DNA of 64,000 nt from Desulfovibrio sp. UIB00 (lineage in GTDB: Bacteria; Desulfobacterota; Desulfovibrionia; Desulfovibrionales; Desulfovibrionaceae): positions 1 to 64,000 of the forward strand of contig NZ_JAETXJ010000005.1 of NCBI RefSeq assembly GCF_022508225.1. The letters run 5' to 3'. The stretch's first letter is position 1. Each line of letters starts with the position of its first letter. The notes under the pieces are model-generated. The model saw nothing but the letters and a program-made list of their open reading frames with translations. It ran no database searches and was not told the DNA's origin. This document shows, one piece after another, positions 1 through 64,000 of this stretch. Both the position numbers and the translations under genes were made by a program.

Positions 1-394
1 TCGAGTAACAGGCCCTTATAGGGCCTAATCAAACCGCCCCTTGAAGGGGCGGTGCTGATTGCGAAGCGGCATGCGCCTGACGCAGAGCCGTCACCGTTGC
101 GGGGCAGCATGGCTGCTGCGTGCTCTGTCAGATTTGAAAAGCAATCAAATATCTACTATGCAAAGTTATTGCGAGTAAATATAGTTCTGGTAGTTGCCTT
201 TTGCAGTTTCCGGCCCTTTGAAAGGTATCTAAATATCTTGCAGGACTGGGACTAAGTGGTTACAGCTAATAAAAGGCATGTCGTTATATGGGTGGGGAAG
301 GGACTCTGCCATCTGTGTAATGTGGTCCATACTGGTCGATATGCCACAAGCGGGAGAATGCGGACGGTGCATTCTTCAAGCTGAGGAGTCAACC
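1..394. other. Left-edge intergenic region with two stem-loops
   Basis: No convincing gene is seen here. Two perfect inverted repeats lie near the edge: AGGCCC/GGGCCT at 10-26 with a 5-base loop, and ACCGCCCC/GGGGCGGT at 33-53 with a 5-base loop. Neither is followed by a run of T, so they may be the 3' end of an upstream transcript rather than a classic terminator. The remainder up to position 394 is the leader of the TolC-like gene; no promoter stood out clearly. A small open frame at 52-255 has no ribosome binding site or recognisable family. Confidence 0.5.
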
Positions 395-1795
395 GTGAAA
401 CAGATTATCTGGGGAGCACTTTTTTCCCTGCTTTTGGCAACGGCGGCCACTGCGGCTGAAACCGGTTATCCCCCGCCCCCGCCAGCGGGGAAGCCGCTTT
501 CGGTCGAGGACTCCATCTATGGAGTGTTGCGTAATCACCACAATCTGCGGGGCATGATTGAAAACCGCGAGGTGCTGGATCATGAAGTGAGGCGCGCTCA
601 GGCTGGCTTTGGCCCCCGTGTTGACGTTACAGGGCAGGCTGGTGGCAGCGTCTTGAGCGATTCAAGCACCCGCAGCCAGAACCTTGATTCGCAGATGTGG
701 GGCAAGGTGGGCTATAGCGCCCAGCTTGTGCAACCCATATGGGATGGTTTTGCCACCCGTTCGCGCGTTCGCACTGCCAAATCCACTCTTGAATCCCAGA
801 AATACCGTGTATTCGATACGGCGACATCGCTTTCTCTTGATGCGATTATCGCCCATATAGATTTGCTACGCCGCAGGAAAATCTACGAGCTTTCCGAAGA
901 AAACGTGGCTCATCACAAGTCTCTTGTGGGGCAGGCCCAGGATCGCGCCAGCCTTGGCGCGGACACTGCCGCCGACGTAACCCAGGCGCAGTCGCGCTTG
1001 CAACGGGCGCTTTCAAGCCTTTCTGAAGCCAAGGCATCCCTGCTTGTGGCCGAGGAAACCTATACCCGGCTTACCGGGTTGCCAGCGGCCAGCCGTTTGC
1101 AGACCGTGACCATGCCGCCCCAGCTTTACACCGCATCGCAGGCTGTTCTGGAAAAGGCCAAAAAAAGCAATCCCAAACTCGCCGCCTACTTGCAGGATAT
1201 CCGTGCTTCGCGCGCCGAGCGCGAACTTGCGGATTCGGCTTTTTCTCCCGCCCTCAATCTCGAAGCAGGCCCCAACTATACCAACCTTGGCGGCACAAGT
1301 GATCGTTGGGTCTACAGTTTTGACGTCATGGGCGTAGTGCGCTGGAATATTTTCAACAGCGGGGCAGACGTGGCTGAACGCCGCGCTGCTTCAGCCCGCA
1401 TGCGTCAGTCGCGTCAGGTGATGTACAACTTTATTGATGATCTCAAGCTGGATGTGGACAGCACCTGGATCAACTATCTTGCTGCCCAGGAACAGTACAA
1501 TCATTATTCCAAAGCCATAGAGTACAACAAGTACACGCGCACCGCCTATATCGAACAGTTCCAGATTGGCAAGCGCAGTATTCTGGATGTGCTGGATACA
1601 GAAAGTGAGCTGTACAATTCTGCAACCCAGGCGGAAACAGCCCGTGGCAATATTCTTGTGGGCGCGTACAGGCTGTCGGCGCTCACGGGCAATATGCTGC
1701 CAGAAATGTCCATTAATACAGGACCGCTTGGACAGAGCGCGCCCAAAGAGCCGGAAGATCCTCGCGAGGAGTTCGCTCCTGGCTGGTTCAACTGA
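395..1795 (+). CDS. TolC-family outer-membrane channel of a type I secretion system
   Basis: Predicted outer-membrane efflux channel that would complete a type I secretion system with the next two genes. The GTG start at 395 is chosen because GAGGAG lies at 383-388 and the N-terminus then forms a signal peptide with cleavage after TAATAA; the frame stays open further upstream, but that part has no signal or ribosome site. The mature protein begins with a short proline-rich stretch (YPPPPPAGKP), followed by two alpha-helical OEP repeats rich in Ala, Gln and Ser typical of the AggA/LapE branch. At 466 residues it has the usual family length. A strong hairpin terminator follows, so the exporter genes downstream may have their own promoter. 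Family assignment is firm; the adhesin-export role is inferred from the neighbours. Confidence 0.9.
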   Translation: MKQIIWGALFSLLLATAATAAETGYPPPPPAGKPLSVEDSIYGVLRNHHNLRGMIENREVLDHEVRRAQAGFGPRVDVTGQAGGSVLSDSSTRSQNLDSQMWGKVGYSAQLVQPIWDGFATRSRVRTAKSTLESQKYRVFDTATSLSLDAIIAHIDLLRRRKIYELSEENVAHHKSLVGQAQDRASLGADTAADVTQAQSRLQRALSSLSEAKASLLVAEETYTRLTGLPAASRLQTVTMPPQLYTASQAVLEKAKKSNPKLAAYLQDIRASRAERELADSAFSPALNLEAGPNYTNLGGTSDRWVYSFDVMGVVRWNIFNSGADVAERRAASARMRQSRQVMYNFIDDLKLDVDSTWINYLAAQEQYNHYSKAIEYNKYTRTAYIEQFQIGKRSILDVLDTESELYNSATQAETARGNILVGAYRLSALTGNMLPEMSINTGPLGQSAPKEPEDPREEFAPGWFN

Positions 1796-1806
1796 TAAAC
1801 CCTTCT

Positions 1807-1844
1807 GCATGCCCCGGTTAAGCCGGGGCATGCGGCGCTTTTTT
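1807..1844 (+). terminator. Rho-independent terminator after the TolC-like gene
   Basis: A perfect 11-bp stem (1807-1817 with 1823-1833, loop TTAAG) is followed five bases later by six T at 1839-1844. It starts 12 bases after the stop codon of the TolC-like gene. Confidence 0.85.
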
Positions 1845-2015
1845 AAGGGCGCAAATCCTTCTTTACCAGGCCGGGATAATTGGCTGACCCATGCGGCGCG
1901 CCTTGCGACTCTGGGCTGTCGAGTGAATTCCCTCAAGGTAGGGGCTTTGCCGCTCTGCGCGCTGATAACGAAAAGATGATGCCGAGTTATCCCCATCAGC
2001 ATCAATGGAATATGC

Positions 2016-4367
2016 ATGGATACAAATTCTGCGGATTCAGAAGAAAAGGCACGGCCCACATCACCTGAACAGGAATCCGGCGACAGCCGGGCTCCCCAAA
2101 AGACAGCAGACATGACACCGGGGCAAGCCTCCGGCGTTGCAGAACACGGCACAACCCAAGCGCCGCGCACCGCGCCGGGCATGGGCCCGTTGCGCCCTTC
2201 AGACGTGGACTTCATGCCCGGCTTGTTGCGCAGTCTTTCGGTCCTGATGCGCCTGCGCGGGCGGGCAGTGTCGCCGCATGTGCTCATGGCCGGGCTTTCG
2301 GGCAGCAAGGTAACGCCTCAGGCCTGCCTGCGGGCGGCCCGCAAGGCGGGACTGGCCGGGCGTATCGCCTATCGGCCTGATATCGCAGATATTCCAGGCC
2401 TTGTGCTGCCGTGCATTCTGTTGCTCTCCCACGACCGCTCGTGCGTGCTCACCGCCCTTGACGGCGACATGGCCGAGGTGGTTTTTCCCGAAACAAGCGA
2501 AAGTTCCCAGTTGGTGCCAGTAGAGGCCTTGACGGACGAATACTCCGGCTATGCGCTCTTTGCCGCAGTGGAAGCAGCGCCGGATGACCGTTCCGAACGC
2601 CTCAGCATCGCTCGTGGCAAGCGCTGGTTCTGGGATGTGCTGCGGTATTACGCGCCCATCTACAGACACGTGGCCCTGGCCAGCGTGGTCATCAATCTCA
2701 TTGCCGTGGGCAGCCCGCTGTTTGTGATGAATGTCTATGACCGCGTGGTTCCCAATAATGCCATAGAAACATTGTGGGTGCTGGCAAGCGGCATCTGCAT
2801 CATCTATCTTTTCAATTTTCTGCTTTCGGCCCTGCGTACACATTTTGTTGATGTGGCTGGTCGCAATGCGGATATCGTTCTCTCCAGTTCGCTGGTGGAA
2901 AAGGTGCTTTCCATGCGGCTGGACGCCAAGCCCGAATCCACGGGCGCGCTGGTCAACAACCTGCGCGAATTTGAGCAACTGCGCGAATTTTTCAGTTCCT
3001 CTAGTCTGCTTGCCTGCATTGATCTGCCTTTTCTTGTTATTTTTCTATTGCTTACGGCCTTCATTGGCGGCCCTATGGTGCTGCTGTCCATTGGGGCCAT
3101 GCCCATCATGATCGGCATAGGCCTGCTGCTCCAGCACCGTTCGCGCATGAGCGCCGAGGCCAGCTACAAGCAGAATATGCAAAAAAACGCCCTGCTGGTG
3201 GAAATAGTGGGCGGGCTGGAAACGCTCAAGTCCTGCATGGCCGAAAGCCGCATGCAGAAGCTGTGGGAATCTGTGGTGGGCCTTTCGGCTCGCTCCAACA
3301 GTGAATCCCGCAAATATAACAACCTTGCGGTCACATCTTCCATGCTCATTACCCAGCTGGTTACTGTGGCCATGGTGGTGTGGGGCGTGTACCGCATATC
3401 TGATGGCCTCATGACCATGGGCGCGCTTATCGGCTGCAATATTTTGGTGGGGCGCACCATGGCCCCGCTGCTCCAGATGGCCTCCCTGCTCACCCGTTTG
3501 CAAAATTCGCATGTGGCCCTCAAGGCACTGGACATGCTGATGATGCTGCCTTCTGAAAATCAGATGGAAAAAACCTGCATGGATTTTGGCATGCTGCGGC
3601 CTTCGTTCGCTCTTGAAGGGGTTTCTTTTGCCTATCCCCGGCAGGAACGTCTGGCTCTGGAGCATGTTTCACTGCGCATTGAGCCGGGTGAACGCGTGGG
3701 CATTATCGGACCCATGGGATCGGGCAAAAGCACCCTGTCAAAGCTCCTTATTGGTCTCTATCAGCCCAAGGAAGGGGCGGTGAAGTTTGGCGATGTGGAC
3801 ATCAGGCAGATTCCCAGCATGGAACTGCGTGCCCGCGTGGGCGTGCTGCCGCAGGATGTGGTGCTGTTTTACGGCAGCATTCGCGACAATATTGCCCTTG
3901 GGGATCCCACCATCAACGACCACCTCATTCTGCGCGCCGCCTCCCTGGCTGGCGTCACAGACTTTTTGCGCAATAATCCCGCTGGCTTTGCCGCGCAGGT
4001 GGGCGAGCAGGGCAAGGCGCTTTCTGGCGGGCAGCGTCAGGCAGTGGCCCTGGCGCGCGCTCTGGTGCGCGACCCTGAGGTGCTCATTCTTGACGAACCC
4101 ACCAGCAATATGGACACGGATTCAGAAATGCTGCTGCAACAAAGACTGCAATCGGTCATTGGCGGGCGCACCCTTGTTCTTGTGACCCACCGGCTCTCCA
4201 TGCTGCGTATAGTGGATCGGCTCATTGTCATGGAAGGCGGACAGATCAAACTGGACGGCCCTCGCGACGCAGTGTTGCAAAGTCTGCGCGACCGCTCGAA
4301 AAAGAACGTGACCAATGTGCAGCAGGCCGCACCGCAGGAAAAATCTGCTGATGCCGCAACGGGCTGA
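2016..4367 (+). CDS. Type I secretion ABC exporter (LapB/HlyB type)
   Basis: Inner-membrane permease and ATPase in one chain, predicted to energise export of a large surface protein through the HlyD-like adaptor and the TolC-like channel. After a hydrophilic Pro/Glu-rich N-terminus of about 65 residues comes a C39 peptidase-like domain (about 70-190) whose expected catalytic Cys/His are not evident; this fits exporters that bind the substrate without cleaving it. A six-helix membrane domain (about 210-490) and an ABC ATPase follow, with Walker A GPMGSGKST, signature LSGGQRQAVALARAL and Walker B VLILDEPTS. The C-terminus is a short Ala/Gln-rich tail. At 783 residues it is slightly longer than usual because of both tails. 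The ATG at 2016 has only a weak ribosome site, so the exact start is less certain. Confidence 0.93.
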   Translation: MDTNSADSEEKARPTSPEQESGDSRAPQKTADMTPGQASGVAEHGTTQAPRTAPGMGPLRPSDVDFMPGLLRSLSVLMRLRGRAVSPHVLMAGLSGSKVTPQACLRAARKAGLAGRIAYRPDIADIPGLVLPCILLLSHDRSCVLTALDGDMAEVVFPETSESSQLVPVEALTDEYSGYALFAAVEAAPDDRSERLSIARGKRWFWDVLRYYAPIYRHVALASVVINLIAVGSPLFVMNVYDRVVPNNAIETLWVLASGICIIYLFNFLLSALRTHFVDVAGRNADIVLSSSLVEKVLSMRLDAKPESTGALVNNLREFEQLREFFSSSSLLACIDLPFLVIFLLLTAFIGGPMVLLSIGAMPIMIGIGLLLQHRSRMSAEASYKQNMQKNALLVEIVGGLETLKSCMAESRMQKLWESVVGLSARSNSESRKYNNLAVTSSMLITQLVTVAMVVWGVYRISDGLMTMGALIGCNILVGRTMAPLLQMASLLTRLQNSHVALKALDMLMMLPSENQMEKTCMDFGMLRPSFALEGVSFAYPRQERLALEHVSLRIEPGERVGIIGPMGSGKSTLSKLLIGLYQPKEGAVKFGDVDIRQIPSMELRARVGVLPQDVVLFYGSIRDNIALGDPTINDHLILRAASLAGVTDFLRNNPAGFAAQVGEQGKALSGGQRQAVALARALVRDPEVLILDEPTSNMDTDSEMLLQQRLQSVIGGRTLVLVTHRLSMLRIVDRLIVMEGGQIKLDGPRDAVLQSLRDRSKKNVTNVQQAAPQEKSADAATG

Positions 4368-4441
4368 AGTTTTTGACTTTGCTGAAAAGTTTTGGCTTTT
4401 TGTTTTGAAATGACCGCCCAGCGGTTTTTGGAGAAGGGCGC

Positions 4442-6403
4442 ATGCAGTTGCCACAGAAAACTATGGATATGACCGGGGCTGAAAATCAGCCAGAACAGAA
4501 AGCAGGGGCGCAATGCGGCACGTCAAAGCCCGATGTGCTCCTGCCCCGAGGTGTGGAGCCTTCGGTCTTTCCGCAGCCGGGCGGCATGCCGGGTATGCCC
4601 TTTGGCTCGCATTTTTCACGGCCCAATGTTGACGTGCCGCTGCCAGCCATGCCCGGCAGCGAGAACGTGCATGAATCTGCTGCTGATTCTGGCGCAACCG
4701 CCTCGTTTGGGTCAGGTTTGGATGCGGGCGCTGGCCGTTTGCCTGATCTGGACACGTTGATGGCCGATCTGGGTCAGAGTGCCAGCGACATGCAGCCCCT
4801 GGGGCTGGATGCTGCCGCCGCCAAAAAGAAAGAACCGAGTAATCTCGAGCTTTTTTTGCGTCAGTTGCTGATGGGCGGGGAGCACGAACAACGCCCGGAT
4901 AAAAGCTTGCGGCAGTCGTTGCACGAAACTGTAGAAAGAATTTTGGGCAAGGGCGGTCAGCAGGGAGCTGGCGCCATGACGGGCGGGCAGCAGCAGGGCA
5001 ATCCTGGCCTGTTCGCAGCCATGGACGCGCCCCTGCGCGGCCTGACGCCCGATGATATCCTTTTTGCCAACGAGGTGGACGCGGCCCTCGCCCGGCGGCC
5101 CAAGTTCGGCGTGCGCGCGCTGTCCATCAGCGTGGGCGCGTTTTTTCTATGTCTGATCATCTGGGCGGCCGTTGCCAGCGTAGATGAAGTGACCCATGCG
5201 GAAGGTTCGGTTGTAGGTTCGCAGCGCACCCAGACCATCCAGAACCTTGAGGGCGGCATCCTGCGCGCAGTGCTTGTGCATGAGGGGCAGATTGTGGACA
5301 AGGGGGCGGTGCTGGCGCAACTGGACAATGAGATGGCCGAAAGCGCCTACCGCGACGCTGTAAACAAGGCCATGGAAAACAGCCTCGCCATCATCCGCCT
5401 TGAAGCTGAGATCAAGGGGGACAAGCCTGTTTTTCCAGAAAATTTTGACATGTGGGCAGAAAAAGTCATTGGCCGCAGGGTGGAAGCCGGCATGCTGGGG
5501 CGCATCCACCAGATCATTCAGGATCAGGAAAATGCATGGCACAGCCGCCGCGAGCAGCTCAACGCGGAAATTGATGTCCTACAGTCCCAGTATGTGCAGC
5601 GTCTGCATGATGTGGAAGAACTGACTGCCCGCAAGGTGCAGCTTGACCGCAGCCTCGAGCTTTCCATCGAGCAAAAGAATACGGCCTACGCCCTTGTGCA
5701 GCGCAACAATTTTTCCAAGTTGGAATACCTCGGCATGCAGCAAAAGGTTGTGGAATTGCAGGGTCAGATAGATTCCCTTGCCGCCACAATACCCAAGGCC
5801 AAGGCCGCAGCGGACGAATCCAAGCAGCGCATAGCATCCCGCAGGGCCGAGCAGGTCGCTGCTGTTACTGACGAAATCAACAAGCGCAGGCAGGAACTCA
5901 ATTCCCTGCGCGAAAATCTTTCGGCAGGGCGCGACCGCGTAACCCGTACAGAACTGCGCGCTCCTGTGCGCAGCACTGTCAAGCAGATATACATTTCCAC
6001 AGTGGGCGGCGTGGTCAAACCCGGCGAACCCATCATGGATCTTGTGCCGCTTGACGACACTCTGGTGGTGGAGGCCAAGGTCAAACCGCAAGATGTTGCC
6101 TTTCTGCGTCCGGGACAGAATGTCATGGTCAAGGTTTCAGCCTATGATTTCTCCATTTACGGCGGGATTGAAGGCAAGCTTGAATCCATCAGCGCCGATA
6201 CCATTGAAGATAAAAGAGGCGAGCACTTTTATCTTGTAAAGATCCGCACCCAGAAAAATGCCATTGTCTACCACAACGAGTCTCTTCCCATCATGCCGGG
6301 CATGGTGGTGACGGCAGACATTATGATTGGCAAAAAAACCGTGCTGGATTATCTGCTCAAGCCCATTCTCAAGGCTAAGCAGAACGCCCTGCGCGAGCGC
6401 TAG
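4442..6403 (+). CDS. HlyD-family periplasmic adaptor (LapC type) with long N-terminal extension
   Basis: Membrane fusion protein that would link the ABC exporter to the outer-membrane channel. The start has a good ribosome site (GGAGAAGG at 4430-4437). About 220 residues precede the single membrane helix (about 224-245, ending IIWAAVASVDEV); HlyD proteins normally have only 20-60 there. The extension is rich in Gly, Met, Pro and Gln (for example GGMPGMPFG and GGQQQGNPG) and is probably disordered and cytoplasmic. After the helix come the biotinyl-lipoyl-like half (EGGILRAVLVHEGQIVDKG), a long coiled-coil region (about 300-500) and the C-terminal beta domain with the HlyD signature region near LRAPVRSTVKQIY. 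It follows the exporter after 74 bases and is surely one unit with it. Confidence 0.93.
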   Translation: MQLPQKTMDMTGAENQPEQKAGAQCGTSKPDVLLPRGVEPSVFPQPGGMPGMPFGSHFSRPNVDVPLPAMPGSENVHESAADSGATASFGSGLDAGAGRLPDLDTLMADLGQSASDMQPLGLDAAAAKKKEPSNLELFLRQLLMGGEHEQRPDKSLRQSLHETVERILGKGGQQGAGAMTGGQQQGNPGLFAAMDAPLRGLTPDDILFANEVDAALARRPKFGVRALSISVGAFFLCLIIWAAVASVDEVTHAEGSVVGSQRTQTIQNLEGGILRAVLVHEGQIVDKGAVLAQLDNEMAESAYRDAVNKAMENSLAIIRLEAEIKGDKPVFPENFDMWAEKVIGRRVEAGMLGRIHQIIQDQENAWHSRREQLNAEIDVLQSQYVQRLHDVEELTARKVQLDRSLELSIEQKNTAYALVQRNNFSKLEYLGMQQKVVELQGQIDSLAATIPKAKAAADESKQRIASRRAEQVAAVTDEINKRRQELNSLRENLSAGRDRVTRTELRAPVRSTVKQIYISTVGGVVKPGEPIMDLVPLDDTLVVEAKVKPQDVAFLRPGQNVMVKVSAYDFSIYGGIEGKLESISADTIEDKRGEHFYLVKIRTQKNAIVYHNESLPIMPGMVVTADIMIGKKTVLDYLLKPILKAKQNALRER

Positions 6404-6509
6404 GGCGAAAATGCGCTGACAGGCTTTGGCCTTGCCGTAAACCAGTATTTCAAGGGTTAATGATCCGCTGCAGATTTGTTGAGACGCTCCGCCAGATGAA
6501 GGAAAATAT

Positions 6510-8645
6510 ATGGCACCCCAAGAACTGACTCTCCCAGGCGTAGCCCAGCGCAACCGCAAGGCGGCGCTGACCATGTCGGCACTGTTTGTGCTGGCGCTCT
6601 GCCTGATTTTTATTTTTGCACGTTGGTATCTGCATGATTCGCGTGCCCACCTGCTGCGTGAAATGGGGCAGGACATGAACTCGCAGGCCTCGGGCAAGGT
6701 GGCCTTGCTCACCGTGTGGTCTGGCACCCTTGCCGGTCAGGTAAATATTTTTGTCACGCAGGATATGCTGCGGCTGTTCGCCGCAGAGGTTGCAAGTGCG
6801 GGCGTGTCCGCCACGGATATGTTGCAGATGGCCCGGCAAAGCCAGAATGGGGCCGAAGCGGATACGGCGCCCCTGGCGAGCACTGCCAGCAACAGTGACC
6901 CTCTGAAAAAAATTGCCCCGCGTCTTCCGTTGATGGTCAACTATCTCAGAGACTTCATGGAGAAAAACAGTTTCAGCGGCGCGAGCCTGGTTAATACAGA
7001 CATGCAGATGTACCTCGCCCCTGAGGGCGTGCAGCCGCCAGATGAGGAACAGCGGCCCTATTTGCAGCAGGCCCTGAACAACAAACAGCCCGTTCTTATG
7101 CCTGTGCGGCGCGAAAATGGCAGACTTGTCATGGATATGGCCTTTCCCATTTTTGCGCCCCTGTATGTGGATTCAACCGGGGGGAGGGTGGTTTCCCTGC
7201 TGCTGGCCACCTACAGCGTCCTGCCTGTAACTGCTGCGGCCACTGGCGAAGCGGGCAATGGCACCCAGTACAATACATTTATTCTTCAATCTTTTGGTGA
7301 AAGGCTGCAACGCATAGCACCTACTGAAGTGTCGGGCGTGTCGGATTTGCCCGGCTGGTCGCTGCATGACGAAAAGCTGCCGCTCGGCACACGTATTGAT
7401 CCCGGCCTGCCGGAAGGCGAGCGCGAGATATACGGGCTTGCCCTGCCCGTGCCCAACCTGCCCTGGCTTGTGGAGCAAACCTTGCCCGTGCGGCGTATTG
7501 ATGAACGATTTGCCGGCATAAAGCAGAATGTTGTTGTGGCTTCACTGATCATGGCTGCGCTGGTTGGCGGTCTGCTGGCCGCCCTGTGGTGGAGCCTTGT
7601 GAGCCGTAACGAGCGCGCCGTGGCGGAGCAGATGCACAAGCTCTATCTGGTGGTCAACCAGCAAAAGCAGATCATGGACGGCGTAAATTCCGCCCTGTCG
7701 GCAGGCATTGTGCTCAACGACCTGAACGGCGTCATCCACTACGTCAACCAGAGCTTTGCCCGTTTGTGCGGCAGGGAAAAAGCCACGGAGCTGCGCGGGC
7801 TGAAATATTCCGAGCTGGATATGGAACTTGCCCGCAGCCTTGTAACCCATACGCTGGCCGTACACAGGGCGGGTGAACCCTTCAGCTTTGCCGAAGCCCT
7901 GCTGGTGGATGGCAAGCTGCGCTATTATCTTACCTCCTGCACTCCGTTTCGGGATGAAAACGGGCGGCTTTCAGGCATGGTCTCCGTATACAGTGACATG
8001 ACGGATATTGCCGTGGCGCAGCAGCGTTCGCAGCAAATGGTTGCCCAGACCGTCAACGCTTTCGTCAAGGCCATCGAGGCCGTGGATACCTATCTGCGCG
8101 GGCAGTCGGCCTTTACCGCGCAGTTGGCGGTTTCTCTGGCCTGCGGGCTTGGCCGCAGCGATGCGGAAACCCTTGCCACCCTGCGCACGGCAGCCAACCT
8201 TTCGCATGTGGGCATGATCCAGTTGCCCAAGGATCTGCTCACCAAGACAGGCGCGCTCTCGGCGCAGGAACGGGAATTGCTGCAACAGCATGTGGAATTT
8301 GCCCGCGAGGCCCTGGCAGACATAGACTTTGGCCTGCCGGTGCTGGAGGCCATCACCCAGATGTACGAGCGACTGGACGGCAGCGGTTATCCCCTTGCCC
8401 TGAATGATGGGGCCATCTGTCTGAACGCCCGGATTCTGGCGGTTGCCAATACCTTCTGCGCGCTTATGCGGCCACGCTCCTACCGTGAGGCGCACAGTAC
8501 GGAAGATGCCCTGAATATCCTGTCCGAAACTCCGCCCAAGTATGACGCCTCGGTTGTGGGCTCTTTACGGGCTTTTCTGGAGACAGAGCAGGGTATGGCC
8601 TTTCTGGAGCATTTGCTTGGCGATCCTCAGCCAAACAGCGCCTAA
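6510..8645 (+). CDS. Membrane PAS protein with degenerate HD-GYP domain (probable c-di-GMP receptor)
   Basis: A 711-residue sensor protein. A first membrane helix (about 15-36) and a second (about 342-362) enclose a periplasmic domain of roughly 300 residues, probably Cache-like. A cytoplasmic PAS domain follows (about 385-490), then a C-terminal domain aligned by eye with HD-GYP phosphodiesterases: DGSGYP is present and the fold spacing is kept. Key metal ligands are not: the usual LHDIGK is LSHVGM and the usual HHE before DGSGYP is MYE. Hydrolysis of c-di-GMP is therefore unlikely, and the protein may act as a nucleotide receptor that signals across the membrane, as LapD does with a different output domain. 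It directly follows the secretion genes (AAGGA at 6499-6503). The receptor role is inference; the degenerate motif is seen directly. Confidence 0.8.
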   Translation: MAPQELTLPGVAQRNRKAALTMSALFVLALCLIFIFARWYLHDSRAHLLREMGQDMNSQASGKVALLTVWSGTLAGQVNIFVTQDMLRLFAAEVASAGVSATDMLQMARQSQNGAEADTAPLASTASNSDPLKKIAPRLPLMVNYLRDFMEKNSFSGASLVNTDMQMYLAPEGVQPPDEEQRPYLQQALNNKQPVLMPVRRENGRLVMDMAFPIFAPLYVDSTGGRVVSLLLATYSVLPVTAAATGEAGNGTQYNTFILQSFGERLQRIAPTEVSGVSDLPGWSLHDEKLPLGTRIDPGLPEGEREIYGLALPVPNLPWLVEQTLPVRRIDERFAGIKQNVVVASLIMAALVGGLLAALWWSLVSRNERAVAEQMHKLYLVVNQQKQIMDGVNSALSAGIVLNDLNGVIHYVNQSFARLCGREKATELRGLKYSELDMELARSLVTHTLAVHRAGEPFSFAEALLVDGKLRYYLTSCTPFRDENGRLSGMVSVYSDMTDIAVAQQRSQQMVAQTVNAFVKAIEAVDTYLRGQSAFTAQLAVSLACGLGRSDAETLATLRTAANLSHVGMIQLPKDLLTKTGALSAQERELLQQHVEFAREALADIDFGLPVLEAITQMYERLDGSGYPLALNDGAICLNARILAVANTFCALMRPRSYREAHSTEDALNILSETPPKYDASVVGSLRAFLETEQGMAFLEHLLGDPQPNSA

Positions 8646-8663
8646 TAGGTACAGGGGTTAACA

Positions 8664-9941
8664 ATGCGCATTCTTTTTTTGAATTCTGTTTTTCCTGGCC
8701 GCTTTCGTTCTCTTGCCCAGGCCTTTGGCGCATCCCAGAACAATACCGTGCTGTTTCTTGCAGAAACCGGGCAAAAACTTGCCATTCCCGGTGTGCGGCG
8801 GCTGCGTTTGGCGCCGCCTGCGCCCTATGAAAGCGACGACCCGGCAGAAAAGGAAATCGTGACGCGCCTGCGGCGTGGCGCGCGGGCGGGCAATGCCCTG
8901 CTGTCGTTGCGGAGAAACGGTTTTGTCCCAGATATCATCTGCGCTGCGGCAAGCATGGGCGGCAGTTTTTACGTGCGCGACATCTTCCCCAAGGCTTTTT
9001 ATGTGGCTCAGGGCGACTGGTTTTACAACAATGGCGAGAGCCACTGCTTTTTTACGCGTGGCAACCCCCGCCCCCCGGCGGACTTTGCCCCCCTGCGGGT
9101 GTGCAATCTGTGGGAATACAACGCGTTGGGCGAATGCCAGCTTGCCGTTACCTCCTCCCTCTGGCAACGCGCCCAGTACCCCCCCGCGCTGCAACGCGAC
9201 ATAAAGGTTGTGCCCAGCGGCATCAACACGCGCTTTTTTATGCCCGGCGAGGAAAAAAAGGATGGCGATGCCGCAGGCGACGGCGTTGCTGATTCCTGGG
9301 GATGCGCAAGCAATGAGCTGGTGACCTTTTGCGGCCCCATGCACGACCCCGCGCGCGGCTTTGACCAGTTCCGCAAGTGCCTGCCGCGCCTGCTTGAATT
9401 GCGTCCTAACTGCCTTGTGGTGCTGGCCTGGCTTGATATTGCCCAGACCGGGCGCAAACAGGGTGGCGGCTCAGATACGCCAGCCGAATGCACCGAGACC
9501 GGCAAGGCCATGCGCCGTGCGGTAGATATTCTGGGCATAGATCAGAGCTTCCGGGCGCGTGTGCACCTGCTTGGCGCGCGTTCGCTCAAGGAATATCGGG
9601 CCATGCTGCAACATTCCACCGCTCATGTGTATCTGGCCGCGCCGCATGTGTTTTCCACCGGTTTGCTTGAGGCCATGGCCTGCGGTTCACTGGTTGTGGC
9701 ATCGGACACGCCGCCTGTGCGCGAAGTGGTACAGGACGGTGTAAACGGCTTTTTGTGCGAATTCTGGGATCATGAAAACATGGCGCAAAAACTGGCTGAT
9801 GTGCTGGCGCGGGCTCCGCAACTGGGGCATGTACGGCGTAATGCACGGCAAACGGTGCTGCGTTCGTATGATGCGGATGTGCAGACGCGCAGATTTATGG
9901 ATCTCATCAGCGCAAGCATGAAGGGCAGTGCAGAAGGCTGA
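8664..9941 (+). CDS. Family 4-type glycosyltransferase
   Basis: A 425-residue GT-B glycosyltransferase that would move a sugar from an activated donor to an unknown acceptor in the cytoplasm. The N-terminus (FPGRFRSLAQAFGASQNN) matches the PF12000-type acceptor-binding half, and the C-terminal half carries the donor-site pattern LLEAMACGSLVVASDTPPVR. The first Glu of the usual E-x7-E motif is replaced by His, as I recall for this subfamily (often a non-Glu residue there). It starts 18 bases after the sensor gene, so it is probably in the same transcript; a role in glycosylating the exported surface protein or an extracellular polysaccharide is possible but not shown. Confidence 0.82.
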   Translation: MRILFLNSVFPGRFRSLAQAFGASQNNTVLFLAETGQKLAIPGVRRLRLAPPAPYESDDPAEKEIVTRLRRGARAGNALLSLRRNGFVPDIICAAASMGGSFYVRDIFPKAFYVAQGDWFYNNGESHCFFTRGNPRPPADFAPLRVCNLWEYNALGECQLAVTSSLWQRAQYPPALQRDIKVVPSGINTRFFMPGEEKKDGDAAGDGVADSWGCASNELVTFCGPMHDPARGFDQFRKCLPRLLELRPNCLVVLAWLDIAQTGRKQGGGSDTPAECTETGKAMRRAVDILGIDQSFRARVHLLGARSLKEYRAMLQHSTAHVYLAAPHVFSTGLLEAMACGSLVVASDTPPVREVVQDGVNGFLCEFWDHENMAQKLADVLARAPQLGHVRRNARQTVLRSYDADVQTRRFMDLISASMKGSAEG

Positions 9942-10013
9942 CATCGGGCCAGCCGGGACGACTTTGCTGCACCGGGCAGTATGCTGCGCGGGTTTGACCG
10001 GCTATAGCCTGGC

Positions 10014-11651
10014 TTATAAGCCCTGCATGGCGAGCCTTGCTTCAAATTCGTGCGAAGGCTCGGGCTTGGCGTAAAAAAAGCCCTGCGCCGTATAGCAGCC
10101 CAGCTTCATGATGATGGCAGACTGTTCAGCTGTTTCCACACCTTCGCTAATGACATTCATGCCAAGATCCGAAGCCAGGCGAATGATATTGCCAAGCACG
10201 ATCTGCGCCCTTTGGCCCGGCAGGTCGCGCTGGATGAAGCTACGGTCAATCTTGAGGCAGTCCGCGTCAAGCATCTGCACAATACCGAGGGACGAATAGC
10301 CCGCGCCAAAATCGTCGATGGCCGTTTTGAAGCCCATTTCCTTCAGTTGAACGATCTGTAGCCAGACAGCTTCAGGGTTGTTCATGATGGCGCTTTCGGT
10401 GATTTCCACTTCCAGCAGGTGGCGCGGCACGGAATAGCGGTCGGCAATATCCGCAAGCCGCTGGGTAAAGTGGGGGCGGTCAAAATGCAGCCGCGAAAAA
10501 TTGCAGGAAACCGTATGCAGCGGAAGGTTGCGCGTCTTCCAGCTACGCAGGTTGCGGCAGACCTGCTCAAATACAAAAAAATCAATGGACGTTACAAGGC
10601 CGTTGCGTTCAAACATGGGGATAAAACTGCCCGGCAGCAGCATTCCCCGTGAGGGATGATTCCACCGCACCAGCGCCTCGCTGCCGGTAATGGCCCCCGT
10701 GCGCATGTCTACCTTGGCCTGATACCACACCTGCATTTCACCGTTGGTCAGGGCGTCTTCCAGCTTGCCGTTCAGTTCATGGCTCAGCAGGGCCTCCTGC
10801 CGCATATGCTCATTGTAGAGCACCATGGGAATGCCGGACGAGCGCTTGGCTTCCAGCCGCGCATAGTTGGCCAGATCCAGCATGAGCTGCATGTCCCTTT
10901 CCTGCTCCCTGGGTACGCAGTAGGCCCCGTAGACGGTGCGCACCGTGTAGGGCAGTGCCTGACTTCGCCGCCATTCGTCCAGTTCCTTGTCCATTTCGCG
11001 GACTCTGCCCGATAGCTGCTCCCATGTATCAAACCGCAGGAGCATGACAAAGAGATCAGAGGATATTCTGGCGCAACACTCTTCTGGCAGAATGTTACGC
11101 TGCAAAATTGCCGCATAGGCCTGCAACAGGCTGTCGCCCATGCCAAAACCGAACTGGTCGTTGATTGTCTTGAACTGGCAGATATCGCCGGAAAGCAGCA
11201 TGTAGTCAGAGGTGACCTGGGTTGTTATGAGGCTGTCGCAGAGCACCTTGAATTTTTCCATGTTGGGCAGGCCGGTCAGTTCATCCTTGTTCATCTGGGC
11301 TTCCATGCGGCAGATACGGCTGCACTTGCAGCCCAGGCAGTAGAGCAGAAAAATGATGACGCTCAGGAAAAAGGCAATGAGGCCGCCAACAACCTTGAAG
11401 GGACGTTTTTGAATTGAGCAGTTTATGCTCCGGTCAATGCGGGCTGCAAAGGAGTGCTCTTCTTCCGGCGGGTACACCGGCAAGCCTGCCTGATCGTTGA
11501 ATGGAGAGGACGGTGGAGAGGCTGGTGCATTTGCCGAGGGCCTGTTCTGCGCGGTTGTGGCATCAGCGGCTGTCTGCGTTGGCATCAGGCCCGCAAAAAG
11601 GCAGCAGAGCAGAAGGATCAGCAGGGAAAGGCGGAGGCGAAGTGTCTTCAT
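10014..11651 (-). CDS. Membrane GGDEF(degenerate)-EAL c-di-GMP phosphodiesterase
   Basis: Predicted to hydrolyse c-di-GMP. The start at 11651 is chosen because it gives a signal-like N-terminus (MKTLRLRLSLLILLLCC) preceded by GGGGAA; an upstream in-frame ATG would spoil this. A second hydrophobic helix near residues 93-113 ends in a Cys-rich YCLGCKCSRIC. The GGDEF domain (about 125-270) has SSDLF where GGDEF is expected, so cyclase activity is unlikely. The EAL domain (about 285-530) keeps the catalytic set: SEALVRW, the Asn of CNFS, the Glu of EITES, DDFGAGYSS, KIDRSF, the Glu of SEGVET, and QG. It lies tail to tail with the glycosyltransferase. It could supply the enzymatic side of a c-di-GMP circuit whose receptor is the neighbouring degenerate HD-GYP protein; that link is inferred from position. 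Confidence 0.88.
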   Translation of the reverse strand: MKTLRLRLSLLILLLCCLFAGLMPTQTAADATTAQNRPSANAPASPPSSPFNDQAGLPVYPPEEEHSFAARIDRSINCSIQKRPFKVVGGLIAFFLSVIIFLLYCLGCKCSRICRMEAQMNKDELTGLPNMEKFKVLCDSLITTQVTSDYMLLSGDICQFKTINDQFGFGMGDSLLQAYAAILQRNILPEECCARISSDLFVMLLRFDTWEQLSGRVREMDKELDEWRRSQALPYTVRTVYGAYCVPREQERDMQLMLDLANYARLEAKRSSGIPMVLYNEHMRQEALLSHELNGKLEDALTNGEMQVWYQAKVDMRTGAITGSEALVRWNHPSRGMLLPGSFIPMFERNGLVTSIDFFVFEQVCRNLRSWKTRNLPLHTVSCNFSRLHFDRPHFTQRLADIADRYSVPRHLLEVEITESAIMNNPEAVWLQIVQLKEMGFKTAIDDFGAGYSSLGIVQMLDADCLKIDRSFIQRDLPGQRAQIVLGNIIRLASDLGMNVISEGVETAEQSAIIMKLGCYTAQGFFYAKPEPSHEFEARLAMQGL

Positions 11652-11967
11652 GTGACGTTTTCCCCGGTCTTCCTGGCGTGGGAGTGCTGCCAAAGGTTGT
11701 GAATATCTCCATGGTGGAATGGCTGCGGTCATGCACAAACCGGAACCAAGAGCGCCCTTTGCATCCTGCGTCAAAGGAAGCCAACGTAATCAATATAGGG
11801 TGCTGCTCGGGAAAAAGTCAAACGCTGCCCGGAAGGGCGGAGTTGTCGCCAAGGCGGAGCCTGAGGCTTCAGGAGATGGAGGACGCTCTGCGCGTTTTGC
11901 CCCCCGGCTGGCAATCTGGACGCAATCGGGGCGCAGGTCTGGGCCGGGGGGCAGGGAAGTTAACGTG
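11652..11967. other. Gap between aminotransferase and EAL gene, with an inverted repeat
   Basis: No gene seen. An 11-bp perfect inverted repeat (11898-11908 with 11943-11953) with a 34-base loop lies just downstream of the aminotransferase stop codon on the minus strand. It has no T run, so it may be an RNA-stabilising 3' stem rather than an intrinsic terminator. The segment next to 11652 is the leader of the EAL gene. Confidence 0.4.
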
Positions 11968-13074
11968 CTACAGGCAGGCGGCTACCGCCGCCACAAGTCG
12001 GTCAATGGGCTCTTCGCGCGCGCCTTCGCCCATGACGCCAACGCGCAGCACCTTGCCAGCAAGGGCGCCAAGGCCGCCAGCCACTTCAATCTTGTGATCC
12101 TTGCGCAGGCTGGCGCGCAGGGCATTGGCGTCCACGCCTTCGGGCGGCACAAACAGGTTGACCTGGGGCGCGGCCCCCTCAGTCACATAGGGCTTGAAGC
12201 CAAGCTTGCCCATGCCCTGCTTGAGCCTTTCGTGCATGGCCTGATGCCGCGCAAACGAGGCCTCCAGGCCTTCGGCCAGCAGATTGTCCAGGGCCTGATG
12301 CAGGCCATAGTACATATTGATGGGGGCAGTATGGTGATAGGTACGGGGTGTGCCTTCCCAGTATTTGCGGATAAGCGGCACATCCAGATACCAGTTGGGT
12401 ATCTTGGTCTTGCGGCGCGCCATGGCCTCCATGGCAGCCTCGGAAAACGAAGCAGGCGCAAGGCCGGGAGGGGTGGAAAGGCATTTTTGCGAACCGCTGT
12501 AAAAAGCGTCGATGCCCCATTCGTCCACGCGCACATCCACGCCGCCCAGACCGGCCACGCTGTCCACCAAAAAGAGTGTATCGCTGTTTTTGACCAGCGC
12601 GCCGAGTTCAGCCACAGGGTTGTTCACGCCAGTGGATGTTTCGGCATGCACCACAGCAAGAATCTTGTAATTCTTCTGCGCCAGCTGTTTTTTCACCGCG
12701 TCCACAGAGATGGGCGCGCCCCACGCGCATTCCACAGTGTCTACCAGCGCGCCAAGGCGCGAGGCCACTTCAACCATACGCGAGCAGAACAGGCCGTTGT
12801 TGACAATAAGCACGTTGTCGCCGTGCTCCACCAGGTTGACAAAGCAGGCTTCCATGCCAGCGGAGCCTGTACCTGAAATGGGAAACGTCACGGCATTGCG
12901 TGTTTTGCACACAGCGCGAAGCTGCTCTTGCAGGGCGTCCATAACCTTGATGCAGTCAGGGTCAAGGTGCCCGAGAGTGGGCAGGCTCATGGCCTCAAGC
13001 ACGTTGGCCGCAACCGGGCTGGGGCCGGGGGCCATCAGAAGCACATGGTCCAGTGTTCCGAAAACCGTGGTCAT
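11968..13074 (-). CDS. Class V PLP-dependent aminotransferase (alanine-glyoxylate / AEP-pyruvate type)
   Basis: A cytoplasmic fold-type I transaminase of 368 residues. The N-terminus has the family start MAPGPSPV; the glycine-rich FPISGTGSAGMEA binds the cofactor phosphate, LVDSVAGLGG holds the PLP-ring Asp, and the Schiff-base Lys is in YSGSQKCLSTPPG. The start has AGGAG five bases upstream. Members transfer amino groups from serine, alanine or 2-aminoethylphosphonate (AEP) to pyruvate or glyoxylate, and the subfamilies cannot be told apart by eye. The gene is divergent from an ABC importer whose fused permease resembles those called AEP transporters, which makes AEP-pyruvate transaminase (PhnW-like) worth testing; serine- or alanine-glyoxylate transaminase is the other likely option. 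Confidence 0.85.
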   Translation of the reverse strand: MTTVFGTLDHVLLMAPGPSPVAANVLEAMSLPTLGHLDPDCIKVMDALQEQLRAVCKTRNAVTFPISGTGSAGMEACFVNLVEHGDNVLIVNNGLFCSRMVEVASRLGALVDTVECAWGAPISVDAVKKQLAQKNYKILAVVHAETSTGVNNPVAELGALVKNSDTLFLVDSVAGLGGVDVRVDEWGIDAFYSGSQKCLSTPPGLAPASFSEAAMEAMARRKTKIPNWYLDVPLIRKYWEGTPRTYHHTAPINMYYGLHQALDNLLAEGLEASFARHQAMHERLKQGMGKLGFKPYVTEGAAPQVNLFVPPEGVDANALRASLRKDHKIEVAGGLGALAGKVLRVGVMGEGAREEPIDRLVAAVAACL

Positions 13075-13268
13075 GACAATCTCCTGGTTTGTGTGGGGGC
13101 CTGCGCAGGCAGGCCCATGCCGGGCGCTTGTTGCGACGGCGGATAGAGAACGCTACCACGCATGGAAATGTTTCGGAACCGTCTTGCGGGGGGCTTGTCC
13201 GATACTGGACTGACAGAAGAGCCTGCAGGATAAAAACGCATTGTCTTCATCGCCTGCATTGGCTACCT

Positions 13269-13297
13269 TTGAGAAAAATTCCGGCAGGATGTAAGAA
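13269..13297 (+). promoter_or_regulatory. Candidate sigma-70 promoter of the ABC import operon
   Basis: TTGAGA (13269-13274) and TAAGAA (13292-13297) are separated by 17 bases, 54 bases before the start of the binding-protein gene. Confidence 0.5.
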
Positions 13298-13350
13298 TTG
13301 GTCGGAACGTGATCGGTTTTCAGCGAACATTCAAAAGGAGCGAATGACAG

Positions 13351-14340
13351 ATGAAACGAATCAGCATTCTCTTTATTGCTGCCGTCTTCTTGGCGGGCTC
13401 GGCGTTTTCGGCTTTTGCAGCCGAAAAACTGGTGGTCTACACCTCCATGAAGGAATCTATTATTGGTTCGCTCAAAGAGGCTTTTGTAAAAAAATATCCT
13501 GATATCGCTATGGATTATCAGTCTGCTGGCGCGGGCAAGCTCATGGCGAAAATTGCCACCGAGCGTCAGTCGGGCAAGATCATGGCCGACATTATCTGGA
13601 CAAGTGAAGTGCCGGACTTCTTTAACATGAAGTCCGAGGGCATTCTGGAAAAATACGATTCCCCCGAGCTGAAGAACGTCATCAATCCTTTCCCGGATTT
13701 TGACGGCTCGTTCACGGCAATTCGCCTGGGTACGCTTGGCATCGCCTACAACAAACGCCATGTGAAGGAAGCTCCCGCCCAATGGAGCGACATGATGAAG
13801 CCCGAATTCAAAAAAGCCTTTGGCATTGCCAATCCGGCGCTTTCCGGCACGTCCTACATGAGCATTCAGTTGCTGGTGGACAAGTTCGGCTGGGAATACA
13901 TAGAAAATGTCCATAAAAATGGGGCGCGCATGGGCAAGGGGTCCGGTCAGGTCATTGACGACACTGCTTCCGGCGATCTTCTGGCCTGCATCGGCGTAGA
14001 TTATATCGTGAACGACAAAATCAAGAAGGGCGCAGACCTTGCTCTGGTCTACCCGCCTGAAATGCTGGTGATCCCCAGCCCCGCAGCCATTTTCAAGGGT
14101 ACCCCCAACCTGGAAGCGGCCAAGAAGTTTGTGGACTTTTTGCTTTCAGAAGAAGGACAGAAGATTCTGGCCGATCAGGGAACCCTGCCCGTGCGCAAGG
14201 GCATTGTGCCCCCGGCGGAATTTGGTCTGCCCACCAGTGAAAAGGCCTTTGAACGCGGTATAAAAATTGATTACCAGCATATTTTGAGTGAAAAGGAAGC
14301 CACTGTTAAAAAATTTACAGATATTATGATGTCGAAATAG
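13351..14340 (+). CDS. ABC transporter periplasmic binding protein (Fe3+/AEP-like family)
   Basis: Solute receptor for the import system encoded just downstream. A clear signal peptide (MKRISILFIAAVFLAG, cleavage after AFA) leads to a 310-residue mature protein of the type that includes FbpA and putative 2-aminoethylphosphonate binders (LVVYTSMKESI near the start of the mature chain, DIIWTSEVPDF, LGTLGIAYNK). I see no adjacent Tyr-Tyr pair of the kind that holds iron in classic ferric-binding proteins; the corresponding area reads GVDYIVNDK. That weakens, but does not exclude, iron as substrate. AAGGAG at 13335-13340 is the ribosome site. A strong GC-rich stem-loop separates it from the ATPase gene, an arrangement often found where the receptor is needed in excess. 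Confidence 0.85.
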   Translation: MKRISILFIAAVFLAGSAFSAFAAEKLVVYTSMKESIIGSLKEAFVKKYPDIAMDYQSAGAGKLMAKIATERQSGKIMADIIWTSEVPDFFNMKSEGILEKYDSPELKNVINPFPDFDGSFTAIRLGTLGIAYNKRHVKEAPAQWSDMMKPEFKKAFGIANPALSGTSYMSIQLLVDKFGWEYIENVHKNGARMGKGSGQVIDDTASGDLLACIGVDYIVNDKIKKGADLALVYPPEMLVIPSPAAIFKGTPNLEAAKKFVDFLLSEEGQKILADQGTLPVRKGIVPPAEFGLPTSEKAFERGIKIDYQHILSEKEATVKKFTDIMMSK

Positions 14341-14369
14341 TGACGGAAACGTTACAATTTTGCGTCCTG

Positions 14370-14396
14370 CTCCCGCGCGGTTACGCCGCGCGGGAG
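14370..14396 (+). promoter_or_regulatory. Intra-operon stem-loop after the binding-protein gene
   Basis: A perfect 11-bp GC-rich stem (14370-14380 with 14386-14396) around the loop TTACG starts 30 bases after the stop codon of the binding-protein gene. With no T run behind it, it is more likely to protect the upstream mRNA from 3' decay than to stop transcription fully. Confidence 0.6.
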
Positions 14397-14480
14397 GTCT
14401 GAATCAGCCACGGGCGAGCCTGCCGGAGAGAAACCGGCAGGCGCTGTCCGACAGCGCGCACAGCGCAAGCGGGAATTTTC

Positions 14481-15536
14481 ATGGCAGAAATACTTCTTGA
14501 AAACATATCAAAATCCTTTGGCGACCATACGGTCCTTAAGGATTTATCTCTTGCGGTGCGGGACGGCGAATGCTTCACCCTCATCGGGCCTTCCGGCTGC
14601 GGCAAAACCGTGTTGCTGCGCATCATGGCTGGTTTTGAAACACTGGATGCCGGGCGCATGAGCATTGGCGGCGAAGTGGTGGCGGATGCCGAGAGCGGCA
14701 CTGCCCTACCGCCCGAGCAGCGCAGCCTTGGCGTTGTGTTTCAGGACTATGCCGTGTGGCCGCACATGACGGTGCGCCAGAACGTGGGCTATCCCCTCAA
14801 GATTGCCCGGCGCGATACCGCAGAGGCTGCGGCCCTGGTGCAAAAAAGCATTGACGATGTGAACCTCACCGGCATGGAAGATCGCCTTCCCTCCCAGCTT
14901 TCGGGCGGGCAGCAGCAGCGGGTGGCCCTGGCCCGCGCCCTGGTGGCCCAGCCCAGCCTCTTGCTGCTGGATGAGCCGCTGAACAACCTTGATGCCAACC
15001 TGCGTGAAGAAATGCGCTTTGAAATCAAAGCGCTGCAAAAAAATCTGGGCGTGACCATCCTGTATGTCACCCACGATCAGGAAATCGCGCTGGCCATATC
15101 TGACCGCATGGCCCTGCTGGACGAGCGGGGGGCCATCCGTCAGATAGGTACGCCGGAAGATCTCTTTGCCACCCCGGCAGACGAATTTGTTTTCTCCTTT
15201 CTGGGCATGAGCAATTTTTTGCGGGCAACCGTGGACGGCGGAGTAGCGACCATTGACGGGCATGTTTTTCCCCTTGCGCCGCAGGCTGGTCTTGCTGGCG
15301 AGGTACGGGTGGGATTTCGTCCGTCAGATGTGCAACTGGGCCGTCAGGGCCAGGGGTTGCGGGCAACGGTGCGCCGCGCCAGCTTTTTGGGCGCGTTCAC
15401 CGATTATCAGCTTGACGTGTGCGGCCAGCAGGTGCGCACGGCGGTGGATACCCATGAGGCCTTGGCCCGCGACCTCTTGCTGCACGAAGGGGACGAATGC
15501 GTCATTAACCTTCGTGGAGCGCATTGGTTCAGCTAG
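14481..15536 (+). CDS. ABC transporter ATPase 1 of the import operon
   Basis: A 351-residue ATP-binding subunit of the CUT1/ferric/AEP type. It has Walker A GPSGCGKT (about 38-45), Q-loop VVFQDYAVWPHM, signature LSGGQQQRVALARAL, Walker B LLLLDEP, D-loop NNLD and H-loop YVTHDQ; a TOBE-like regulatory domain occupies about 240-351. All catalytic motifs are intact. A second, equally intact ATPase of similar length follows the permease gene, which is unusual for a single fused permease; the two could form a heterodimer or serve alternatively. The gene starts 140 bases after the binding-protein gene, beyond the stem-loop. Confidence 0.92.
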   Translation: MAEILLENISKSFGDHTVLKDLSLAVRDGECFTLIGPSGCGKTVLLRIMAGFETLDAGRMSIGGEVVADAESGTALPPEQRSLGVVFQDYAVWPHMTVRQNVGYPLKIARRDTAEAAALVQKSIDDVNLTGMEDRLPSQLSGGQQQRVALARALVAQPSLLLLDEPLNNLDANLREEMRFEIKALQKNLGVTILYVTHDQEIALAISDRMALLDERGAIRQIGTPEDLFATPADEFVFSFLGMSNFLRATVDGGVATIDGHVFPLAPQAGLAGEVRVGFRPSDVQLGRQGQGLRATVRRASFLGAFTDYQLDVCGQQVRTAVDTHEALARDLLLHEGDECVINLRGAHWFS

Positions 15537-15629
15537 GTTGGATTTTGCAGCAGCGCGCCGCGCAGCGTGCCGGACAATCCGGCTGGCAGGATATGGGGCG
15601 CAGGATTACTCCAAATTTGGCGGTCAGGT

Positions 15630-17321
15630 ATGCAAGCAGTCAGACAACAGCGTTCGTGGGGCGTGGCAGAGGTGATTCTGCTCCTCTCCATTGCTATTTT
15701 GGTTATCGTGGTCGTGGTGCCGGTGGCGCTCATCTTTTTCAACGCCTTTTTTGTAAACGGGCAGTTCAACGCGGCGGATCTGGTAAAAACCCTCAGCGAG
15801 GGCGAAACCTATCAGGCATTGATGAACTCGCTGTTTATCGCCAGCGGCGTAACCCTCTGCGCCACCACCGTGGGGACGTTCTTTGCATGGCTGGTGACGC
15901 GCACGGACATTCCTTACAAGGGCTTTATGAAGAGCATGTTTCTTGTACCATTCATGCTGCCCTCGTTTATCGGCGCACTGGCCTGGAAGATGCTGCTCTC
16001 GCCGCGCGCGGGCTACATCAACAGGCTCTGGCGCGATGTCACAGGTGCGGAAGATGCCCTGTTCAACATCTTTTCTTACGCGGGCATCATTTCCATTGAA
16101 ACCATGTATCTTTTCCCCTTTGTGTTCATTCAGGTGTGCGGCGCGCTTGAGCGCATGGATCCCACCCTGGAGGAATCGGCCCGGATTTCGGGCGCAGGCC
16201 TGTTTACCATCACCCGCAAGATAACCCTGCCTCTGGTGCTGCCCAGCATCCTCTCGGGCGCGCTGCTCATCATGCTGTATTCCATGGCGCACTTTGGCAC
16301 CGTGGCTGTGCTTGGCATTGAGGTGGGCATCTACAACATCCCCACGCTGATTTACGAACGCATCCATGAGAGCGCGGGCAGTTTTGCCTCCATCCGTACC
16401 GGCACGGTGCTGGCCTCGGTGCTGGTTGTTACGGCAGGCCTGATTATCTGGCTGCAACGCAAGGTGCTGGGGTCTGGCAAATACCAGATCATCGGGGGCA
16501 AGAGCTTCCGGCCCATGGAACTCAAGTTGCGCGGTCTGCGCACGCCTCTGTTTGTGTTCTGCCTGCTGTACATAGCCATCACCATTGTGCTGCCCACTGT
16601 GACCATCTTTCTTGTGGGCGGGCTTAAAACCTACGGCGTGCCCATCACCTGGGAAAATCTGTCGCTCGACAACTACAAGTACGTGCTTTTTGAGTGGGAT
16701 CAGACCCAGCAGGCCATCAAGAACAGTATCGGCCTCGGCCTGGCTGCCGCCACCATCACCATGTTTGCGGGCGTCATGATTTCTTACGTCATTGTAAAGA
16801 TGCAGGTGCGGGGCAAGGGCTTTCTGGAGTTTCTGGGCATGTTGCCTTTTTCCGTGCCCGGCTCGGTCATCGCCCTTGGCGTGATACTGGCCTGGAGCGG
16901 ACGCTTTGGCGTGAATCTTTACAACACCATCTGGATTATCCTTATCGCCTATATTGCGCGGTATATGGCCTTTTCGCTCAAGGCCAACTCGGCGGCGCTG
17001 GAACAGGTGCATGATTCGCTGGTGGAAGCGGCCCGCGCCTGCGGTGCAAGCATGTGGCAGGCCCTGCGCGATGTGGTGCTGCCCCTGGTGCGGCCCGGCA
17101 TGGTTGCGGCTTTCTTTCTGATCTTCTTGCCTGCGCTGCGCGAACTGACGGTTTCGGTCATGCTGTACGGCACAACCAGCCGTACCATCGGCGTGGCCAT
17201 CTACACCCTCAATGAAGACGGCGAAACCGTGACCTCGGCGGCTCTGGCCGGCATTGCCCTCATTCTTATCGTGACGGGGCAGAGCATTATCAACCATTTC
17301 GCCAAGTCCAGGCAGGCCTGA
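15630..17321 (+). CDS. Fused double-permease subunit of the ABC importer
   Basis: A single chain with two BPD_transp_1 domains, as in FbpB/AfuB and in permeases annotated for 2-aminoethylphosphonate. About twelve membrane helices are visible. Each half has an EAA loop: EESARISGAGLFTITRKI in the first and VEAARACGASMWQALRDV in the second, both with the conserved Gly that docks on an ATPase. The two docking sites explain how two different ATPases could be used. The ATG at 15630 (residue 22 of a frame that opens with GTG at 15567) is preferred because a short polar stretch then leads directly into the first helix; neither start has a strong ribosome site. The next gene starts two bases after the stop codon. 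Confidence 0.87.
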   Translation: MQAVRQQRSWGVAEVILLLSIAILVIVVVVPVALIFFNAFFVNGQFNAADLVKTLSEGETYQALMNSLFIASGVTLCATTVGTFFAWLVTRTDIPYKGFMKSMFLVPFMLPSFIGALAWKMLLSPRAGYINRLWRDVTGAEDALFNIFSYAGIISIETMYLFPFVFIQVCGALERMDPTLEESARISGAGLFTITRKITLPLVLPSILSGALLIMLYSMAHFGTVAVLGIEVGIYNIPTLIYERIHESAGSFASIRTGTVLASVLVVTAGLIIWLQRKVLGSGKYQIIGGKSFRPMELKLRGLRTPLFVFCLLYIAITIVLPTVTIFLVGGLKTYGVPITWENLSLDNYKYVLFEWDQTQQAIKNSIGLGLAAATITMFAGVMISYVIVKMQVRGKGFLEFLGMLPFSVPGSVIALGVILAWSGRFGVNLYNTIWIILIAYIARYMAFSLKANSAALEQVHDSLVEAARACGASMWQALRDVVLPLVRPGMVAAFFLIFLPALRELTVSVMLYGTTSRTIGVAIYTLNEDGETVTSAALAGIALILIVTGQSIINHFAKSRQA

Positions 17322-17323
17322 TT

Positions 17324-18388
17324 ATGTCCATTACACTCAGCAATGTTAGCAAGTATTTTGGCAAGGTTAAGGCTGTTTCTTCCCTGAATCTCGAGATCGG
17401 CGATGGCGAATGTTTCTCCATGCTCGGGCCTTCGGGCTGCGGCAAAACCACGACCCTGCGCATGGTGGCGGGCTTTGAGGATCTGGACGAGGGCGAAATC
17501 AGCGTGAACGGCAAGCTGCTTTCGTCCGGCGCCAAAAAATACTATCTGCCGCCTGAAAAACGAGATTTCGGCATGGTGTTTCAGGCCTTTGCCGTGTGGC
17601 CGCACATGAGTGTGTATGAAAACGTGGCCTTTCCGCTGCGCATCAAAAAGATCGGCTCGGCGGAGCTGCACAAACGCACCACCGATGCCTTGCGGCATAC
17701 CAACCTGCTGGATGTTGCGCAAAAAAGCCCTGCGGATCTTTCCGGCGGTGGCAAGCAGCGCGTGGCTCTTGCCCGGGCGCTGGCCATCAATCCTTCAGTC
17801 ATGTTGCTGGACGAACCGCTTTCAAGCCTCGATCCTCATCTGCGTGAAGAAATGCGCTTTGAAATCAAGGAGCTGCAAAAGATTTACGGTTTCTCCATCA
17901 TGTATGTGACTCACGATCAGTCGGAGGCCATGGCGCTTTCTGACCGCATCCTGGTGATGAAGAACGGCGTGGTGCAGCAGGTGGCCTCGCCTCTGGAGGT
18001 CTACACCCGGCCCGCCAACCGTTTTGTGTTTAGCTTTATAGGCTTGTCCAACTTTACGGAAATGGCGGTAACGGCAAGCCATATGCAGCTTGACGGCGTA
18101 AGTGCCGACTTCCCGGCGGGGTGCGTTCCTGATGCCGCCATTGTGCAGGCCGGGCGCGGCGTGGTTGCCAGCCGCCCCAATGAAATTGATTTCGTGGATG
18201 AAGGCGGCGTACCCGGCATTGTGGAACGGCGTACATTCTTGGGCGAACAGCTCGACTATCAGGTGCGTGTGGGCGAGCAGTGCGTGCGGGTGCAGAAAGG
18301 GCGGTACGCCCGAGGCCCGCAGGAAGGAGAAAACTGTCGCCTGCATTTTTTGAAACCCCTGTGGTTCCCCCTGGATGCTGCCACCTAG
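17324..18388 (+). CDS. ABC transporter ATPase 2 of the import operon
   Basis: The second ATP-binding subunit, 354 residues, also complete: Walker A GPSGCGKTTTLRMVAGFE, Q-loop MVFQAFAVWPHM, signature LSGGGKQRVALARAL, Walker B VMLLDEP, H-loop YVTHDQSEAM and a C-terminal TOBE-like domain. The signature has GGGK where GGQQ is usual, which is within known variation. It starts two bases after the permease stop codon and is probably translationally coupled to it. The two ATPases are clearly homologous (same length, shared PLREEMRFEIK-like segment) but differ at many positions, so this is an old duplication and not a recent repeat. Confidence 0.92.
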   Translation: MSITLSNVSKYFGKVKAVSSLNLEIGDGECFSMLGPSGCGKTTTLRMVAGFEDLDEGEISVNGKLLSSGAKKYYLPPEKRDFGMVFQAFAVWPHMSVYENVAFPLRIKKIGSAELHKRTTDALRHTNLLDVAQKSPADLSGGGKQRVALARALAINPSVMLLDEPLSSLDPHLREEMRFEIKELQKIYGFSIMYVTHDQSEAMALSDRILVMKNGVVQQVASPLEVYTRPANRFVFSFIGLSNFTEMAVTASHMQLDGVSADFPAGCVPDAAIVQAGRGVVASRPNEIDFVDEGGVPGIVERRTFLGEQLDYQVRVGEQCVRVQKGRYARGPQEGENCRLHFLKPLWFPLDAAT

Positions 18389-18432
18389 CAGTGTGGTTCG
18401 CCTATACACCAGATATATTTGCCTCTGATTAT

Positions 18433-18469
18433 GGCCATGCGTTTTTGAGAAGATGCGCATGGCCGTTTT
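18433..18469 (+). terminator. Candidate terminator of the ABC import operon
   Basis: A 9-bp perfect stem (GGCCATGCG at 18433-18441 with CGCATGGCC at 18456-18464) has a 14-base loop and is followed by GTTTTG. The T run is short, so it may be weak. Confidence 0.5.
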
Positions 18470-18748
18470 GCATTCTGGAAACAGTGGCTGGCAGGGAAAG
18501 TCCAGATTTGCATCTGCGGCGGCAGAGAAACAGGCGGTGAAAAATTTTTTAACCGACATCCCTTTGACAGATTGTAAGCCAGCAGCGCGGAAATTTGGAT
18601 GTGTTCCGCAAAAAAATGACACTGTGACAGGTATGTGTCAGAATTTTTTTTTATATCTAGATTTTATTTAACCTGCTTAAATATAGATAGATATGCAATA
18701 TTGAGCCAAAGTTGCTCTTTTTTGGTAAAAATTTTTGCACGATAGGGC

Positions 18749-18777
18749 TTGCAAAGTGTTTAGCCCTTCCATATATT
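18749..18777 (+). promoter_or_regulatory. Sigma-70 promoter of the porin gene
   Basis: TTGCAA (18749-18754) and TATATT (18772-18777) have the ideal 17-base spacing. Transcription would start near 18784 and give a leader of about 75 bases. Confidence 0.75.
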
Positions 18778-18858
18778 CACACCGAAGCGGGAAACCGCTC
18801 CATAGGCGTTTGTATGAAACCATAGTCCCAAGCGGGGCAAAAGAAAGGAAGGATAACC

Positions 18859-20403
18859 ATGAAAAAGATCGCTACTCTTCTGTTGGCGGCCGGCCTTGTG
18901 TTCGGCGTTGCCACGGGCGCCAGCGCCATCGACTTCAAGGCCAAGGGCCAGTGGATCATGAGCTTTGACTACGGCCAGAACGGCAACTTCACCGGCGGTA
19001 ACGGCCGCACTGGTTACAACGCGAACCAGGATGAGTTCGAATCCAGCCAGCGTGTGCGCCTGCAGTTGGACGCCGTGGCTTCTGAATCCCTGTCCGGCAC
19101 CGTGTTCTTCGAAATTGGCCAGCAGTACTGGGGCACCAGCGACTCCGGTCGCGCTAACGGCAACAACGGCGGCGCTCTTGGCGCTGATGGCAACGGTGCC
19201 ATCAAGGTCAAGAATGCCTACATTGACTGGCTCGTTCCCCAGACCGATCTGAAGGTCCGCATGGGCATTCAGGGCATGGCTCTGCCCAGCTTCACCACCA
19301 ATGCCAGCTCCGTCCTCAATGATGACGTGGCCGGTATCACCGCTTCTTACCAGTTCAACGACAACGTTGGCGTGAGCGCCTTCTGGGCCCGTCTGTACAA
19401 CGACAACTACACCAATGGCAACGACCACGGCGGCAACCATAACAACTATATGGACAACTTTGACGCCTTTGGTCTGTTGGTTCCCCTGACCTTTGACGGC
19501 GTGAAAGTGACCCCCTGGGCCATGTACGCCTCTGTTGGTCCCAACACCTTCCGTGACGGCAATGGTTCCTTTGACCGTTTGAATAGGACCGACTTTGATC
19601 AGGCTTCCCGTGGTAACGTGCGTGCTGGTATGGTGCCTGCTTACGGTGCCATGTATAAGAGCGGCGCCACCTACGGCAAGAAGCTGAACGAATACGGCAA
19701 TGCCTTCTGGGCTGGCCTGACCGGCGAAGTGACCACGTTTGATCCCTTCCGCATCGCGTGGGATTTCAACTACGGTTCCGTGTCTTATGACGACGGCCAC
19801 TTCAACCGCGCTGGCTGGTTGGGTTCTTTGCTGTTCGAATACAAGCTTGATTGGGCTACCCCCGGCTTGTATGGTTGGTACGCTTCTGGCGATGACGACA
19901 ACCCGGCCAATGGTTCCGAGCGCATGCCCACCATCAGCGCCACGGGCAACAACGAATTCTCCAACTATGCTTTCAGCGGCAACCCCTATATTGCCCGTGA
20001 AAACACCCTCAGCTCTACCATGACTGGTACCTGGGGTATCGGTGCCCGCTTGAAGGACATGAGCTTCGTTGAAAACCTGAAGCACACGCTGCGCTTGAAC
20101 GTTATTGGTGGCACCAATAACACCAAGATGGCCAGCTACATCGTCCGTCAGGGTGGCTCCCCCGTCAGCGCTGCTGCCGGCATGGATCCCCTGTACATGA
20201 CCACCAACGATACCGCCATGGAAATTGGCCTGACCAACTCCTACAAGATGTATGACAACTTCACCATCATGCTGGATGCGGCCTACATCGCCACCTGGCT
20301 TGACCAGTCCCGCTCTGTGTGGGGCAACAGCCGCATGAACGGCCGTAGCGACCAGGAACGTGATCCCTGGAACGTTAACGTGAGCTTCGTGTACTCCTTC
20401 TAA
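18859..20403 (+). CDS. Desulfovibrio-type outer-membrane porin
   Basis: A 514-residue beta-barrel porin, predicted to be a homotrimeric diffusion pore and an abundant outer-membrane protein. The signal peptide (MKKIATLLLAAGLVFG, cleavage after ASA) is textbook. The mature protein has alternating polar and aromatic strands, Asn/Gly/Asp-rich loops and ends in Phe after VSFVYS, the outer-membrane sorting signal. A strong ribosome site (AAGGAAGG at 18845-18852), a near-consensus promoter, a UUCG-capped terminator and very uniform codon use (mostly GGC, AAC, TTC, CTG) all suggest high expression. I recall this family as specific to Desulfovibrio and relatives (DVU0799-like). It stands alone as a single-gene unit. 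Confidence 0.92.
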   Translation: MKKIATLLLAAGLVFGVATGASAIDFKAKGQWIMSFDYGQNGNFTGGNGRTGYNANQDEFESSQRVRLQLDAVASESLSGTVFFEIGQQYWGTSDSGRANGNNGGALGADGNGAIKVKNAYIDWLVPQTDLKVRMGIQGMALPSFTTNASSVLNDDVAGITASYQFNDNVGVSAFWARLYNDNYTNGNDHGGNHNNYMDNFDAFGLLVPLTFDGVKVTPWAMYASVGPNTFRDGNGSFDRLNRTDFDQASRGNVRAGMVPAYGAMYKSGATYGKKLNEYGNAFWAGLTGEVTTFDPFRIAWDFNYGSVSYDDGHFNRAGWLGSLLFEYKLDWATPGLYGWYASGDDDNPANGSERMPTISATGNNEFSNYAFSGNPYIARENTLSSTMTGTWGIGARLKDMSFVENLKHTLRLNVIGGTNNTKMASYIVRQGGSPVSAAAGMDPLYMTTNDTAMEIGLTNSYKMYDNFTIMLDAAYIATWLDQSRSVWGNSRMNGRSDQERDPWNVNVSFVYSF

Positions 20404-20423
20404 GAGTACCTAGCCTTATGATT

Positions 20424-20453
20424 AAAAGGGGAGCCTTCGGGTTCCCCTTTTTT
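20424..20453 (+). terminator. Rho-independent terminator of the porin gene
   Basis: A 12-bp stem with one G-U pair (20424-20435 with 20440-20451) is closed by a C(TTCG)G tetraloop and runs into six T at 20448-20453. It lies 21 bases after the stop codon. Confidence 0.92.
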
Positions 20454-20844
20454 GTTGCCCTGCGTCCAACATGCGTCTGTAAGCCCGCAGTGCTAGTCAT
20501 GCGGGCTGTCTGCCACTCTTTGAGTCTACCTTGATCTTCTCGCGGTATCCCCCTGCAAAGTGATGCGCTGCATTTTTTTGGTATGGCATTCTATGGATTA
20601 TGGGTGCTTGCAGCTTGAATGGATGATACCGCTCTGGACATCGTGCAACTGTGCTCAGCATTATTAAACGCCGTGCTCCCGGTAATCCCCCCACCGCATT
20701 TCCTCTATTATTTGCACGCGAGCGGCATACGCCCTAACGTGAGGCATCCATGTTGCGTGTCATCATGCGGCGTCATCCCCGGTTGCTGCATTTGTTGAGG
20801 CACGATCACAGCCCCGGGGGCATCTGCCCCATCCGTATAATGCC
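20454..20844. other. Gap between porin and hcp without a recognised gene
   Basis: About 390 bases between two terminators of convergent genes. Short open frames exist on both strands but none has a ribosome binding site or recognisable product. I see no tRNA-like or repeat structure. Confidence 0.4.
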
Positions 20845-20882
20845 AAAAAGGCGGCGCACCCATTACAAGTGCGCCGCCTTTT
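20845..20882 (-). terminator. Terminator of hcp (may work in both directions)
   Basis: A 14-bp perfect stem (20846-20859 with 20869-20882), with a GC core GGCGGCGCAC flanked by A on one side and T on the other, has a 9-base loop. It lies 45 bases beyond the hcp stop codon on the minus strand and looks functional from either side. Confidence 0.88.
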
Positions 20883-20927
20883 GTATGATGGGGCGGAGAG
20901 CAAGCTGCCGCCCCTTTGAACTGAGGA

Positions 20928-22565
20928 TTACCCGAAGAAAGCCTTAAGGTCGTCCTGCGGGGTGCTGATGCCGCCGATGCCGAACTGTTCGACCAGCACC
21001 TTGGCCACGTTGGGCGAAAGGAAGGCAGGCAGCGTGGGTCCAAGGTGGATGTTCTTCACGCCAAGGGCGAGCAGGGCCAGCAGTACGATAACAGCCTTCT
21101 GCTCGTACCATGCAATGTTGTACACGATGGGCAGGTCGTTGATGTCGGCGAGGCCAAACACTTCCTTGAGCTTCAGGGCCACAACGGCCAGGGAGTAGGA
21201 GTCGTTGCACTGACCGGCGTCAAGCACGCGGGGGATGCCGCCGATATCGCCGAGGTCAAGCTTGTTGTAGCGGTATTTGGCGCAACCGGCAGTAAGGATG
21301 ACGGTATCCTTGGGCAGGCCTTCGGCAAATTCGGTGTAGTAGGAGCGGCCCTTGGCGCGGCCATCGCAGCCAGCCATGACCACAAACTTCTTGATGGCGC
21401 CAGACTTCACAGCGTCAACGACCTTGTCGGCCAGGGCCAGCACCTGATTGTGCGCAAAGCCGCCCACAATCTCGCCGGTTTCAATTTCCGTGGGTGCGGG
21501 GCAGGTCTTGGCGTGGGCGATAATGGCCGAGAAGTCCTTGTGCTCGCCGATTTCACCGGGGATGTGCTTGCAGCCGGGGAAGCCCACAACACCTGTGGTG
21601 TACACGCGGTCTTTGTAGCTGTCCTTGGGCGGCACAAGGCAGTTGGTGGTCAGCAGGATGGGGCCGTTGAAGGTGTCAAATTCTTCCTTCTGCTTCCACC
21701 ACGCATTACCGTAGTTGCCCTTGAAGTGGCTGAATTTTTTGAAAGCAGGGTAGTAGTGGGCGGGCAGCATTTCGGAGTGGGTGTAGACGTCCACGCCTGT
21801 GCCCTCGGTCTGCTCAAGCAGCATCTGCAGGTCGCGCAGATCGTGGCCGGAAATCAGGATGCCGGGGTTGGTGCCCACGCCAATGTTGACCTTGGTGATT
21901 TCTGGGTTGCCGTAGGTGCCGGTGTTGGCGGCATCCAGCAGGGCCATAACACTCACGCCCTTGTTGCCGGTTTCAAGGGTCAGCGCCACAAGATCGGCCA
22001 CGGAAAGGCTGTCGTCCAGGGTCTTGGCCAGAGCTTCCTGAAGGAAGTTGTCCACTGCAGGATCATGCTTGCCCAGCACATCGGCATGCTTGGCATAGGC
22101 GGCCATACCCTTGAGGCCAAAGGTCACAAGCCAGCGCAGGGAGCGAACATCGTCGTCGCTGGTGGCAAGAACGCCCACAGTGGCAGCCTTGGCAAGCATG
22201 GCGGCCTTGTCGTCCGCTTCCCACAGGGCGGCGTCGGCCATGCCGTCGCGCGAGCCAAGCTCGGCCATCAGGGCTTTCTTGGCAGCACAGGTTTTGCGCA
22301 CGCGCTCGGCGAGCATGTCGTCGTCAAAGTTGGCATTGGTGATGGTGCAGAAAAGGTTGCCCACAACCATTCGGTCGATTTCGTGGTTCACGGTCTTGCC
22401 CTGAGCGCGCAGCTTGGTGGCGACCTGCGCAAGGCCCTTGGTCACATATACCAGCACGTCCTGAAGGGCTGCTGTTTCGGGCTTTTTGCCGCATACGCCG
22501 ATCTGGGTGCAGCCTTTGTTGCCCACGGTTTCCTGGCACTGATAGCAGAACATGGCGTTACTCAT
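20928..22565 (-). CDS. hcp: Hybrid cluster protein (hydroxylamine reductase / NO protection)
   Basis: Cytoplasmic iron-sulfur protein with a hybrid Fe-S-O cluster; the family reduces hydroxylamine in vitro and is now tied to nitric oxide removal. The start at 22565 gives [13 protein letters not shown] with AGGAGA just upstream; further upstream in-frame codons lack one. The N-terminal cluster motif is C-x2-C-x8-C-x5-C ([13 protein letters not shown]...C), as in Desulfovibrio Hcp. Hybrid-cluster ligand regions are seen at GHDLRDL, near LTTNCLVP, at [16 protein letters not shown] and at [10 protein letters not shown]. At 545 residues it is full length for the class with the short N-terminus. 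It follows a cupin gene by 48 bases and a Crp/Fnr regulator, so it is almost certainly part of a nitrosative-stress unit. Confidence 0.96.
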
Positions 22566-22613
22566 GAGATGTCTCCTGATACTCCGCAACGCGGAGGCTG
22601 GGGGGTGATCCGC

Positions 22614-22967
22614 CTACGCGGGGGTCTTGGGGGTAGGAAAAACAACGGTAAGCAGCATCTTGAAGCGCTCTTGCGCGTGTACAGAGTGCGGCTGGCCGGC
22701 GGGCATGATAATCACTTCGCCCGCCTGCACGGTATGTGACTGGCCACTGATGGTTACCTGCGCCGAGCCTTCGAGCACGAGAACCATGGCATCGCCCGTG
22801 GAGGTGTGGGCGCTGATTTCTTCGTTGGCGTCAAAGGCAAACAGGGTGATGCCCACAGAGGCGTTTTGGATAAGGGTCTTGCTGGCTATCTGGCCAGGCT
22901 GGCACTCGACCTGCGCGGCCAGGGGCAGCGCGGCGGCGAATTCAAGGTTCTTGAGAATACGGTCCAT
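22614..22967 (-). CDS. Small cupin-domain protein co-transcribed with hcp
   Basis: A 117-residue single-domain cupin. The start at 22967 has AAGGAGG eight bases upstream and removes an unlikely N-terminal addition. The cupin motifs are visible as ISAHTSTGDAMVLVLEGSAQVTISG (first, with His and Glu ligands) and AGEVIIMPAGQPHSVHA (second, with His), so a metal site is probable. The function is unknown; similar small cupins next to hcp are found in anaerobes. It is the first gene behind the GTAAC palindrome and would be made together with Hcp. Confidence 0.85.
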   Translation of the reverse strand: MDRILKNLEFAAALPLAAQVECQPGQIASKTLIQNASVGITLFAFDANEEISAHTSTGDAMVLVLEGSAQVTISGQSHTVQAGEVIIMPAGQPHSVHAQERFKMLLTVVFPTPKTPA

Positions 22968-22993
22968 GAGGCCCTCCTTGTGTTGACGATTCC

Positions 22994-23035
22994 GTTCTAT
23001 CAAGGCTGGGACAATGGTTCTGTAACAAATGTTAC
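22994..23035 (-). promoter_or_regulatory. GTAAC-N4-GTTAC operator and -10 box of the cupin-hcp unit
   Basis: GTAACAAATGTTAC at 23022-23035 is a perfect palindrome with a 4-base centre. On the minus strand TAGAAC (22994-22999) would serve as the -10 box; this puts the start of transcription near 22987 and the palindrome centre at about -41.5, the place of class II Crp/Fnr activators. I recall GTAAC-N4-GTTAC as a reported HcpR motif in several anaerobes, while Desulfovibrio was given TTGTGA-N6-TCACAA. The adjacent Crp/Fnr gene is the obvious binder. Confidence 0.65.
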
Positions 23036-23131
23036 GGATGCTCAAGAAAATGAAAATATTTGGGGCGCTGGATAAAAAGAGGGAAAGTATGCAATAACCT
23101 GAAATTAATTATAAAAAAGAATAAATTTCAA

Positions 23132-23821
23132 TCAGGCCGGGAAATATTCGCATAAAAAATTCAGTGAGGCTATGTCCGGTACGCGAATGCTTCTACCCTC
23201 CATTTGCAGAAGCCCCTCGTCGCGCATGGCGGCGAGCTCGCGTGAAAGTGAGGGGCGGGTTACACCCAGAAAATCAGCCATCTGTTCACGGTTCATTGCC
23301 AGTGAAACCATGCCGTCAGGGCGGCGGTGTTCCAGCAGCAGGGCTGCAAGTTTGCGCCGCAAACTGCCTGAAGAAAGCAGTGAAATGCGGCGTGTGAGAA
23401 AAAAAGCCTTGTGCGCAAAAATGCCGAGCATGTTACGAATCATGCGTGAATGGACGGAGCAGGCCTTTTCGCAGGTGGCGTAGAAAAACCGGGCGGGTAT
23501 GCCCAGTACGCGTACAGGCGTTTCCGCCAGGACGCTGCAGCCATAGCTTGGGCGGCCCAAAAAAACATGCACCTCGCCAAACAGGTCGCCCGGGGCGTCA
23601 ACGCGCGCCATGACTGCGCGTCTGCCTTCGGTTGATTCCCGGCACACGTTCACCGCACCTTCCAGCAGCACATACAGCCTTTCCGGCGGGTCGGATTCTG
23701 CAAAAATCAACGCGCCCTTGCCGTGCTGTTCTTCAAATGCGCCACTGCATGCAAGGCACAACCGCGCCTCCTGCCCGCTCATTCCAGAAAACAGGGGGGA
23801 TGCTTCCAGGGCGCGTTCCAT
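23132..23821 (-). CDS. Crp/Fnr-family regulator, probable HcpR
   Basis: A 229-residue transcription factor with an N-terminal cyclic-nucleotide-like beta roll (about 15-120, with the turn PGDLFGEVHVFLGRPS), a long dimer helix and a winged helix-turn-helix with recognition segment LGVTRPSLSRELAAM. It lacks the N-terminal Cys set of Fnr, so oxygen sensing through a 4Fe-4S cluster is unlikely; HcpR proteins sense NO, probably with haem. The start at 23821 is supported by AGAGGAA. It sits directly upstream of the cupin-hcp pair on the same strand, with the palindrome between them. The name HcpR is inferred from this context and not from a database match. Confidence 0.82.
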   Translation of the reverse strand: MERALEASPLFSGMSGQEARLCLACSGAFEEQHGKGALIFAESDPPERLYVLLEGAVNVCRESTEGRRAVMARVDAPGDLFGEVHVFLGRPSYGCSVLAETPVRVLGIPARFFYATCEKACSVHSRMIRNMLGIFAHKAFFLTRRISLLSSGSLRRKLAALLLEHRRPDGMVSLAMNREQMADFLGVTRPSLSRELAAMRDEGLLQMEGRSIRVPDIASLNFLCEYFPA

Positions 23822-23868
23822 GTATTCCTCTTGTAGATTCTGCATACCTTGTACAACCATAACCCACA

Positions 23869-23880
23869 TCACGTTTGTGA
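23869..23880 (-). promoter_or_regulatory. Candidate autoregulatory palindrome upstream of the regulator
   Basis: TCACGTTTGTGA is a TCAC-N4-GTGA inverted repeat 48 bases before the regulator start. It is unlike the GTAAC site in front of the cupin gene and closer to a Crp half-site, so it may bind this or another family member. Confidence 0.35.
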
Positions 23881-23915
23881 CGCAACCGCACGTTTGCACT
23901 TTGCGCGCATGAAAT

Positions 23916-23943
23916 AAAAAAAGGGGGCCAAAGCCCCCTTTTT
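23916..23943 (-). terminator. Terminator of the polysaccharide export gene
   Basis: An 11-bp stem (23918-23928 with 23933-23943) with loop CAAA and long A/T flanks lies 18 bases past the stop codon at 23961. On the minus strand it ends in a run of seven T. Confidence 0.9.
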
Positions 23944-23960
23944 GCCGAATTATATAAAAC

Positions 23961-25532
23961 TTACAGCGATGGCATGCCCAGCAGCAACCGGGCGGAAACC
24001 ACCACCTGCATGATAACCTGAGTGATGTCCTTGACTGCCTGCATGTTCTTGGATTCCACCTTGGGCAGTACCATCACCTGATCGCCGGGCAGAATATCAT
24101 CGCCGTTCTGCGACACCGAGCCGTTCTGGTGCAGCACAAGGACCTTGTCGTGGTCTGCGCGGTTGGTGTAACCGCCAGCCCCCTTGATGTAGTCGTCCAC
24201 ATCCTTCTTTTTGCCCCACAGCATGGCCTGCGGCATCATAACCTCGCCGCTCACCAGCACCACGTCGCTCTTGGGCGGGATCACAATGATATCGCCGTCT
24301 TCCAGCGAGAGGTCGGCTTTGTCCGGCCCGCCATCAAGCACAACCACGCCTTCCGGTTCCACGCTCTTGGCCCGCTCCACAAATTTGGAGACCATCTCTG
24401 CCTCCTTGGCGCGGATGGCCGCTTCATCCGCGCTGGCAGAGGAAGCCGTAAGGGCTGTTTCTTCCAGCCTGCGCAGGGAATCCGCAATGGCTTTTTTCTG
24501 CCGGGCGGCAACGCTCTTGCGCTTGATGTACATGGCCTGAAGGTTGGCGCGACCAGGCTCAACGGCAATGAAGTTCTTCACTTCCTGCAGGCGGGCGCCG
24601 CGCCGAACGGGAAAACGCGAAGCCCCGCGCACTGCGCCCTGCACCTCAACCATCATGGTATTGCCGGGCGCATCTGCAATAAACTGCACCTGATCGCCGT
24701 CTTCAAGCATCAGGTTGCGCAGTTCCTTGAGCGGCAGATAGGTGCTGTAGGGCGCGCCGTTGCGTGTGCCGGAAAGGGCGATGTGCGAGGCGCTGTTCTG
24801 AGGTTCCGCCAGTTCAATCAGGGCCGTGCCCGTGGATTTGCCCTTGGGGAATTCAAATTTTGCAGAGGTGCGCACCGCGCCTATGGCCGTGATGGTGGGG
24901 CCTTTGTCGCCCACCACAAGCGTGTCGCCTTCCTGCACGCGCACAGCGGGCAACACGCCCTTGCGGGCAAAGGGGTAGAGGTCGAGGCTGGCAACAGCCT
25001 TGCCATCGCGCATGAGGCGGATGTCGCGATAACTGCCGCGCATGGGGTCAAGGCCCCCGGCTTTGTCCAGAAAGCTCAGCAAAGGGTCGCCGGGGGTGCC
25101 GGTATAACGTCCAGGCCTGGCAACGCCGCCTGTGACAAAAACAGCCACAGGCCGGGCATCCAGCGGTGCCGCGTAAATCTGCGCATCGGCGTGTCCGTTG
25201 GCGGCAAGTTTGCTGCGCAGGGCTTCGGTCAGCTTGTCGTAGCCAAGGCCCGCCACAGGTATGGCCCCCACTTCCGGTACGTCCAGATGTCCGTCGGCGG
25301 CCACAGTCAGGGTGCTGTCCACCTTGAGGTCGCCGCCCCACAGGCGCAGCACCACCCGGTCGCCAGGTGCGATGATGGAGGCATCCTTTGCGTCCTTGGC
25401 GGCGTCCTTGCTCTGCGAAAAATTGCCCTGAAACAGGTTGGCAGCGTAGGGCTGGGGCGCGTTTTCGGCCTTGACCGCAGTGGTCATGGCAAAAAAGATC
25501 ATCAGAAAAGTAACAATAGTTCTGTGCGACAT
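23961..25532 (-). CDS. Polysaccharide export protein (Wza-like, Poly_export plus SLBB domains)
   Basis: Predicted periplasmic or outer-membrane exporter of capsule or exopolysaccharide. The start at 25532 gives a signal peptide (MSHRTIVTFLMIFFAM, cleavage after VKA), but it lacks a ribosome site; an ATG at 25565 in the same frame would add 11 residues and is equally possible. Domains: Poly_export (about 45-125, with APGDRVVLRLWGGD), then several SLBB-like units (VFVTGGVARPGRY, VEVQGAVRG, VLVSGEVMMPQ), a helical insert (about 355-415) and a short C-terminal helix that may cross the outer membrane. There is no lipobox Cys, unlike E. coli Wza. No Wzc kinase or Wzx/Wzy genes are nearby, so it is an orphan exporter next to a small lipoprotein gene. 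Confidence 0.88.
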   Translation of the reverse strand: MSHRTIVTFLMIFFAMTTAVKAENAPQPYAANLFQGNFSQSKDAAKDAKDASIIAPGDRVVLRLWGGDLKVDSTLTVAADGHLDVPEVGAIPVAGLGYDKLTEALRSKLAANGHADAQIYAAPLDARPVAVFVTGGVARPGRYTGTPGDPLLSFLDKAGGLDPMRGSYRDIRLMRDGKAVASLDLYPFARKGVLPAVRVQEGDTLVVGDKGPTITAIGAVRTSAKFEFPKGKSTGTALIELAEPQNSASHIALSGTRNGAPYSTYLPLKELRNLMLEDGDQVQFIADAPGNTMMVEVQGAVRGASRFPVRRGARLQEVKNFIAVEPGRANLQAMYIKRKSVAARQKKAIADSLRRLEETALTASSASADEAAIRAKEAEMVSKFVERAKSVEPEGVVVLDGGPDKADLSLEDGDIIVIPPKSDVVLVSGEVMMPQAMLWGKKKDVDDYIKGAGGYTNRADHDKVLVLHQNGSVSQNGDDILPGDQVMVLPKVESKNMQAVKDITQVIMQVVVSARLLLGMPSL

Positions 25533-25853
25533 GGCAGTGTTGATGCAATGGATTCGGGCTTGCATGGCCCCCAGAGGTGGTTCCGCAAACAGGCTGTATG
25601 GCCCCAGGGTTCCGTGGTCAATATCCTCGTAACGCCTTGTATCTCCAGTGTCTGAAGGCGCTGAGACATGCTCAGTGCGTGTCGGTTCAACAGGGCTGCG
25701 AGGCTGCAACTGCAACAAGGAAAGCGCACGGGCGTGGTATTCGCCGTGCGCTTCCATAAATAATCACATTTGCCCGGTTTAGCCAGAGGCAATGCACCCT
25801 TGATCGTTTTTTGCCAAAGGGCATGCTGGCAATACGCCGGAGTCTCAGCCTCG
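25533..25853. other. Leader between the lipoprotein gene and the polysaccharide export gene
   Basis: About 320 bases with no recognised gene. The frame of the export protein stays open through most of it, but the encoded residues look like non-coding translation (no signal, mixed codon use). It may carry a separate promoter for the export gene; no clear -35/-10 pair was found. Confidence 0.35.
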
Positions 25854-26240
25854 CTACTGCGAAAGACCCTGGCCCCACACGCGGGGGGCCATGTTCCAGC
25901 GGCCTTTGTCGTCCTTGCAGATGACAATAACTTCCGCTTCACGCTGGCCTGAAAGCACGGTGCCGCGTTTGCAGTCTTCGCCCTTGGCCGAGGTGAAAAG
26001 CTCGTCCAGGCTCACTCGTACCCCCTTGCCAAAATCAGGGTCGTCAACAGTCGCGGTTTCTCCCACTGCGGAGACGATCATGAAGCCAGTGACAGGGCCG
26101 GGAGGCGTTTCCGGCTGGGCCGGGGACCCGCCGAAGCCGCACCCGCCGAGCAGCAGAGCCGTAAGAACCGCCAGACCGGAAAGGCCCAGGCGGCCTTTGC
26201 CGGGCAGAGCCATCGGCCAATGAGCTGAACGCATTTGCAT
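25854..26240 (-). CDS. Small lipoprotein of unknown function
   Basis: A 128-residue predicted lipoprotein. The start at 26240 has AAGGAA upstream and gives an N-terminus with a Lys/Arg region, hydrophobic core and lipobox LLGGC (Cys at about 35). The mature protein begins with a Gly/Pro-rich linker and ends in a compact domain with two Cys (GEDCKRGTV and VIVICKDD) that could form a disulfide, followed by GRWNMAPRVW. I do not recognise the family. It precedes the Wza-like gene on the same strand, 322 bases away, and may have a related envelope role. Confidence 0.72.
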   Translation of the reverse strand: MQMRSAHWPMALPGKGRLGLSGLAVLTALLLGGCGFGGSPAQPETPPGPVTGFMIVSAVGETATVDDPDFGKGVRVSLDELFTSAKGEDCKRGTVLSGQREAEVIVICKDDKGRWNMAPRVWGQGLSQ

Positions 26241-26471
26241 GGCATTTCCTTTTAATGGCTGCCGTATTCTGGGCAAATACAGCGGCTTTTTTCCTTCCCT
26301 CTCGCAAAGAAACGCGCGGCTGTCAATGCCGCACGCGCTTGTGACCTTGGTTGAGTACTCGTTGGGGGGGGCAATAATCACGCTTTTTGCAAAAAACAGG
26401 AATTTATCTGTTGATACCATGGTAAGCCAGATGGTTAGCAAAAGCACAATTAATAAATAAGGAATTTTATT

Positions 26472-26499
26472 TTGCAATTTGTTGTAAGGGTGGTATTTT
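26472..26499 (+). promoter_or_regulatory. Candidate promoter of the MoeA-like gene
   Basis: TTGCAA (26472-26477) and TATTTT (26494-26499) are 16 bases apart in an AT-rich segment, 35 bases before the start at 26534. It could drive the whole mop cluster. Confidence 0.5.
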
Positions 26500-26533
26500 A
26501 TGCACAATCTAGAAGTCAGCTTCGGGAGAGGTC

Positions 26534-27574
26534 ATGTCCAAACTGGCAATGAAAACCATCCATGTGCATGACGCCGTGGGCAGTATTTTGTGTCACGACA
26601 TCACCAGGATTATTCCTGGTGAAAGCAAGGGGCCTGTTTTTCGCAAAGGCCATGTTGTGCGGGAAGAAGACGTTGAGGTGCTGTTGCAGGTTGGCAAAGA
26701 GCATCTTTATGTTTTTGAATCCCTGCCCGGCATGGTTCACGAAAACGATGCCGCCGCGCGTGTTATTTCTGCCGTTTCCGGCGGCAACCTGACATGCACG
26801 GAGCCCAAGGAAGGGCGTATCGACCTCAAGGCCGCCTGTGACGGGCTGCTGCGTGTGGATGTGCCTGTTCTCAACCGTATAAACAGCCTTGGCGAAATTT
26901 CTGTCGCAACTATCCACTCCATGCAGCACGTGACGAAGGGGCGCTCGGTAGCGGGAGCCCGCGTGGTGCCGTTGATGATTGAGGATGAAAAATTGCGGCA
27001 GCTAGAATCTTTCGTCGATGGGCCGGTCGTTGAAGTTCTGCCTCTGCGTCGCGCCAGGGTTGGCGTGGTCACAACGGGCAGCGAAGTATTTTACGGGCGC
27101 ATTCAGGATGCCTTTGGCCCTGTGCTGCGCAAAAAGTTTGCCGCTCTTGGCAGCACGGTGGTGGGGCAGACCCTCACCAGCGATGAAGTGCCCATGACTG
27201 CCGGAGCAATCAGGGATTTTCTCGAACAGGGCGCTGACTTTATTGTGGTAACAGGCGGAATGTCTGTTGACCCGGACGACCGCACGCCAACTGCCATCCG
27301 CGCTTCCGGAGCGGAGGTGGTCAGCTATGGCGCGCCTGTGTATCCGGGGGCCATGTTCCTTCTGGCCTATGCCCAGGGGGCGGCAGGACGGGTGCCCGTG
27401 TTGGGGCTGCCCGGATGCGTCATGTACCACAAGGCCAGCATTTTTGATCTCGTTGTGCCGCGCCTGCTGGCCGGCATTGAGGTAACGGCAGCTGATGTGG
27501 CGGCATTGGGGCACGGGGGCTTTTGCTCCCAGTGTGAAGAATGCCGCTATCCGATCTGTCCGTTCGGGAAATAG
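26534..27574 (+). CDS. MoeA-like molybdopterin-binding protein with C-terminal Cys cluster
   Basis: A 346-residue protein with a MoCF-biosynthesis (MPT-binding) domain at about 175-310: VGVVTTGSEVFYGRIQD, then FIVVTGGMSVDPDDRTP and VLGLPGC are the motifs that hold molybdopterin in MogA/MoeA. The N-terminal third (about 1-160) resembles the extended MoeA-like proteins of anaerobes rather than E. coli MoeA. Its last 16 residues hold four Cys (331, 334, 337, 342; pattern C-x2-C-x2-C-x4-C), a possible Fe-S or zinc site not found in standard MoeA. It lies 76 bases before mop on the same strand, so a role in inserting molybdenum or handing the cofactor to this enzyme is likely; that is inference. 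Confidence 0.85.
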   Translation: MSKLAMKTIHVHDAVGSILCHDITRIIPGESKGPVFRKGHVVREEDVEVLLQVGKEHLYVFESLPGMVHENDAAARVISAVSGGNLTCTEPKEGRIDLKAACDGLLRVDVPVLNRINSLGEISVATIHSMQHVTKGRSVAGARVVPLMIEDEKLRQLESFVDGPVVEVLPLRRARVGVVTTGSEVFYGRIQDAFGPVLRKKFAALGSTVVGQTLTSDEVPMTAGAIRDFLEQGADFIVVTGGMSVDPDDRTPTAIRASGAEVVSYGAPVYPGAMFLLAYAQGAAGRVPVLGLPGCVMYHKASIFDLVVPRLLAGIEVTAADVAALGHGGFCSQCEECRYPICPFGK

Positions 27575-27650
27575 GAGGCGGAAATCTGACCCCGGGCGCG
27601 GATTTACCGCGCAGGCATATACCTTTGTTCATCATTAAAAGGAGTCGCGC

Positions 27651-30377
27651 ATGGAAACAAAAACCCTTGTGATTAACGGCATTCCCCGGCGCTTGCTGGC
27701 TAACCCCGACGATATGCTTGTGGACGTGCTGCGCGATCAGTTGCAGCTCACCAGTGTCAAAGTTGGTTGCGGCAAGGGTCAGTGCGGTGCCTGCACGGTG
27801 ATCCTTGACGGCAAAGTTGTACGCGCCTGCGTGGTCAAAATGAGCCGCGTGGCGGAAAACGCCGCCGTAACCACGCTGGAAGGCGTGGGTACCCCCGACC
27901 ATCTGCATCCGCTCCAGCATTCCTGGATTTACCACGGCGCGGCCCAGTGCGGTTTCTGTACCCCCGGTTTCATCGTTTCGGCCAAGGCCCTGCTTGATTC
28001 CAATCCCAATCCCAGCCGTGAAGACGTGCGCGACTGGTTCCAGAAAAATCACAACGTCTGCCGCTGTACGGGCTACAAGCCCCTGGTGGACGCGGTCATG
28101 GACGCCGCCGCCCTCATGCGCGGTGATAAAACGCTGGACGACGTTACCTTCAAGATGCCTGCCGATGGCCGCATCTGGGGTTCCACCATGCCCCGTCCTT
28201 CTGCCGTCGCCAAGGTGACGGGCACTGCCGAATTCGGCGCGGACGCGGCGCACCGCCTGCCCGCCAACACCCTGCACCTCGCCATTGCCCAGGCCAAGGT
28301 ATCTCATGCCAACATCAAGGGCATAGACACCTCTGAAGCCGAAAAAATGCCCGGCGTGTACAAGGTTCTGACCCACAAGGACGTGAAGGGCAGGAACCGC
28401 ATCACCGGCCTGATCACCTTCCCCACCAACAAGGGCGATGGCTGGGAACGTCCTATCCTTAACGATACCAAAATCTTCCAATACGGCGATGCGCTGGCCA
28501 TTGTCTGCGCTGACTCCGAATGCAACGCCCGCGCTGCGGCTGAAAAGGTCAAGTTTGACCTTGAGCTGCTGCCCGAATACATGAGCGCCCCCGAGGCCAT
28601 GGCCCCGGACGCCATCGAAATCCACCCCGGCACCCCCAACATCTACTACGACCAGCTTGAGGAAAAAGGCGCGGATACCGCTCCCTTCTTCAATGATCCG
28701 GCAAACGTCATCGCGGAAGGCGATTACTACACCCAGCGCCAGCCCCACCTGCCAATCGAACCCGACGTGGGCTACGGCTATGTGAACGACAAGGGCCAGG
28801 TGGTTCTCCACTCCAAGTCCGTTGCCATTCATCTGCACGCGCTGATGATCGCCCCCGGCCTCGGCCTGGAATTCCCCAAGGATCTCGTGCTGGTGCAGAA
28901 CACCACCGGCGGCACCTTTGGCTATAAGTTCAGCCCCACCATGGAAGCCCTTGTGGGCGTGGCCGTTATGGCTACCGGCCGTCCCTGCCACCTGCGTTAC
29001 AACTACGAACAGCAGCAGAACTACACCGGCAAGCGTTCGCCCTTCTGGACGACCGTGCGCTTTGCCGCCAACAAGCAGGGCAAGATTCTTGCCATGGAAA
29101 CGGACTGGAGCGTTGACCACGGCCCCTACTCCGAATTCGGCGATCTGCTCACCCTGCGCGGCGCGCAGTATATCGGCGCTGGTTACGGCATTGCCAACAT
29201 TCGCGGCAAGGGCCGCACCGTTGCCACCAACCACTGCTGGGGTGCGGCTTTCCGCGGCTACGGCGCGCCGGAAACCGAATTCCCCTCCGAAGTGCTCATG
29301 GACGAACTGGCTGAAAAGCTGGGCATGGATCCCTTCGACATCCGCGAGCTGAACTGCTACCGCGAAGGCGATACCAACCCCTCCGGTCAGGTGCCTGAAG
29401 TCATGAGCCTGCCCGAAATGTTCCAGAAAATGCGCCCCTACTACGAAGAAGCCAAAAAGACCGTTAAGGCCAAGTCCACCGCCGAAGTCAAACGCGGCGT
29501 GGGTATTGCCCTTGGCGTGTATGGCGCGGGCCTTGACGGGCCGGACACCTCCGAAGCCTGGGCCGAACTGAACCCCGACGGCAGCGTCACTGTGGGCAAC
29601 TCGTGGGAAGACCACGGCCAGGGCGCTGACTCCGGCACTCTGGGCACCGCCCATGAAGCGCTGCGTCCTCTGGGCATCAAGCCTGAAAACATCCATCTGG
29701 TCATGAACGACACCAGCAAGACCCCCAATTCCGGCCCTGCTGGCGGTTCGCGCTCCCAGGTTGTCACCGGCAACGCCACCCGCGTGGCCTGCGAAATGCT
29801 TATTGAAGGCATGCGCAAGCCCACCGGCGGCGGCTTCTTCACCTATGAGGAAATGAAGGCCGAAGGCCGCCCCGTGCACTATGACGGCAAGTGGTCTGCT
29901 CCGGCCAAGGACTGCGATGCCAAGGGCCAGGGCGAACCCTTTGCCTGCTACATGTACGGTCTGTTCCTTGCCGAAGTGGCCGTTGAGGTCGCAACCGGCA
30001 AGACCACGGTTGAAAAGCTTGTGTGCGTGGCTGACATCGGCACCCTGTGCAACAAGCTGGTGGTTGACGGTCAGATCTACGGCGGCTTGGCGCAGGGCGT
30101 TGGCCTTGCCCTGACCGAAGACTACGAAGACCTGAAGAAGCACAGCACCCTTGCTGGCGCGGGCGTGCCCACCATCAAGATGATTCCTGACGACATGGAA
30201 ATCGTCTATGTGCAGACCCCCCGCAAGGCTGGCCCCTTCGGCGCTTCCGGCGTGGGCGAAATGCCCCTTACCGCGCCGCACCCTGCCATCATCAACGCCA
30301 TCTACAATGCTTGCGGCGCGCGTGTGCGCCACTTGCCCGCCCGCCCCGAAAAGGTGTTGGCGGCCATGCCCAAGTAG
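27651..30377 (+). CDS. mop: Molybdenum aldehyde oxidoreductase (D. gigas Mop type)
   Basis: A xanthine oxidase-family enzyme that oxidises aldehydes to carboxylic acids, holding molybdopterin cytosine dinucleotide and two 2Fe-2S clusters. At 908 residues it is almost the same length as D. gigas Mop (907) and very similar to it. The plant-ferredoxin-like cluster uses Cys 40, 45, 48 and 60; the second cluster uses Cys 100, 103, 137 and 139 (QCGFC and CRCTG). The large Mo domain keeps GGTFGYK, FRGYGAPE, GPAGGSR and the catalytic Glu in GASGVGEMPLTAP. AAAGGAG precedes the ATG. It has no FAD domain, so electrons leave to a separate partner, possibly the fusion flavoprotein encoded next. The enzyme is cytoplasmic or periplasmic by family debate; no signal peptide is seen. 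Confidence 0.97.
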   Translation: METKTLVINGIPRRLLANPDDMLVDVLRDQLQLTSVKVGCGKGQCGACTVILDGKVVRACVVKMSRVAENAAVTTLEGVGTPDHLHPLQHSWIYHGAAQCGFCTPGFIVSAKALLDSNPNPSREDVRDWFQKNHNVCRCTGYKPLVDAVMDAAALMRGDKTLDDVTFKMPADGRIWGSTMPRPSAVAKVTGTAEFGADAAHRLPANTLHLAIAQAKVSHANIKGIDTSEAEKMPGVYKVLTHKDVKGRNRITGLITFPTNKGDGWERPILNDTKIFQYGDALAIVCADSECNARAAAEKVKFDLELLPEYMSAPEAMAPDAIEIHPGTPNIYYDQLEEKGADTAPFFNDPANVIAEGDYYTQRQPHLPIEPDVGYGYVNDKGQVVLHSKSVAIHLHALMIAPGLGLEFPKDLVLVQNTTGGTFGYKFSPTMEALVGVAVMATGRPCHLRYNYEQQQNYTGKRSPFWTTVRFAANKQGKILAMETDWSVDHGPYSEFGDLLTLRGAQYIGAGYGIANIRGKGRTVATNHCWGAAFRGYGAPETEFPSEVLMDELAEKLGMDPFDIRELNCYREGDTNPSGQVPEVMSLPEMFQKMRPYYEEAKKTVKAKSTAEVKRGVGIALGVYGAGLDGPDTSEAWAELNPDGSVTVGNSWEDHGQGADSGTLGTAHEALRPLGIKPENIHLVMNDTSKTPNSGPAGGSRSQVVTGNATRVACEMLIEGMRKPTGGGFFTYEEMKAEGRPVHYDGKWSAPAKDCDAKGQGEPFACYMYGLFLAEVAVEVATGKTTVEKLVCVADIGTLCNKLVVDGQIYGGLAQGVGLALTEDYEDLKKHSTLAGAGVPTIKMIPDDMEIVYVQTPRKAGPFGASGVGEMPLTAPHPAIINAIYNACGARVRHLPARPEKVLAAMPK

Positions 30378-30408
30378 CGTAAGATTGCGGTAAACATCTG
30401 GAGACACT

Positions 30409-30441
30409 GGGGAGAATCCTGATTGAAAAGGGGTTCTCCCC
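30409..30441 (+). promoter_or_regulatory. Stem-loop downstream of mop
   Basis: An 11-bp stem with one G-U pair (30409-30419 with 30431-30441) and an 11-base loop begins 32 bases after the mop stop codon. With no T run behind it, it may reduce read-through or shield the mop mRNA so that mop is made in excess over the downstream genes. Confidence 0.5.
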
Positions 30442-30634
30442 ATATCCCAGCCCCATGTTTATTCGTCAGGTTTACCGCGCGCCGGGCCATGAGCGCCGTA
30501 ACGGTGTGCAATGTTTTTGCAGCGGGGCTTTCGGGGGTATCTCTGAAAGCTCCGTTTGTATTTTCGGCGGCAACCTGCGCCGCCTGCCCCTTGCAGCAGC
30601 GCCTGTCTGCACCAAGCCAGCGAGAACAATCGCC

Positions 30635-33148
30635 ATGATGGATCAACAACGTCTGCACGAAATAGAGTCGCACTGCACACAGGAAAGCCCGCCCCGTTGC
30701 CGGGTGGCCTGTCCTTTTGATCTAGATGTGCGCGCCTTCATGGCCCGCATGGCTGAGGGCAAGCAGGGGGAGGCCCGCAAGGTGCTTGAGCGGCATTTGC
30801 CCCTGCCCGGCATCATTGCCCGCATTTGCGATCATCCCTGTGAAAACTCCTGTCTGCGGCAGGATCTGGGCGGCAGCCTCGCCATGCATGGGCTTGAACT
30901 CTCGTGCATGCTTGCGGTGGGTACGCAGACCCGTATGCTGCCTTTGCCGCCCAAAAAATTCCGCATGGCCGTCATGGGTGCCGGGCTTGCCGGGCTCACG
31001 GCAGCCTGGGATCTGTCGCGCAAGGCTTACCCCGTTACAGTCTTTCACTCTGGCGCGCCGGGTGAATTTTTGCTGGCAGCGCATCCCGCACTGGCGGCAG
31101 ACAATACGGCGGGCATTGCCAAGGATTTTCTGGCCGAAGACATGGAAGCTCTTGGCCGCCAGAAGGTCAGTTTTACTCAGGCAACGCTTGATGCCGCGCT
31201 GCTGGAAAAGCTGGCGGCGGAGTATGACGCCGTACTGGTGGATGCTGATGCCGTGCAGCAGCTTGCCCCCGGTCTTGCACCAGACGAAGCGCTGGTGGAG
31301 GCGGAAACCCTGCTCTGGCGCGACAATATCTGCTGCGCTGGCTGGCGAAGCCGCACTCCCACAGGTCACGCTTTCGCCTCACCTTCGCGTCAGGCGGGGC
31401 AGGGGCGGCATGCCGCCCAGACAATGGAGCGCGTGACCAGCGGCGTTTCCCTCACAGCAGCGCGGGACAAATCTCAGGGGCCGCTGCACACCGATGTGAC
31501 AGGTATTGCGCCCGTGCCGCGCGTGGAACCAGCCGCGCAGGCTGTTTGCGGCGAGCCGCTCTATTCGGCGGAGGAATCCGCGCGCGAGGCGGAGCGCTGC
31601 CTGCAATGCCAGTGTATGATCTGTGTGCGCGAATGCGTATATTTGCAGAAATACAAGGGTTATCCGCGCCTCTACGCACGTCAGGTCAATAACAACGCGT
31701 CCATCGTCAAGGGCCTGCACACGGCCAATGCCCTCATCAATGGCTGCGCCCTGTGCGGTCAGTGCGAGGAGCTGTGCCCGGAGAATTTTTCCATGGCCGA
31801 GCTGTGCCTCTCCGCACGGGAAGACATGGTGGAACGCGGCTTTATGCCGCCCACGGCCCACGAGTTTGCGCTTGAGGATATGGAAAGCGCCTCCGGGCCG
31901 GAATGCGCCCTTGTGCTGCCGCCCTTGTCGCCAGCCGCAGAATCCCAGGGCGCTGACGCGAGTCAGGCGGTGGGCGAGCAGTGGCTGTTCTTCCCCGGCT
32001 GTCAGTTGGCTGCGGCCCGCGTGGAACAAACGGCGGCGCTTTATGATCTGCTGCGCGAAAAATTTGGCAACGGCCTGAAATCCGGCGTGGGCATCATGCT
32101 TTCCTGCTGCGGCATCCCAGCGCGCTGGGCCGGAAGAACCACCCTGTTCAAGGAGCATACGGACAAACTGCGCACCGCCTGGGAGGGTCTAGGCAAGCCG
32201 CGCATCATGGCGGCCTGTTCCTCCTGCATTGCGGCCCTGCGGGAGGCTCTGCCGGAAGCGCAGACCGTTTCCGTGTGGGAGGTGCTGGACGGCTTGCCGT
32301 TTGAAGCCCCCATTGCTGGTAATTCCCTGCCCTCGGTATTTTCCATTCAGGATCCCTGCACCGCCCGGCACGATGCGGCCTGGCTTGCCGCTGTGCGCAG
32401 TCTGGCTGACAAATGCGGGGCAAAAATTGAAGAACCGCGCCTTTCCGGCGCATCTACAGCCTGTTGCGGCTACGGCGGCCTTGTGTGGTGCGCCCAGCCG
32501 GAAACAGCGCGAGCCATGAGCGATCACCGGGCCGCCCAGCTTGAGCACCCCGGCCTTGCCTCGTGCATCATGTGCCGTGACCGCATGGCGGCCAGCGGCA
32601 AGGAGTGCTGGCATCTGCTTGATCTGTTGCTGCCAGCGTCAGGCAAGGCTCAGTCCGGCGCGGCTCAAGGGCCGGGCCTTTCGGCGCGTCGCGCCAACAG
32701 GGCTGCCTTGCGCCGTAAACTGCTGGAAAAATATGGCAGCGCCGCCGGGCAACAGGCCCTGCTTGCAGACACGCCCGAGCCGGCCGGAAAGGGCAGGGTG
32801 CTGGTGGCGGCGGATGTGTTGGCGCGGCTGGAAGAGCGGCATATTCTGCTTTCAGACGTGGAAGGGGCCGTTGTGGGGGCCGAGGCCAGTGGGCACTGGT
32901 TCGAGAATCTGGATGACGGGCATCGTCTTGGCTCGTGGCGGCCCAGAAAGGTGACTTTCTGGGTGGAATACGAAGCGCAGGGCGAGGTCTTTGTCCTGCA
33001 CGATGCGTGGTGCCACCGGATGGTGGTGCCGGGTTCCGGCGGTCAGGAAGCTGCGGATGTCATCAACAGCCACCAGTGCTGCACCGATGGGCAGCGTCCC
33101 AACATGTTGGGTGCGCAAAATGGCGGGCAGAGAGGTGAACAGTCATGA
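30635..33148 (+). CDS. Fusion flavoprotein: GltD-like, ferredoxin and two CCG (HdrB-like) domains
   Basis: An 837-residue redox protein recalled from annotation as pyridine nucleotide-disulfide oxidoreductase/dicluster-binding protein. The start at 30635 is preferred since the domain match begins there; its ribosome site is weak. Order: GltD-type Fe-S N-terminus (Cys at CRVACPF and CDHPCENSC), FAD-binding MAVMGAGLAGLTAAW (about 109-123), a two-cluster ferredoxin (CLQCQCMICVREC and CALCGQCEELC, about 325-395), then two CCG domains (FFPGCQ, LSCCGIP, ACSSC; and QDPCTARHD, ACCGYGG, ASCIMC) as in heterodisulfide reductase HdrB, which carry non-cubane clusters. The C-terminal 80 residues form a further domain with HDAWCHR. 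It probably takes electrons from Mop. The NAD(P) half of a normal GltD appears shortened. Confidence 0.85.
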   Translation: MMDQQRLHEIESHCTQESPPRCRVACPFDLDVRAFMARMAEGKQGEARKVLERHLPLPGIIARICDHPCENSCLRQDLGGSLAMHGLELSCMLAVGTQTRMLPLPPKKFRMAVMGAGLAGLTAAWDLSRKAYPVTVFHSGAPGEFLLAAHPALAADNTAGIAKDFLAEDMEALGRQKVSFTQATLDAALLEKLAAEYDAVLVDADAVQQLAPGLAPDEALVEAETLLWRDNICCAGWRSRTPTGHAFASPSRQAGQGRHAAQTMERVTSGVSLTAARDKSQGPLHTDVTGIAPVPRVEPAAQAVCGEPLYSAEESAREAERCLQCQCMICVRECVYLQKYKGYPRLYARQVNNNASIVKGLHTANALINGCALCGQCEELCPENFSMAELCLSAREDMVERGFMPPTAHEFALEDMESASGPECALVLPPLSPAAESQGADASQAVGEQWLFFPGCQLAAARVEQTAALYDLLREKFGNGLKSGVGIMLSCCGIPARWAGRTTLFKEHTDKLRTAWEGLGKPRIMAACSSCIAALREALPEAQTVSVWEVLDGLPFEAPIAGNSLPSVFSIQDPCTARHDAAWLAAVRSLADKCGAKIEEPRLSGASTACCGYGGLVWCAQPETARAMSDHRAAQLEHPGLASCIMCRDRMAASGKECWHLLDLLLPASGKAQSGAAQGPGLSARRANRAALRRKLLEKYGSAAGQQALLADTPEPAGKGRVLVAADVLARLEERHILLSDVEGAVVGAEASGHWFENLDDGHRLGSWRPRKVTFWVEYEAQGEVFVLHDAWCHRMVVPGSGGQEAADVINSHQCCTDGQRPNMLGAQNGGQRGEQS

Positions 33149-33360
33149 GCATGGGGCCAAACTACGGGCCGGACGGCGGCCAGTGGGTGTGCGGGCGTTG
33201 CCGCGTTGCCCTTGAGCAGGTGAAGGTTCCTGTTTTTTATCTCAACAGCGCCTTTGACGTGTTTTTGCCGCGCTGCCCCAAGTGCGGGCTGACGCAGGTG
33301 CCCAAATCTCTTGCCGAAGGCAAGATGCTTGAAGTGGAAGCTCTGCTGGAAGATAAATGA
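33145..33360 (+). CDS. Small zinc-ribbon redox protein (DVU_1557-like)
   Basis: A 71-residue protein with two Cys pairs, CGRC (about 16-19) and CPKC (about 43-46), which fits a zinc ribbon or rubredoxin-like metal site. Its ATG overlaps the stop codon of the fusion flavoprotein (ATGA) and its own stop overlaps the next start, so translation is coupled on both sides. I recall the family as occurring only beside mop-type clusters. A rubredoxin-like electron carrier is possible, but the spacing between the pairs is short of proof. Confidence 0.75.
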   Translation: MSMGPNYGPDGGQWVCGRCRVALEQVKVPVFYLNSAFDVFLPRCPKCGLTQVPKSLAEGKMLEVEALLEDK

Positions 33361-34202
33361 ACGCACTGTGGGAAAGACCGGACTTTCGCCGCGCGGCTGG
33401 TGACGCATGGCGTCCCGGCGGCGTGGAACTGACGCGTCGAGCGCTTGCGTGGTGCGCTTCTGCGGGCCTGCTCGCGCCCGGCGGGCTGGTTTTTGACCTT
33501 GGCAGCGGGGCAGGGGCGACATTGCGCCTGCTCACGCAGATGGGCTACCGTGCCGTGGGGCTGGACAAACACGCTGAGGCCGGACTTCCTGTGGATGCAG
33601 CCCCTTCTGCTGACGTCCACATTGTGCGGGCCGATCTTGAGCGCCCGCCGCTGACCGCAGACTCCTGCGACTGCATAGTGTGCGAATGTGTTCTTTCCCT
33701 GTTGCACAATCCCCTTGCGGCCTTGCGTGCCGCCTGCCGCGCCCTGCGCCCCGGCGGGGTGATGGTGGTCAGCGACCTCATGTTGCGGCCAGGGTATGAA
33801 CGCCCCGGCAGCACCGGCTGCTCTGGTGCAGGCTCTTCCCGCTCCCGTTGTTCCTGTTCCGGTCACGCAAGCGCAGTACAATCGAACTCGTCCCAATCCA
33901 TCCCGCCGACAACAGCGACAGCTGAGCCACTCCCGGAAAAATACGCCGCACCGGGTTCATCGTGCCTTGCGGGTGCGCGGCCTGAATCTGCGTGGCGTGG
34001 GCTTATGGAAGCGGCTGGCTTGCGTCTGCTGCATTATGAGGACAACAGCCGCGCTCTGGTGGAGCTGGCTGCCCGCATGATCTGGTACGGCGACGACGCA
34101 ACCCGGCCCGTTCAAGGGTGCAAGTGCGGGGGAACCGCCCCCGGCAAAAGCTGGCGCGCCTACGGATACGGCCTTTGGATTGCCCGAAAGGAGACCCCAT
34201 GA
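33357..34202 (+). CDS. SAM-dependent methyltransferase (DVU_1556-like)
   Basis: A class I (Rossmann) methyltransferase of 281 residues. The SAM-binding motif is VFDLGSGAGATLRLL (about 44-58), followed by the acidic residue in VGLDKH, VRADLERPPL and the strand-4 region CDCIVCECVLSLL. After the GGVMVVSDLMLRPGYE strand lies a 50-residue insert (about 147-200) rich in Ser, Gly and Cys (GCSGAGSSRSRCSCSG) that breaks the C-terminal part of the domain and has a codon pattern like its surroundings. The C-terminus has a CKCGG. It overlaps both neighbours by four bases. The substrate is unknown; a cofactor precursor or the partner radical SAM system is a reasonable guess. Confidence 0.85.
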   Translation: MNALWERPDFRRAAGDAWRPGGVELTRRALAWCASAGLLAPGGLVFDLGSGAGATLRLLTQMGYRAVGLDKHAEAGLPVDAAPSADVHIVRADLERPPLTADSCDCIVCECVLSLLHNPLAALRAACRALRPGGVMVVSDLMLRPGYERPGSTGCSGAGSSRSRCSCSGHASAVQSNSSQSIPPTTATAEPLPEKYAAPGSSCLAGARPESAWRGLMEAAGLRLLHYEDNSRALVELAARMIWYGDDATRPVQGCKCGGTAPGKSWRAYGYGLWIARKETP

Positions 34203-34663
34203 ATCCCATGATGATGGAATTATTGCCCCTGGTGCATCAGGGCTATTGTTGCAGCCAGTTGCTGCTCCTGCTCATGTTGCAGGCTCAGGACAGGCAGAAC
34301 CCCGGCGTTGTGCGCGCCGCGCAGGGCCTGTGTCACGGCATCGGTCAATCGGACGGCCCTTGTGGCCTTTTGACCGGCGGGGCCTGCGCACTGGCTCTGG
34401 TCGCGGGTAAGGGGGCGGAAGATGAAATCCCGCATCCCATGCTCACCCCCCTGCTCAATGACTACGCCACATGGTTTTATGACCGCACGGAAGCTTACGG
34501 CGGTCAGCGTTGCGGGCAGATTGCGGCTGGGCTCGGCGCGACTTCCGGTGCTGCGGGCGAGCAGCCAAATCCTGTGGCCTGCGGCGACTTGCTAGCGGAA
34601 TGCTGGGGAAAAATCATGGAACTGGTTCAGAGTTACGAGCTGGATCTGACGGAAAAGGCATGA
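34199..34663 (+). CDS. C_GCAxxG_C_C family protein (DVU_1555-like)
   Basis: A 154-residue helical Cys-rich protein. The series of conserved small residues and Cys is seen as YCCSQ (about 17-21), GLCHGIGQSDGPCG (about 47-60), GACALAL and later QRCGQIAAG and VACGDLL, which fits the C_GCAxxG_C_C family thought to bind a metal or redox cofactor. The ATG at 34199 overlaps the methyltransferase stop codon and has AAAGGAG at 34187-34193. The function of the family is not known. Its place between a methyltransferase and a radical SAM enzyme suggests it belongs to the same pathway. Confidence 0.82.
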   Translation: MNPMMMELLPLVHQGYCCSQLLLLLMLQAQDRQNPGVVRAAQGLCHGIGQSDGPCGLLTGGACALALVAGKGAEDEIPHPMLTPLLNDYATWFYDRTEAYGGQRCGQIAAGLGATSGAAGEQPNPVACGDLLAECWGKIMELVQSYELDLTEKA

Positions 34664-36129
34664 CCTTACGCCGCACCCAGAGCCTTTGCCCCGTGTGTCT
34701 GCGCCGGGTAGAGGCCACCTATGAACGTTCGGTCAAGGATGCCCTTACGGTTGTGCTGCGCAAAACCTGCCCGGATCACGGCACGTTTAGTGTCCCCGTA
34801 TGGCGAGAGGCCAAGCCCGGTGCGGTTGCCACGCCGCCCTTTGCAGCATGGTCGCGGCCCAAAAGCCCCTCCTACCCGGCCAACCCGCATACGCCCATCC
34901 GCGATGGCTGCCCCTTTGACTGCGGCCTTTGCCCTGCCCACGCCCAACATACCTGCACGGGCCTGTTTGAGGTCACCATGCGCTGCGACATGTCCTGCCC
35001 CGTGTGCTATGCTTCTGCTGGTTCCATCTCGAACCAATATTCCGGCGAGGCGGCAGACGTTCCGTTCAGTGTGATTGCGGCGCAGATGGACACCCTCAAG
35101 GGAGCGTCCGGCCCCTGCAACGTGCAGATATCCGGAGGAGAGCCGACCATGCGCCATGACCTGCCGCAGATCATCACACTTGCGCGGCAACGCGGCTTTG
35201 GGCTGGTGCAGATCAATACTAACGGACTGCGTTTGTCGCGCGAGCAGGGCTATGCCCGCGTGCTGCGCGAGGCGGGGCTTGATTCTGTCTATCTGCAATG
35301 GGACGGCGTGTGCGAAAGCAGTTTTACAAGCCTTCGGGGCAGGGAATGCCTTGATTTCAAGCGCCGCGCCGTGCGCAACTGTGCAGAGGCTGGGCTTGGC
35401 GTGGTGCTGGTGGCAACTCTCGTGCGAGGCGTCAACGATGGCGAACTCGGCGATCTGCTGCGCATGGCGTTGGAGCTTGGCCCGGCGGTGCGGGGGCTGC
35501 ACATGCAGCCAGCCGCATTTTTTGGCCGCTACCCCTGGCGGCTGGAGGAAGCCCCGCGCCTGACCCTGCCCGAAGTCATGGCAGCACTGGCCCATCAGGC
35601 ACCGGAAATGGTCAGCCCTAGCCACCTGCACCCGCCTGGATGTGAAAACGAGCTGTGTTCCTTCAGTGCCGTGTACCGTCGGGTGCAAAAAAACGGTGTA
35701 CCTTCGCTGGAATGGCTGGCCGATGCGGGGCAGTCGTGCTGCTCGCCAGCACCGAAGGCCGCTGGCGCGGAAGTGCCGCCATCAGCGGAGGACGGCGCGC
35801 GCAAGGCCAAGCAGTTTGTGGCCCTGCACTGGAAGGGCGGCACCGACGGCGGGGAATCTGCCTGCGCCTGTGGGGGCGCATCTGGCTCTGACGCTGGCAG
35901 CGCAGGCAGCAAGGCCAGTGCGGACGGCTTCAGCCGATTTCTGGCTCAGGCTGGGGCAGAGCAGCGTTTCACACTTTCGGCCATGGCCTTTCAGGATGCC
36001 CTGAGCCTCGACCTTGACCGTGTACGCGGCTGCTGCATCCATGTGGTGCGGCCTGACGGGCGCATGATTCCGTTCTGCTTGCATAACCTCACTGCCAGTG
36101 ATGGCACGCGCCTGTATGGTGACGCATAG
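34660..36129 (+). CDS. Radical SAM enzyme of the MJ0619-like type (TrsS-like)
   Basis: A 489-residue radical SAM protein. An N-terminal zinc-ribbon-like segment (Cys 10, 13 and 37, then HG) precedes two CxxxCxxC motifs: CPFDCGLC (84, 88, 91) and CDMSCPVC (109, 113, 116). The second binds the SAM cluster. This double arrangement matches MJ0619, which methylates the pterin ring in methanopterin synthesis. The barrel follows (SGGEPTMRHDLP, INTNGLRLS). The C-terminal third has a Cys pair (360-361, QSCCS), then a 60-residue Gly/Ser/Ala insert with CACGG, and later GCCIHVV. I recall relatives with selenocysteine in this part; here there is no in-frame TGA. It overlaps the preceding gene (ATGA). Confidence 0.85.
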   Translation: MTLRRTQSLCPVCLRRVEATYERSVKDALTVVLRKTCPDHGTFSVPVWREAKPGAVATPPFAAWSRPKSPSYPANPHTPIRDGCPFDCGLCPAHAQHTCTGLFEVTMRCDMSCPVCYASAGSISNQYSGEAADVPFSVIAAQMDTLKGASGPCNVQISGGEPTMRHDLPQIITLARQRGFGLVQINTNGLRLSREQGYARVLREAGLDSVYLQWDGVCESSFTSLRGRECLDFKRRAVRNCAEAGLGVVLVATLVRGVNDGELGDLLRMALELGPAVRGLHMQPAAFFGRYPWRLEEAPRLTLPEVMAALAHQAPEMVSPSHLHPPGCENELCSFSAVYRRVQKNGVPSLEWLADAGQSCCSPAPKAAGAEVPPSAEDGARKAKQFVALHWKGGTDGGESACACGGASGSDAGSAGSKASADGFSRFLAQAGAEQRFTLSAMAFQDALSLDLDRVRGCCIHVVRPDGRMIPFCLHNLTASDGTRLYGDA

Positions 36130-37253
36130 TGACAGATACCGCGAATCAACCTTCCATAACGGGTTTCGGCTCCTGCCCGCTTGATCGCTGGCTGGCCCGC
36201 CAGTGCGGGGCACGTAGCGCCGGGGAACTGCCCGGCAAGCTGGCGATTGCGCAAGCGGCCCTGCTGCGCAGCACCTTGCGGCAGGCCGTGCATGGGGCGT
36301 TTTATGCCAGGCATTTGCGGGAGTGCGATCTGGATATAACCAGTGTGGATGATCTGGAGCGCCTGCCCTTCACCACAGCGGAAGACCTGCGCAACTGGGG
36401 GGATTTTTTGTGCGTTTCGCAGGGGGATGTGCAGCGTATGGTCACGCTGCACACGTCAGGCACCACGGGGCAACCCAAGCGGCTTGCCTTTACTGATGCG
36501 GATTTGGCCCGCACGCGCGATTTTTTTTCCGTGGGCATGAGCCAGCTTGTGGGCGCAGGGCAGCGGCTGGCAGTGCTGTTGCCCGGTGCGGAACGGCCTG
36601 ACGGCGTGGCCGACCTGCTGCGACAGGCCTTGGGCGCGGCGGGTGTGGATGTGCTGGCTCCACCGCCGGAAGTCCACGCGACCCCATCGCCAGATGCTGA
36701 CCCTTGCGCGGAGCCGGGCAAAGCTCTTGCCCAGTGGCTGGAGCAGACAAAGCCCCATTGCCTTGTGGCCGCGCCCGCGCAACTGGCCCTTTTGCTGAAA
36801 CATTTCCCCGAACGGGGGCCGCAGGGGCTTGCGGGCGTACTCACCAGCGCTGAGCCGCTGGACGATGCGCTTGGTCTGGCCTTGCGCCGGGCGTGGCAAT
36901 GCGAGATTCTGGATCACTACGGCCTCACCGAAACCGCCTACGGTTGCGCGGTGGAATGCCCCGCACATCAGGGTTTTCACGTGCGCGAACTGGACGTTCT
37001 GATAGAAATAGTAGATATTTCAGGGCGTAAAGTGTTGGCCCAAGGCGAGGAGGGCGAGGTCGTCATTACCACGCTTCAACGACAGGCCATGCCCTTGGTG
37101 CGATATCGAACTGGTGATGTGGCCTGTCTGCTGCCAGCCCCTTGCGCCTGCGGCAGCCCCTTGCGCAGGCTCGGCCCTGTGCGTGGCCGCATTGAACGCA
37201 AAAGCGGGCAGCCGCCGCGCATCGTGCGCCCGGCCAAGGGGCGGGGTGTTTAG
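36129..37253 (+). CDS. AMP-dependent ligase-like adenylating enzyme lacking the C-terminal domain
   Basis: A 374-residue member of the phenylacetate-CoA ligase/coenzyme F390 synthetase branch of adenylating enzymes. The ATP loop LHTSGTTGQPKR (about 107-118), the LTSAEPLDD strand, YGLTETAYGC and VRYRTGDVACLL are present, and CACG near the end recalls the Cys motif of F390 synthetase. The chain stops soon after the hinge (RGRIERKSGQ), so the usual mobile C-terminal domain of about 90 residues, which has the catalytic Lys and does the thioester step, is missing. It might only adenylate, or act with a partner. The GTG start at 36129 overlaps the TAG of the radical SAM gene. Confidence 0.82.
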   Translation: MTDTANQPSITGFGSCPLDRWLARQCGARSAGELPGKLAIAQAALLRSTLRQAVHGAFYARHLRECDLDITSVDDLERLPFTTAEDLRNWGDFLCVSQGDVQRMVTLHTSGTTGQPKRLAFTDADLARTRDFFSVGMSQLVGAGQRLAVLLPGAERPDGVADLLRQALGAAGVDVLAPPPEVHATPSPDADPCAEPGKALAQWLEQTKPHCLVAAPAQLALLLKHFPERGPQGLAGVLTSAEPLDDALGLALRRAWQCEILDHYGLTETAYGCAVECPAHQGFHVRELDVLIEIVDISGRKVLAQGEEGEVVITTLQRQAMPLVRYRTGDVACLLPAPCACGSPLRRLGPVRGRIERKSGQPPRIVRPAKGRGV

Positions 37254-37340
37254 CGTCTGATGCCATGCCCAACAATGGGTATTTGTATCTGGCTCCACAC
37301 AGTGATTGTTTTCAGCGCAACAAAGCGAAGAAGAAAGCAC

Positions 37341-38588
37341 ATGAAACCAGCCGTTTTGATTCTTGCCGCAGGCATGGCCTCGCGCATGGGGGCAGCCAAG
37401 GCACTGCTTTCCCTGCCCTCGCTGCCAGAAGGCGGGCGCTGCTCCGCCCTGAGGGGGCTGGTCAGTCTGTACCATACCCTTGGTGTGGAAGATGTGGTGA
37501 TCATCAGCGGCTTCCATGCCGAAATTGTGGAAGCAGAGGCTCTGGCGCTGGGGCTGACCCCAGTGCGCAATCCCGACCCGCAGCGGGGCATGTTTTCATC
37601 TGTGCAGACAGGCGTGGAAGCTCTGGTGAAGGGCGGTTTTAACGGGCAATTTTTTGTGCAGCCTGTGGATGTACCGCTGGTGCGGCCCCTGACCATCAAG
37701 GCATTGCTTGATGCCGCAGGGCAGGAAGAGGCCAACCAGGCGGCAGAGCTGGCTGTGAGCGGCAAGGCCGCGTCCATGCCGGTGCTTGTGCCGACATTTG
37801 ACGGACAGGAGGGGCATCCTCCCCTGATTCCCATGAGCTTGGCCCCGCATATTCTGGCGCACCAGGGGCAAAACGGGCTGCGCGGGGCGCTGGAAGGCGC
37901 GCCTTTGCGGCATGTGCCTGTGGCTGACGCCCTGATTCTGGAAGATATGGACACCCCAGACGACTATGCGCGCCTGCGGGTGCTGGCTAGTGAGCGGCAT
38001 ACTTTGTCGCCCGTTGAGGCGGAATGCTTGCTGCGTATGTGCAACGTGCCGGAAAAAGGCTTGCGTCACGCGCGGGCAGTGGGGGCTGTGGCCTGTTGCC
38101 TGGCCGAGGCTCTCGCGCACGTGCGTGAGGCCGCAGGCTATGATGCCGGGGTGGATCCCCGCCTGGCGCTGGCTGGTGGGTTGCTGCACGATATCTGCAA
38201 AGGCCAGCCCAGGCATGAGGCTGCTGCTGGGGAATTTTTACGGCGGCTGGAATTGCCGGAGATGGCGCGTCTGGTGCAGGATCACCGTGATCTGTCCTTG
38301 CCGGAGGACGAGCCGGTCACAGAGCGCGAGCTGGTCTATTTGGCCGACAAATACTGTTACGGCGGCAACTTTGTGCCTGTGCAGCGGCGCTTTGGCCTCA
38401 AACTGGAGGCTTATGCCCAGGATGCCCCGGCCTGCGAGGCCATCCGGGGGCGGCTTGGTCGCGTCAAGGCTTTGGAAGAGCGCATTGCCCGCGAAATAGG
38501 CAAAGAACCCGCCTTGGTGGCGGAACGCGCCCTTGTGCGTAATTGCAATGCTGCGCGCGGCAATGTTGCCCGGCGTGAGGTTGCATGA
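37341..38588 (+). CDS. Fusion of MocA-like nucleotidyltransferase and HD phosphohydrolase
   Basis: A 415-residue two-domain protein. Residues 1-200 are a MobA/MocA-type NTP transferase: LAAGMASRMGAAK is the nucleotide-binding signature, with FVQPVDVPLV as the metal-binding aspartate region. MocA adds CMP to molybdopterin to make the cytosine dinucleotide that Mop needs, so that is the leading role. Residues 230-400 are an HD domain (GLRHARAVG, LLHDICKGQPRHE, LADKYCYGG), a likely phosphohydrolase. The fusion could combine cofactor charging with removal of a phosphate or diphosphate by-product; that is inference. The start at 37341 is chosen from the NTPase motif position and GAAGAA upstream. 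Confidence 0.85.
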   Translation: MKPAVLILAAGMASRMGAAKALLSLPSLPEGGRCSALRGLVSLYHTLGVEDVVIISGFHAEIVEAEALALGLTPVRNPDPQRGMFSSVQTGVEALVKGGFNGQFFVQPVDVPLVRPLTIKALLDAAGQEEANQAAELAVSGKAASMPVLVPTFDGQEGHPPLIPMSLAPHILAHQGQNGLRGALEGAPLRHVPVADALILEDMDTPDDYARLRVLASERHTLSPVEAECLLRMCNVPEKGLRHARAVGAVACCLAEALAHVREAAGYDAGVDPRLALAGGLLHDICKGQPRHEAAAGEFLRRLELPEMARLVQDHRDLSLPEDEPVTERELVYLADKYCYGGNFVPVQRRFGLKLEAYAQDAPACEAIRGRLGRVKALEERIAREIGKEPALVAERALVRNCNAARGNVARREVA

Positions 38589-39160
38589 GCGGCATCTGGC
38601 TGGTGCGGCACGGCATGTTGCCGCCCAATCCAGAGCGGCGCATGGTCGGCGCGAGGGATATTCCTTTAAGTGATGCGGGCCGGGAGCAGATACGGCTTTT
38701 GGCGAAGCAGTTCATGCCAGCGGTGCAGGGCGCGCTTGGCGCGGTCATCTGCTCGGATCTTGACCGCTGCCGTGAGACTGCCGCCATCCTGATGGAGGCA
38801 GTGCCGCAGGGGCGGCCCCCCTTGCATGTGGAGCCCGGTCTGCGCGAGATTGATCTTGGCCTCTGGCAGGGCATGACCAAGGCGGAAATTGAGCGCGCGT
38901 GGCCCGGCGCATATGCCGCACGCGGGCAGGATATGGCGCATTTTTGCCCCCCGCAGGGTGAAAGTTTCATGCAGGCGCAGCGCCGCGCCCTGGCGGCTGT
39001 GGCGCGCTGGCGCAGGCACTACCCCGGTGCAACCCTGCTCATGGTTTCGCATGCGGGTATTCTGGGCAGCTTGCTGGCCCACTACCTTGCCCTGCCGCTC
39101 AGGGATGTGCTACGCATACCCCAATACTACGGCTGCCGCGCCTTTGTGCCGGAATGGTAG
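38585..39160 (+). CDS. Histidine phosphatase family protein
   Basis: A 191-residue phosphoglycerate-mutase-like phosphatase. The catalytic RHG is at about 8-10 (WLVRHGM), the second Arg in SDLDRCRETA, the acid in REIDLGLWQGM, and the second His in MVSHAGIL; all four are in place. Relatives include alpha-ribazole phosphatase and phosphosugar phosphatases, and the short length fits those. It overlaps the preceding gene by four bases (ATGA) and ends the overlapped run. A role in removing a phosphate from a cofactor intermediate fits the neighbours but is not shown. Confidence 0.88.
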   Translation: MSGIWLVRHGMLPPNPERRMVGARDIPLSDAGREQIRLLAKQFMPAVQGALGAVICSDLDRCRETAAILMEAVPQGRPPLHVEPGLREIDLGLWQGMTKAEIERAWPGAYAARGQDMAHFCPPQGESFMQAQRRALAAVARWRRHYPGATLLMVSHAGILGSLLAHYLALPLRDVLRIPQYYGCRAFVPEW

Positions 39161-39208
39161 CCCGCCCACAGCCGCAACCTGTACGCGCTGGCAGCACTCC
39201 CTTTTGCC

Positions 39209-39748
39209 TCAGATCCAGGCCGTGGGATTGTACACGCGGATGTGCAGCTTAATGTAACGGTCTGTGAGCACCTCTGCGGGCAGATTCAGGGCGATATGCT
39301 CCTGCTCGTGCTGGCTGAATTTCGCCAGCCAGTCCGCCGCTTCGCGGCCCAGCTCAGCCATGCGTGCCAGCGGTGTAAAGAGCGACGCCGGGCAAATCTG
39401 ATAAAGATACATCTCGCCCGCGTTCAGCACAAAAGGAAAAAGCCCGCAGGCCACAGGCCGTTCAGGCCGGGGCAGACGGCAACCCTGATTGGTGCACGAG
39501 CGGCAACCCCGGCCGTCCATAAAGGCCGTATCCTTGTTGAGCAGATAAAAGTCGTTGGCAAGGCCGGGGCGCAACTGCTCGGGCAGCAGGCCCATGGGAA
39601 AAAGCTCGTTGGAATCCTGCGGGCCGCAGCAATAGCGGCAATCGCGGCAATAGCCGTTTTGCAGCCATCCTTCGCGCCAGCTGACGGCACGGCGACGGGG
39701 AAAGACCTTCTGCCAGTGCGACAGGTAGTCCCAAAAACCTTTGCTCAT
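39209..39748 (-). CDS. YkgJ-type cysteine cluster protein
   Basis: A 179-residue protein with the CxxCxxCC pattern of zinc- or iron-binding YkgJ proteins: YCRDCRYCCG (Cys at about 34, 37, 40, 41), then GRGCRSC, GCRLPRPERPVACGLFPF and ICPAS. The ribosome site AGGAGA lies five bases before the ATG at 39748. The family binds a metal cluster, and some members help install or repair cofactors; no specific role is known. It is tail to tail with the histidine phosphatase and 34 bases from the SMR pair upstream, so it could be co-transcribed with the latter. Confidence 0.85.
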   Translation of the reverse strand: MSKGFWDYLSHWQKVFPRRRAVSWREGWLQNGYCRDCRYCCGPQDSNELFPMGLLPEQLRPGLANDFYLLNKDTAFMDGRGCRSCTNQGCRLPRPERPVACGLFPFVLNAGEMYLYQICPASLFTPLARMAELGREAADWLAKFSQHEQEHIALNLPAEVLTDRYIKLHIRVYNPTAWI

Positions 39749-39781
39749 ACGTTCTCCTGAAAGCAGCTATCCGGCCCTACA

Positions 39782-40123
39782 TCAACTTGTGTGCAGCAAC
39801 ACCATGCCGCAGACAAGCAGGGCGATGCCCGCAAATGCGCTAGGGTTGAGCTTTTGGCGCAGCAGCAGCCATCCGCCAAGGGATGTGCCAAGTACGCCAA
39901 AACCGCCCCACATGGCGTAAGCCACGGCCAAATCCATATGATGAACTGCCAGTGAAAGGCAATAGAAAGCCAGCCCCACCAGCGCAAGGGCCAGCAGGCC
40001 CACGGCGCGGCGGCGGAAGCTGTCGGAGCGCACGAGCAGCATATTGGCGGTCACGTCCAGGGCGGCAGCCAGCAAAACCAGCGGCAGGGCGGCGTTCTGG
40101 AACAGGCTTGAAATATCCATCAT
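39782..40123 (-). CDS. Small multidrug resistance transporter, second subunit (MdtI-like)
   Basis: A 113-residue four-helix membrane protein of the SMR family, probably one half of a heterodimeric exporter. The helix 1 motif normally has a Glu that binds both substrate and protons; here it is Asp 23 (AAALDVTANMLL). The rest fits the MdtI/EbrB side: VAYAMWGGFGVLGTSL and LLVCGMVLL. It overlaps its partner gene by four bases. The Asp could lower the proton affinity of this site and leave the Glu of the partner as the main one, a difference seen in some asymmetric pairs. Confidence 0.82.
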   Translation of the reverse strand: MMDISSLFQNAALPLVLLAAALDVTANMLLVRSDSFRRRAVGLLALALVGLAFYCLSLAVHHMDLAVAYAMWGGFGVLGTSLGGWLLLRQKLNPSAFAGIALLVCGMVLLHTS

Positions 40124-40587
40124 CTGTTCCCTCCTGCGGCCAGGCCGTTATTCAGGGCGGACGCTTCTGCGCGCTGCTTGCGGGCTTCAGCCTTGTTGCT
40201 GGCCGTGGGGGAGTCCTCGCGGCTGGGCTTGGGTGCCCCGTGCCCGGTACCATAGTTGACCAGCAAAGCACCAGACAGCACGCAGGCCAGACCCAGCGCG
40301 CGGCGCAAGGTCAGGGCTTCGTTCAGAAAAAGCACGCTGCCCAGGGTGATGCAGGTCAGGCCCAACCCCTCCCAGAAGGCAAAGGTCACGCCAACGGGAA
40401 TGCCCGTAACGGCCTTGGACAAAAAAAAGTAGGACATGGCGATGGCCAGCCACATGACAACCAGCCCCAAAACCTGTGCGTGGGGAAAAGCCCAGCCCTG
40501 CGCCAGCTTCATGACAAGTGTTCCGCCCACCTCCAGAAATACGGAGGCAACAAGGCAGCACCAATGATACGGTTTTGATCTAAGCAT
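40120..40587 (-). CDS. Small multidrug resistance transporter, first subunit (MdtJ-like)
   Basis: A 155-residue SMR protein. The start at 40587 is preferred over one further upstream because helix 1 then begins at residue 9. Glu 19 (VFLEVGGTLVMK) is the proton and substrate site, followed by the SYFFLSKAV and GVTFAFWEG segments typical of the MdtJ/EbrA side. About 45 extra residues at the C-terminus are polar and probably cytoplasmic. Paired SMRs of this kind export polyamines (MdtJI, spermidine) or cationic drugs. The ribosome site GAGAGA is part of an inverted repeat in the leader that may hide it. Confidence 0.82.
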   Translation of the reverse strand: MLRSKPYHWCCLVASVFLEVGGTLVMKLAQGWAFPHAQVLGLVVMWLAIAMSYFFLSKAVTGIPVGVTFAFWEGLGLTCITLGSVLFLNEALTLRRALGLACVLSGALLVNYGTGHGAPKPSREDSPTASNKAEARKQRAEASALNNGLAAGGNR

Positions 40588-40592
40588 AAAAA

Positions 40593-40670
40593 TCTCTCGC
40601 GGAAAATAGAAAGGCAATCCTTCAGCATTGAAGGACAACAATGGCTATGACCAGAGGAAGTAGCGAGAGA
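40593..40670 (-). promoter_or_regulatory. Leader RNA that can pair with the ribosome site of the SMR pair
   Basis: On the minus strand, TCTCTCGC (40663-40670) can pair with GCGAGAGA (40593-40600), which holds the ribosome site five bases before the ATG at 40587. The pairing can go on as AGCAT with ATGCT, which includes the start codon, after a bulge of T. Inside lies a 7-bp hairpin (40618-40624 with 40629-40635). A second hairpin, GAACGC/GCGTTC at 40683-40699, lies upstream. This looks like a translational switch; I cannot match it to a known riboswitch. Confidence 0.5.
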
Positions 40671-40900
40671 TGCTAGAGAAGGGAACGCCAGTAGCGTTCT
40701 TCAGGAAAGCCCGAAACGCATGGGCGTAAAAGAGGCATAAAAGCAGAGTTGAAGCATAACATGGATAGAGCATAAGGCCGTGAGAGAGGGGAGTCAAGGT
40801 TGCTGTATGCGCTGACTATTTCTGAGGCTGATGAATGCAGCCCTGTTCAGGCTGACTCATGATTGCACATTGCAGGCGTAACCGATCGAAAGTTCATCAT
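40671..40900. other. Upstream region of the SMR pair
   Basis: No gene seen. It should hold the SMR promoter on the minus strand and one further hairpin (40683-40699); no clear -35/-10 pair was found by eye. Confidence 0.35.
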
Positions 40901-40928
40901 AAAAAAGGCGGGCCATGCGGCCCGCCTT
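40901..40928 (-). terminator. Terminator of hisA and the gua-tat-his run
   Basis: A 10-bp perfect stem (40905-40914 with 40919-40928) with loop ATGC is followed on the minus strand by six T. It lies 22 bases past the hisA stop codon. Confidence 0.92.
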
Positions 40929-40949
40929 GTCTCTGCAATTATGTGCCGC

Positions 40950-41681
40950 TTATTGGGCGGCGATCCAGGCGTTGGCTTCCTCAAGGTTGAGCGTGCCCTC
41001 GTACAGCGCCCTGCCGCTCACAGCGCCAGCAAGGCTGGTGCTGCGGGTGAGGGGATAGAGCTTCTGCACATCTGCCAGCGTCGCCACGCCGCCCGCCGCA
41101 ATGACAGGCACCGTGGAAAGGCGCGAAAGATGTTCCAGAGCGGCCACATTAACGCCGCACTGCATGCCGTCGCGTTCAATATCCGTATAGATGATGAATG
41201 CAGCGCCATCGGCCAGCAGGCGGGGCAGAACCCCGTCAACGGTCAGGCCGGTATCGGCAACCCATCCACGGGTTTTGAGCTTGCCGCCCTCGGCATCCAG
41301 CGAAACGCCAATGCGGCCAGGAAAGGCACGGCACATCTCGGCAAAAAGCTCGGGCTGTTCCAGAGCCAGGGTGCCGATAATCAGGCGTGAAACGCCCGCG
41401 TCAAAATAGGCCTGGGCTGTTGCCATGTCGCGGATACCGCCGCCAAGCTGCACGGGAATGGACAGCTCGGTGCAGATACGGCGCACGATCTCGCGGCTTT
41501 TGGCCGCGCCGTCAAAGGCTCCGTCCAGATCAACCACGTGCAGCCATTGAGCGCCTCGCGCTTCCCAGGCTTTGGCGGCGTCTGTGGGGTCTTCGGCAAA
41601 GACGGTGCTTTCATGGGCGCGGCCCTGCTTGAGGCGCACGGCCTTACCGTCCTGAATGTCCACGGCGGGAAACAGAATCAT
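40950..41681 (-). CDS. hisA: ProFAR isomerase (histidine biosynthesis)
   Basis: Isomerises the phosphoribosyl-formimino intermediate of histidine synthesis in the cytoplasm (a TIM barrel). The first half starts [15 protein letters not shown] with the catalytic Asp 8; the second catalytic Asp is in [18 protein letters not shown] and [12 protein letters not shown] bind the two phosphates. At 243 residues it has the normal length. Its ATG overlaps the stop codon of the lipoprotein gene by four bases, and it is the last gene of a long co-directional run. Confidence 0.97.
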
Positions 41682-42340
41682 AAACCCATATCCTTTACTG
41701 CTTTGCGCATGCCGTCTTCGGTCAGTTCTTCAGCCGTGACCCACTGGCCGCGCCGTTTGAAGAACGTACCAACGTTCATCAGATTGTCCACAAGGCCTTC
41801 CTGCCTTTCTTCAAAGACGGAGCGCGACATGATGGAGCCGTTGGCAATGTTGATGAGGAAAAACTCAACGCGCACATGGGCTGGCTCGGTAACACCGGCC
41901 GTGGAACCCTGGCGCTCGTGCCAGTCAAGAATCTGCGGCACCAGCAGCAGTTGCGCGCCCTGCTTCTTGCCATAGGCAATCCAGAGCGGCAGCGCCTGCG
42001 GCTGCTCGGAACTGTGGAAGCGCGTAAGATCCCTGGACAGATCAATAGCGTCAATATACTTGAACTGACGTTTGGAATCAGCGGTAAGCACATTGTGGAA
42101 CCGACGGTCAAGCGAGGGAAGCTGCTCATCGGCAATGCGGCCCTGATTATCAGGGATACGCCCGGTAATAAGCTGGCTTGCGTTGATCGGCTGGGTAAAG
42201 GGCGCAACCGATATGACATACGAAGGCGAAATAACGCGGGGAACGTCCGCCGTGCTTGTGGGACGGCGGCTGCAGGCGCAGGCGATCAGCATGAGGCAGA
42301 GCGCGGGCAGCAACAGCATACGAAGTCGGGATTGCATCAA
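41678..42340 (-). CDS. Lipoprotein of unknown function between hisB and hisA
   Basis: A 220-residue predicted lipoprotein: N-terminal [19 protein letters not shown] is followed by AC (lipobox LMLIAC, Cys at about 21, or the next one). The mature protein resembles envelope proteins that act in a GNA1162/LpoB-like fold ([32 protein letters not shown]), but I do not identify a family with confidence. The gene overlaps hisB and hisA by four bases each, so its production is tied to histidine genes; no direct functional link is clear. Confidence 0.75.
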
Positions 42341-42936
42341 TCAAGACCTCCCTTTGTGCTTCTAATGGTTGTGCCGTTTCGGCGCACTGCCTGAGCCAGG
42401 GCAAGCCCCAGCCCCTTGGCCGCCGATTCCAGCAGATGATGTCCGTTCTGACCATAGCGGAATTCCACATGCAGATTGCAGCGCGCACTGCTTGCAAATG
42501 CCTTGTAAAATTCCCGCCAGAGGTCTTTTTCTTCTCCGGCCAGAACCGGGGGCAGCAGTTCGCCGCCGCGCCACTCAAGCCAGGGGCGGCCCGAGATATC
42601 AACGGTGGCTTCCGCCAGGGCTTCGTCCATGGGAACACGCCCATAGCCCACGCGGGCAATGCCCGCCCTGTCGCCAAGGGCTTCAAGCAGCGCTTTGCCG
42701 AGCAGCAGCCCCACGTCTTCTGTGGTGTGGTGGGCGTCCACTTCCATGTCGCCCTCGCATACCAGCCGCAAATCCATACCAGCCCAAAAAGCTGTCAGCG
42801 TCAACATATGGTCGAGCAGGCCAAAACCTGTTTTCACGTCCGTAATGCCCTGACCGTCAATGTTCAGTTCAAGTCGGATGTCGGTTTCGGCGCTTTTGCG
42901 CTCTTGCGTGGAGGTTCTTGGGGCGATGTCGCTCAT
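42337..42936 (-). CDS. hisB: Imidazoleglycerol-phosphate dehydratase
   Basis: Removes water from imidazoleglycerol phosphate in histidine synthesis. A single-domain HisB of 199 residues, so without the phosphatase half found in E. coli. The Mn-binding motifs are [13 protein letters not shown] (about 64-76) and near the end a second copy that here reads [16 protein letters not shown]. All metal His are present. It overlaps tatC upstream and the lipoprotein gene downstream by four bases. Confidence 0.97.
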
Positions 42937-44117
42937 GGCTTCTCCGAGGTATTTTCATCCTTGCCCGGTTTTGTTTCGGCCTCGGCGGTTTCACCGTCTT
43001 CGCCTTCGGGCTTTTCTTCGGACTCGTCTTCTTTTACAGTTTTTTTGCCAAAGCCAGCCGCCACAAAGATGCTCACTTCATAAAGAACAAGCATGGGCGC
43101 GGCCATGAGCAGCTGCGAAACTACATCGGGCGGCGAAAGAATGGCCGCTACAATAAAGATGCCCAAGATGGCGTAGCGCCGCACACGGCGCATGAGTTCT
43201 GCCGTGATAATGCCCATACGCGCCAGAAAGAAGGCAAACAGCGGCATTTCAAACACAAGGCCAAAGGCAAGTATGAGCTTGAGTACAAAGCTCAGATAGT
43301 CGCTGATCTTGGGCATGGCCACAATGGAGTCTGTGGCGTAGCTCATAAAGAAGGCAAAGGCGTTGGGAAAGACCACAAAGTAGCAGAAGGCCCCGCCGCT
43401 GATAAAGAAGAAGGCCGACATGACGGCAACGGGTATGATGCTCCGTTTTTCTTCTTCATACAGACCGGGGGCGATGAAGGCCCATACCTGATAAAAAATT
43501 GCAGGGCTGCTCACAAACACGCCAGCCACAAAGGCAATGTGCATGCGGGTGAAAAAGCCTTCGGGCAGGGTGGTGTAGATGGCGTGCGAGCCGTCAGGCA
43601 GAACGCTCAGCAGGGGGGCCACAAGGGCGTCAAAAATGGGATCAACCACGGCCCAGCAGGCTATAAAGCCCACCATGACGGCGAGGCAGCAGCGAACCAG
43701 ACGGCCGCGCAGCTCCGAGAGGTGATCCATGAGGCCCATGGGCCTGTCGTCAGCCTCTTCTTCCTCCACCTCGTCTTCCGGCGTGGCAGGAGGCGTGCTT
43801 TCGCTCTGGATGGGCAGATTTTCAGGCTCTGGCGCAGGGCTTTGCACTGCGCCAGCCGGGGGAACAGGGGGCAGAGGAGGCTGCCCGTCAGCTTGTGTTT
43901 CCGGCGTGGCTTCCGGTGCCGTTTCGGGCGCCGTTGCTGCGGTGGGTTCTTCCGAAGGTTCTGCCGCTGCTACAGGCGTATCCGCAGGGGCCGCCCCCTG
44001 AGGGGACGGCTCCGCTGCGTTTTGATCTGTCTTGTTGAGGTCGGAATGTTCCCCTGCGGTCTCAGGGGTAGACGGGGATGCGACCACCTCGGGGCTCAAG
44101 GGTTTATCCGCACTCAT
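42933..44117 (-). CDS. tatC: Twin-arginine translocase subunit TatC with long N-terminal extension
   Basis: Core subunit of the Tat pathway, which exports folded proteins across the inner membrane. The TatC fold of six helices takes residues 125-360, starting [16 protein letters not shown]; the conserved Glu and [17 protein letters not shown] are kept. About 124 residues of Pro/Ala/Glu-rich sequence precede it and 35 acidic residues follow it, both probably disordered; most TatC proteins lack these. It overlaps tatB (four bases) and hisB (four bases). Periplasmic metalloenzymes of a sulfate reducer need this system. Confidence 0.95.
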
Positions 44118-44806
44118 GCCTTGCCGCCATTGTCAGGGGTGGCGGCGGCCTGAGGCGCACCTGCGGGAGCGGAGGCCAGCTTGGCTTCTGCGGCTTCGGC
44201 CTCGGCCTTTGTTTTGGCAAGGGCTTCAGCCAACGGGCTGCCAGCGGGCGGTGCAACCGGAGCTGCCCCTTCGGCGGATGCTGCCGTGCCCGCAACAGGC
44301 TGGGTCTCGGCCTTGCCCTCTGCCGCGTGGGCTGCATCCGCAACCGGAGCGTCGGCAATCGGAGCTTCCGCTACAGTGGGCTTGGGGGCCTCGGGCTGAG
44401 CCGTTGCTGTCGAAGCCGTGGCTGTGGTCTGCCCCGCATCGGCGGCAGGCCGGGTAGCCGTGGCGTCAATTACCGCCTCTGAGGCAGGAATATTATCAGC
44501 TTGTGCCGTTGCGGCAGGCTGGGCCTCGGTTGCCGCTGCGGCAGCAGCGGCCATTTCGGCGGCGTGTGCTTCCTTGGCGGCGGCAGCAGCTTCTTTTGCC
44601 GCTCTGGCGGCTTCCTGCTTGCGCTTACGCTGTTCCTCTTCCTCGGCCTCAGCATTCAGCGTGCGCTGAAAGTCTGTGGACACTCGGCGGAACTCGCCCA
44701 TGGCCTTGCCCAGCGTGCGCGACACGTTGGCAAGGCTTTTGGGGCCAAGTACAATGAGAGCCACCACAAGGATGACCAGAAGTTCAGTGCTTCCTATCCC
44801 GAACAT
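44114..44806 (-). CDS. tatB: Twin-arginine translocase subunit TatB
   Basis: Partner of TatC. The membrane anchor MFGIGSTELLVILVVALIVLGPKSL with the family Glu and the Gly-Pro hinge is followed by an amphipathic helix (about 22-60). The remaining 170 residues are Ala-rich, with Lys/Glu repeats and Pro-rich segments, longer than the tail of E. coli TatB (171 in total). Its start lies nine bases after the guaA stop codon, and its Shine-Dalgarno AAGGGGG overlaps that codon. It could be TatA by N-terminus alone, but the position beside tatC and its length favour TatB. Confidence 0.9.
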   Translation of the reverse strand: MFGIGSTELLVILVVALIVLGPKSLANVSRTLGKAMGEFRRVSTDFQRTLNAEAEEEEQRKRKQEAARAAKEAAAAAKEAHAAEMAAAAAAATEAQPAATAQADNIPASEAVIDATATRPAADAGQTTATASTATAQPEAPKPTVAEAPIADAPVADAAHAAEGKAETQPVAGTAASAEGAAPVAPPAGSPLAEALAKTKAEAEAAEAKLASAPAGAPQAAATPDNGGKA

Positions 44807-44815
44807 GCTGCCCCC

Positions 44816-46351
<1,536 letters not shown>

Positions 46352-46661
46352 ATGTGTCCTCGCCTGGTGCTGGCCGTGGCCTGTTGCTGTGCGCCGCTAC
46401 TGCGCGCCCGGTTAATCTTGCTCCTGATCGTTCGCCTGATCTTTGTCTGATCTTTTGCCCGATGGTCGTGATGCCGGGGCCTGTGGGCAATCTGCGGCTT
46501 TGTGGTCGCAGCGCTTTCCGCTTGTGTTGCCTTAGGATTTTTTGTCCTCCGCCAAATAAGACGCGCCTGCTTTCCCGGTTGGTGCTTTAGCGGCACGTTG
46601 CCGGAAAAGCAGGCGAAATCTGATGCCGCAGAGGGCAAAAGACCGCTGGCAGCGGTTTTGC
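46352..46661. other. Gap between guaB and guaA
   Basis: No gene seen. On the minus strand it begins with the hairpin behind guaB and then leads to guaA. It may hold a separate guaA promoter. A purine-sensing riboswitch was considered, but no matching core was found. Confidence 0.4.
46637..46660 (-). terminator. Weak terminator or attenuator after guaB
   Basis: A 6-bp stem (ACCGCT at 46642-46647 with AGCGGT at 46651-46656, loop GGC) with AAAA and TTTT on the flanks begins just past the guaB stop codon. The short stem suggests partial read-through into guaA. Confidence 0.5.
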
Positions 46662-48195
<1,534 letters not shown>

Positions 48196-48674
48196 TGATG
48201 GCAGCGCTCGCCAGCCCTTGTGTTTCAAGGGGCAGCGGGTACGCGGGATATTCCTGCCGGTGGCGGTTTCAGCGCTAAAGCATGAAGGCGTGCTTTACGT
48301 CCGGGCGGTGCATGTGCTGACTGCGCAAGGCCCGCAAGGCGGGGCGCGTCAGCAGGCAATAGTGTTTGCGCCGCAGGGTGAAGGTAAAGTCAGCGCGACC
48401 AGAAATCAGAGGCATGTCAGGGCGGTGCTGCGCCCTTGGGCTACTGGTTTTTGTGTCAATCCGCTTGTGTATGCCGCTGTTATGCCACAGTGTGGCGCGG
48501 CTCTTGGCATTGAATTGCGGCAGTGCGTGGCGCGCTGCTGTAGTCCAATGGGGTGCTGGCGGCGTACAGCTTTTTGCGAAAATTTGCAAGGGGCCCGCCG
48601 TGTGTTGTATGGTGCGGCTCAGCAGGCGGCCTTTTGAAAAGCCGGGCTTCGCGCGGGCATTCTGCGTCTAAGGC
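48196..48674. other. Divergent gap between guaB and ffh without a recognised gene
   Basis: About 480 bases. Open frames exist on both strands (for example 48218-48637 on the plus strand), but they have no good ribosome site and no family I recognise, and the two strands read equally open, which is typical of GC-rich non-coding DNA. I looked for an SRP RNA next to ffh and found no matching core. Confidence 0.4.
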
Positions 48675-48703
48675 TTGACGTGGTGCATCAAACAGCCTAT
48701 GAA
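48675..48703 (+). promoter_or_regulatory. Promoter of ffh
   Basis: TTGACG (48675-48680) and TATGAA (48698-48703) are exactly 17 bases apart, 110 bases before the ffh start. Confidence 0.65.
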
Positions 48704-48812
48704 TCAGCACTTCGACCAATGCGCGGCTGCACTGTGTGAACAGCGGCTGGCGCAGGGCGGGCGCGAGAGCGCCGATTTTTTCGCCGCGAGGCTGCGGCGC
48801 AATGGGGACTTC

Positions 48813-50357
48813 ATGTTCGAGAGCCTTTCCGACAGACTTTCAGGCGTATTCCGCACATTCAGCGGGCGCGGGCAGCTTACCGAAGAAAATGTGCAGGCTG
48901 GCCTGCGCGAGGTGCGCCTTGCCCTGCTTGAGGCGGACGTCAACTTCAAGGTCGTTAAAGACTTTGTGGAAAGCGTGCGCGAAAAGTGCCTGGGGCAAGA
49001 GGTGCTCAAGGGCGTGAGCCCTGCCCAGCAAGTCATCAAGATTGTTAACGATGAACTTGTGCAGCTGCTTGGCGGCGAAACCGCCGGGTTGAATCTGCAA
49101 GGGCGCGAACCTGCGGTCATCATGCTTGTGGGCTTGCAGGGCTCTGGTAAGACGACCTCTGCGGGCAAGATCGCCAATATTCTGCGCAAGCAGAAGCTGC
49201 GGCCCTATCTTGTGCCTGCCGACGTGTATCGCCCTGCGGCTATTGACCAGCTGACCGTGCTGTCCAAGCAGCTCGACATGCCTTGTTTCCCCTCCACGGT
49301 GGACATGAACCCCGTGGATATTGCCAAGGCCGCGCTTGAAAAAGCCCGCGAAGAGCAGGCCACCGTGCTGCTGATCGACACTGCGGGCCGCCTGCACGTG
49401 GACGAGCCGCTCATGCAGGAGCTGGCAGCCATCAAGCAGGCCGTGCAGCCGCAGGAAATTCTGTTTGTTGCCGACGCCATGACCGGTCAGGACGCCGTGA
49501 CCGTGGCCGAAAGCTTCAACGAGCGCCTTGGCATCACCGGCGTGGTGCTCACCAAGATGGACGGCGATGCGCGCGGCGGCGCTGCTCTCTCCATCCGTTC
49601 TGTTACGGGCGCGCCTGTCAAGTTTGTGGGTATGGGCGAAAAACTGTCGGAGATGGAAGTCTTCCATCCCGACCGTATCGCTGGCCGCATCCTCGGCATG
49701 GGCGACGTGCTCACCCTGGTTGAAAAGGCGCAGAGCGCCATCAACGCAGAAGAAGCCGAAGAACTGGCCCTCAAGATGAAGAAGGCCAGCTTTGATCTTG
49801 AAGATTTCCGCACCCAGATGCGCCGTATCAAAAAGCTTGGTTCGCTCGACAGCATCCTTAAAATGATCCCCGGCATGGGCGGCCTGCGCGACAAGCTGGC
49901 CGAGGCCAGCGGGGCCATGCCTGAAAAGGAAATGGCGCGCACCGAGGCTATCATCAGTTCCATGACCATGGCTGAACGCCGCAATCCCGACATCCTCAAC
50001 GGCAGCCGCAGGGCGCGCATAGCAAAGGGCGCAGGCGTTACTGTTGCCCAGGTCAATCAGCTTGTGCGCCAGTTTGAGCAGATGCGCCAGATGATGAAGG
50101 GCATGATGGGTGGCAAGGGCGCCAAAATGCCCGCAATGCCGCGCATGCGCGGCATGCCCCCTGGCATGAACCTGCCCAAGGGGCTTGGCGGTATGCCCAA
50201 TCTTGGCGGCATGGGCGGAATGCCCGGCATGCCGGGGATGGGTGGAATGCCTGGAATGCCCGGTATGGAAGGTATGCCCGGCGCTCGCGCTGGCGCAACC
50301 AAGGCTGCGCCTAAAAAGCGCAAGAAAAAAGAGCGTCCCAAGCGCAAGAAAAAGTAA
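48813..50357 (+). CDS. ffh: Signal recognition particle protein Ffh with Met/Gly-rich tail
   Basis: GTPase that guides ribosomes making membrane proteins to the membrane, with SRP RNA and FtsY. The start at 48813 gives MFESLSDRLSGVFRTFSGRG, the family N-terminus; an open frame upstream overlaps the promoter and is not used. NG domain: GLQGSGKTTSAGKIA (P-loop), DTAGRLHVDEPL, TKMDGDARGGAAL. The M domain follows (about 300-430) with its Met-rich finger and SRRARIAKGAGVTVAQVNQ. Unusually, the tail then holds about ten GMPGM-type repeats and a basic end (KKRKKKERPKRKKK). Length 514 compared with about 450 in E. coli. Confidence 0.97.
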   Translation: MFESLSDRLSGVFRTFSGRGQLTEENVQAGLREVRLALLEADVNFKVVKDFVESVREKCLGQEVLKGVSPAQQVIKIVNDELVQLLGGETAGLNLQGREPAVIMLVGLQGSGKTTSAGKIANILRKQKLRPYLVPADVYRPAAIDQLTVLSKQLDMPCFPSTVDMNPVDIAKAALEKAREEQATVLLIDTAGRLHVDEPLMQELAAIKQAVQPQEILFVADAMTGQDAVTVAESFNERLGITGVVLTKMDGDARGGAALSIRSVTGAPVKFVGMGEKLSEMEVFHPDRIAGRILGMGDVLTLVEKAQSAINAEEAEELALKMKKASFDLEDFRTQMRRIKKLGSLDSILKMIPGMGGLRDKLAEASGAMPEKEMARTEAIISSMTMAERRNPDILNGSRRARIAKGAGVTVAQVNQLVRQFEQMRQMMKGMMGGKGAKMPAMPRMRGMPPGMNLPKGLGGMPNLGGMGGMPGMPGMGGMPGMPGMEGMPGARAGATKAAPKKRKKKERPKRKKK

Positions 50358-50481
50358 CAATATTTACGGGGCAAGGAGCGCCGCCACGCGCGGCGATGAA
50401 TCTCTTTGCGCCAGGGCTTCCCGCCCTTGCCCTTTCCCGGGCGCAACGCTAACATAACATCAATCAAAGGGAGTTGGACTC

Positions 50482-50721
50482 ATGGCAGTAAAGTTGAAAT
50501 TGACCCGCCTCGGCAGCAAAAAGCACCCCTTCTACCGTGTGGTGGCCGCGAATGACGAAACCCGTCGTGATGGCCGTCCGCTGGAATTCCTGGGCTACTA
50601 CAACCCCATGGTCAATCCGGCTGAAGTGAAGCTTGATGCCGCAAAGATCAAGGAATGGCTGGGTCGTGGCGCTGAGCCCACCAATACCGTGCGCGCTCTT
50701 ATCAAAGAGCACCTGGGCTAG
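50482..50721 (+). CDS. rpsP: 30S ribosomal protein S16
   Basis: Small-subunit ribosomal protein of 79 residues, starting [22 protein letters not shown], the family signature. AAAGGGAG lies before the ATG. It is the first of three genes for the translation machinery behind ffh. Confidence 0.97.
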
Positions 50722-50941
50722 TTTATTGGGCTTATCTTTGCGGCAACGCAGAGCCTACGGCAAATCTCTTTCAGGCATGCCCTGAAGGAGAACTTTGCTG
50801 TTGGCTGTTTTTTGGGAAAGCTCAGGCAATATCTGTCCCGGTTCATCAGAACCGGCGGTGGTCTGCAAGCAGGCCCCGTTTGAGCCGGGGGCGCGCTTGG
50901 CGCGCCCGAGGCCCACTGGCTGACCCCCACTGGAGGTACAC

Positions 50942-51172
50942 ATGAAGGCCCTGATAGAATACATTGCCAAATCCCTGGTGGATAATCCCGAAGAAGTGCA
51001 AGTCAGCGAAGTAGAAGGCGAGCAGACTACGGTTCTTGAGCTCAAGGTCGCCAAAGAGGACCTGGGCAAGGTTATCGGCAAGCAGGGGCGCACGGCCAGG
51101 GCCATGCGCACCATTCTGAGCGCCGCTTCCATCAAGTGCAAAAAACGCACAGTGCTGGAAATTCTGGAGTAG
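50942..51172 (+). CDS. khpA: KH-domain RNA-binding protein KhpA
   Basis: A 76-residue single KH-domain protein with [16 protein letters not shown] as the RNA-binding GxxG region. It belongs to the family found between rpsP and rimM in many bacteria, which binds small RNAs and rRNA with KhpB. The ribosome site GGAGG lies six bases before the ATG. The gap of 220 bases to rpsP holds no gene. Confidence 0.95.
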
Positions 51173-51301
51173 CGCCGCGTTCTTTCCATGCTTCTGCTTC
51201 CTGAGGGAAGCGGGGAATGGGAAAAACCCGGTTCCGCCTGCTGCAATGCCTGGCATTGCAGCTACGCCTCAGCCCGCCGGAAACCCGGCAGAACTGGAAG
51301 T

Positions 51302-51880
51302 ATGACGGAAACCTGGATTCATATGGGTACGCTGGCGCGGCCCCACGGCATCAAAGGGGAGATCTGCATCGACTGGCATGCGGACTCCCCCTTGCTTTTG
51401 GATACCCCTCTCTGGCTACAGAAGGGCAAGGACGCGCCGCGCCGTGTCAAGATTGCGGCTGTGCGCAGCCACAAGGAGCGGCCCCTGCTCCTGCTTGAGG
51501 GTGTAGCTGACCGCACAGCGGCAGAAGCCCTGCGCGGCTGCAAGCTGTTTGTGCGGCGCGAGGATCTGCCGGAGCCTGATGACGACGAGGTCTATCTGGA
51601 AGATCTGCTCGACTGCGACGTGGTCCTGCCGGACGGTGCCCGCATCGGCAGGCTCGACCATTTTGAGTACCCTGCGGGCCTTGAAATGTGGGTCATCATG
51701 ACTGATGACGACAAGGAAGTTCTCTTTCCTGCGCGGCCTGAATTTATTGCAGGTTTTGATCTGGAAATTCCCGCTGTGGTCATTGACCCGCCCGAGGGGC
51801 TGCTGGATATTTATCTTGCCGAGAGCAAGGCCGAGAGCAAGGCAGAGAACAAGGCCGAGGGCGAGTCCGAAAACAGTTAA
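51302..51880 (+). CDS. rimM: Ribosome maturation factor RimM
   Basis: Helps process 16S rRNA and assemble the 30S head by binding S19. The start at 51302 gives MTETWIHMGTLARPHGIKGE, the family N-terminus, with GGAAG upstream. The N-terminal domain (1-90) and PRC barrel (100-170, with EVYLEDLLDCDV and LFPARPEFIAGFDLE) are present. The last 22 residues are repeats of AESKAE-type units, absent from other RimM. The usual next genes, trmD and rplS, are not here. Confidence 0.95.
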   Translation: MTETWIHMGTLARPHGIKGEICIDWHADSPLLLDTPLWLQKGKDAPRRVKIAAVRSHKERPLLLLEGVADRTAAEALRGCKLFVRREDLPEPDDDEVYLEDLLDCDVVLPDGARIGRLDHFEYPAGLEMWVIMTDDDKEVLFPARPEFIAGFDLEIPAVVIDPPEGLLDIYLAESKAESKAENKAEGESENS

Positions 51881-52029
51881 GGCACGCGCCGCAAGATTTT
51901 TGCCGCTGCTCTGGCGGGCAAGATTTGATCGTGCGGCATGAGCCGCACTGAAACGGGGGAGGAGCTTTCGGCGGAAGGTTCTTCCCCCGAAGTCATTGTA
52001 CGCACCGCCAGCCACACACAGGAATGACC

Positions 52030-52890
52030 ATGCCGGAATTGCCAGAAGTTGAAACGGTGGCGCGCACCCTGCGCCCCCATGTGGAAGGCTGCGTCATCAT
52101 GGGCGCAACCCTGCTGCGCGATTCCAGCCTGCATCCTCTGAGCTTGCGGCCCGAAGATTTGCAGGGCTGCGTCATCACTGGCGTGGGCAGGCGCGGCAAA
52201 CTGCTGCTGCTTGAGCTGGACGCCGCAAAAGCTGCCAGGGCAGACCTGCGCGGCGCAATCGGCCTGCGCCTTGCGCTGCACCTGCGCATGACCGGCCGCC
52301 TCATGACTTACCCCGCCCACACCGCGCCTGGCCCGCATACACGCTGCGTGTTTGACCTGAAAGATGCTCAAGGGCAAACGCGCCGCCTTTTTTTTGATGA
52401 TGTGCGGGCCTTTGGCCTGCTGCTGGCAGGAACGCCGCAAACCATGCAGCAGTGGAGCTTCTGGCGGGAGCTTGGGCCCGAGCCGCTGGAACTGACGGAC
52501 GCCGCCTTTTCTGCTCGGCTTGACGGCAGAAATTCGGCCATCAAGGCAGTGTTGCTGGATCAGAAGGTCATTGCGGGCGTGGGCAATATCTATGCGGATG
52601 AAAGCCTGTTTGCCGCAGGCATCGACCCGCGCCGCAAGGCTGGCTCGCTCTCCGCAGCGCAGCGCAGCCGTTTGCTGCGTTGCCTCAAGGATGTGCTGGA
52701 ACTTTCCATATCGCAGTGCGGCAGCTCCATACGCGATTACCGTGATGCCAACGGCAATGTGGGAGCTTTCCAGAACAGTTTTGCCGTCTATGGCCGCAAC
52801 GGTCAGGCCTGCAAGGCCTGTGGGCGCGCACTTGAAAAAATCAAGGTGGCGGGCCGCGCCACGGTGTATTGCCCCCACTGCCAGAAGTAG
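52030..52890 (+). CDS. mutM: Formamidopyrimidine-DNA glycosylase
   Basis: Removes oxidised purines from DNA and cuts the backbone. The start must be 52030, because the mature enzyme needs Pro 2 as nucleophile (MPELPEVETVAR); an ATG two codons earlier would block it. AGGA lies upstream. Glu 3, the Lys in GRRGKLLLLEL and the helix-two-turn-helix VGNIYADESLFAAGIDP are present. The C-terminal zinc finger has Cys pairs CKAC and CPHC. At 286 residues it has slightly more than average length. Confidence 0.97.
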   Translation: MPELPEVETVARTLRPHVEGCVIMGATLLRDSSLHPLSLRPEDLQGCVITGVGRRGKLLLLELDAAKAARADLRGAIGLRLALHLRMTGRLMTYPAHTAPGPHTRCVFDLKDAQGQTRRLFFDDVRAFGLLLAGTPQTMQQWSFWRELGPEPLELTDAAFSARLDGRNSAIKAVLLDQKVIAGVGNIYADESLFAAGIDPRRKAGSLSAAQRSRLLRCLKDVLELSISQCGSSIRDYRDANGNVGAFQNSFAVYGRNGQACKACGRALEKIKVAGRATVYCPHCQK

Positions 52891-52950
52891 CATTCAGCGG
52901 GCGTTTGCTTCTTTCCCCCGCAACACTCCCGAACGTCAAACGACCCGCCC

Positions 52951-55338
52951 CTAGGGAGCAGGTCTCACACGGATGTTCCGCCGTGTGGCCCGGCCCGCAT
53001 CGTCCACCACCCTCACGCTCACATCGCCTGCAGTGGCCTGCCAGAGCAGCGGCTCGCCCGGTGCGGTGCTGCCCACATAGCTATCGTTGGCAAACCAGAA
53101 AAGTTCGTTCACGCCTGCCTCGGCATGGGCCATAAAAACCATGCTGCCATTTTGCGCGTCAGCAGTGCGGCGGTACACAAGTCCGCTCTTGGGCTGAATG
53201 ATGGTGGGCGGCTGACCGGAGATTTTTTGCTCGCGGCGGCACTGCTCCTCAAAAGGTGGTGGCGGCGGCTTGGGCATGCCCGCCCGGGCGAACATGCGGG
53301 CCAGATCGCTGGGCCAGAACTCCCATACGCGCTGCTCCGTGCGGCCATCCTGCGGGGCGCAGGCCCGAAGACCGCTGGCCTTGTCTATCAGGATGCTGCG
53401 GAACACGCCTGACGGCGCAACAGGTGATACTCCGGGGATGAACCATGTGAGCGTGGTTTCTGGACAGAGGGACGTATCTAGATCGCCCGTTGCCACGCAG
53501 ACGCGCAATTTTTCTACATTGAGGCCGGGGGCCGGATCGCGGAAAGGGTCAGTCATGGGTTCCGCCGCCGTCAGCTCGCGGGCCATATCCATAAACAGCG
53601 GCGCGGCCACCATGCCGCCCACCAGCAGCGGATTGGCCGTATTGTTGAAATTGCCCACCCACACGGCTAGCACGTATGGGCCGAACTGCCCTACGGCCCA
53701 GGCATCCCGAAAGCCGTTGGACGTTCCGGTTTTAAGCCGTACGGGCAGCACAGCGCCGCCCTGCGAGCGGGCTATCTTGTCCGGGTCCGGCGCTTCAAGC
53801 ATGGAGAGGGTCACAAAGGCCGACTCCGGCGTCAGCAGGGGGAGGGCGGGTGCTGACGGCGCTTCGTCTGATAGAAAGCGCAGGGGCCGCCATACGCCCT
53901 TGTTGGCAAGCATGGCATACAGGCCCGCCAGTTCGCGCATGCTCACTTCCGCCCCGCCAAGCACCAGCGACAGGCCGTAGTGGTCTGCGCCATCGGCAAA
54001 CTCCACCCCGGCGCGGCGCAAAAATTCGTACAGGCTCGGGCGGGTCAGTTTGGCTGCAAGGGTTATGGCGGGCACGTTGCGGCTGGCGCGCAGGGCTTCA
54101 GCCGCAGAAAGGGGGCCACGGAACGCGCCGTCATAATTTTCCGGATCATAGCCTGCAAAGCTGTGCGGCGTGTCTGCCATCAGGCTTTGCGGATGGATGA
54201 GGCCCTGCTCCAGCGCAAGAGCGTAAATCATGGGCTTGAGGGTGGAGCCGGGGGAGCGCCGCGCGCGCGTGCCGTCCACCTGTCCTTCGATGGATTTGTT
54301 GAAAAAGTCGGCGGATCCAGCCAGCGCGCGTACTTCCATGCTGGGCCAGTGCAGCAGCAGGGCCGCGCAGTTGGTGAGGCCGTAGGCACTGTGCCGCGCT
54401 GCAAAACGGGCAAGCTGGCGCTCTGTGCGGCGTTGGGCCGTGGTATCCAGCGTTGTGCGCAGTATGTCCGCGCCGGGGCGTTGCAGCAGCTCGGTGCTGA
54501 GATGTGGCGCGATGAAGGGCATGTCCTGCGGGCCGTAGACGCGCAGGGGAGCGGATTCCTTTTTGCCGAACCACGTTTCGTTGAGCCTGCGCACGGCCTG
54601 GCTGAAGGCCTTGTTGTCGCGGGCCGGTCTGCGGCGGGAGGGGTTTTGCGGCACCAGCATGAGGGCGGCGCTTTCCGCAGGGGCAAGCTGGGCGGCAGTT
54701 TTGTGAAAATAGCACACCGCCGCCGCGCCCAGACCCTCCACATTGCCGCCGTATGGCGCAAGGTTGAAATAGGCCTCGAGGATTTCTTCCTTGCTGTAGT
54801 GCCATTCCAGTTGCAGGGCCAGCAGCATCTGCCGCAGCTTGGCCCCCATTTTGCCGGTTTCCAGCCCGTATGCCAGCCGGGCCACCTGCATGGTGATAGT
54901 GGAGCCGCCCATGCGGCGGCCTCCCGTCATAATGCCTGCGGCAGCACGGAAGAGCGAAAGGGGATTGATGCCGGGGTGATACCAGAAAAATCTGTCTTCG
55001 TAGCGCAAAACAGTATCCACGGCAGCAGGGGGAATATCCGCCAGCCGTGTGCGGATGCGGTATTTCTGATCGGCGGAAAGGCTGACCCGCATGATGCCGC
55101 CGCGTTTGTCCAGCACCATGCGCGAGAATTCCACACCCGCCAGCGGGTGCGGGCAGGGAGCAAAGGCCAGCCAGAGCAAAAGAGCCGCCAGCGGCAGAGC
55201 CAGCATGCCTGCGGCAAGTGCCAGACGCCTTCTGCGTCGCAACAGGGCGCAGAAGGCGTCTGGCATATGGGCAGCCCGGTTCCGCACAAGCGGCAAAGCC
55301 ATACGGAACCGGGTCAGAAGCTTATTCGACAGTGACAT
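52951..55338 (-). CDS. pbpC: Penicillin-binding protein 1C
   Basis: Bifunctional peptidoglycan enzyme of 795 residues, anchored in the inner membrane by a helix at about 38-60. The glycosyltransferase 51 domain has EDRFFWYHPGINP, GGSTITMQVARL and EILEAYFNLAPYGGN; the transpeptidase domain has the active Ser in SPGSTLKP, the SRN motif and KTGTSNGFRD. A BiPBP_C domain ends the chain, as in PbpC. It overlaps the alpha-2-macroglobulin gene by 17 bases; this pairing is common and links envelope repair with protease defence. Confidence 0.96.
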   Translation of the reverse strand: MSLSNKLLTRFRMALPLVRNRAAHMPDAFCALLRRRRRLALAAGMLALPLAALLLWLAFAPCPHPLAGVEFSRMVLDKRGGIMRVSLSADQKYRIRTRLADIPPAAVDTVLRYEDRFFWYHPGINPLSLFRAAAGIMTGGRRMGGSTITMQVARLAYGLETGKMGAKLRQMLLALQLEWHYSKEEILEAYFNLAPYGGNVEGLGAAAVCYFHKTAAQLAPAESAALMLVPQNPSRRRPARDNKAFSQAVRRLNETWFGKKESAPLRVYGPQDMPFIAPHLSTELLQRPGADILRTTLDTTAQRRTERQLARFAARHSAYGLTNCAALLLHWPSMEVRALAGSADFFNKSIEGQVDGTRARRSPGSTLKPMIYALALEQGLIHPQSLMADTPHSFAGYDPENYDGAFRGPLSAAEALRASRNVPAITLAAKLTRPSLYEFLRRAGVEFADGADHYGLSLVLGGAEVSMRELAGLYAMLANKGVWRPLRFLSDEAPSAPALPLLTPESAFVTLSMLEAPDPDKIARSQGGAVLPVRLKTGTSNGFRDAWAVGQFGPYVLAVWVGNFNNTANPLLVGGMVAAPLFMDMARELTAAEPMTDPFRDPAPGLNVEKLRVCVATGDLDTSLCPETTLTWFIPGVSPVAPSGVFRSILIDKASGLRACAPQDGRTEQRVWEFWPSDLARMFARAGMPKPPPPPFEEQCRREQKISGQPPTIIQPKSGLVYRRTADAQNGSMVFMAHAEAGVNELFWFANDSYVGSTAPGEPLLWQATAGDVSVRVVDDAGRATRRNIRVRPAP

Positions 55339-58300
55339 TACCGCCGCCCGTGCGGGCGTTTACAGCCGGGTTGTACATGGCTTCAGCAGTGGCTGCGGGC
55401 AGCACAAAGCGCCCTCTGGAGGCCGCCCGCACCTTGTAGGTAAAGGTCTGGCGGTCGCCGTTCAGATCCACAAAGAAGATGCCCCTGTCCTCGCGGCGTT
55501 CATAGCGCACCAGCCCGTCCTGCGGCTGACTCTGCCCGTTCTTTTCCAGCACGGGTTCAAAGCCGCCGGGCAGCAGATCCAGCAACACCACGTTGTTGAT
55601 TTCTCCACTGGCCTGAACCGCCAGTTCAACCGTGATGACATCGCCAAGCCTGGCTGCGGTTATGGTCTCACCCTTGGAGTCAAGGTAGCGTCGTTGCAGG
55701 CTGATGCCATTGGAAGCATCGCTCATGACCGCGCGGTCAAAACCTTCTGTGGTTACCAGCAGGCTGAGCAATGGTTCGCCCTGCGGCATTTCGACGCGGT
55801 AGCGGGTGCAGCCCGGCGCATCAAGAACAAGCGCTCCGCCAAGGGGCGACGCCTTGCCCTCCGCCGGGGTAAAGCCCTGCGCGTACTGCTGGCAGGTCAG
55901 GCTGAGGTTGTCAGCCTTGAGGGCGGTTGCTTCACCCATGACCAGCAGGGTCCTAGCCCCAAGGCCCATATCCACCGTGGTGGCATTAGTGCTGAAGGCG
56001 CTGTCCAGCAGGTCGGCCATGCGCAGTTGTTTTTTCTTTTCCGGGAAGTGCCGCACCACCATGAGGGCATGCAGCGCCCGGACAGCGCCATTGCTCATGA
56101 ATTCGTCATCGCAGCGGGTGAGTGCCGCAGGCATGCGCTGTTCGGCCCTGCGCCGCAGCCGCAGCATATCGTAGCTGTCCGCCAGAAAGGCGGCGGCTAT
56201 GTCGTTTTCCCATCCCTTGAAGTTGTCCTTGAGCCACTGCTCGATGCGCTCCAGATCCTGAGTCATGATGCGGCCATCACGTTGCAGAATCCAGGCCCCG
56301 TAGAGCTTGACGCGGGCATCGGCCATGTCGGTGGGCGAGCGGCCCACAATGGATTCAAGGGTATCGAGCAGGTTGTGCGAAAGCCCCTCGGGCGTGACGG
56401 TTCCGCTGTCCCGCAGGGTCAGCAGAAAGTCCGCCGCGTAGGCGGTGACAAAGTCATTGGCTGTGCCGCCGGGCCACAGGCTTACGCCTTCATACTGGGT
56501 AAAGTTGCCCATGATGGCGCTCAATGCGGCGCTGATAACCTTGTTGCCGCGCTTGAGCATGGTCTCGGGGCTGATGTTGGGATTGCGCAATACCTCGTGC
56601 CGCGCCTCGGGCGAACCCAGCAGGGCGGCGTAGGGCATGGCTCGGCTGATGAGCTGCTCCGTGCAGCCGTAAGGGTAGGTGTCCAGCCGCGCAAGCAGCG
56701 AACGCAGGGCAAGCACGGGCATGGCGCCCACACTGGCCTGTCCCTGGGCCTCAAAAGGATACAGGTTGCGCTGCACGTCAACGCTTGTGGGGCCGCGCAG
56801 CGGGGTAACGCTCTCCGTGCGCAGACGCGGCATGGGCGGGCGTATGGATACAGTCTGTGTGCGGATAACTGGCTTGCCAGCCTTGACGTTGTCCGCTCCG
56901 GCTTTGTCTGCCTTGGGATTTTCAAGGCTTGCCGTAAAGCGCACGGCGGCTTCGCCAAGGATATCCTGCGCCCGCATGCGGAAGTTGATGGTTGCCTCAC
57001 CGTTTTCATCCACGGTCACGGTTTGGGGTGCGGGTTCCTGAGCAAAGGCCAGCCCGCCGGAGGCGCTTTCCATCTTCACGCGTACCCGCGCGCCGGGGCC
57101 GCTGCCTTCAATGGTGTTGGCCACAACCAGCGCGCCGTCAAACTCGTCGCCGGGGGCGGCTGCCAGCGGCAGCAAGGGCTTGAGAATAAGCGTGCCGCGC
57201 ACTTCCATGGAAGCCTCTGTTCTGCCCGCCAGGGCAATGCCCTGTCTGGGTGCGGCGCTGCCCACGGCCATGATGCGGATTTTGCCGCTGGCGTACTGCG
57301 GCACGGTAAAGCGCACCTCAGTACCCTTGGCGTCCACTGGCACAATTTCCTGCCACAGGGCAAAGGGCGGCTCGCCCCTGCGTTTGAAAGGATTAAGGAA
57401 GCGCCCGCCGGGGCCGGACATGTCGCCGCCGAAACCGGGAATGCGCCCGCGCAGGCGCGCATGGTCGGGCATGAGCAGATCAAATATCTGGGCGGTGCTC
57501 ACATCCAGCGCCCGGTCACCTAAAAGGTCGCGCAGCGGGTCTGGCGTGGTAAAGCCCGTGAGTTGCAGCACACCCTCATCCACGGCAAAAATCAGCGCGC
57601 GGCCCGGCACCCGGGAGGTAAGCCGCACGGTGACGGTATCGCCCGGCAAGGCCCGCGCCGGGGCGGTAAGGGCAAGGCCCAGATCGCGCTGGTCAATGCC
57701 CGCCATGAAGGGAGCCACGGCGACCACGTGCGGTTTCATGTAGATCACGTCCGAATCCAGCGAACGGGCGTAGGAAACGTTTACATAGCCTCGACCCTGG
57801 AAGTCATCGGGAATGCGGATTTCCTGCACGCTTTCGCCAGCCTGCGCCGTGAACCATGCCTGAGCCAGCACGTTTTCGCGCTCAATGGTGATGAGGCCCG
57901 CGCCCGCGTAGGGCGTGGAAATACGCATTTTGATGGTGTCGCCGGGGGAGTACTGCTGCTTGTCGAGCTTGAGGCGCAGATCGCCCTTGGCAAGAGATTC
58001 CGTTGAAAGGGCCGAAGGCTGGGCAAGTCTGTCGCCAGCCACTGTGTAGGGGATGACCGCCAGTACGGCCCCGTCTGTCTGACGCACGGTGAGCAGAAAA
58101 TCACCCGCATCAGTGGTGGGCAGTGGCAGGGAGAGGCCCTGCGTTCCGAAATCAAGAGTTTTGCGCGTCAGTTCCGTATCGACGGGCGTGGCGTCATAGC
58201 GGTATTCGCCCCTGGAATCCGTTACCAGACTGTTGACATAGCGCCGGGCAGAAAACACGGCTTCGGCCTTGGCAAGGTTTACGGGCGCAAGGTCGTTGTT

Positions 58301-61063
58301 CAGCACCAGCAGGCGCAGGGATGCCTTGGCGTTTTGCGGGATGTAGTCAAGGTTGTTGACCTCGCCTTCGGGCTTGTAGCCAAGAGCCACCACCAGAGGC
58401 GAGAACAGCGCGTCAAGCTGGCGGGTAACGGCCCTGCCGCCCGCAGGCTCAAAGCCTTCTATCTGCACGGCCCCGCGCAGAGTACCGGCCTGCAACCTGC
58501 CCAGAGGCAGGGCAAAGGCGGCTATGCCCTTGCTGTCTGTAAATGCTGCGGGCAGTTCCAGAGACTGGCCTTCGCCCTCAAAGCCCGCAGGCTCATAGAA
58601 TGTATAGTCTTCGTATCCTGCAAAGTGCAGGCGGCTTTTTTCCGTGCGCAGGGTCGCTTGAACGCGGTGATTGACCGCAGGTTCGCCATACAGATTGTCC
58701 AGCCGCGCCTGCGCTTCCATAGCCGGGGCCTCCTGCCCGGTGCGTATCCAGCCCTTGGGCGCTGCGGGCGTAAACGAGGCTGCAAGGGCCAGGGTGTCGG
58801 GCTGGAATTCTTCAACGCGTACGCGGGTGCTGCCCAACACGGGCGAAGCGCCGGATCGGGCAGTGTCGCCCGGCAGGCGCACATCAAGCTGGTACGAGCC
58901 AACGGCGGCATCCTCGGGGCAGGCCCAGTCAAAGGAATTCAGGCCGTCTTCGCCCACGGTAAAGGCGCGGCGCATTACCTCCGCCCCGGTGGGGCTGACA
59001 AGCACCGCCTCCAGCGGCAGACCGGCGGGCATGGGCTGCCAGTCAAACCGCCGCACAATGCAGCCAAAGTGCAGGGTCTCGCCCGGCAGGTAGATGCCGC
59101 GCTGGCTGAAAACCGAGGCGCTGAGGCCATCCGCCGAGGTGTGGCGGCCAGAAATGGCAAAGTTGCTGTAATCCACCATACGGGTGGCATCGTCCAGTGA
59201 GAGCCACGCCAGATCCTGCGGGCCAGCGTCTTTGGCCGCATCGGCGGTTTTTCCGGCTGCGGGGGCCAGAGCCACCACGGCCACCGGGCGTTTTTCGCGT
59301 TCAAGGCCATTGGCGGGCGGCAGGTCGGCGCGGCCCTGCGCGTTGGTGACGGCGCTTTGCAGCGGCAAACCGTTAAGACCCAGCAGGCGCACTTCCGCGC
59401 CCTGCACGGGCTGACCAGTGCCCAGATGCTGCACAAAGACCGTGCGCGCTCCGTCTCCCGCCATTTTAACCGTCAGGCCCATATCTGTAACCAGCAGCAG
59501 GCGAGCAGCATAGGCAATGGATTTATCACCGCTGTACCCGGTCAGCTCTATGCGCATGAGCCCGTGCACCGGCTCCTTGCCGCCGCGCAGCAGCGGGGCC
59601 AGATCAAGCACGGGAAAGGAAGAAGCGCCTGCCTGTTCCTTGCGTACTTCAATGCGCCCTTCCACCACATCGCTCATGACGTCCATATCCGCCGTGGGGT
59701 ATTCAAAGCCGGATTCTTTTGCGGCAAGGGCCAGAAAAGGATCGCGGACTCGCTCGGCGCGCCAGGCCACGGAGGTAAGACCTGTGGCGTAAATATCCAG
59801 TTTTTTCTGGCCGCTCAGGGTCAGCACGTTGCCGGGCTGCAAAAAGCCCACTTCGGTGCCGAGGGAGGGTACAGTCATGATAAAGCGGCGAACCTGCGCT
59901 GTTTCCGGCCCTGCTGTGGAGGGCAGGCCCTTGTCCACGGCGGCAAGCAGGCCACGCCCGGCCTCTGCGGGAATGCGCAGCAAAATACGGTCTGCCGGTT
60001 CATCGGCTGCCTGCATCAGCTCCGGCTTGAGTCGTGTGCCGTTTTTAACGTCATCGGGGCTGATGGCGGGCATTTTTGTCCAGTCAGCATCTTTCCCTGC
60101 CTCGGCGGTGAGCTTGCGGGGCAACTGGATAAGCTCAAGCTTGCGCAACAACTCTGTGGGCAGGACGCGCAGGGTGGTTTTGACCTCGAGCTGAAATTTT
60201 TTGTCCAGCTTGTCGTCATAGACGGGATTAATGGTAATTTTAGCCACATCCATCAGGCGGGCGCGCCCGGTGATGGAGAAGAGGGCCTCCACGCTCGGCG
60301 GAGCCTTGGCGTCCTTTTTGGGCGCAACGACCACGCATTTGCCCGAGCCTTCGGCAAATGCGGGCAAGCCCTTGATGCTGATGCGGGCGGCGGCGTTGTT
60401 TTCCGGCAGGGCTGTGACGGGCGCGGTGACGACCACCTCGTCGCGGCGTTCGTTCCACACAAGGCGGGGCGCGCCAAGGGCAAGGCCGCTTTTGGCATCG
60501 CTGGGGGCAATGCTAATGCGCCCATCCATATCCTGCGTGCCCACGGGCCAGATAAAGCGCAAGGGCACGGAAACGGCGTGCGCGCCCTTGGGCGAGGGAT
60601 CAATCCAGAAGGTTTCCTTGCCCACGCGCACGGCCTGGGGCTGGGTGGCGTATACGGCCTGCCGCTTGAGAGAGAACCGTCCCGGTAAAGCCATTTTTTC
60701 CAGCGAAATGGTGTAGCGGGTATCAGGCGACAAGTGCTCCTTGGGGGTAAATTCCATGGTGGAGTCGTCAACCCAGCGCCACACGCCAGCCACGGGCGGG
60801 GTCATGCGCACGCCATCCACAACGCGTCCTTCCTCTCCAGCCGGGGAAGAGGCGCACTGGCGCGACCAATCCGCGCCGTATTCTTTTTTGCAGCGGGCTT
60901 CATCCACCTGAAAAGTTATGGAAAACCCTTCGCGGCGCAGCCAGTTGTCCTCCTGCGGATTGCTGGGGGCGGCAACCCGGTAGGCAGGCCCGGCCAGAGC
61001 CGGAGCGGCTTGCAGAAAAACAGCCAGAATTATGAGCAGGAAACGCAGTGGCGTTGTCGGCAT
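55322..61063 (-). CDS. Bacterial alpha-2-macroglobulin (YfhM-type protease trap)
   Basis: A 1913-residue envelope protein thought to trap host or rival proteases in the periplasm. The start at 61063 has GGAGGAA and gives a signal peptide (MPTTPLRFLLIILAVF, cleavage after ALA). Domain order from the sequence: MG-like N-terminal region, MG3/MG10-like domains, a bait region, A2M_N, A2M_2 with the thioester motif YGCTEQL (Cys at about 1485) that forms a covalent bond with attackers, and the C-terminal receptor-like domain. There is no lipobox Cys after the signal, unlike E. coli YfhM, so it is probably free or held by another means. It is translationally coupled to pbpC. Confidence 0.94.
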   Translation of the reverse strand: MPTTPLRFLLIILAVFLQAAPALAGPAYRVAAPSNPQEDNWLRREGFSITFQVDEARCKKEYGADWSRQCASSPAGEEGRVVDGVRMTPPVAGVWRWVDDSTMEFTPKEHLSPDTRYTISLEKMALPGRFSLKRQAVYATQPQAVRVGKETFWIDPSPKGAHAVSVPLRFIWPVGTQDMDGRISIAPSDAKSGLALGAPRLVWNERRDEVVVTAPVTALPENNAAARISIKGLPAFAEGSGKCVVVAPKKDAKAPPSVEALFSITGRARLMDVAKITINPVYDDKLDKKFQLEVKTTLRVLPTELLRKLELIQLPRKLTAEAGKDADWTKMPAISPDDVKNGTRLKPELMQAADEPADRILLRIPAEAGRGLLAAVDKGLPSTAGPETAQVRRFIMTVPSLGTEVGFLQPGNVLTLSGQKKLDIYATGLTSVAWRAERVRDPFLALAAKESGFEYPTADMDVMSDVVEGRIEVRKEQAGASSFPVLDLAPLLRGGKEPVHGLMRIELTGYSGDKSIAYAARLLLVTDMGLTVKMAGDGARTVFVQHLGTGQPVQGAEVRLLGLNGLPLQSAVTNAQGRADLPPANGLEREKRPVAVVALAPAAGKTADAAKDAGPQDLAWLSLDDATRMVDYSNFAISGRHTSADGLSASVFSQRGIYLPGETLHFGCIVRRFDWQPMPAGLPLEAVLVSPTGAEVMRRAFTVGEDGLNSFDWACPEDAAVGSYQLDVRLPGDTARSGASPVLGSTRVRVEEFQPDTLALAASFTPAAPKGWIRTGQEAPAMEAQARLDNLYGEPAVNHRVQATLRTEKSRLHFAGYEDYTFYEPAGFEGEGQSLELPAAFTDSKGIAAFALPLGRLQAGTLRGAVQIEGFEPAGGRAVTRQLDALFSPLVVALGYKPEGEVNNLDYIPQNAKASLRLLVLNNDLAPVNLAKAEAVFSARRYVNSLVTDSRGEYRYDATPVDTELTRKTLDFGTQGLSLPLPTTDAGDFLLTVRQTDGAVLAVIPYTVAGDRLAQPSALSTESLAKGDLRLKLDKQQYSPGDTIKMRISTPYAGAGLITIERENVLAQAWFTAQAGESVQEIRIPDDFQGRGYVNVSYARSLDSDVIYMKPHVVAVAPFMAGIDQRDLGLALTAPARALPGDTVTVRLTSRVPGRALIFAVDEGVLQLTGFTTPDPLRDLLGDRALDVSTAQIFDLLMPDHARLRGRIPGFGGDMSGPGGRFLNPFKRRGEPPFALWQEIVPVDAKGTEVRFTVPQYASGKIRIMAVGSAAPRQGIALAGRTEASMEVRGTLILKPLLPLAAAPGDEFDGALVVANTIEGSGPGARVRVKMESASGGLAFAQEPAPQTVTVDENGEATINFRMRAQDILGEAAVRFTASLENPKADKAGADNVKAGKPVIRTQTVSIRPPMPRLRTESVTPLRGPTSVDVQRNLYPFEAQGQASVGAMPVLALRSLLARLDTYPYGCTEQLISRAMPYAALLGSPEARHEVLRNPNISPETMLKRGNKVISAALSAIMGNFTQYEGVSLWPGGTANDFVTAYAADFLLTLRDSGTVTPEGLSHNLLDTLESIVGRSPTDMADARVKLYGAWILQRDGRIMTQDLERIEQWLKDNFKGWENDIAAAFLADSYDMLRLRRRAEQRMPAALTRCDDEFMSNGAVRALHALMVVRHFPEKKKQLRMADLLDSAFSTNATTVDMGLGARTLLVMGEATALKADNLSLTCQQYAQGFTPAEGKASPLGGALVLDAPGCTRYRVEMPQGEPLLSLLVTTEGFDRAVMSDASNGISLQRRYLDSKGETITAARLGDVITVELAVQASGEINNVVLLDLLPGGFEPVLEKNGQSQPQDGLVRYERREDRGIFFVDLNGDRQTFTYKVRAASRGRFVLPAATAEAMYNPAVNARTGGGNVTVE

Positions 61064-61392
61064 GATTCCTCCGCAGTGCGGTAAAGGGCAGGAGCGAAAA
61101 TCCGGTGCCCGCATGGCCCGGAGCGCTGCAAAACAGGTGGAATTATGAAGGAAGCGCCCGCTAACGCTACGCGTTAACAGGTGCTATGCTATGAATGCCG
61201 GATTCGGCACTATTTGTCTACGGCAGTCATGGAACAGGGACGGGGGCTGCTGATTTGCGCCGGGGGGAGGCGCAATCCGCAAAGGTTGAAGAAGTATATA
61301 GGGCCGTGGGACACGGTGGTCTGCACACACAAAAAATGTGCGGAATCGCACAGCCTAGTGCCTTGAGGCCGTGCCCTGAGATGTGTGTCGGC
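61064..61392. other. Gap between the Ppx/GppA gene and the alpha-2-macroglobulin gene
   Basis: No gene seen in about 330 bases. A small hairpin (TAACGC/GCGTTA at 61162-61176) is present. It should hold the promoter for the macroglobulin-pbpC pair on the minus strand, but no clear hexamer pair was found. Confidence 0.35.
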
Positions 61393-62313
61393 CTAGTGCG
61401 CCAGCCCGGGGCAAGCCCGGTCTTCAAGGCTGTCCGCATTGAGCCACATGTGACGGATAATGCCATCCACAAGGCCTATCTTGGGTATGATGAGCTGCTT
61501 TGCACCCGACATGTCAACCACGCCGAGGAATATGTCCAGTGCCGGAACAATAACGTCCGCCCGGTAGGCGTTGAGGCCGTATTTTTCCATGCGGCCTTCC
61601 AGCGGCAAGGCCAGCAGATCCTTGTAGAGGGCGCGTAGTTCCGGCGCGCCAACGGGCTTGCCGTCCCGTTTTTCGAGCAGCTTTGAAACTTTGTTGATAT
61701 TGCCCCCAGAGGCAATGACGCATTCCGGCGCGTAGGTTTCACCCAGCCTGCGCATTTCTGCGGTAAATCGCTCGCGTTCCGCCGGGTTCACCGCATTGGC
61801 GAGAATGCGCACCGTGCCGAGCTGAAAGGAAAAAGCCTCTTGCAGCTTGCCATCGCGCAGGGCTACCACCTCTGTGCTGCCGCCGCCCACATCCACATAC
61901 AGGGCGCTGCTCACATCGGTGTATCGGGCAAGGGCATTGGCGTTAAAAAGAATCTGCGCTTCTTCCAGCCCGCTGATGATATCTATGCGCAGGCCTGTTT
62001 TTTCGCGCACAAGATTCATGATGTCCTGCCCGTTGGCGGCATCACGCATGGCGCTGGTGGCGCAGATGCGGTAGTGGTCAACCCCGTAGGCCCGCATGAT
62101 GTGGGCAACGCCGATCATGGCGTCCACAAAGGCGGCCTGCTTTTGTTCAGAGATGGCCCCGTAAAGGAAAACATCCGTCCCAAGGCGAATGGGAATGCGA
62201 AGATAGGCGTTTTTTTTGACTGGCTTGTCGGGGCTCAGCTCTTCAACATTGCTGATGAGAAAGCGTATGGCGTTGGAGCCCACGTCAATGGCGGCAAGCA
62301 TGCTGGGTTTCAC
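61393..62313 (-). CDS. Ppx/GppA family phosphatase
   Basis: Exopolyphosphatase or guanosine pentaphosphatase of 306 residues, an ASKHA-fold enzyme. The N-terminal phosphate loop AAIDVGSNAIRFLI and the second loop YVDVGGGSTEVVAL bind ATP-like phosphates, and SAMRDAANG has the catalytic region. The start is a GTG at 62313 with GAGGAG upstream. It is the short version with no HD extension. Lying behind ppk1, it probably counterbalances polyphosphate synthesis; ppx and gppA cannot be told apart by sequence alone. Confidence 0.92.
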   Translation of the reverse strand: MKPSMLAAIDVGSNAIRFLISNVEELSPDKPVKKNAYLRIPIRLGTDVFLYGAISEQKQAAFVDAMIGVAHIMRAYGVDHYRICATSAMRDAANGQDIMNLVREKTGLRIDIISGLEEAQILFNANALARYTDVSSALYVDVGGGSTEVVALRDGKLQEAFSFQLGTVRILANAVNPAERERFTAEMRRLGETYAPECVIASGGNINKVSKLLEKRDGKPVGAPELRALYKDLLALPLEGRMEKYGLNAYRADVIVPALDIFLGVVDMSGAKQLIIPKIGLVDGIIRHMWLNADSLEDRACPGLAH

Positions 62314-62653
62314 TCTGTCTCCTCTAGAGAGTTTAACACTTGAAATACTCGCTTACGGCAGCTCGCATTTCTCGGCAAGGATTTTCAGAAAAATCCTTGC
62401 CGAGCAGTTAACTCACTTCATTCGTAAACTGCTCTTGCGGCAGTGGGTGAAATGCCTGGCGGTAGTACGTCGCGCCCTGAGGCGCGGTTCAGCAAGACTA
62501 CACCAAGACCGCAGGAATATACACTGGTTTTTAGGGCGAGGGGTGCAGGAAAACCTGCGACTTCAGGGTTTCTTTACATTGGATGCCTGCATGTCGGCGT
62601 AGATTTTTTCAGCACCCACGCCAAACAGTCAGGCCCTTGAATGGCAAGCAGCC
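62314..62653. other. Gap between ppk1 and the Ppx/GppA gene
   Basis: No gene seen. A strong perfect hairpin (listed separately) lies at its low-coordinate end. Near it, CTCGC/CTTACGGCAG and CTCTTGCGGCAG-like short motifs recur, which hints at a small dispersed repeat. Confidence 0.45.
62371..62404. repeat. Perfect 15-bp inverted repeat between ppk1 and the Ppx gene
   Basis: CTCGGCAAGGATTTT at 62371-62385 pairs with its exact complement at 62390-62404 around a 4-base loop (CAGA). The AT part is next to the loop and the GC part at the base, the reverse of a normal terminator, and no T run follows on either strand. Confidence 0.8.
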
Positions 62654-64000
62654 CTAAGTTTCAGCTAGTGCGCCAGCCGTGTCGTCGCGCGCGGTGGCAG
62701 GTGTCGTGCGCGCGGGCTTTCGGTTCTTGGTTGCAGGTGACCGTGACTTTTTGGCCCGGCTTATTTCGGTCTGAGCGGCAGGCGCATCTGTTGCAGGGCG
62801 TGCGGCCATGCGGCTGTAATATTCGTGGAGCACCGTCTGCGAGCGGCAGGGGGCCACGGATTCGCCCTTGCTGTATTTGTTGACCCCAGTGCCGTCAAGA
62901 ATGCGGGCCTTGACGTTGTCCGCCCACTGGATGTCAAAAATATCCCGCAGATTTTGGCGTAGGGCCGGGCAGTGGACAGGGGCCGCCACCTCCAGCCTGC
63001 GGTCAAGATTGCGGGGCATCCAGTCGGCGCTTGAGATATAGGCCAGCTCGCTGCCGTTGTTGCAAAAGAGCGCAATGCGCGCATGCTCGAGAAATTTGTC
63101 CACAATGCTGATAGCCCGGATGTTTTCGCTCAGATCCTGAACCTGCGGCTTGAGGCAGCAGGCGCTACGCACAATAAGGCGTATTTCCACCCCGGCCTTG
63201 CTGGCGCGGTAAAGCAGCCGGATCATGGATTCATCGGTGAGGCTGTTGAGTTTTACGTGGATATAGGCTTTTTTCCCGGCTTTGGCATTGCGTATTTCTC
63301 GCTCAATGGCGTTGGTGAAAAAGGCGCGCATGCACTGGGGGGCCGCCACCAGCTCCCGGCACGAAACCGGCTTGTGCGATGCATTGAGAAAATTGAAGAT
63401 GGTGCGGGCGTCTTCCGCAAATCCGGGATTGGCGGACAGAAGGCCCATGTCGCTATACAGGCGGGCTGTGTCTTCGTTGAAGTTGCCGGTGCCGATATAG
63501 ACATAACCTGTTTTTTTGCTGCCCTCGACGCGCTCAACAAGAATGACCTTGCTGTGCACCTTGAGGTCTTTGAGGCCGTGGATAACGCGCACCCCGCCCT
63601 GATGCAGCATGTCGATGCTTTTGACGTTGCGCTCTTCGTCAAAGCGGGCCATGAGCTCCACGCAGGCCGTAACCCGTTTGCCGTTCTGCGCTGCGTTTAT
63701 AAGGGCGTTGATGATGCGTGAATGGTCAGCAGTACGGTACAGGGTGATAGAAATATCCGTCACCTTGGGGTCGATGGCCGCCTCGCACAGAAATTCCACC
63801 ACATGATTGAAAGTATGGTAGGGAAAGTGCAACAGAATATCCTTGCTGCGCACCACCTTGAGAATGCTGGAAAAGGGTTTGATATCCGGATGGGTGAGGG
63901 CGGGCATGACGGCGTTTTCCAGATCTGGCCGCACGCGCGGAAAGTTCATGAGGCTGCGCATCATATGGTAGCGCGCGCCGGGGTCAAGCTCGCTTTTCTT
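62654..64000 (-). CDS. ppk1: Polyphosphate kinase 1, C-terminal part (5' end outside the window)
   Basis: Partial: at least 448 residues are encoded, and the frame is open to the right edge (first codons read KKSELDPGARYHMM, which is the end of the head domain in this family). The two phospholipase-D-like C-terminal domains are here, with KVVRSKDILLHFPYHTFNHV (catalytic His region), HSKVILVER (second His) and YIGTGNFNEDTARLY. The enzyme makes polyphosphate chains from ATP at the membrane. The last 50 residues are Lys/Arg/Ala/Thr-rich (EISRAKKSRSPATKNRKP) and not part of the family; they might bind DNA or polyphosphate. Confidence 0.95.
   Translation of the reverse strand, partial: KKSELDPGARYHMMRSLMNFPRVRPDLENAVMPALTHPDIKPFSSILKVVRSKDILLHFPYHTFNHVVEFLCEAAIDPKVTDISITLYRTADHSRIINALINAAQNGKRVTACVELMARFDEERNVKSIDMLHQGGVRVIHGLKDLKVHSKVILVERVEGSKKTGYVYIGTGNFNEDTARLYSDMGLLSANPGFAEDARTIFNFLNASHKPVSCRELVAAPQCMRAFFTNAIEREIRNAKAGKKAYIHVKLNSLTDESMIRLLYRASKAGVEIRLIVRSACCLKPQVQDLSENIRAISIVDKFLEHARIALFCNNGSELAYISSADWMPRNLDRRLEVAAPVHCPALRQNLRDIFDIQWADNVKARILDGTGVNKYSKGESVAPCRSQTVLHEYYSRMAARPATDAPAAQTEISRAKKSRSPATKNRKPARTTPATARDDTAGALAET

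Follow-up and report, generated by a model that had tools for sequence, protein, structure and literature searches.

A widely conserved gene set travels with mop in Desulfovibrio sp. UIB00 and is a candidate partner set of the aldehyde oxidoreductase Mop

Among the closest described systems are the aldehyde oxidoreductase Mop of Desulfovibrio gigas, a model molybdoenzyme over decades, and the tetraether-lipid synthase GDGT-MAS (Tes), which is to our knowledge the only enzyme that couples two inert sp3 carbons. In the available part of a 2023 review (PMC10223205), the 1.28 Å structure of D. gigas Mop contains molybdopterin cytosine dinucleotide (MCD) with well-defined pterin rings, flavodoxin accepts Mop electrons in vitro, and flavodoxin as the physiological partner is still called 'putative'; that part contains neither the word 'operon' nor any mention of a modified Mop residue. 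The enzymes of D. gigas and D. desulfuricans (PDB 1vlb/1sij and 1dgj, respectively), which belong to the same family as Mop of this locus, have been studied as isolated enzymes. In Clostridium ljungdahlii, which appears to lack quinones, four-gene sets were described in the order MCD aldehyde oxidoreductase, FAD/CCG-pair fusion, four-cysteine protein, and C_GCAxxG_C_C protein, and the CCG pair was proposed to serve a membrane-bound carrier (available part of PMC5640608). The 2022 GDGT-MAS paper identified MJ0619 as the tetraether-lipid synthase and noted that bacterial homologues exist, whose role is unknown.

The window, which is the whole 64,000-nt stretch of DNA analyzed, contains mop and, 3' of it, eight + strand genes spanning 30635-39160, as determined by reading of the ORFs and junctions. 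The features are as follows.

26534..27574, + strand: moeA-type molybdopterin-binding protein, 5' of mop (PF00994 MoCF_biosynth, E 2.3e-22)
27651..30377, + strand: mop, molybdopterin-dependent aldehyde oxidoreductase with two 2Fe-2S, Moco, and no flavin domain (NF045668, 1651.9 bits, cut-off 1100)
30521..30556, + strand: terminator-like hairpin in the mop/gene 1 gap, possible attenuator (16-pair stem, T-rich tail; consensus match only)
30635..33148, + strand: gene 1, GltD/NfnL-type [4Fe-4S]+FAD part, HdrC-like dicluster, and two HdrB-like CCG domains (NF045663, 859.3 bits, cut-off 530)
33145..33360, + strand: gene 2, DVU_1557 small CxxC...CxxC redox protein / zinc ribbon (NF045645, 86.1 bits, cut-off 60)
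33357..34202, + strand: gene 3, DVU_1556 family SAM-dependent methyltransferase (NF045667, 195.6 bits, cut-off 155)
34199..34663, + strand: gene 4, DVU_1555 family C_GCAxxG_C_C redox protein (NF045669, 158.6 bits, cut-off 103)
34660..36129, + strand: gene 5, TrsS, radical SAM protein of the tetraether-synthase (GDGT-MAS) type (NF045646, 551.1 bits, cut-off 490)
36129..37253, + strand: gene 6 (GTG start), DVU_1553 family adenylate-forming enzyme without C-terminal domain (NF045666, 392.8 bits, cut-off 300)
37341..38588, + strand: gene 7, DVU_1551 family fusion of MocA-like nucleotidyltransferase and HD domain (NF045665, 379.7 bits, cut-off 315; PF12804, PF01966)
38585..39160, + strand: gene 8, CobC-like histidine phosphatase (PF00300, E 3.4e-46)

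Consistent with the first-pass annotation of this DNA, six of the seven junctions among the eight genes overlap by 1-4 bases, with ATGA at 33145, 33357, 34199, 34660, and 38585 and TAGTG at 36127-36131 (gene 5/gene 6). The sole non-overlapping junction is an 87-nt gap from the adenylating gene to the MocA-HD gene, and the last stop codon ends at 39160. The spacing from mop to gene 1 is 257 nt. Terminator-like sites, which are consensus matches only, numbered 23 in the region, where shuffled sequence gave 12.8 (sd 3.6).

Seven of the eight genes exceeded curated NCBIfam cut-offs (DVU_1551-1558 families and TrsS), while no dedicated family covers gene 8. The parts have thus already been catalogued, as families that carry no function, and the domain calls of the first-pass annotation were right in kind. 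The mop linkage, the fusions, and the Tes-type metal sites of the DVU_155x/TrsS families were established in this analysis. In D. vulgaris Hildenborough, gene 1, the methyltransferase, and the adenylating enzyme correspond by family name to DVU_1558, DVU_1556, and DVU_1553, and TrsS corresponds by position to DVU_1554. The only mention of the DVU1551-1558 names found in the literature searched was a table row for DVU1558, and no DVU155x gene appears among the fitness data in the available main text of PMC10102598.

The window Mop showed 89% identity over 908 aa to the mop product of genome G021, the first 104 residues of which are those of PDB 1dgj. It was the sole xanthine-oxidase-family protein found in its own genome (family search, E<=0.001), and it did not reach the cut-off for selenium-dependent molybdenum hydroxylase (TIGR03311, 423 bits; cut-off 830.45). 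The genomes of both characterized enzymes carry the cluster. The source genome of the 1dgj enzyme holds all ten genes, and in the D. gigas genome (G121) mop is followed by seven of the eight, TrsS included. The 19 kb of D. gigas sequence read showed no MocA-HD gene, indicating that it is not essential to the cluster.

The linkage with mop was analyzed in loci from the best 80 of 581 relatives. Of the 55 sampled TrsS loci whose upstream sequence extends over 8.2 kb or more, 49 contained mop, and the gene set tracked mop in at least seven phyla. In 39 of the 61 sampled loci, six or more of nine families occurred in the same order, in many phyla, an arrangement far above chance. In 15 genomes without a complete mop at the TrsS locus, a mop-family protein was encoded elsewhere in 12 (E<=1e-100; six over the curated cut-off), and a gene 1 match was detected in 11 of the same 15 dispersed genomes. 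Mop was not found by genome search in G307, G311, and G312, in which TrsS is present. The genes are thus not commonly far from a mop-like gene, and the proposal of a dedicated system tied to mop is supported; the eight genes form a genuine and broadly conserved set that accompanies mop. The moeA gene (26534-27574), which adjoins mop in many sampled loci, belongs to the set as well, and XdhC is encoded within the operon in many relatives and, in the genome analyzed here, at another site.

Within the order, 178 of 297 genomes had both mop and TrsS, 12 mop only, 11 TrsS only, and 96 neither. Inspection covered nine of the 12 'mop only' genomes (all except G110, G273, and G300). The full cluster was in fact present in G160, G169, and G114, in which TrsS was split in the search, and the contig ends at this point in G277, G239, G112, G108, and G219; in G039, mop stands without other genes of the set within about 5 kb. 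Among the eight of the 11 'TrsS only' genomes inspected (all except G098, G171, and G208), a piece of mop lies at the contig edge in G252 and G268, the contig begins inside gene 1 in G296, and G038, G054, G066, G075, and G079 were under the TrsS cut-off.

The gene adjoining mop on its 3' side, gene 1, was aligned in 46 sequences (45 of 57 plus the window), in which the cysteines of the GltD-type part, of the dicluster part, and of both complete CCG sets are invariant, those of the CCG sets being C456, C491, C492, C528, C531 and C575, C610, C611, C644, C647. In the structure model (pLDDT 88.6), residues 16-270 aligned with residues 46-472 of NfnL (238 aligned, Z 22.3), indicating that gene 1 lacks the NAD(P)H domain of roughly 170 residues. 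The two-cluster FAD part is therefore common to NfnL and gene 1, whereas the NAD(P)H domain is not; a mop-less gene 1 relative in locus L153 keeps this domain (PF07992, residues 107-401). Residues 448-680 aligned with HdrB (Z 16.5-17.1). The HdrC-like and HdrB-like parts correspond to those of HdrABC, but are joined with the FAD part in one chain, and gene 1 differs from both HdrABC and NfnL by an additional C-terminal domain (about residues 682-800), for which the whole-model structure search gave no match. No full-length match to the model was found either (best Foldseek TM 0.29-0.34). By analogy with HdrB, gene 1 may reduce a disulfide; the CCG pair also aligned with LutA and EtfD (Z 18.4 and 19.6, equal to or above HdrB), so that a quinone or another acceptor may be served instead. 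The C. ljungdahlii cluster has the same four-gene start, and the available part of its account makes no mention of TrsS, the methyltransferase, the adenylating enzyme, or MocA-HD.

The sole full-length PDB relative of TrsS, by both sequence and fold, was GDGT-MAS (7tol/7tom; rmsd 6.8 between model and structure). Invariant in 49 aligned sequences (48 of 75 plus the window) were the rubredoxin site CxxC..CxxH (C10, C13, C37, H40), the [4Fe4S]N motif CxxxCxxCxxH (C84, C88, C91, H94), the radical SAM motif CxxxCxxC (C109, C113, C116), and the labile Met of the C-terminal cluster (M442). TrsS and GDGT-MAS/Tes accordingly have in common the rubredoxin site, the N-terminal auxiliary cluster with His, the radical SAM cluster, and the labile Met; however, the second lipid-pocket region is not comparable, the TrsS hosts are bacteria, and the neighbouring genes differ. 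Tyr459 of GDGT-MAS, variants of which remain active (2022 GDGT-MAS paper), is not kept, as the aligned V462 is variable in the 49 sequences, and TrsS did not reach the Tes cut-off (NF045702, 301.5 bits; cut-off 450). The earlier label 'MJ0619-like' was right in kind but no longer implies pterin methylation, MJ0619 now being a tetraether-lipid synthase. Pterin methylation of the MJ0619 type was dropped for TrsS, since the pterin role of MJ0619 was not corroborated in the 2022 paper and the underlying assignment has been withdrawn. The listing of TrsS among radical SAM selenoproteins goes back to Haft and Tolstoy (mSystems, 2025; ref. 64 in the available part of PMC13188914), whereas the window genes need no selenocysteine; in L027, the single TGA, at the frame end of TrsS, is an ordinary stop.

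The window gene 6 protein ends in a short tail with Lys-Gly and lacks the PaaK-type C-terminal domain for the thioester step. Among its relatives, 67 of 90 distinct tails were long, with the C-terminal domain kept, and 23 were short; the term 'truncated adenylating enzyme' is thus true of Desulfovibrio-like loci but not of most other lineages. Gene 7 reached NF045665 but not MocA (TIGR03310, 90.7 bits; cut-off 186.45), gene 8 did not reach the alpha-ribazole phosphatase CobC (TIGR03162, 130.3 bits; cut-off 162.9), and the moeA-type protein reached no NCBIfam MoeA cut-off.

Seven kinds of fusion among the accessory genes were found in the sampled loci: gene 1-gene 2 (one ORF in L114, L145, L068, and the fragment L101), TrsS-methyltransferase, TrsS-adenylating, MocA-HD-TrsS (L112 and L127), methyltransferase-adenylating, adenylating-phosphatase, and MocA-HD-phosphatase. 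No fusion of mop to any accessory gene was seen in these loci. In 42 loci, evolutionary distances correlated at 0.75-0.78 among gene 1, TrsS, the methyltransferase, and the adenylating gene, and those of mop correlated at 0.70 with gene 1, 0.57 with TrsS, and 0.38 with the adenylating gene, an order expected with gene 1 as a hinge.

Mop probably works inside a larger pathway. Beyond the computed gene content, linkage, fusions, metal ligands, and missing NAD(P)H domain, we infer an electron direction and acceptor, and a substrate and product of TrsS. Our tentative reading, held at a little short of even chances, is that the eight genes serve Mop as a dedicated partner set with three jobs. For cofactor supply, moeA and MocA-HD, with XdhC, would make and load MCD for Mop, probably with the help of the phosphatase. 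As the electron outlet, gene 1 would stand in for the flavin domain that Mop lacks, accept electrons of the Mop 2Fe-2S centres, and hand them on, via either the CCG cluster pair or the DVU_1557 protein, to a final acceptor that may be of the disulfide type, a quinone being less likely. The absence of flavin in Mop and a published partner that is only a putative flavodoxin count for this outlet, whereas the absence of Mop-accessory fusions and the acceptance of electrons by flavodoxin in vitro count against it. As a separate chemistry, TrsS would act on an acyl-type molecule and activate one of its unactivated sp3 C-H bonds using the same metal centres as the tetraether-lipid synthase, the adenylating enzyme would activate its carboxylate, the methyltransferase would methylate it, and the C_GCAxxG protein may serve thiol redox. 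The product would most likely be a small carrier that gene 1 uses at its disulfide end, or else an intermediate oxidized by Mop. The gene adjoining mop thus encodes a plausible flavin partner for Mop in many phyla, and one large bacterial group of GDGT-MAS homologues gains a gene context, so that sulfate reducers and acetogens amenable to genetics would allow both questions to be tested.

Instead of a partner set, Mop, TrsS, the methyltransferase, and the adenylating enzyme may be consecutive steps on one metabolite, in which Mop would oxidize an aldehyde to an acid, the acid would be activated, and TrsS would couple or functionalize the alkyl part, as in membrane-spanning lipid synthesis. The closest relative of TrsS is a lipid C-C synthase, the adenylating enzyme is PaaK-like and mostly keeps its C-terminal domain, and TrsS is fused to both the adenylating enzyme and the methyltransferase; however, the distances of the accessory genes follow one another better than those of Mop follow them, no lipid or fatty-acid gene was recognized among the recurrent neighbours (named partly by eye), and the missing Tyr459 also argues against this pathway, which we consider possible but on the unlikely side. 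Chances are slim that electrons flow the other way, with gene 1 and gene 2 feeding low-potential electrons, supplied by Mop, to TrsS. The conserved rubredoxin-type iron site of TrsS needs a donor and the gene 1-TrsS distance correlation (0.78) is as high as with any other gene, but such a flow by itself accounts neither for the two conserved CCG domains nor for the adenylating and methyltransferase genes.

It is equally doubtful that the target of the radical SAM, methyltransferase, and adenylating enzymes is molybdopterin or the dinucleotide cofactor of Mop. The MocA-HD-TrsS fusion and the sharing of the clusters by moeA, MocA-HD, and XdhC would fit such remodelling, but in D. gigas, where TrsS and its companions lie next to mop, Mop nevertheless contains plain MCD at 1.28 Å (available part of PMC10223205), indicating no visible remodelling; the complete gene set in the 1dgj source genome and the uncorroborated pterin role of MJ0619 point the same way. 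Of the cofactor link made by the first-pass annotation, the part concerning supply is partly supported, as MocA-HD, moeA, and XdhC (in other genomes) fit it, but a new cofactor or modification carried by Mop is not supported. Many radical SAM maturases adjoin their protein target, and the small conserved Cys proteins of genes 2 and 4 would be possible targets; a modification of Mop, gene 1, or the C_GCAxxG protein by TrsS and its companions is nonetheless just as doubtful, as the available part of the review mentions no modified Mop residue and the TrsS model gave no SPASM-type full-length match, the MoaA and SkfB matches being partial.

Returning to the partner set of Mop, a more specific version, which is unlikely, is that TrsS, via the sulfur-bearing C-terminal cluster of the tetraether-synthase fold, equips an acyl scaffold with a C-S (or C-C) bond, with the adenylating enzyme activating and the methyltransferase capping, to give a new thiol cofactor. 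Gene 1 would be its flavin-linked reductase with the HdrB-like clusters at the disulfide, and Mop would be the electron source. If so, sulfate reducers, acetogens, and gut anaerobes would couple the oxidation of aldehydes to a small-molecule disulfide that is new. The Eubacterium contig L134, in which genes for TrsS, a second TrsS, the adenylating enzyme, DUF5714, and lipoate ligase lie in a row, would then represent a variant.

Reading of the ORFs upheld the first-pass annotation's description of eight plus-strand genes behind mop with overlaps of 1-4 bases, which occur at six of the seven junctions. The features are as follows.

26534-27574, + strand, moeA, directly 5' of mop
27651-30377, + strand, mop (ORF reading)
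30635-39160, + strand, the eight genes behind mop (ORF reading)

Curated NCBIfam families were assigned to seven of the eight genes (NF045663, NF045645, NF045667, NF045669, NF045646 for TrsS, NF045666, and NF045665), and the parts are therefore already catalogued. Gene 8 encodes a CobC-like histidine phosphatase that falls short of the alpha-ribazole phosphatase cut-off. The accessible text of a 2026 review (PMC13188914) lists TrsS as a radical SAM selenoprotein, credited to Haft and Tolstoy 2025. The gene set is real, conserved, and linked to mop, and had earlier been catalogued family by family. The literature search covered open-access papers. A strong terminator-like hairpin lies between mop and gene 1 (window 30521-30556) and may make mop more highly expressed than the accessory genes.

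Of 61 relatives, 27 had TrsS and 26 had mop at scores above the family cut-offs. Across the order (297 genomes; mop at E<=1e-300, TrsS at E<=1e-90), both genes were present in 178 genomes and neither in 96, with mop alone in 12 and TrsS alone in 11 (Fisher p 6e-51, kinship ignored). The full cluster was shown in three of the mop-only genomes and contig ends cut five, and two of the TrsS-only genomes had a mop piece at a contig edge. GTDB genomes were also scanned with a TrsS alignment, and in the best 80 of 581 relatives mop-holding loci came from Desulfobacterota, Chloroflexi, Spirochaetes, Synergistaceae, Acidobacteriaceae, Bacillota (Acetobacterium, Clostridium, Blautia, Sporomusa), and Alphaproteobacteria (Rhodoplanes, Pleomorphomonas). 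The family counts in these 80 loci, lowered by short contigs, were TrsS 80, adenylating enzyme 68, gene 1 66, C_GCAxxG protein 66, DVU_1557 65, methyltransferase 63, mop 58, MocA-HD 44, phosphatase 33, and moeA 20. The set tracks mop, as seen in the 178 genomes of the order and in the loci where TrsS is preceded by 8.2 kb or more of sequence, 49 of 55 of which contain mop; one of the other six, L115, holds a mop piece under the threshold used. An XdhC-type gene recurred in 46 of 116 loci (three copies checked with Pfam), and the genome of strain UIB00 has one XdhC match outside the mop locus. Genomes G028 (loci L061, L063) and G029 (L074) have an additional, more diverged mop at about 45-47% identity, and G028 also holds a stand-alone TrsS paralogue.

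Over 42 loci, distances among gene 1, TrsS, methyltransferase, and adenylating enzyme correlated at 0.75-0.78, and those of mop correlated with gene 1 at 0.70, TrsS 0.57, C_GCAxxG 0.47, methyltransferase 0.44, and adenylating enzyme 0.38; none of 300 permutations reached any observed correlation. This pattern, to which shared descent contributes and in which rates differ, fits gene 1 as the link. Stop-to-stop reading frames of the sampled loci contained fusions, mostly single cases from draft contigs: gene 1 with DVU_1557 (L114, L145, L068, fragment L101), TrsS with methyltransferase (L156) or adenylating enzyme (L113), MocA-HD with TrsS (L127, L112) or phosphatase (L094), and adenylating enzyme with methyltransferase (L146) or phosphatase (L115). 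Mop was in none of the fused frames found.

The alignment of 46 gene 1 sequences preserves the GltD-type cysteines C14, C22, C26, C65, C69, and C73, those of the dicluster, and two CCG sets in full. In the structure model (pLDDT 88.6), residues 16-270 matched NfnL at 46-472 (Z 22.3 over 238 aligned residues), residues 448-680 matched HdrB (Z 16.5-17.1) and LutA (Z 18.4), and EtfD matched along a longer stretch (Z 19.6). By these alignments, gene 1 has the FAD part and lacks the NAD(P)H domain, which its relative in the mop-less locus L153 keeps. Mop has no flavin domain. Flavodoxin has been named its putative physiological partner (accessible text of PMC10223205); in our judgement, gene 1 is the better candidate. 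That gene 1 is the electron partner of Mop is probable, and is the firmest inference of the analysis. For Clostridium ljungdahlii, described in that work as apparently lacking quinones, the same gene pair was seen and a membrane carrier served by the CCG pair was proposed (available part of PMC5640608). The C-terminal part of gene 1, about residues 682-800 (window 32678-33035), is a conserved domain that carries an HRM motif and has no family assigned to it; in L153 (8623-8898) it looks like a small gene of its own.

The first-pass annotation had also suggested that some of the genes could build or modify a cofactor or small carrier for Mop or the fusion flavoprotein; a remodelled Mop cofactor is not supported. 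The first 103 residues of the D. gigas Mop chain (1vlb/1sij) are 100% identical in the D. gigas genome, where the row is moeA, mop, gene 1, DVU_1557, methyltransferase, C_GCAxxG, TrsS, adenylating enzyme, XdhC, and phosphatase; no MocA-HD was seen in the 19 kb that were read there. The genome of the 1dgj enzyme has all ten genes. D. gigas thus possesses TrsS and companions, yet its Mop is described at 1.28 A with molybdopterin cytosine dinucleotide and well-defined pterin rings (PMC10223205, accessible text), which argues against cofactor remodelling. Fifteen genomes lacked a complete mop at their TrsS locus; 12 of them had a mop-family protein elsewhere (E<=1e-100; six over the cut-off, one just under at 1099.7) and 11 a gene 1 match, and the three with no mop match were drafts of 1.7, 1.9, and 3.3 Mb. 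In L153 and L136 a relative of gene 1 stands with TrsS, methyltransferase, and adenylating enzyme but without mop, and the TrsS block is therefore separable from the cofactor genes of mop. In L153 (6255-17838) the block has a fumarate-reductase-like pair on one side and, on the other, a corrinoid protein together with RACo, its reductive activator. In locus L134 (30-5370), TrsS occurs twice, in a row with genes for an adenylating enzyme, a DUF5714 protein, and a lipoate-protein ligase. DUF5714 is also found next to TrsS in L147 and, in L117, fused with it; it may substitute for the C_GCAxxG protein.

The sole full-length relative of known structure for TrsS was the tetraether-lipid synthase GDGT-MAS, the mj0619 product (sequence E 2.5e-128; fold E 3.7e-39, TM 0.73, rmsd 6.8), and the next fold match was MoaA (E 2.2e-11). 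According to the accessible part of a Nature 2022 paper, its authors were unable to corroborate an earlier pterin-methylase assignment of this product, and GDGT-MAS couples lipid carbons via a carbon-sulfur intermediate on the C-terminal cluster. All 49 aligned TrsS sequences keep the ligands of the rubredoxin site (C10, C13, C37, H40), those of the N-terminal cluster (C84, C88, C91, H94), the radical SAM cysteines, and the labile methionine M442. Tyr459 of GDGT-MAS is not conserved in TrsS. Since the metal ligands of GDGT-MAS are kept, TrsS would likely act, by analogy, on an unactivated sp3 carbon. A Ser/Gly-rich low-complexity insertion occurs in the methyltransferase (window 33850-33990), and similar inserts interrupt TrsS of some relatives.

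The adenylating enzyme occurs in two forms. The long form, outside Desulfovibrio-like loci, has a C-terminal domain some 100 residues long, with the motif K[RK]x[ILMVT] in 63 of 67 distinct tails. In the short form a conserved tail, roughly 20-40 residues long, takes the place of this domain and carries Lys-Gly in 22 of 23 distinct tails and Lys-Arg in one. We know of no report of a Lys-Gly tail on the short enzyme. The window enzyme (36129-37253) has such a tail, which, judging from the sequences, may stand in for the catalytic lysine that was lost with the C-terminal domain.
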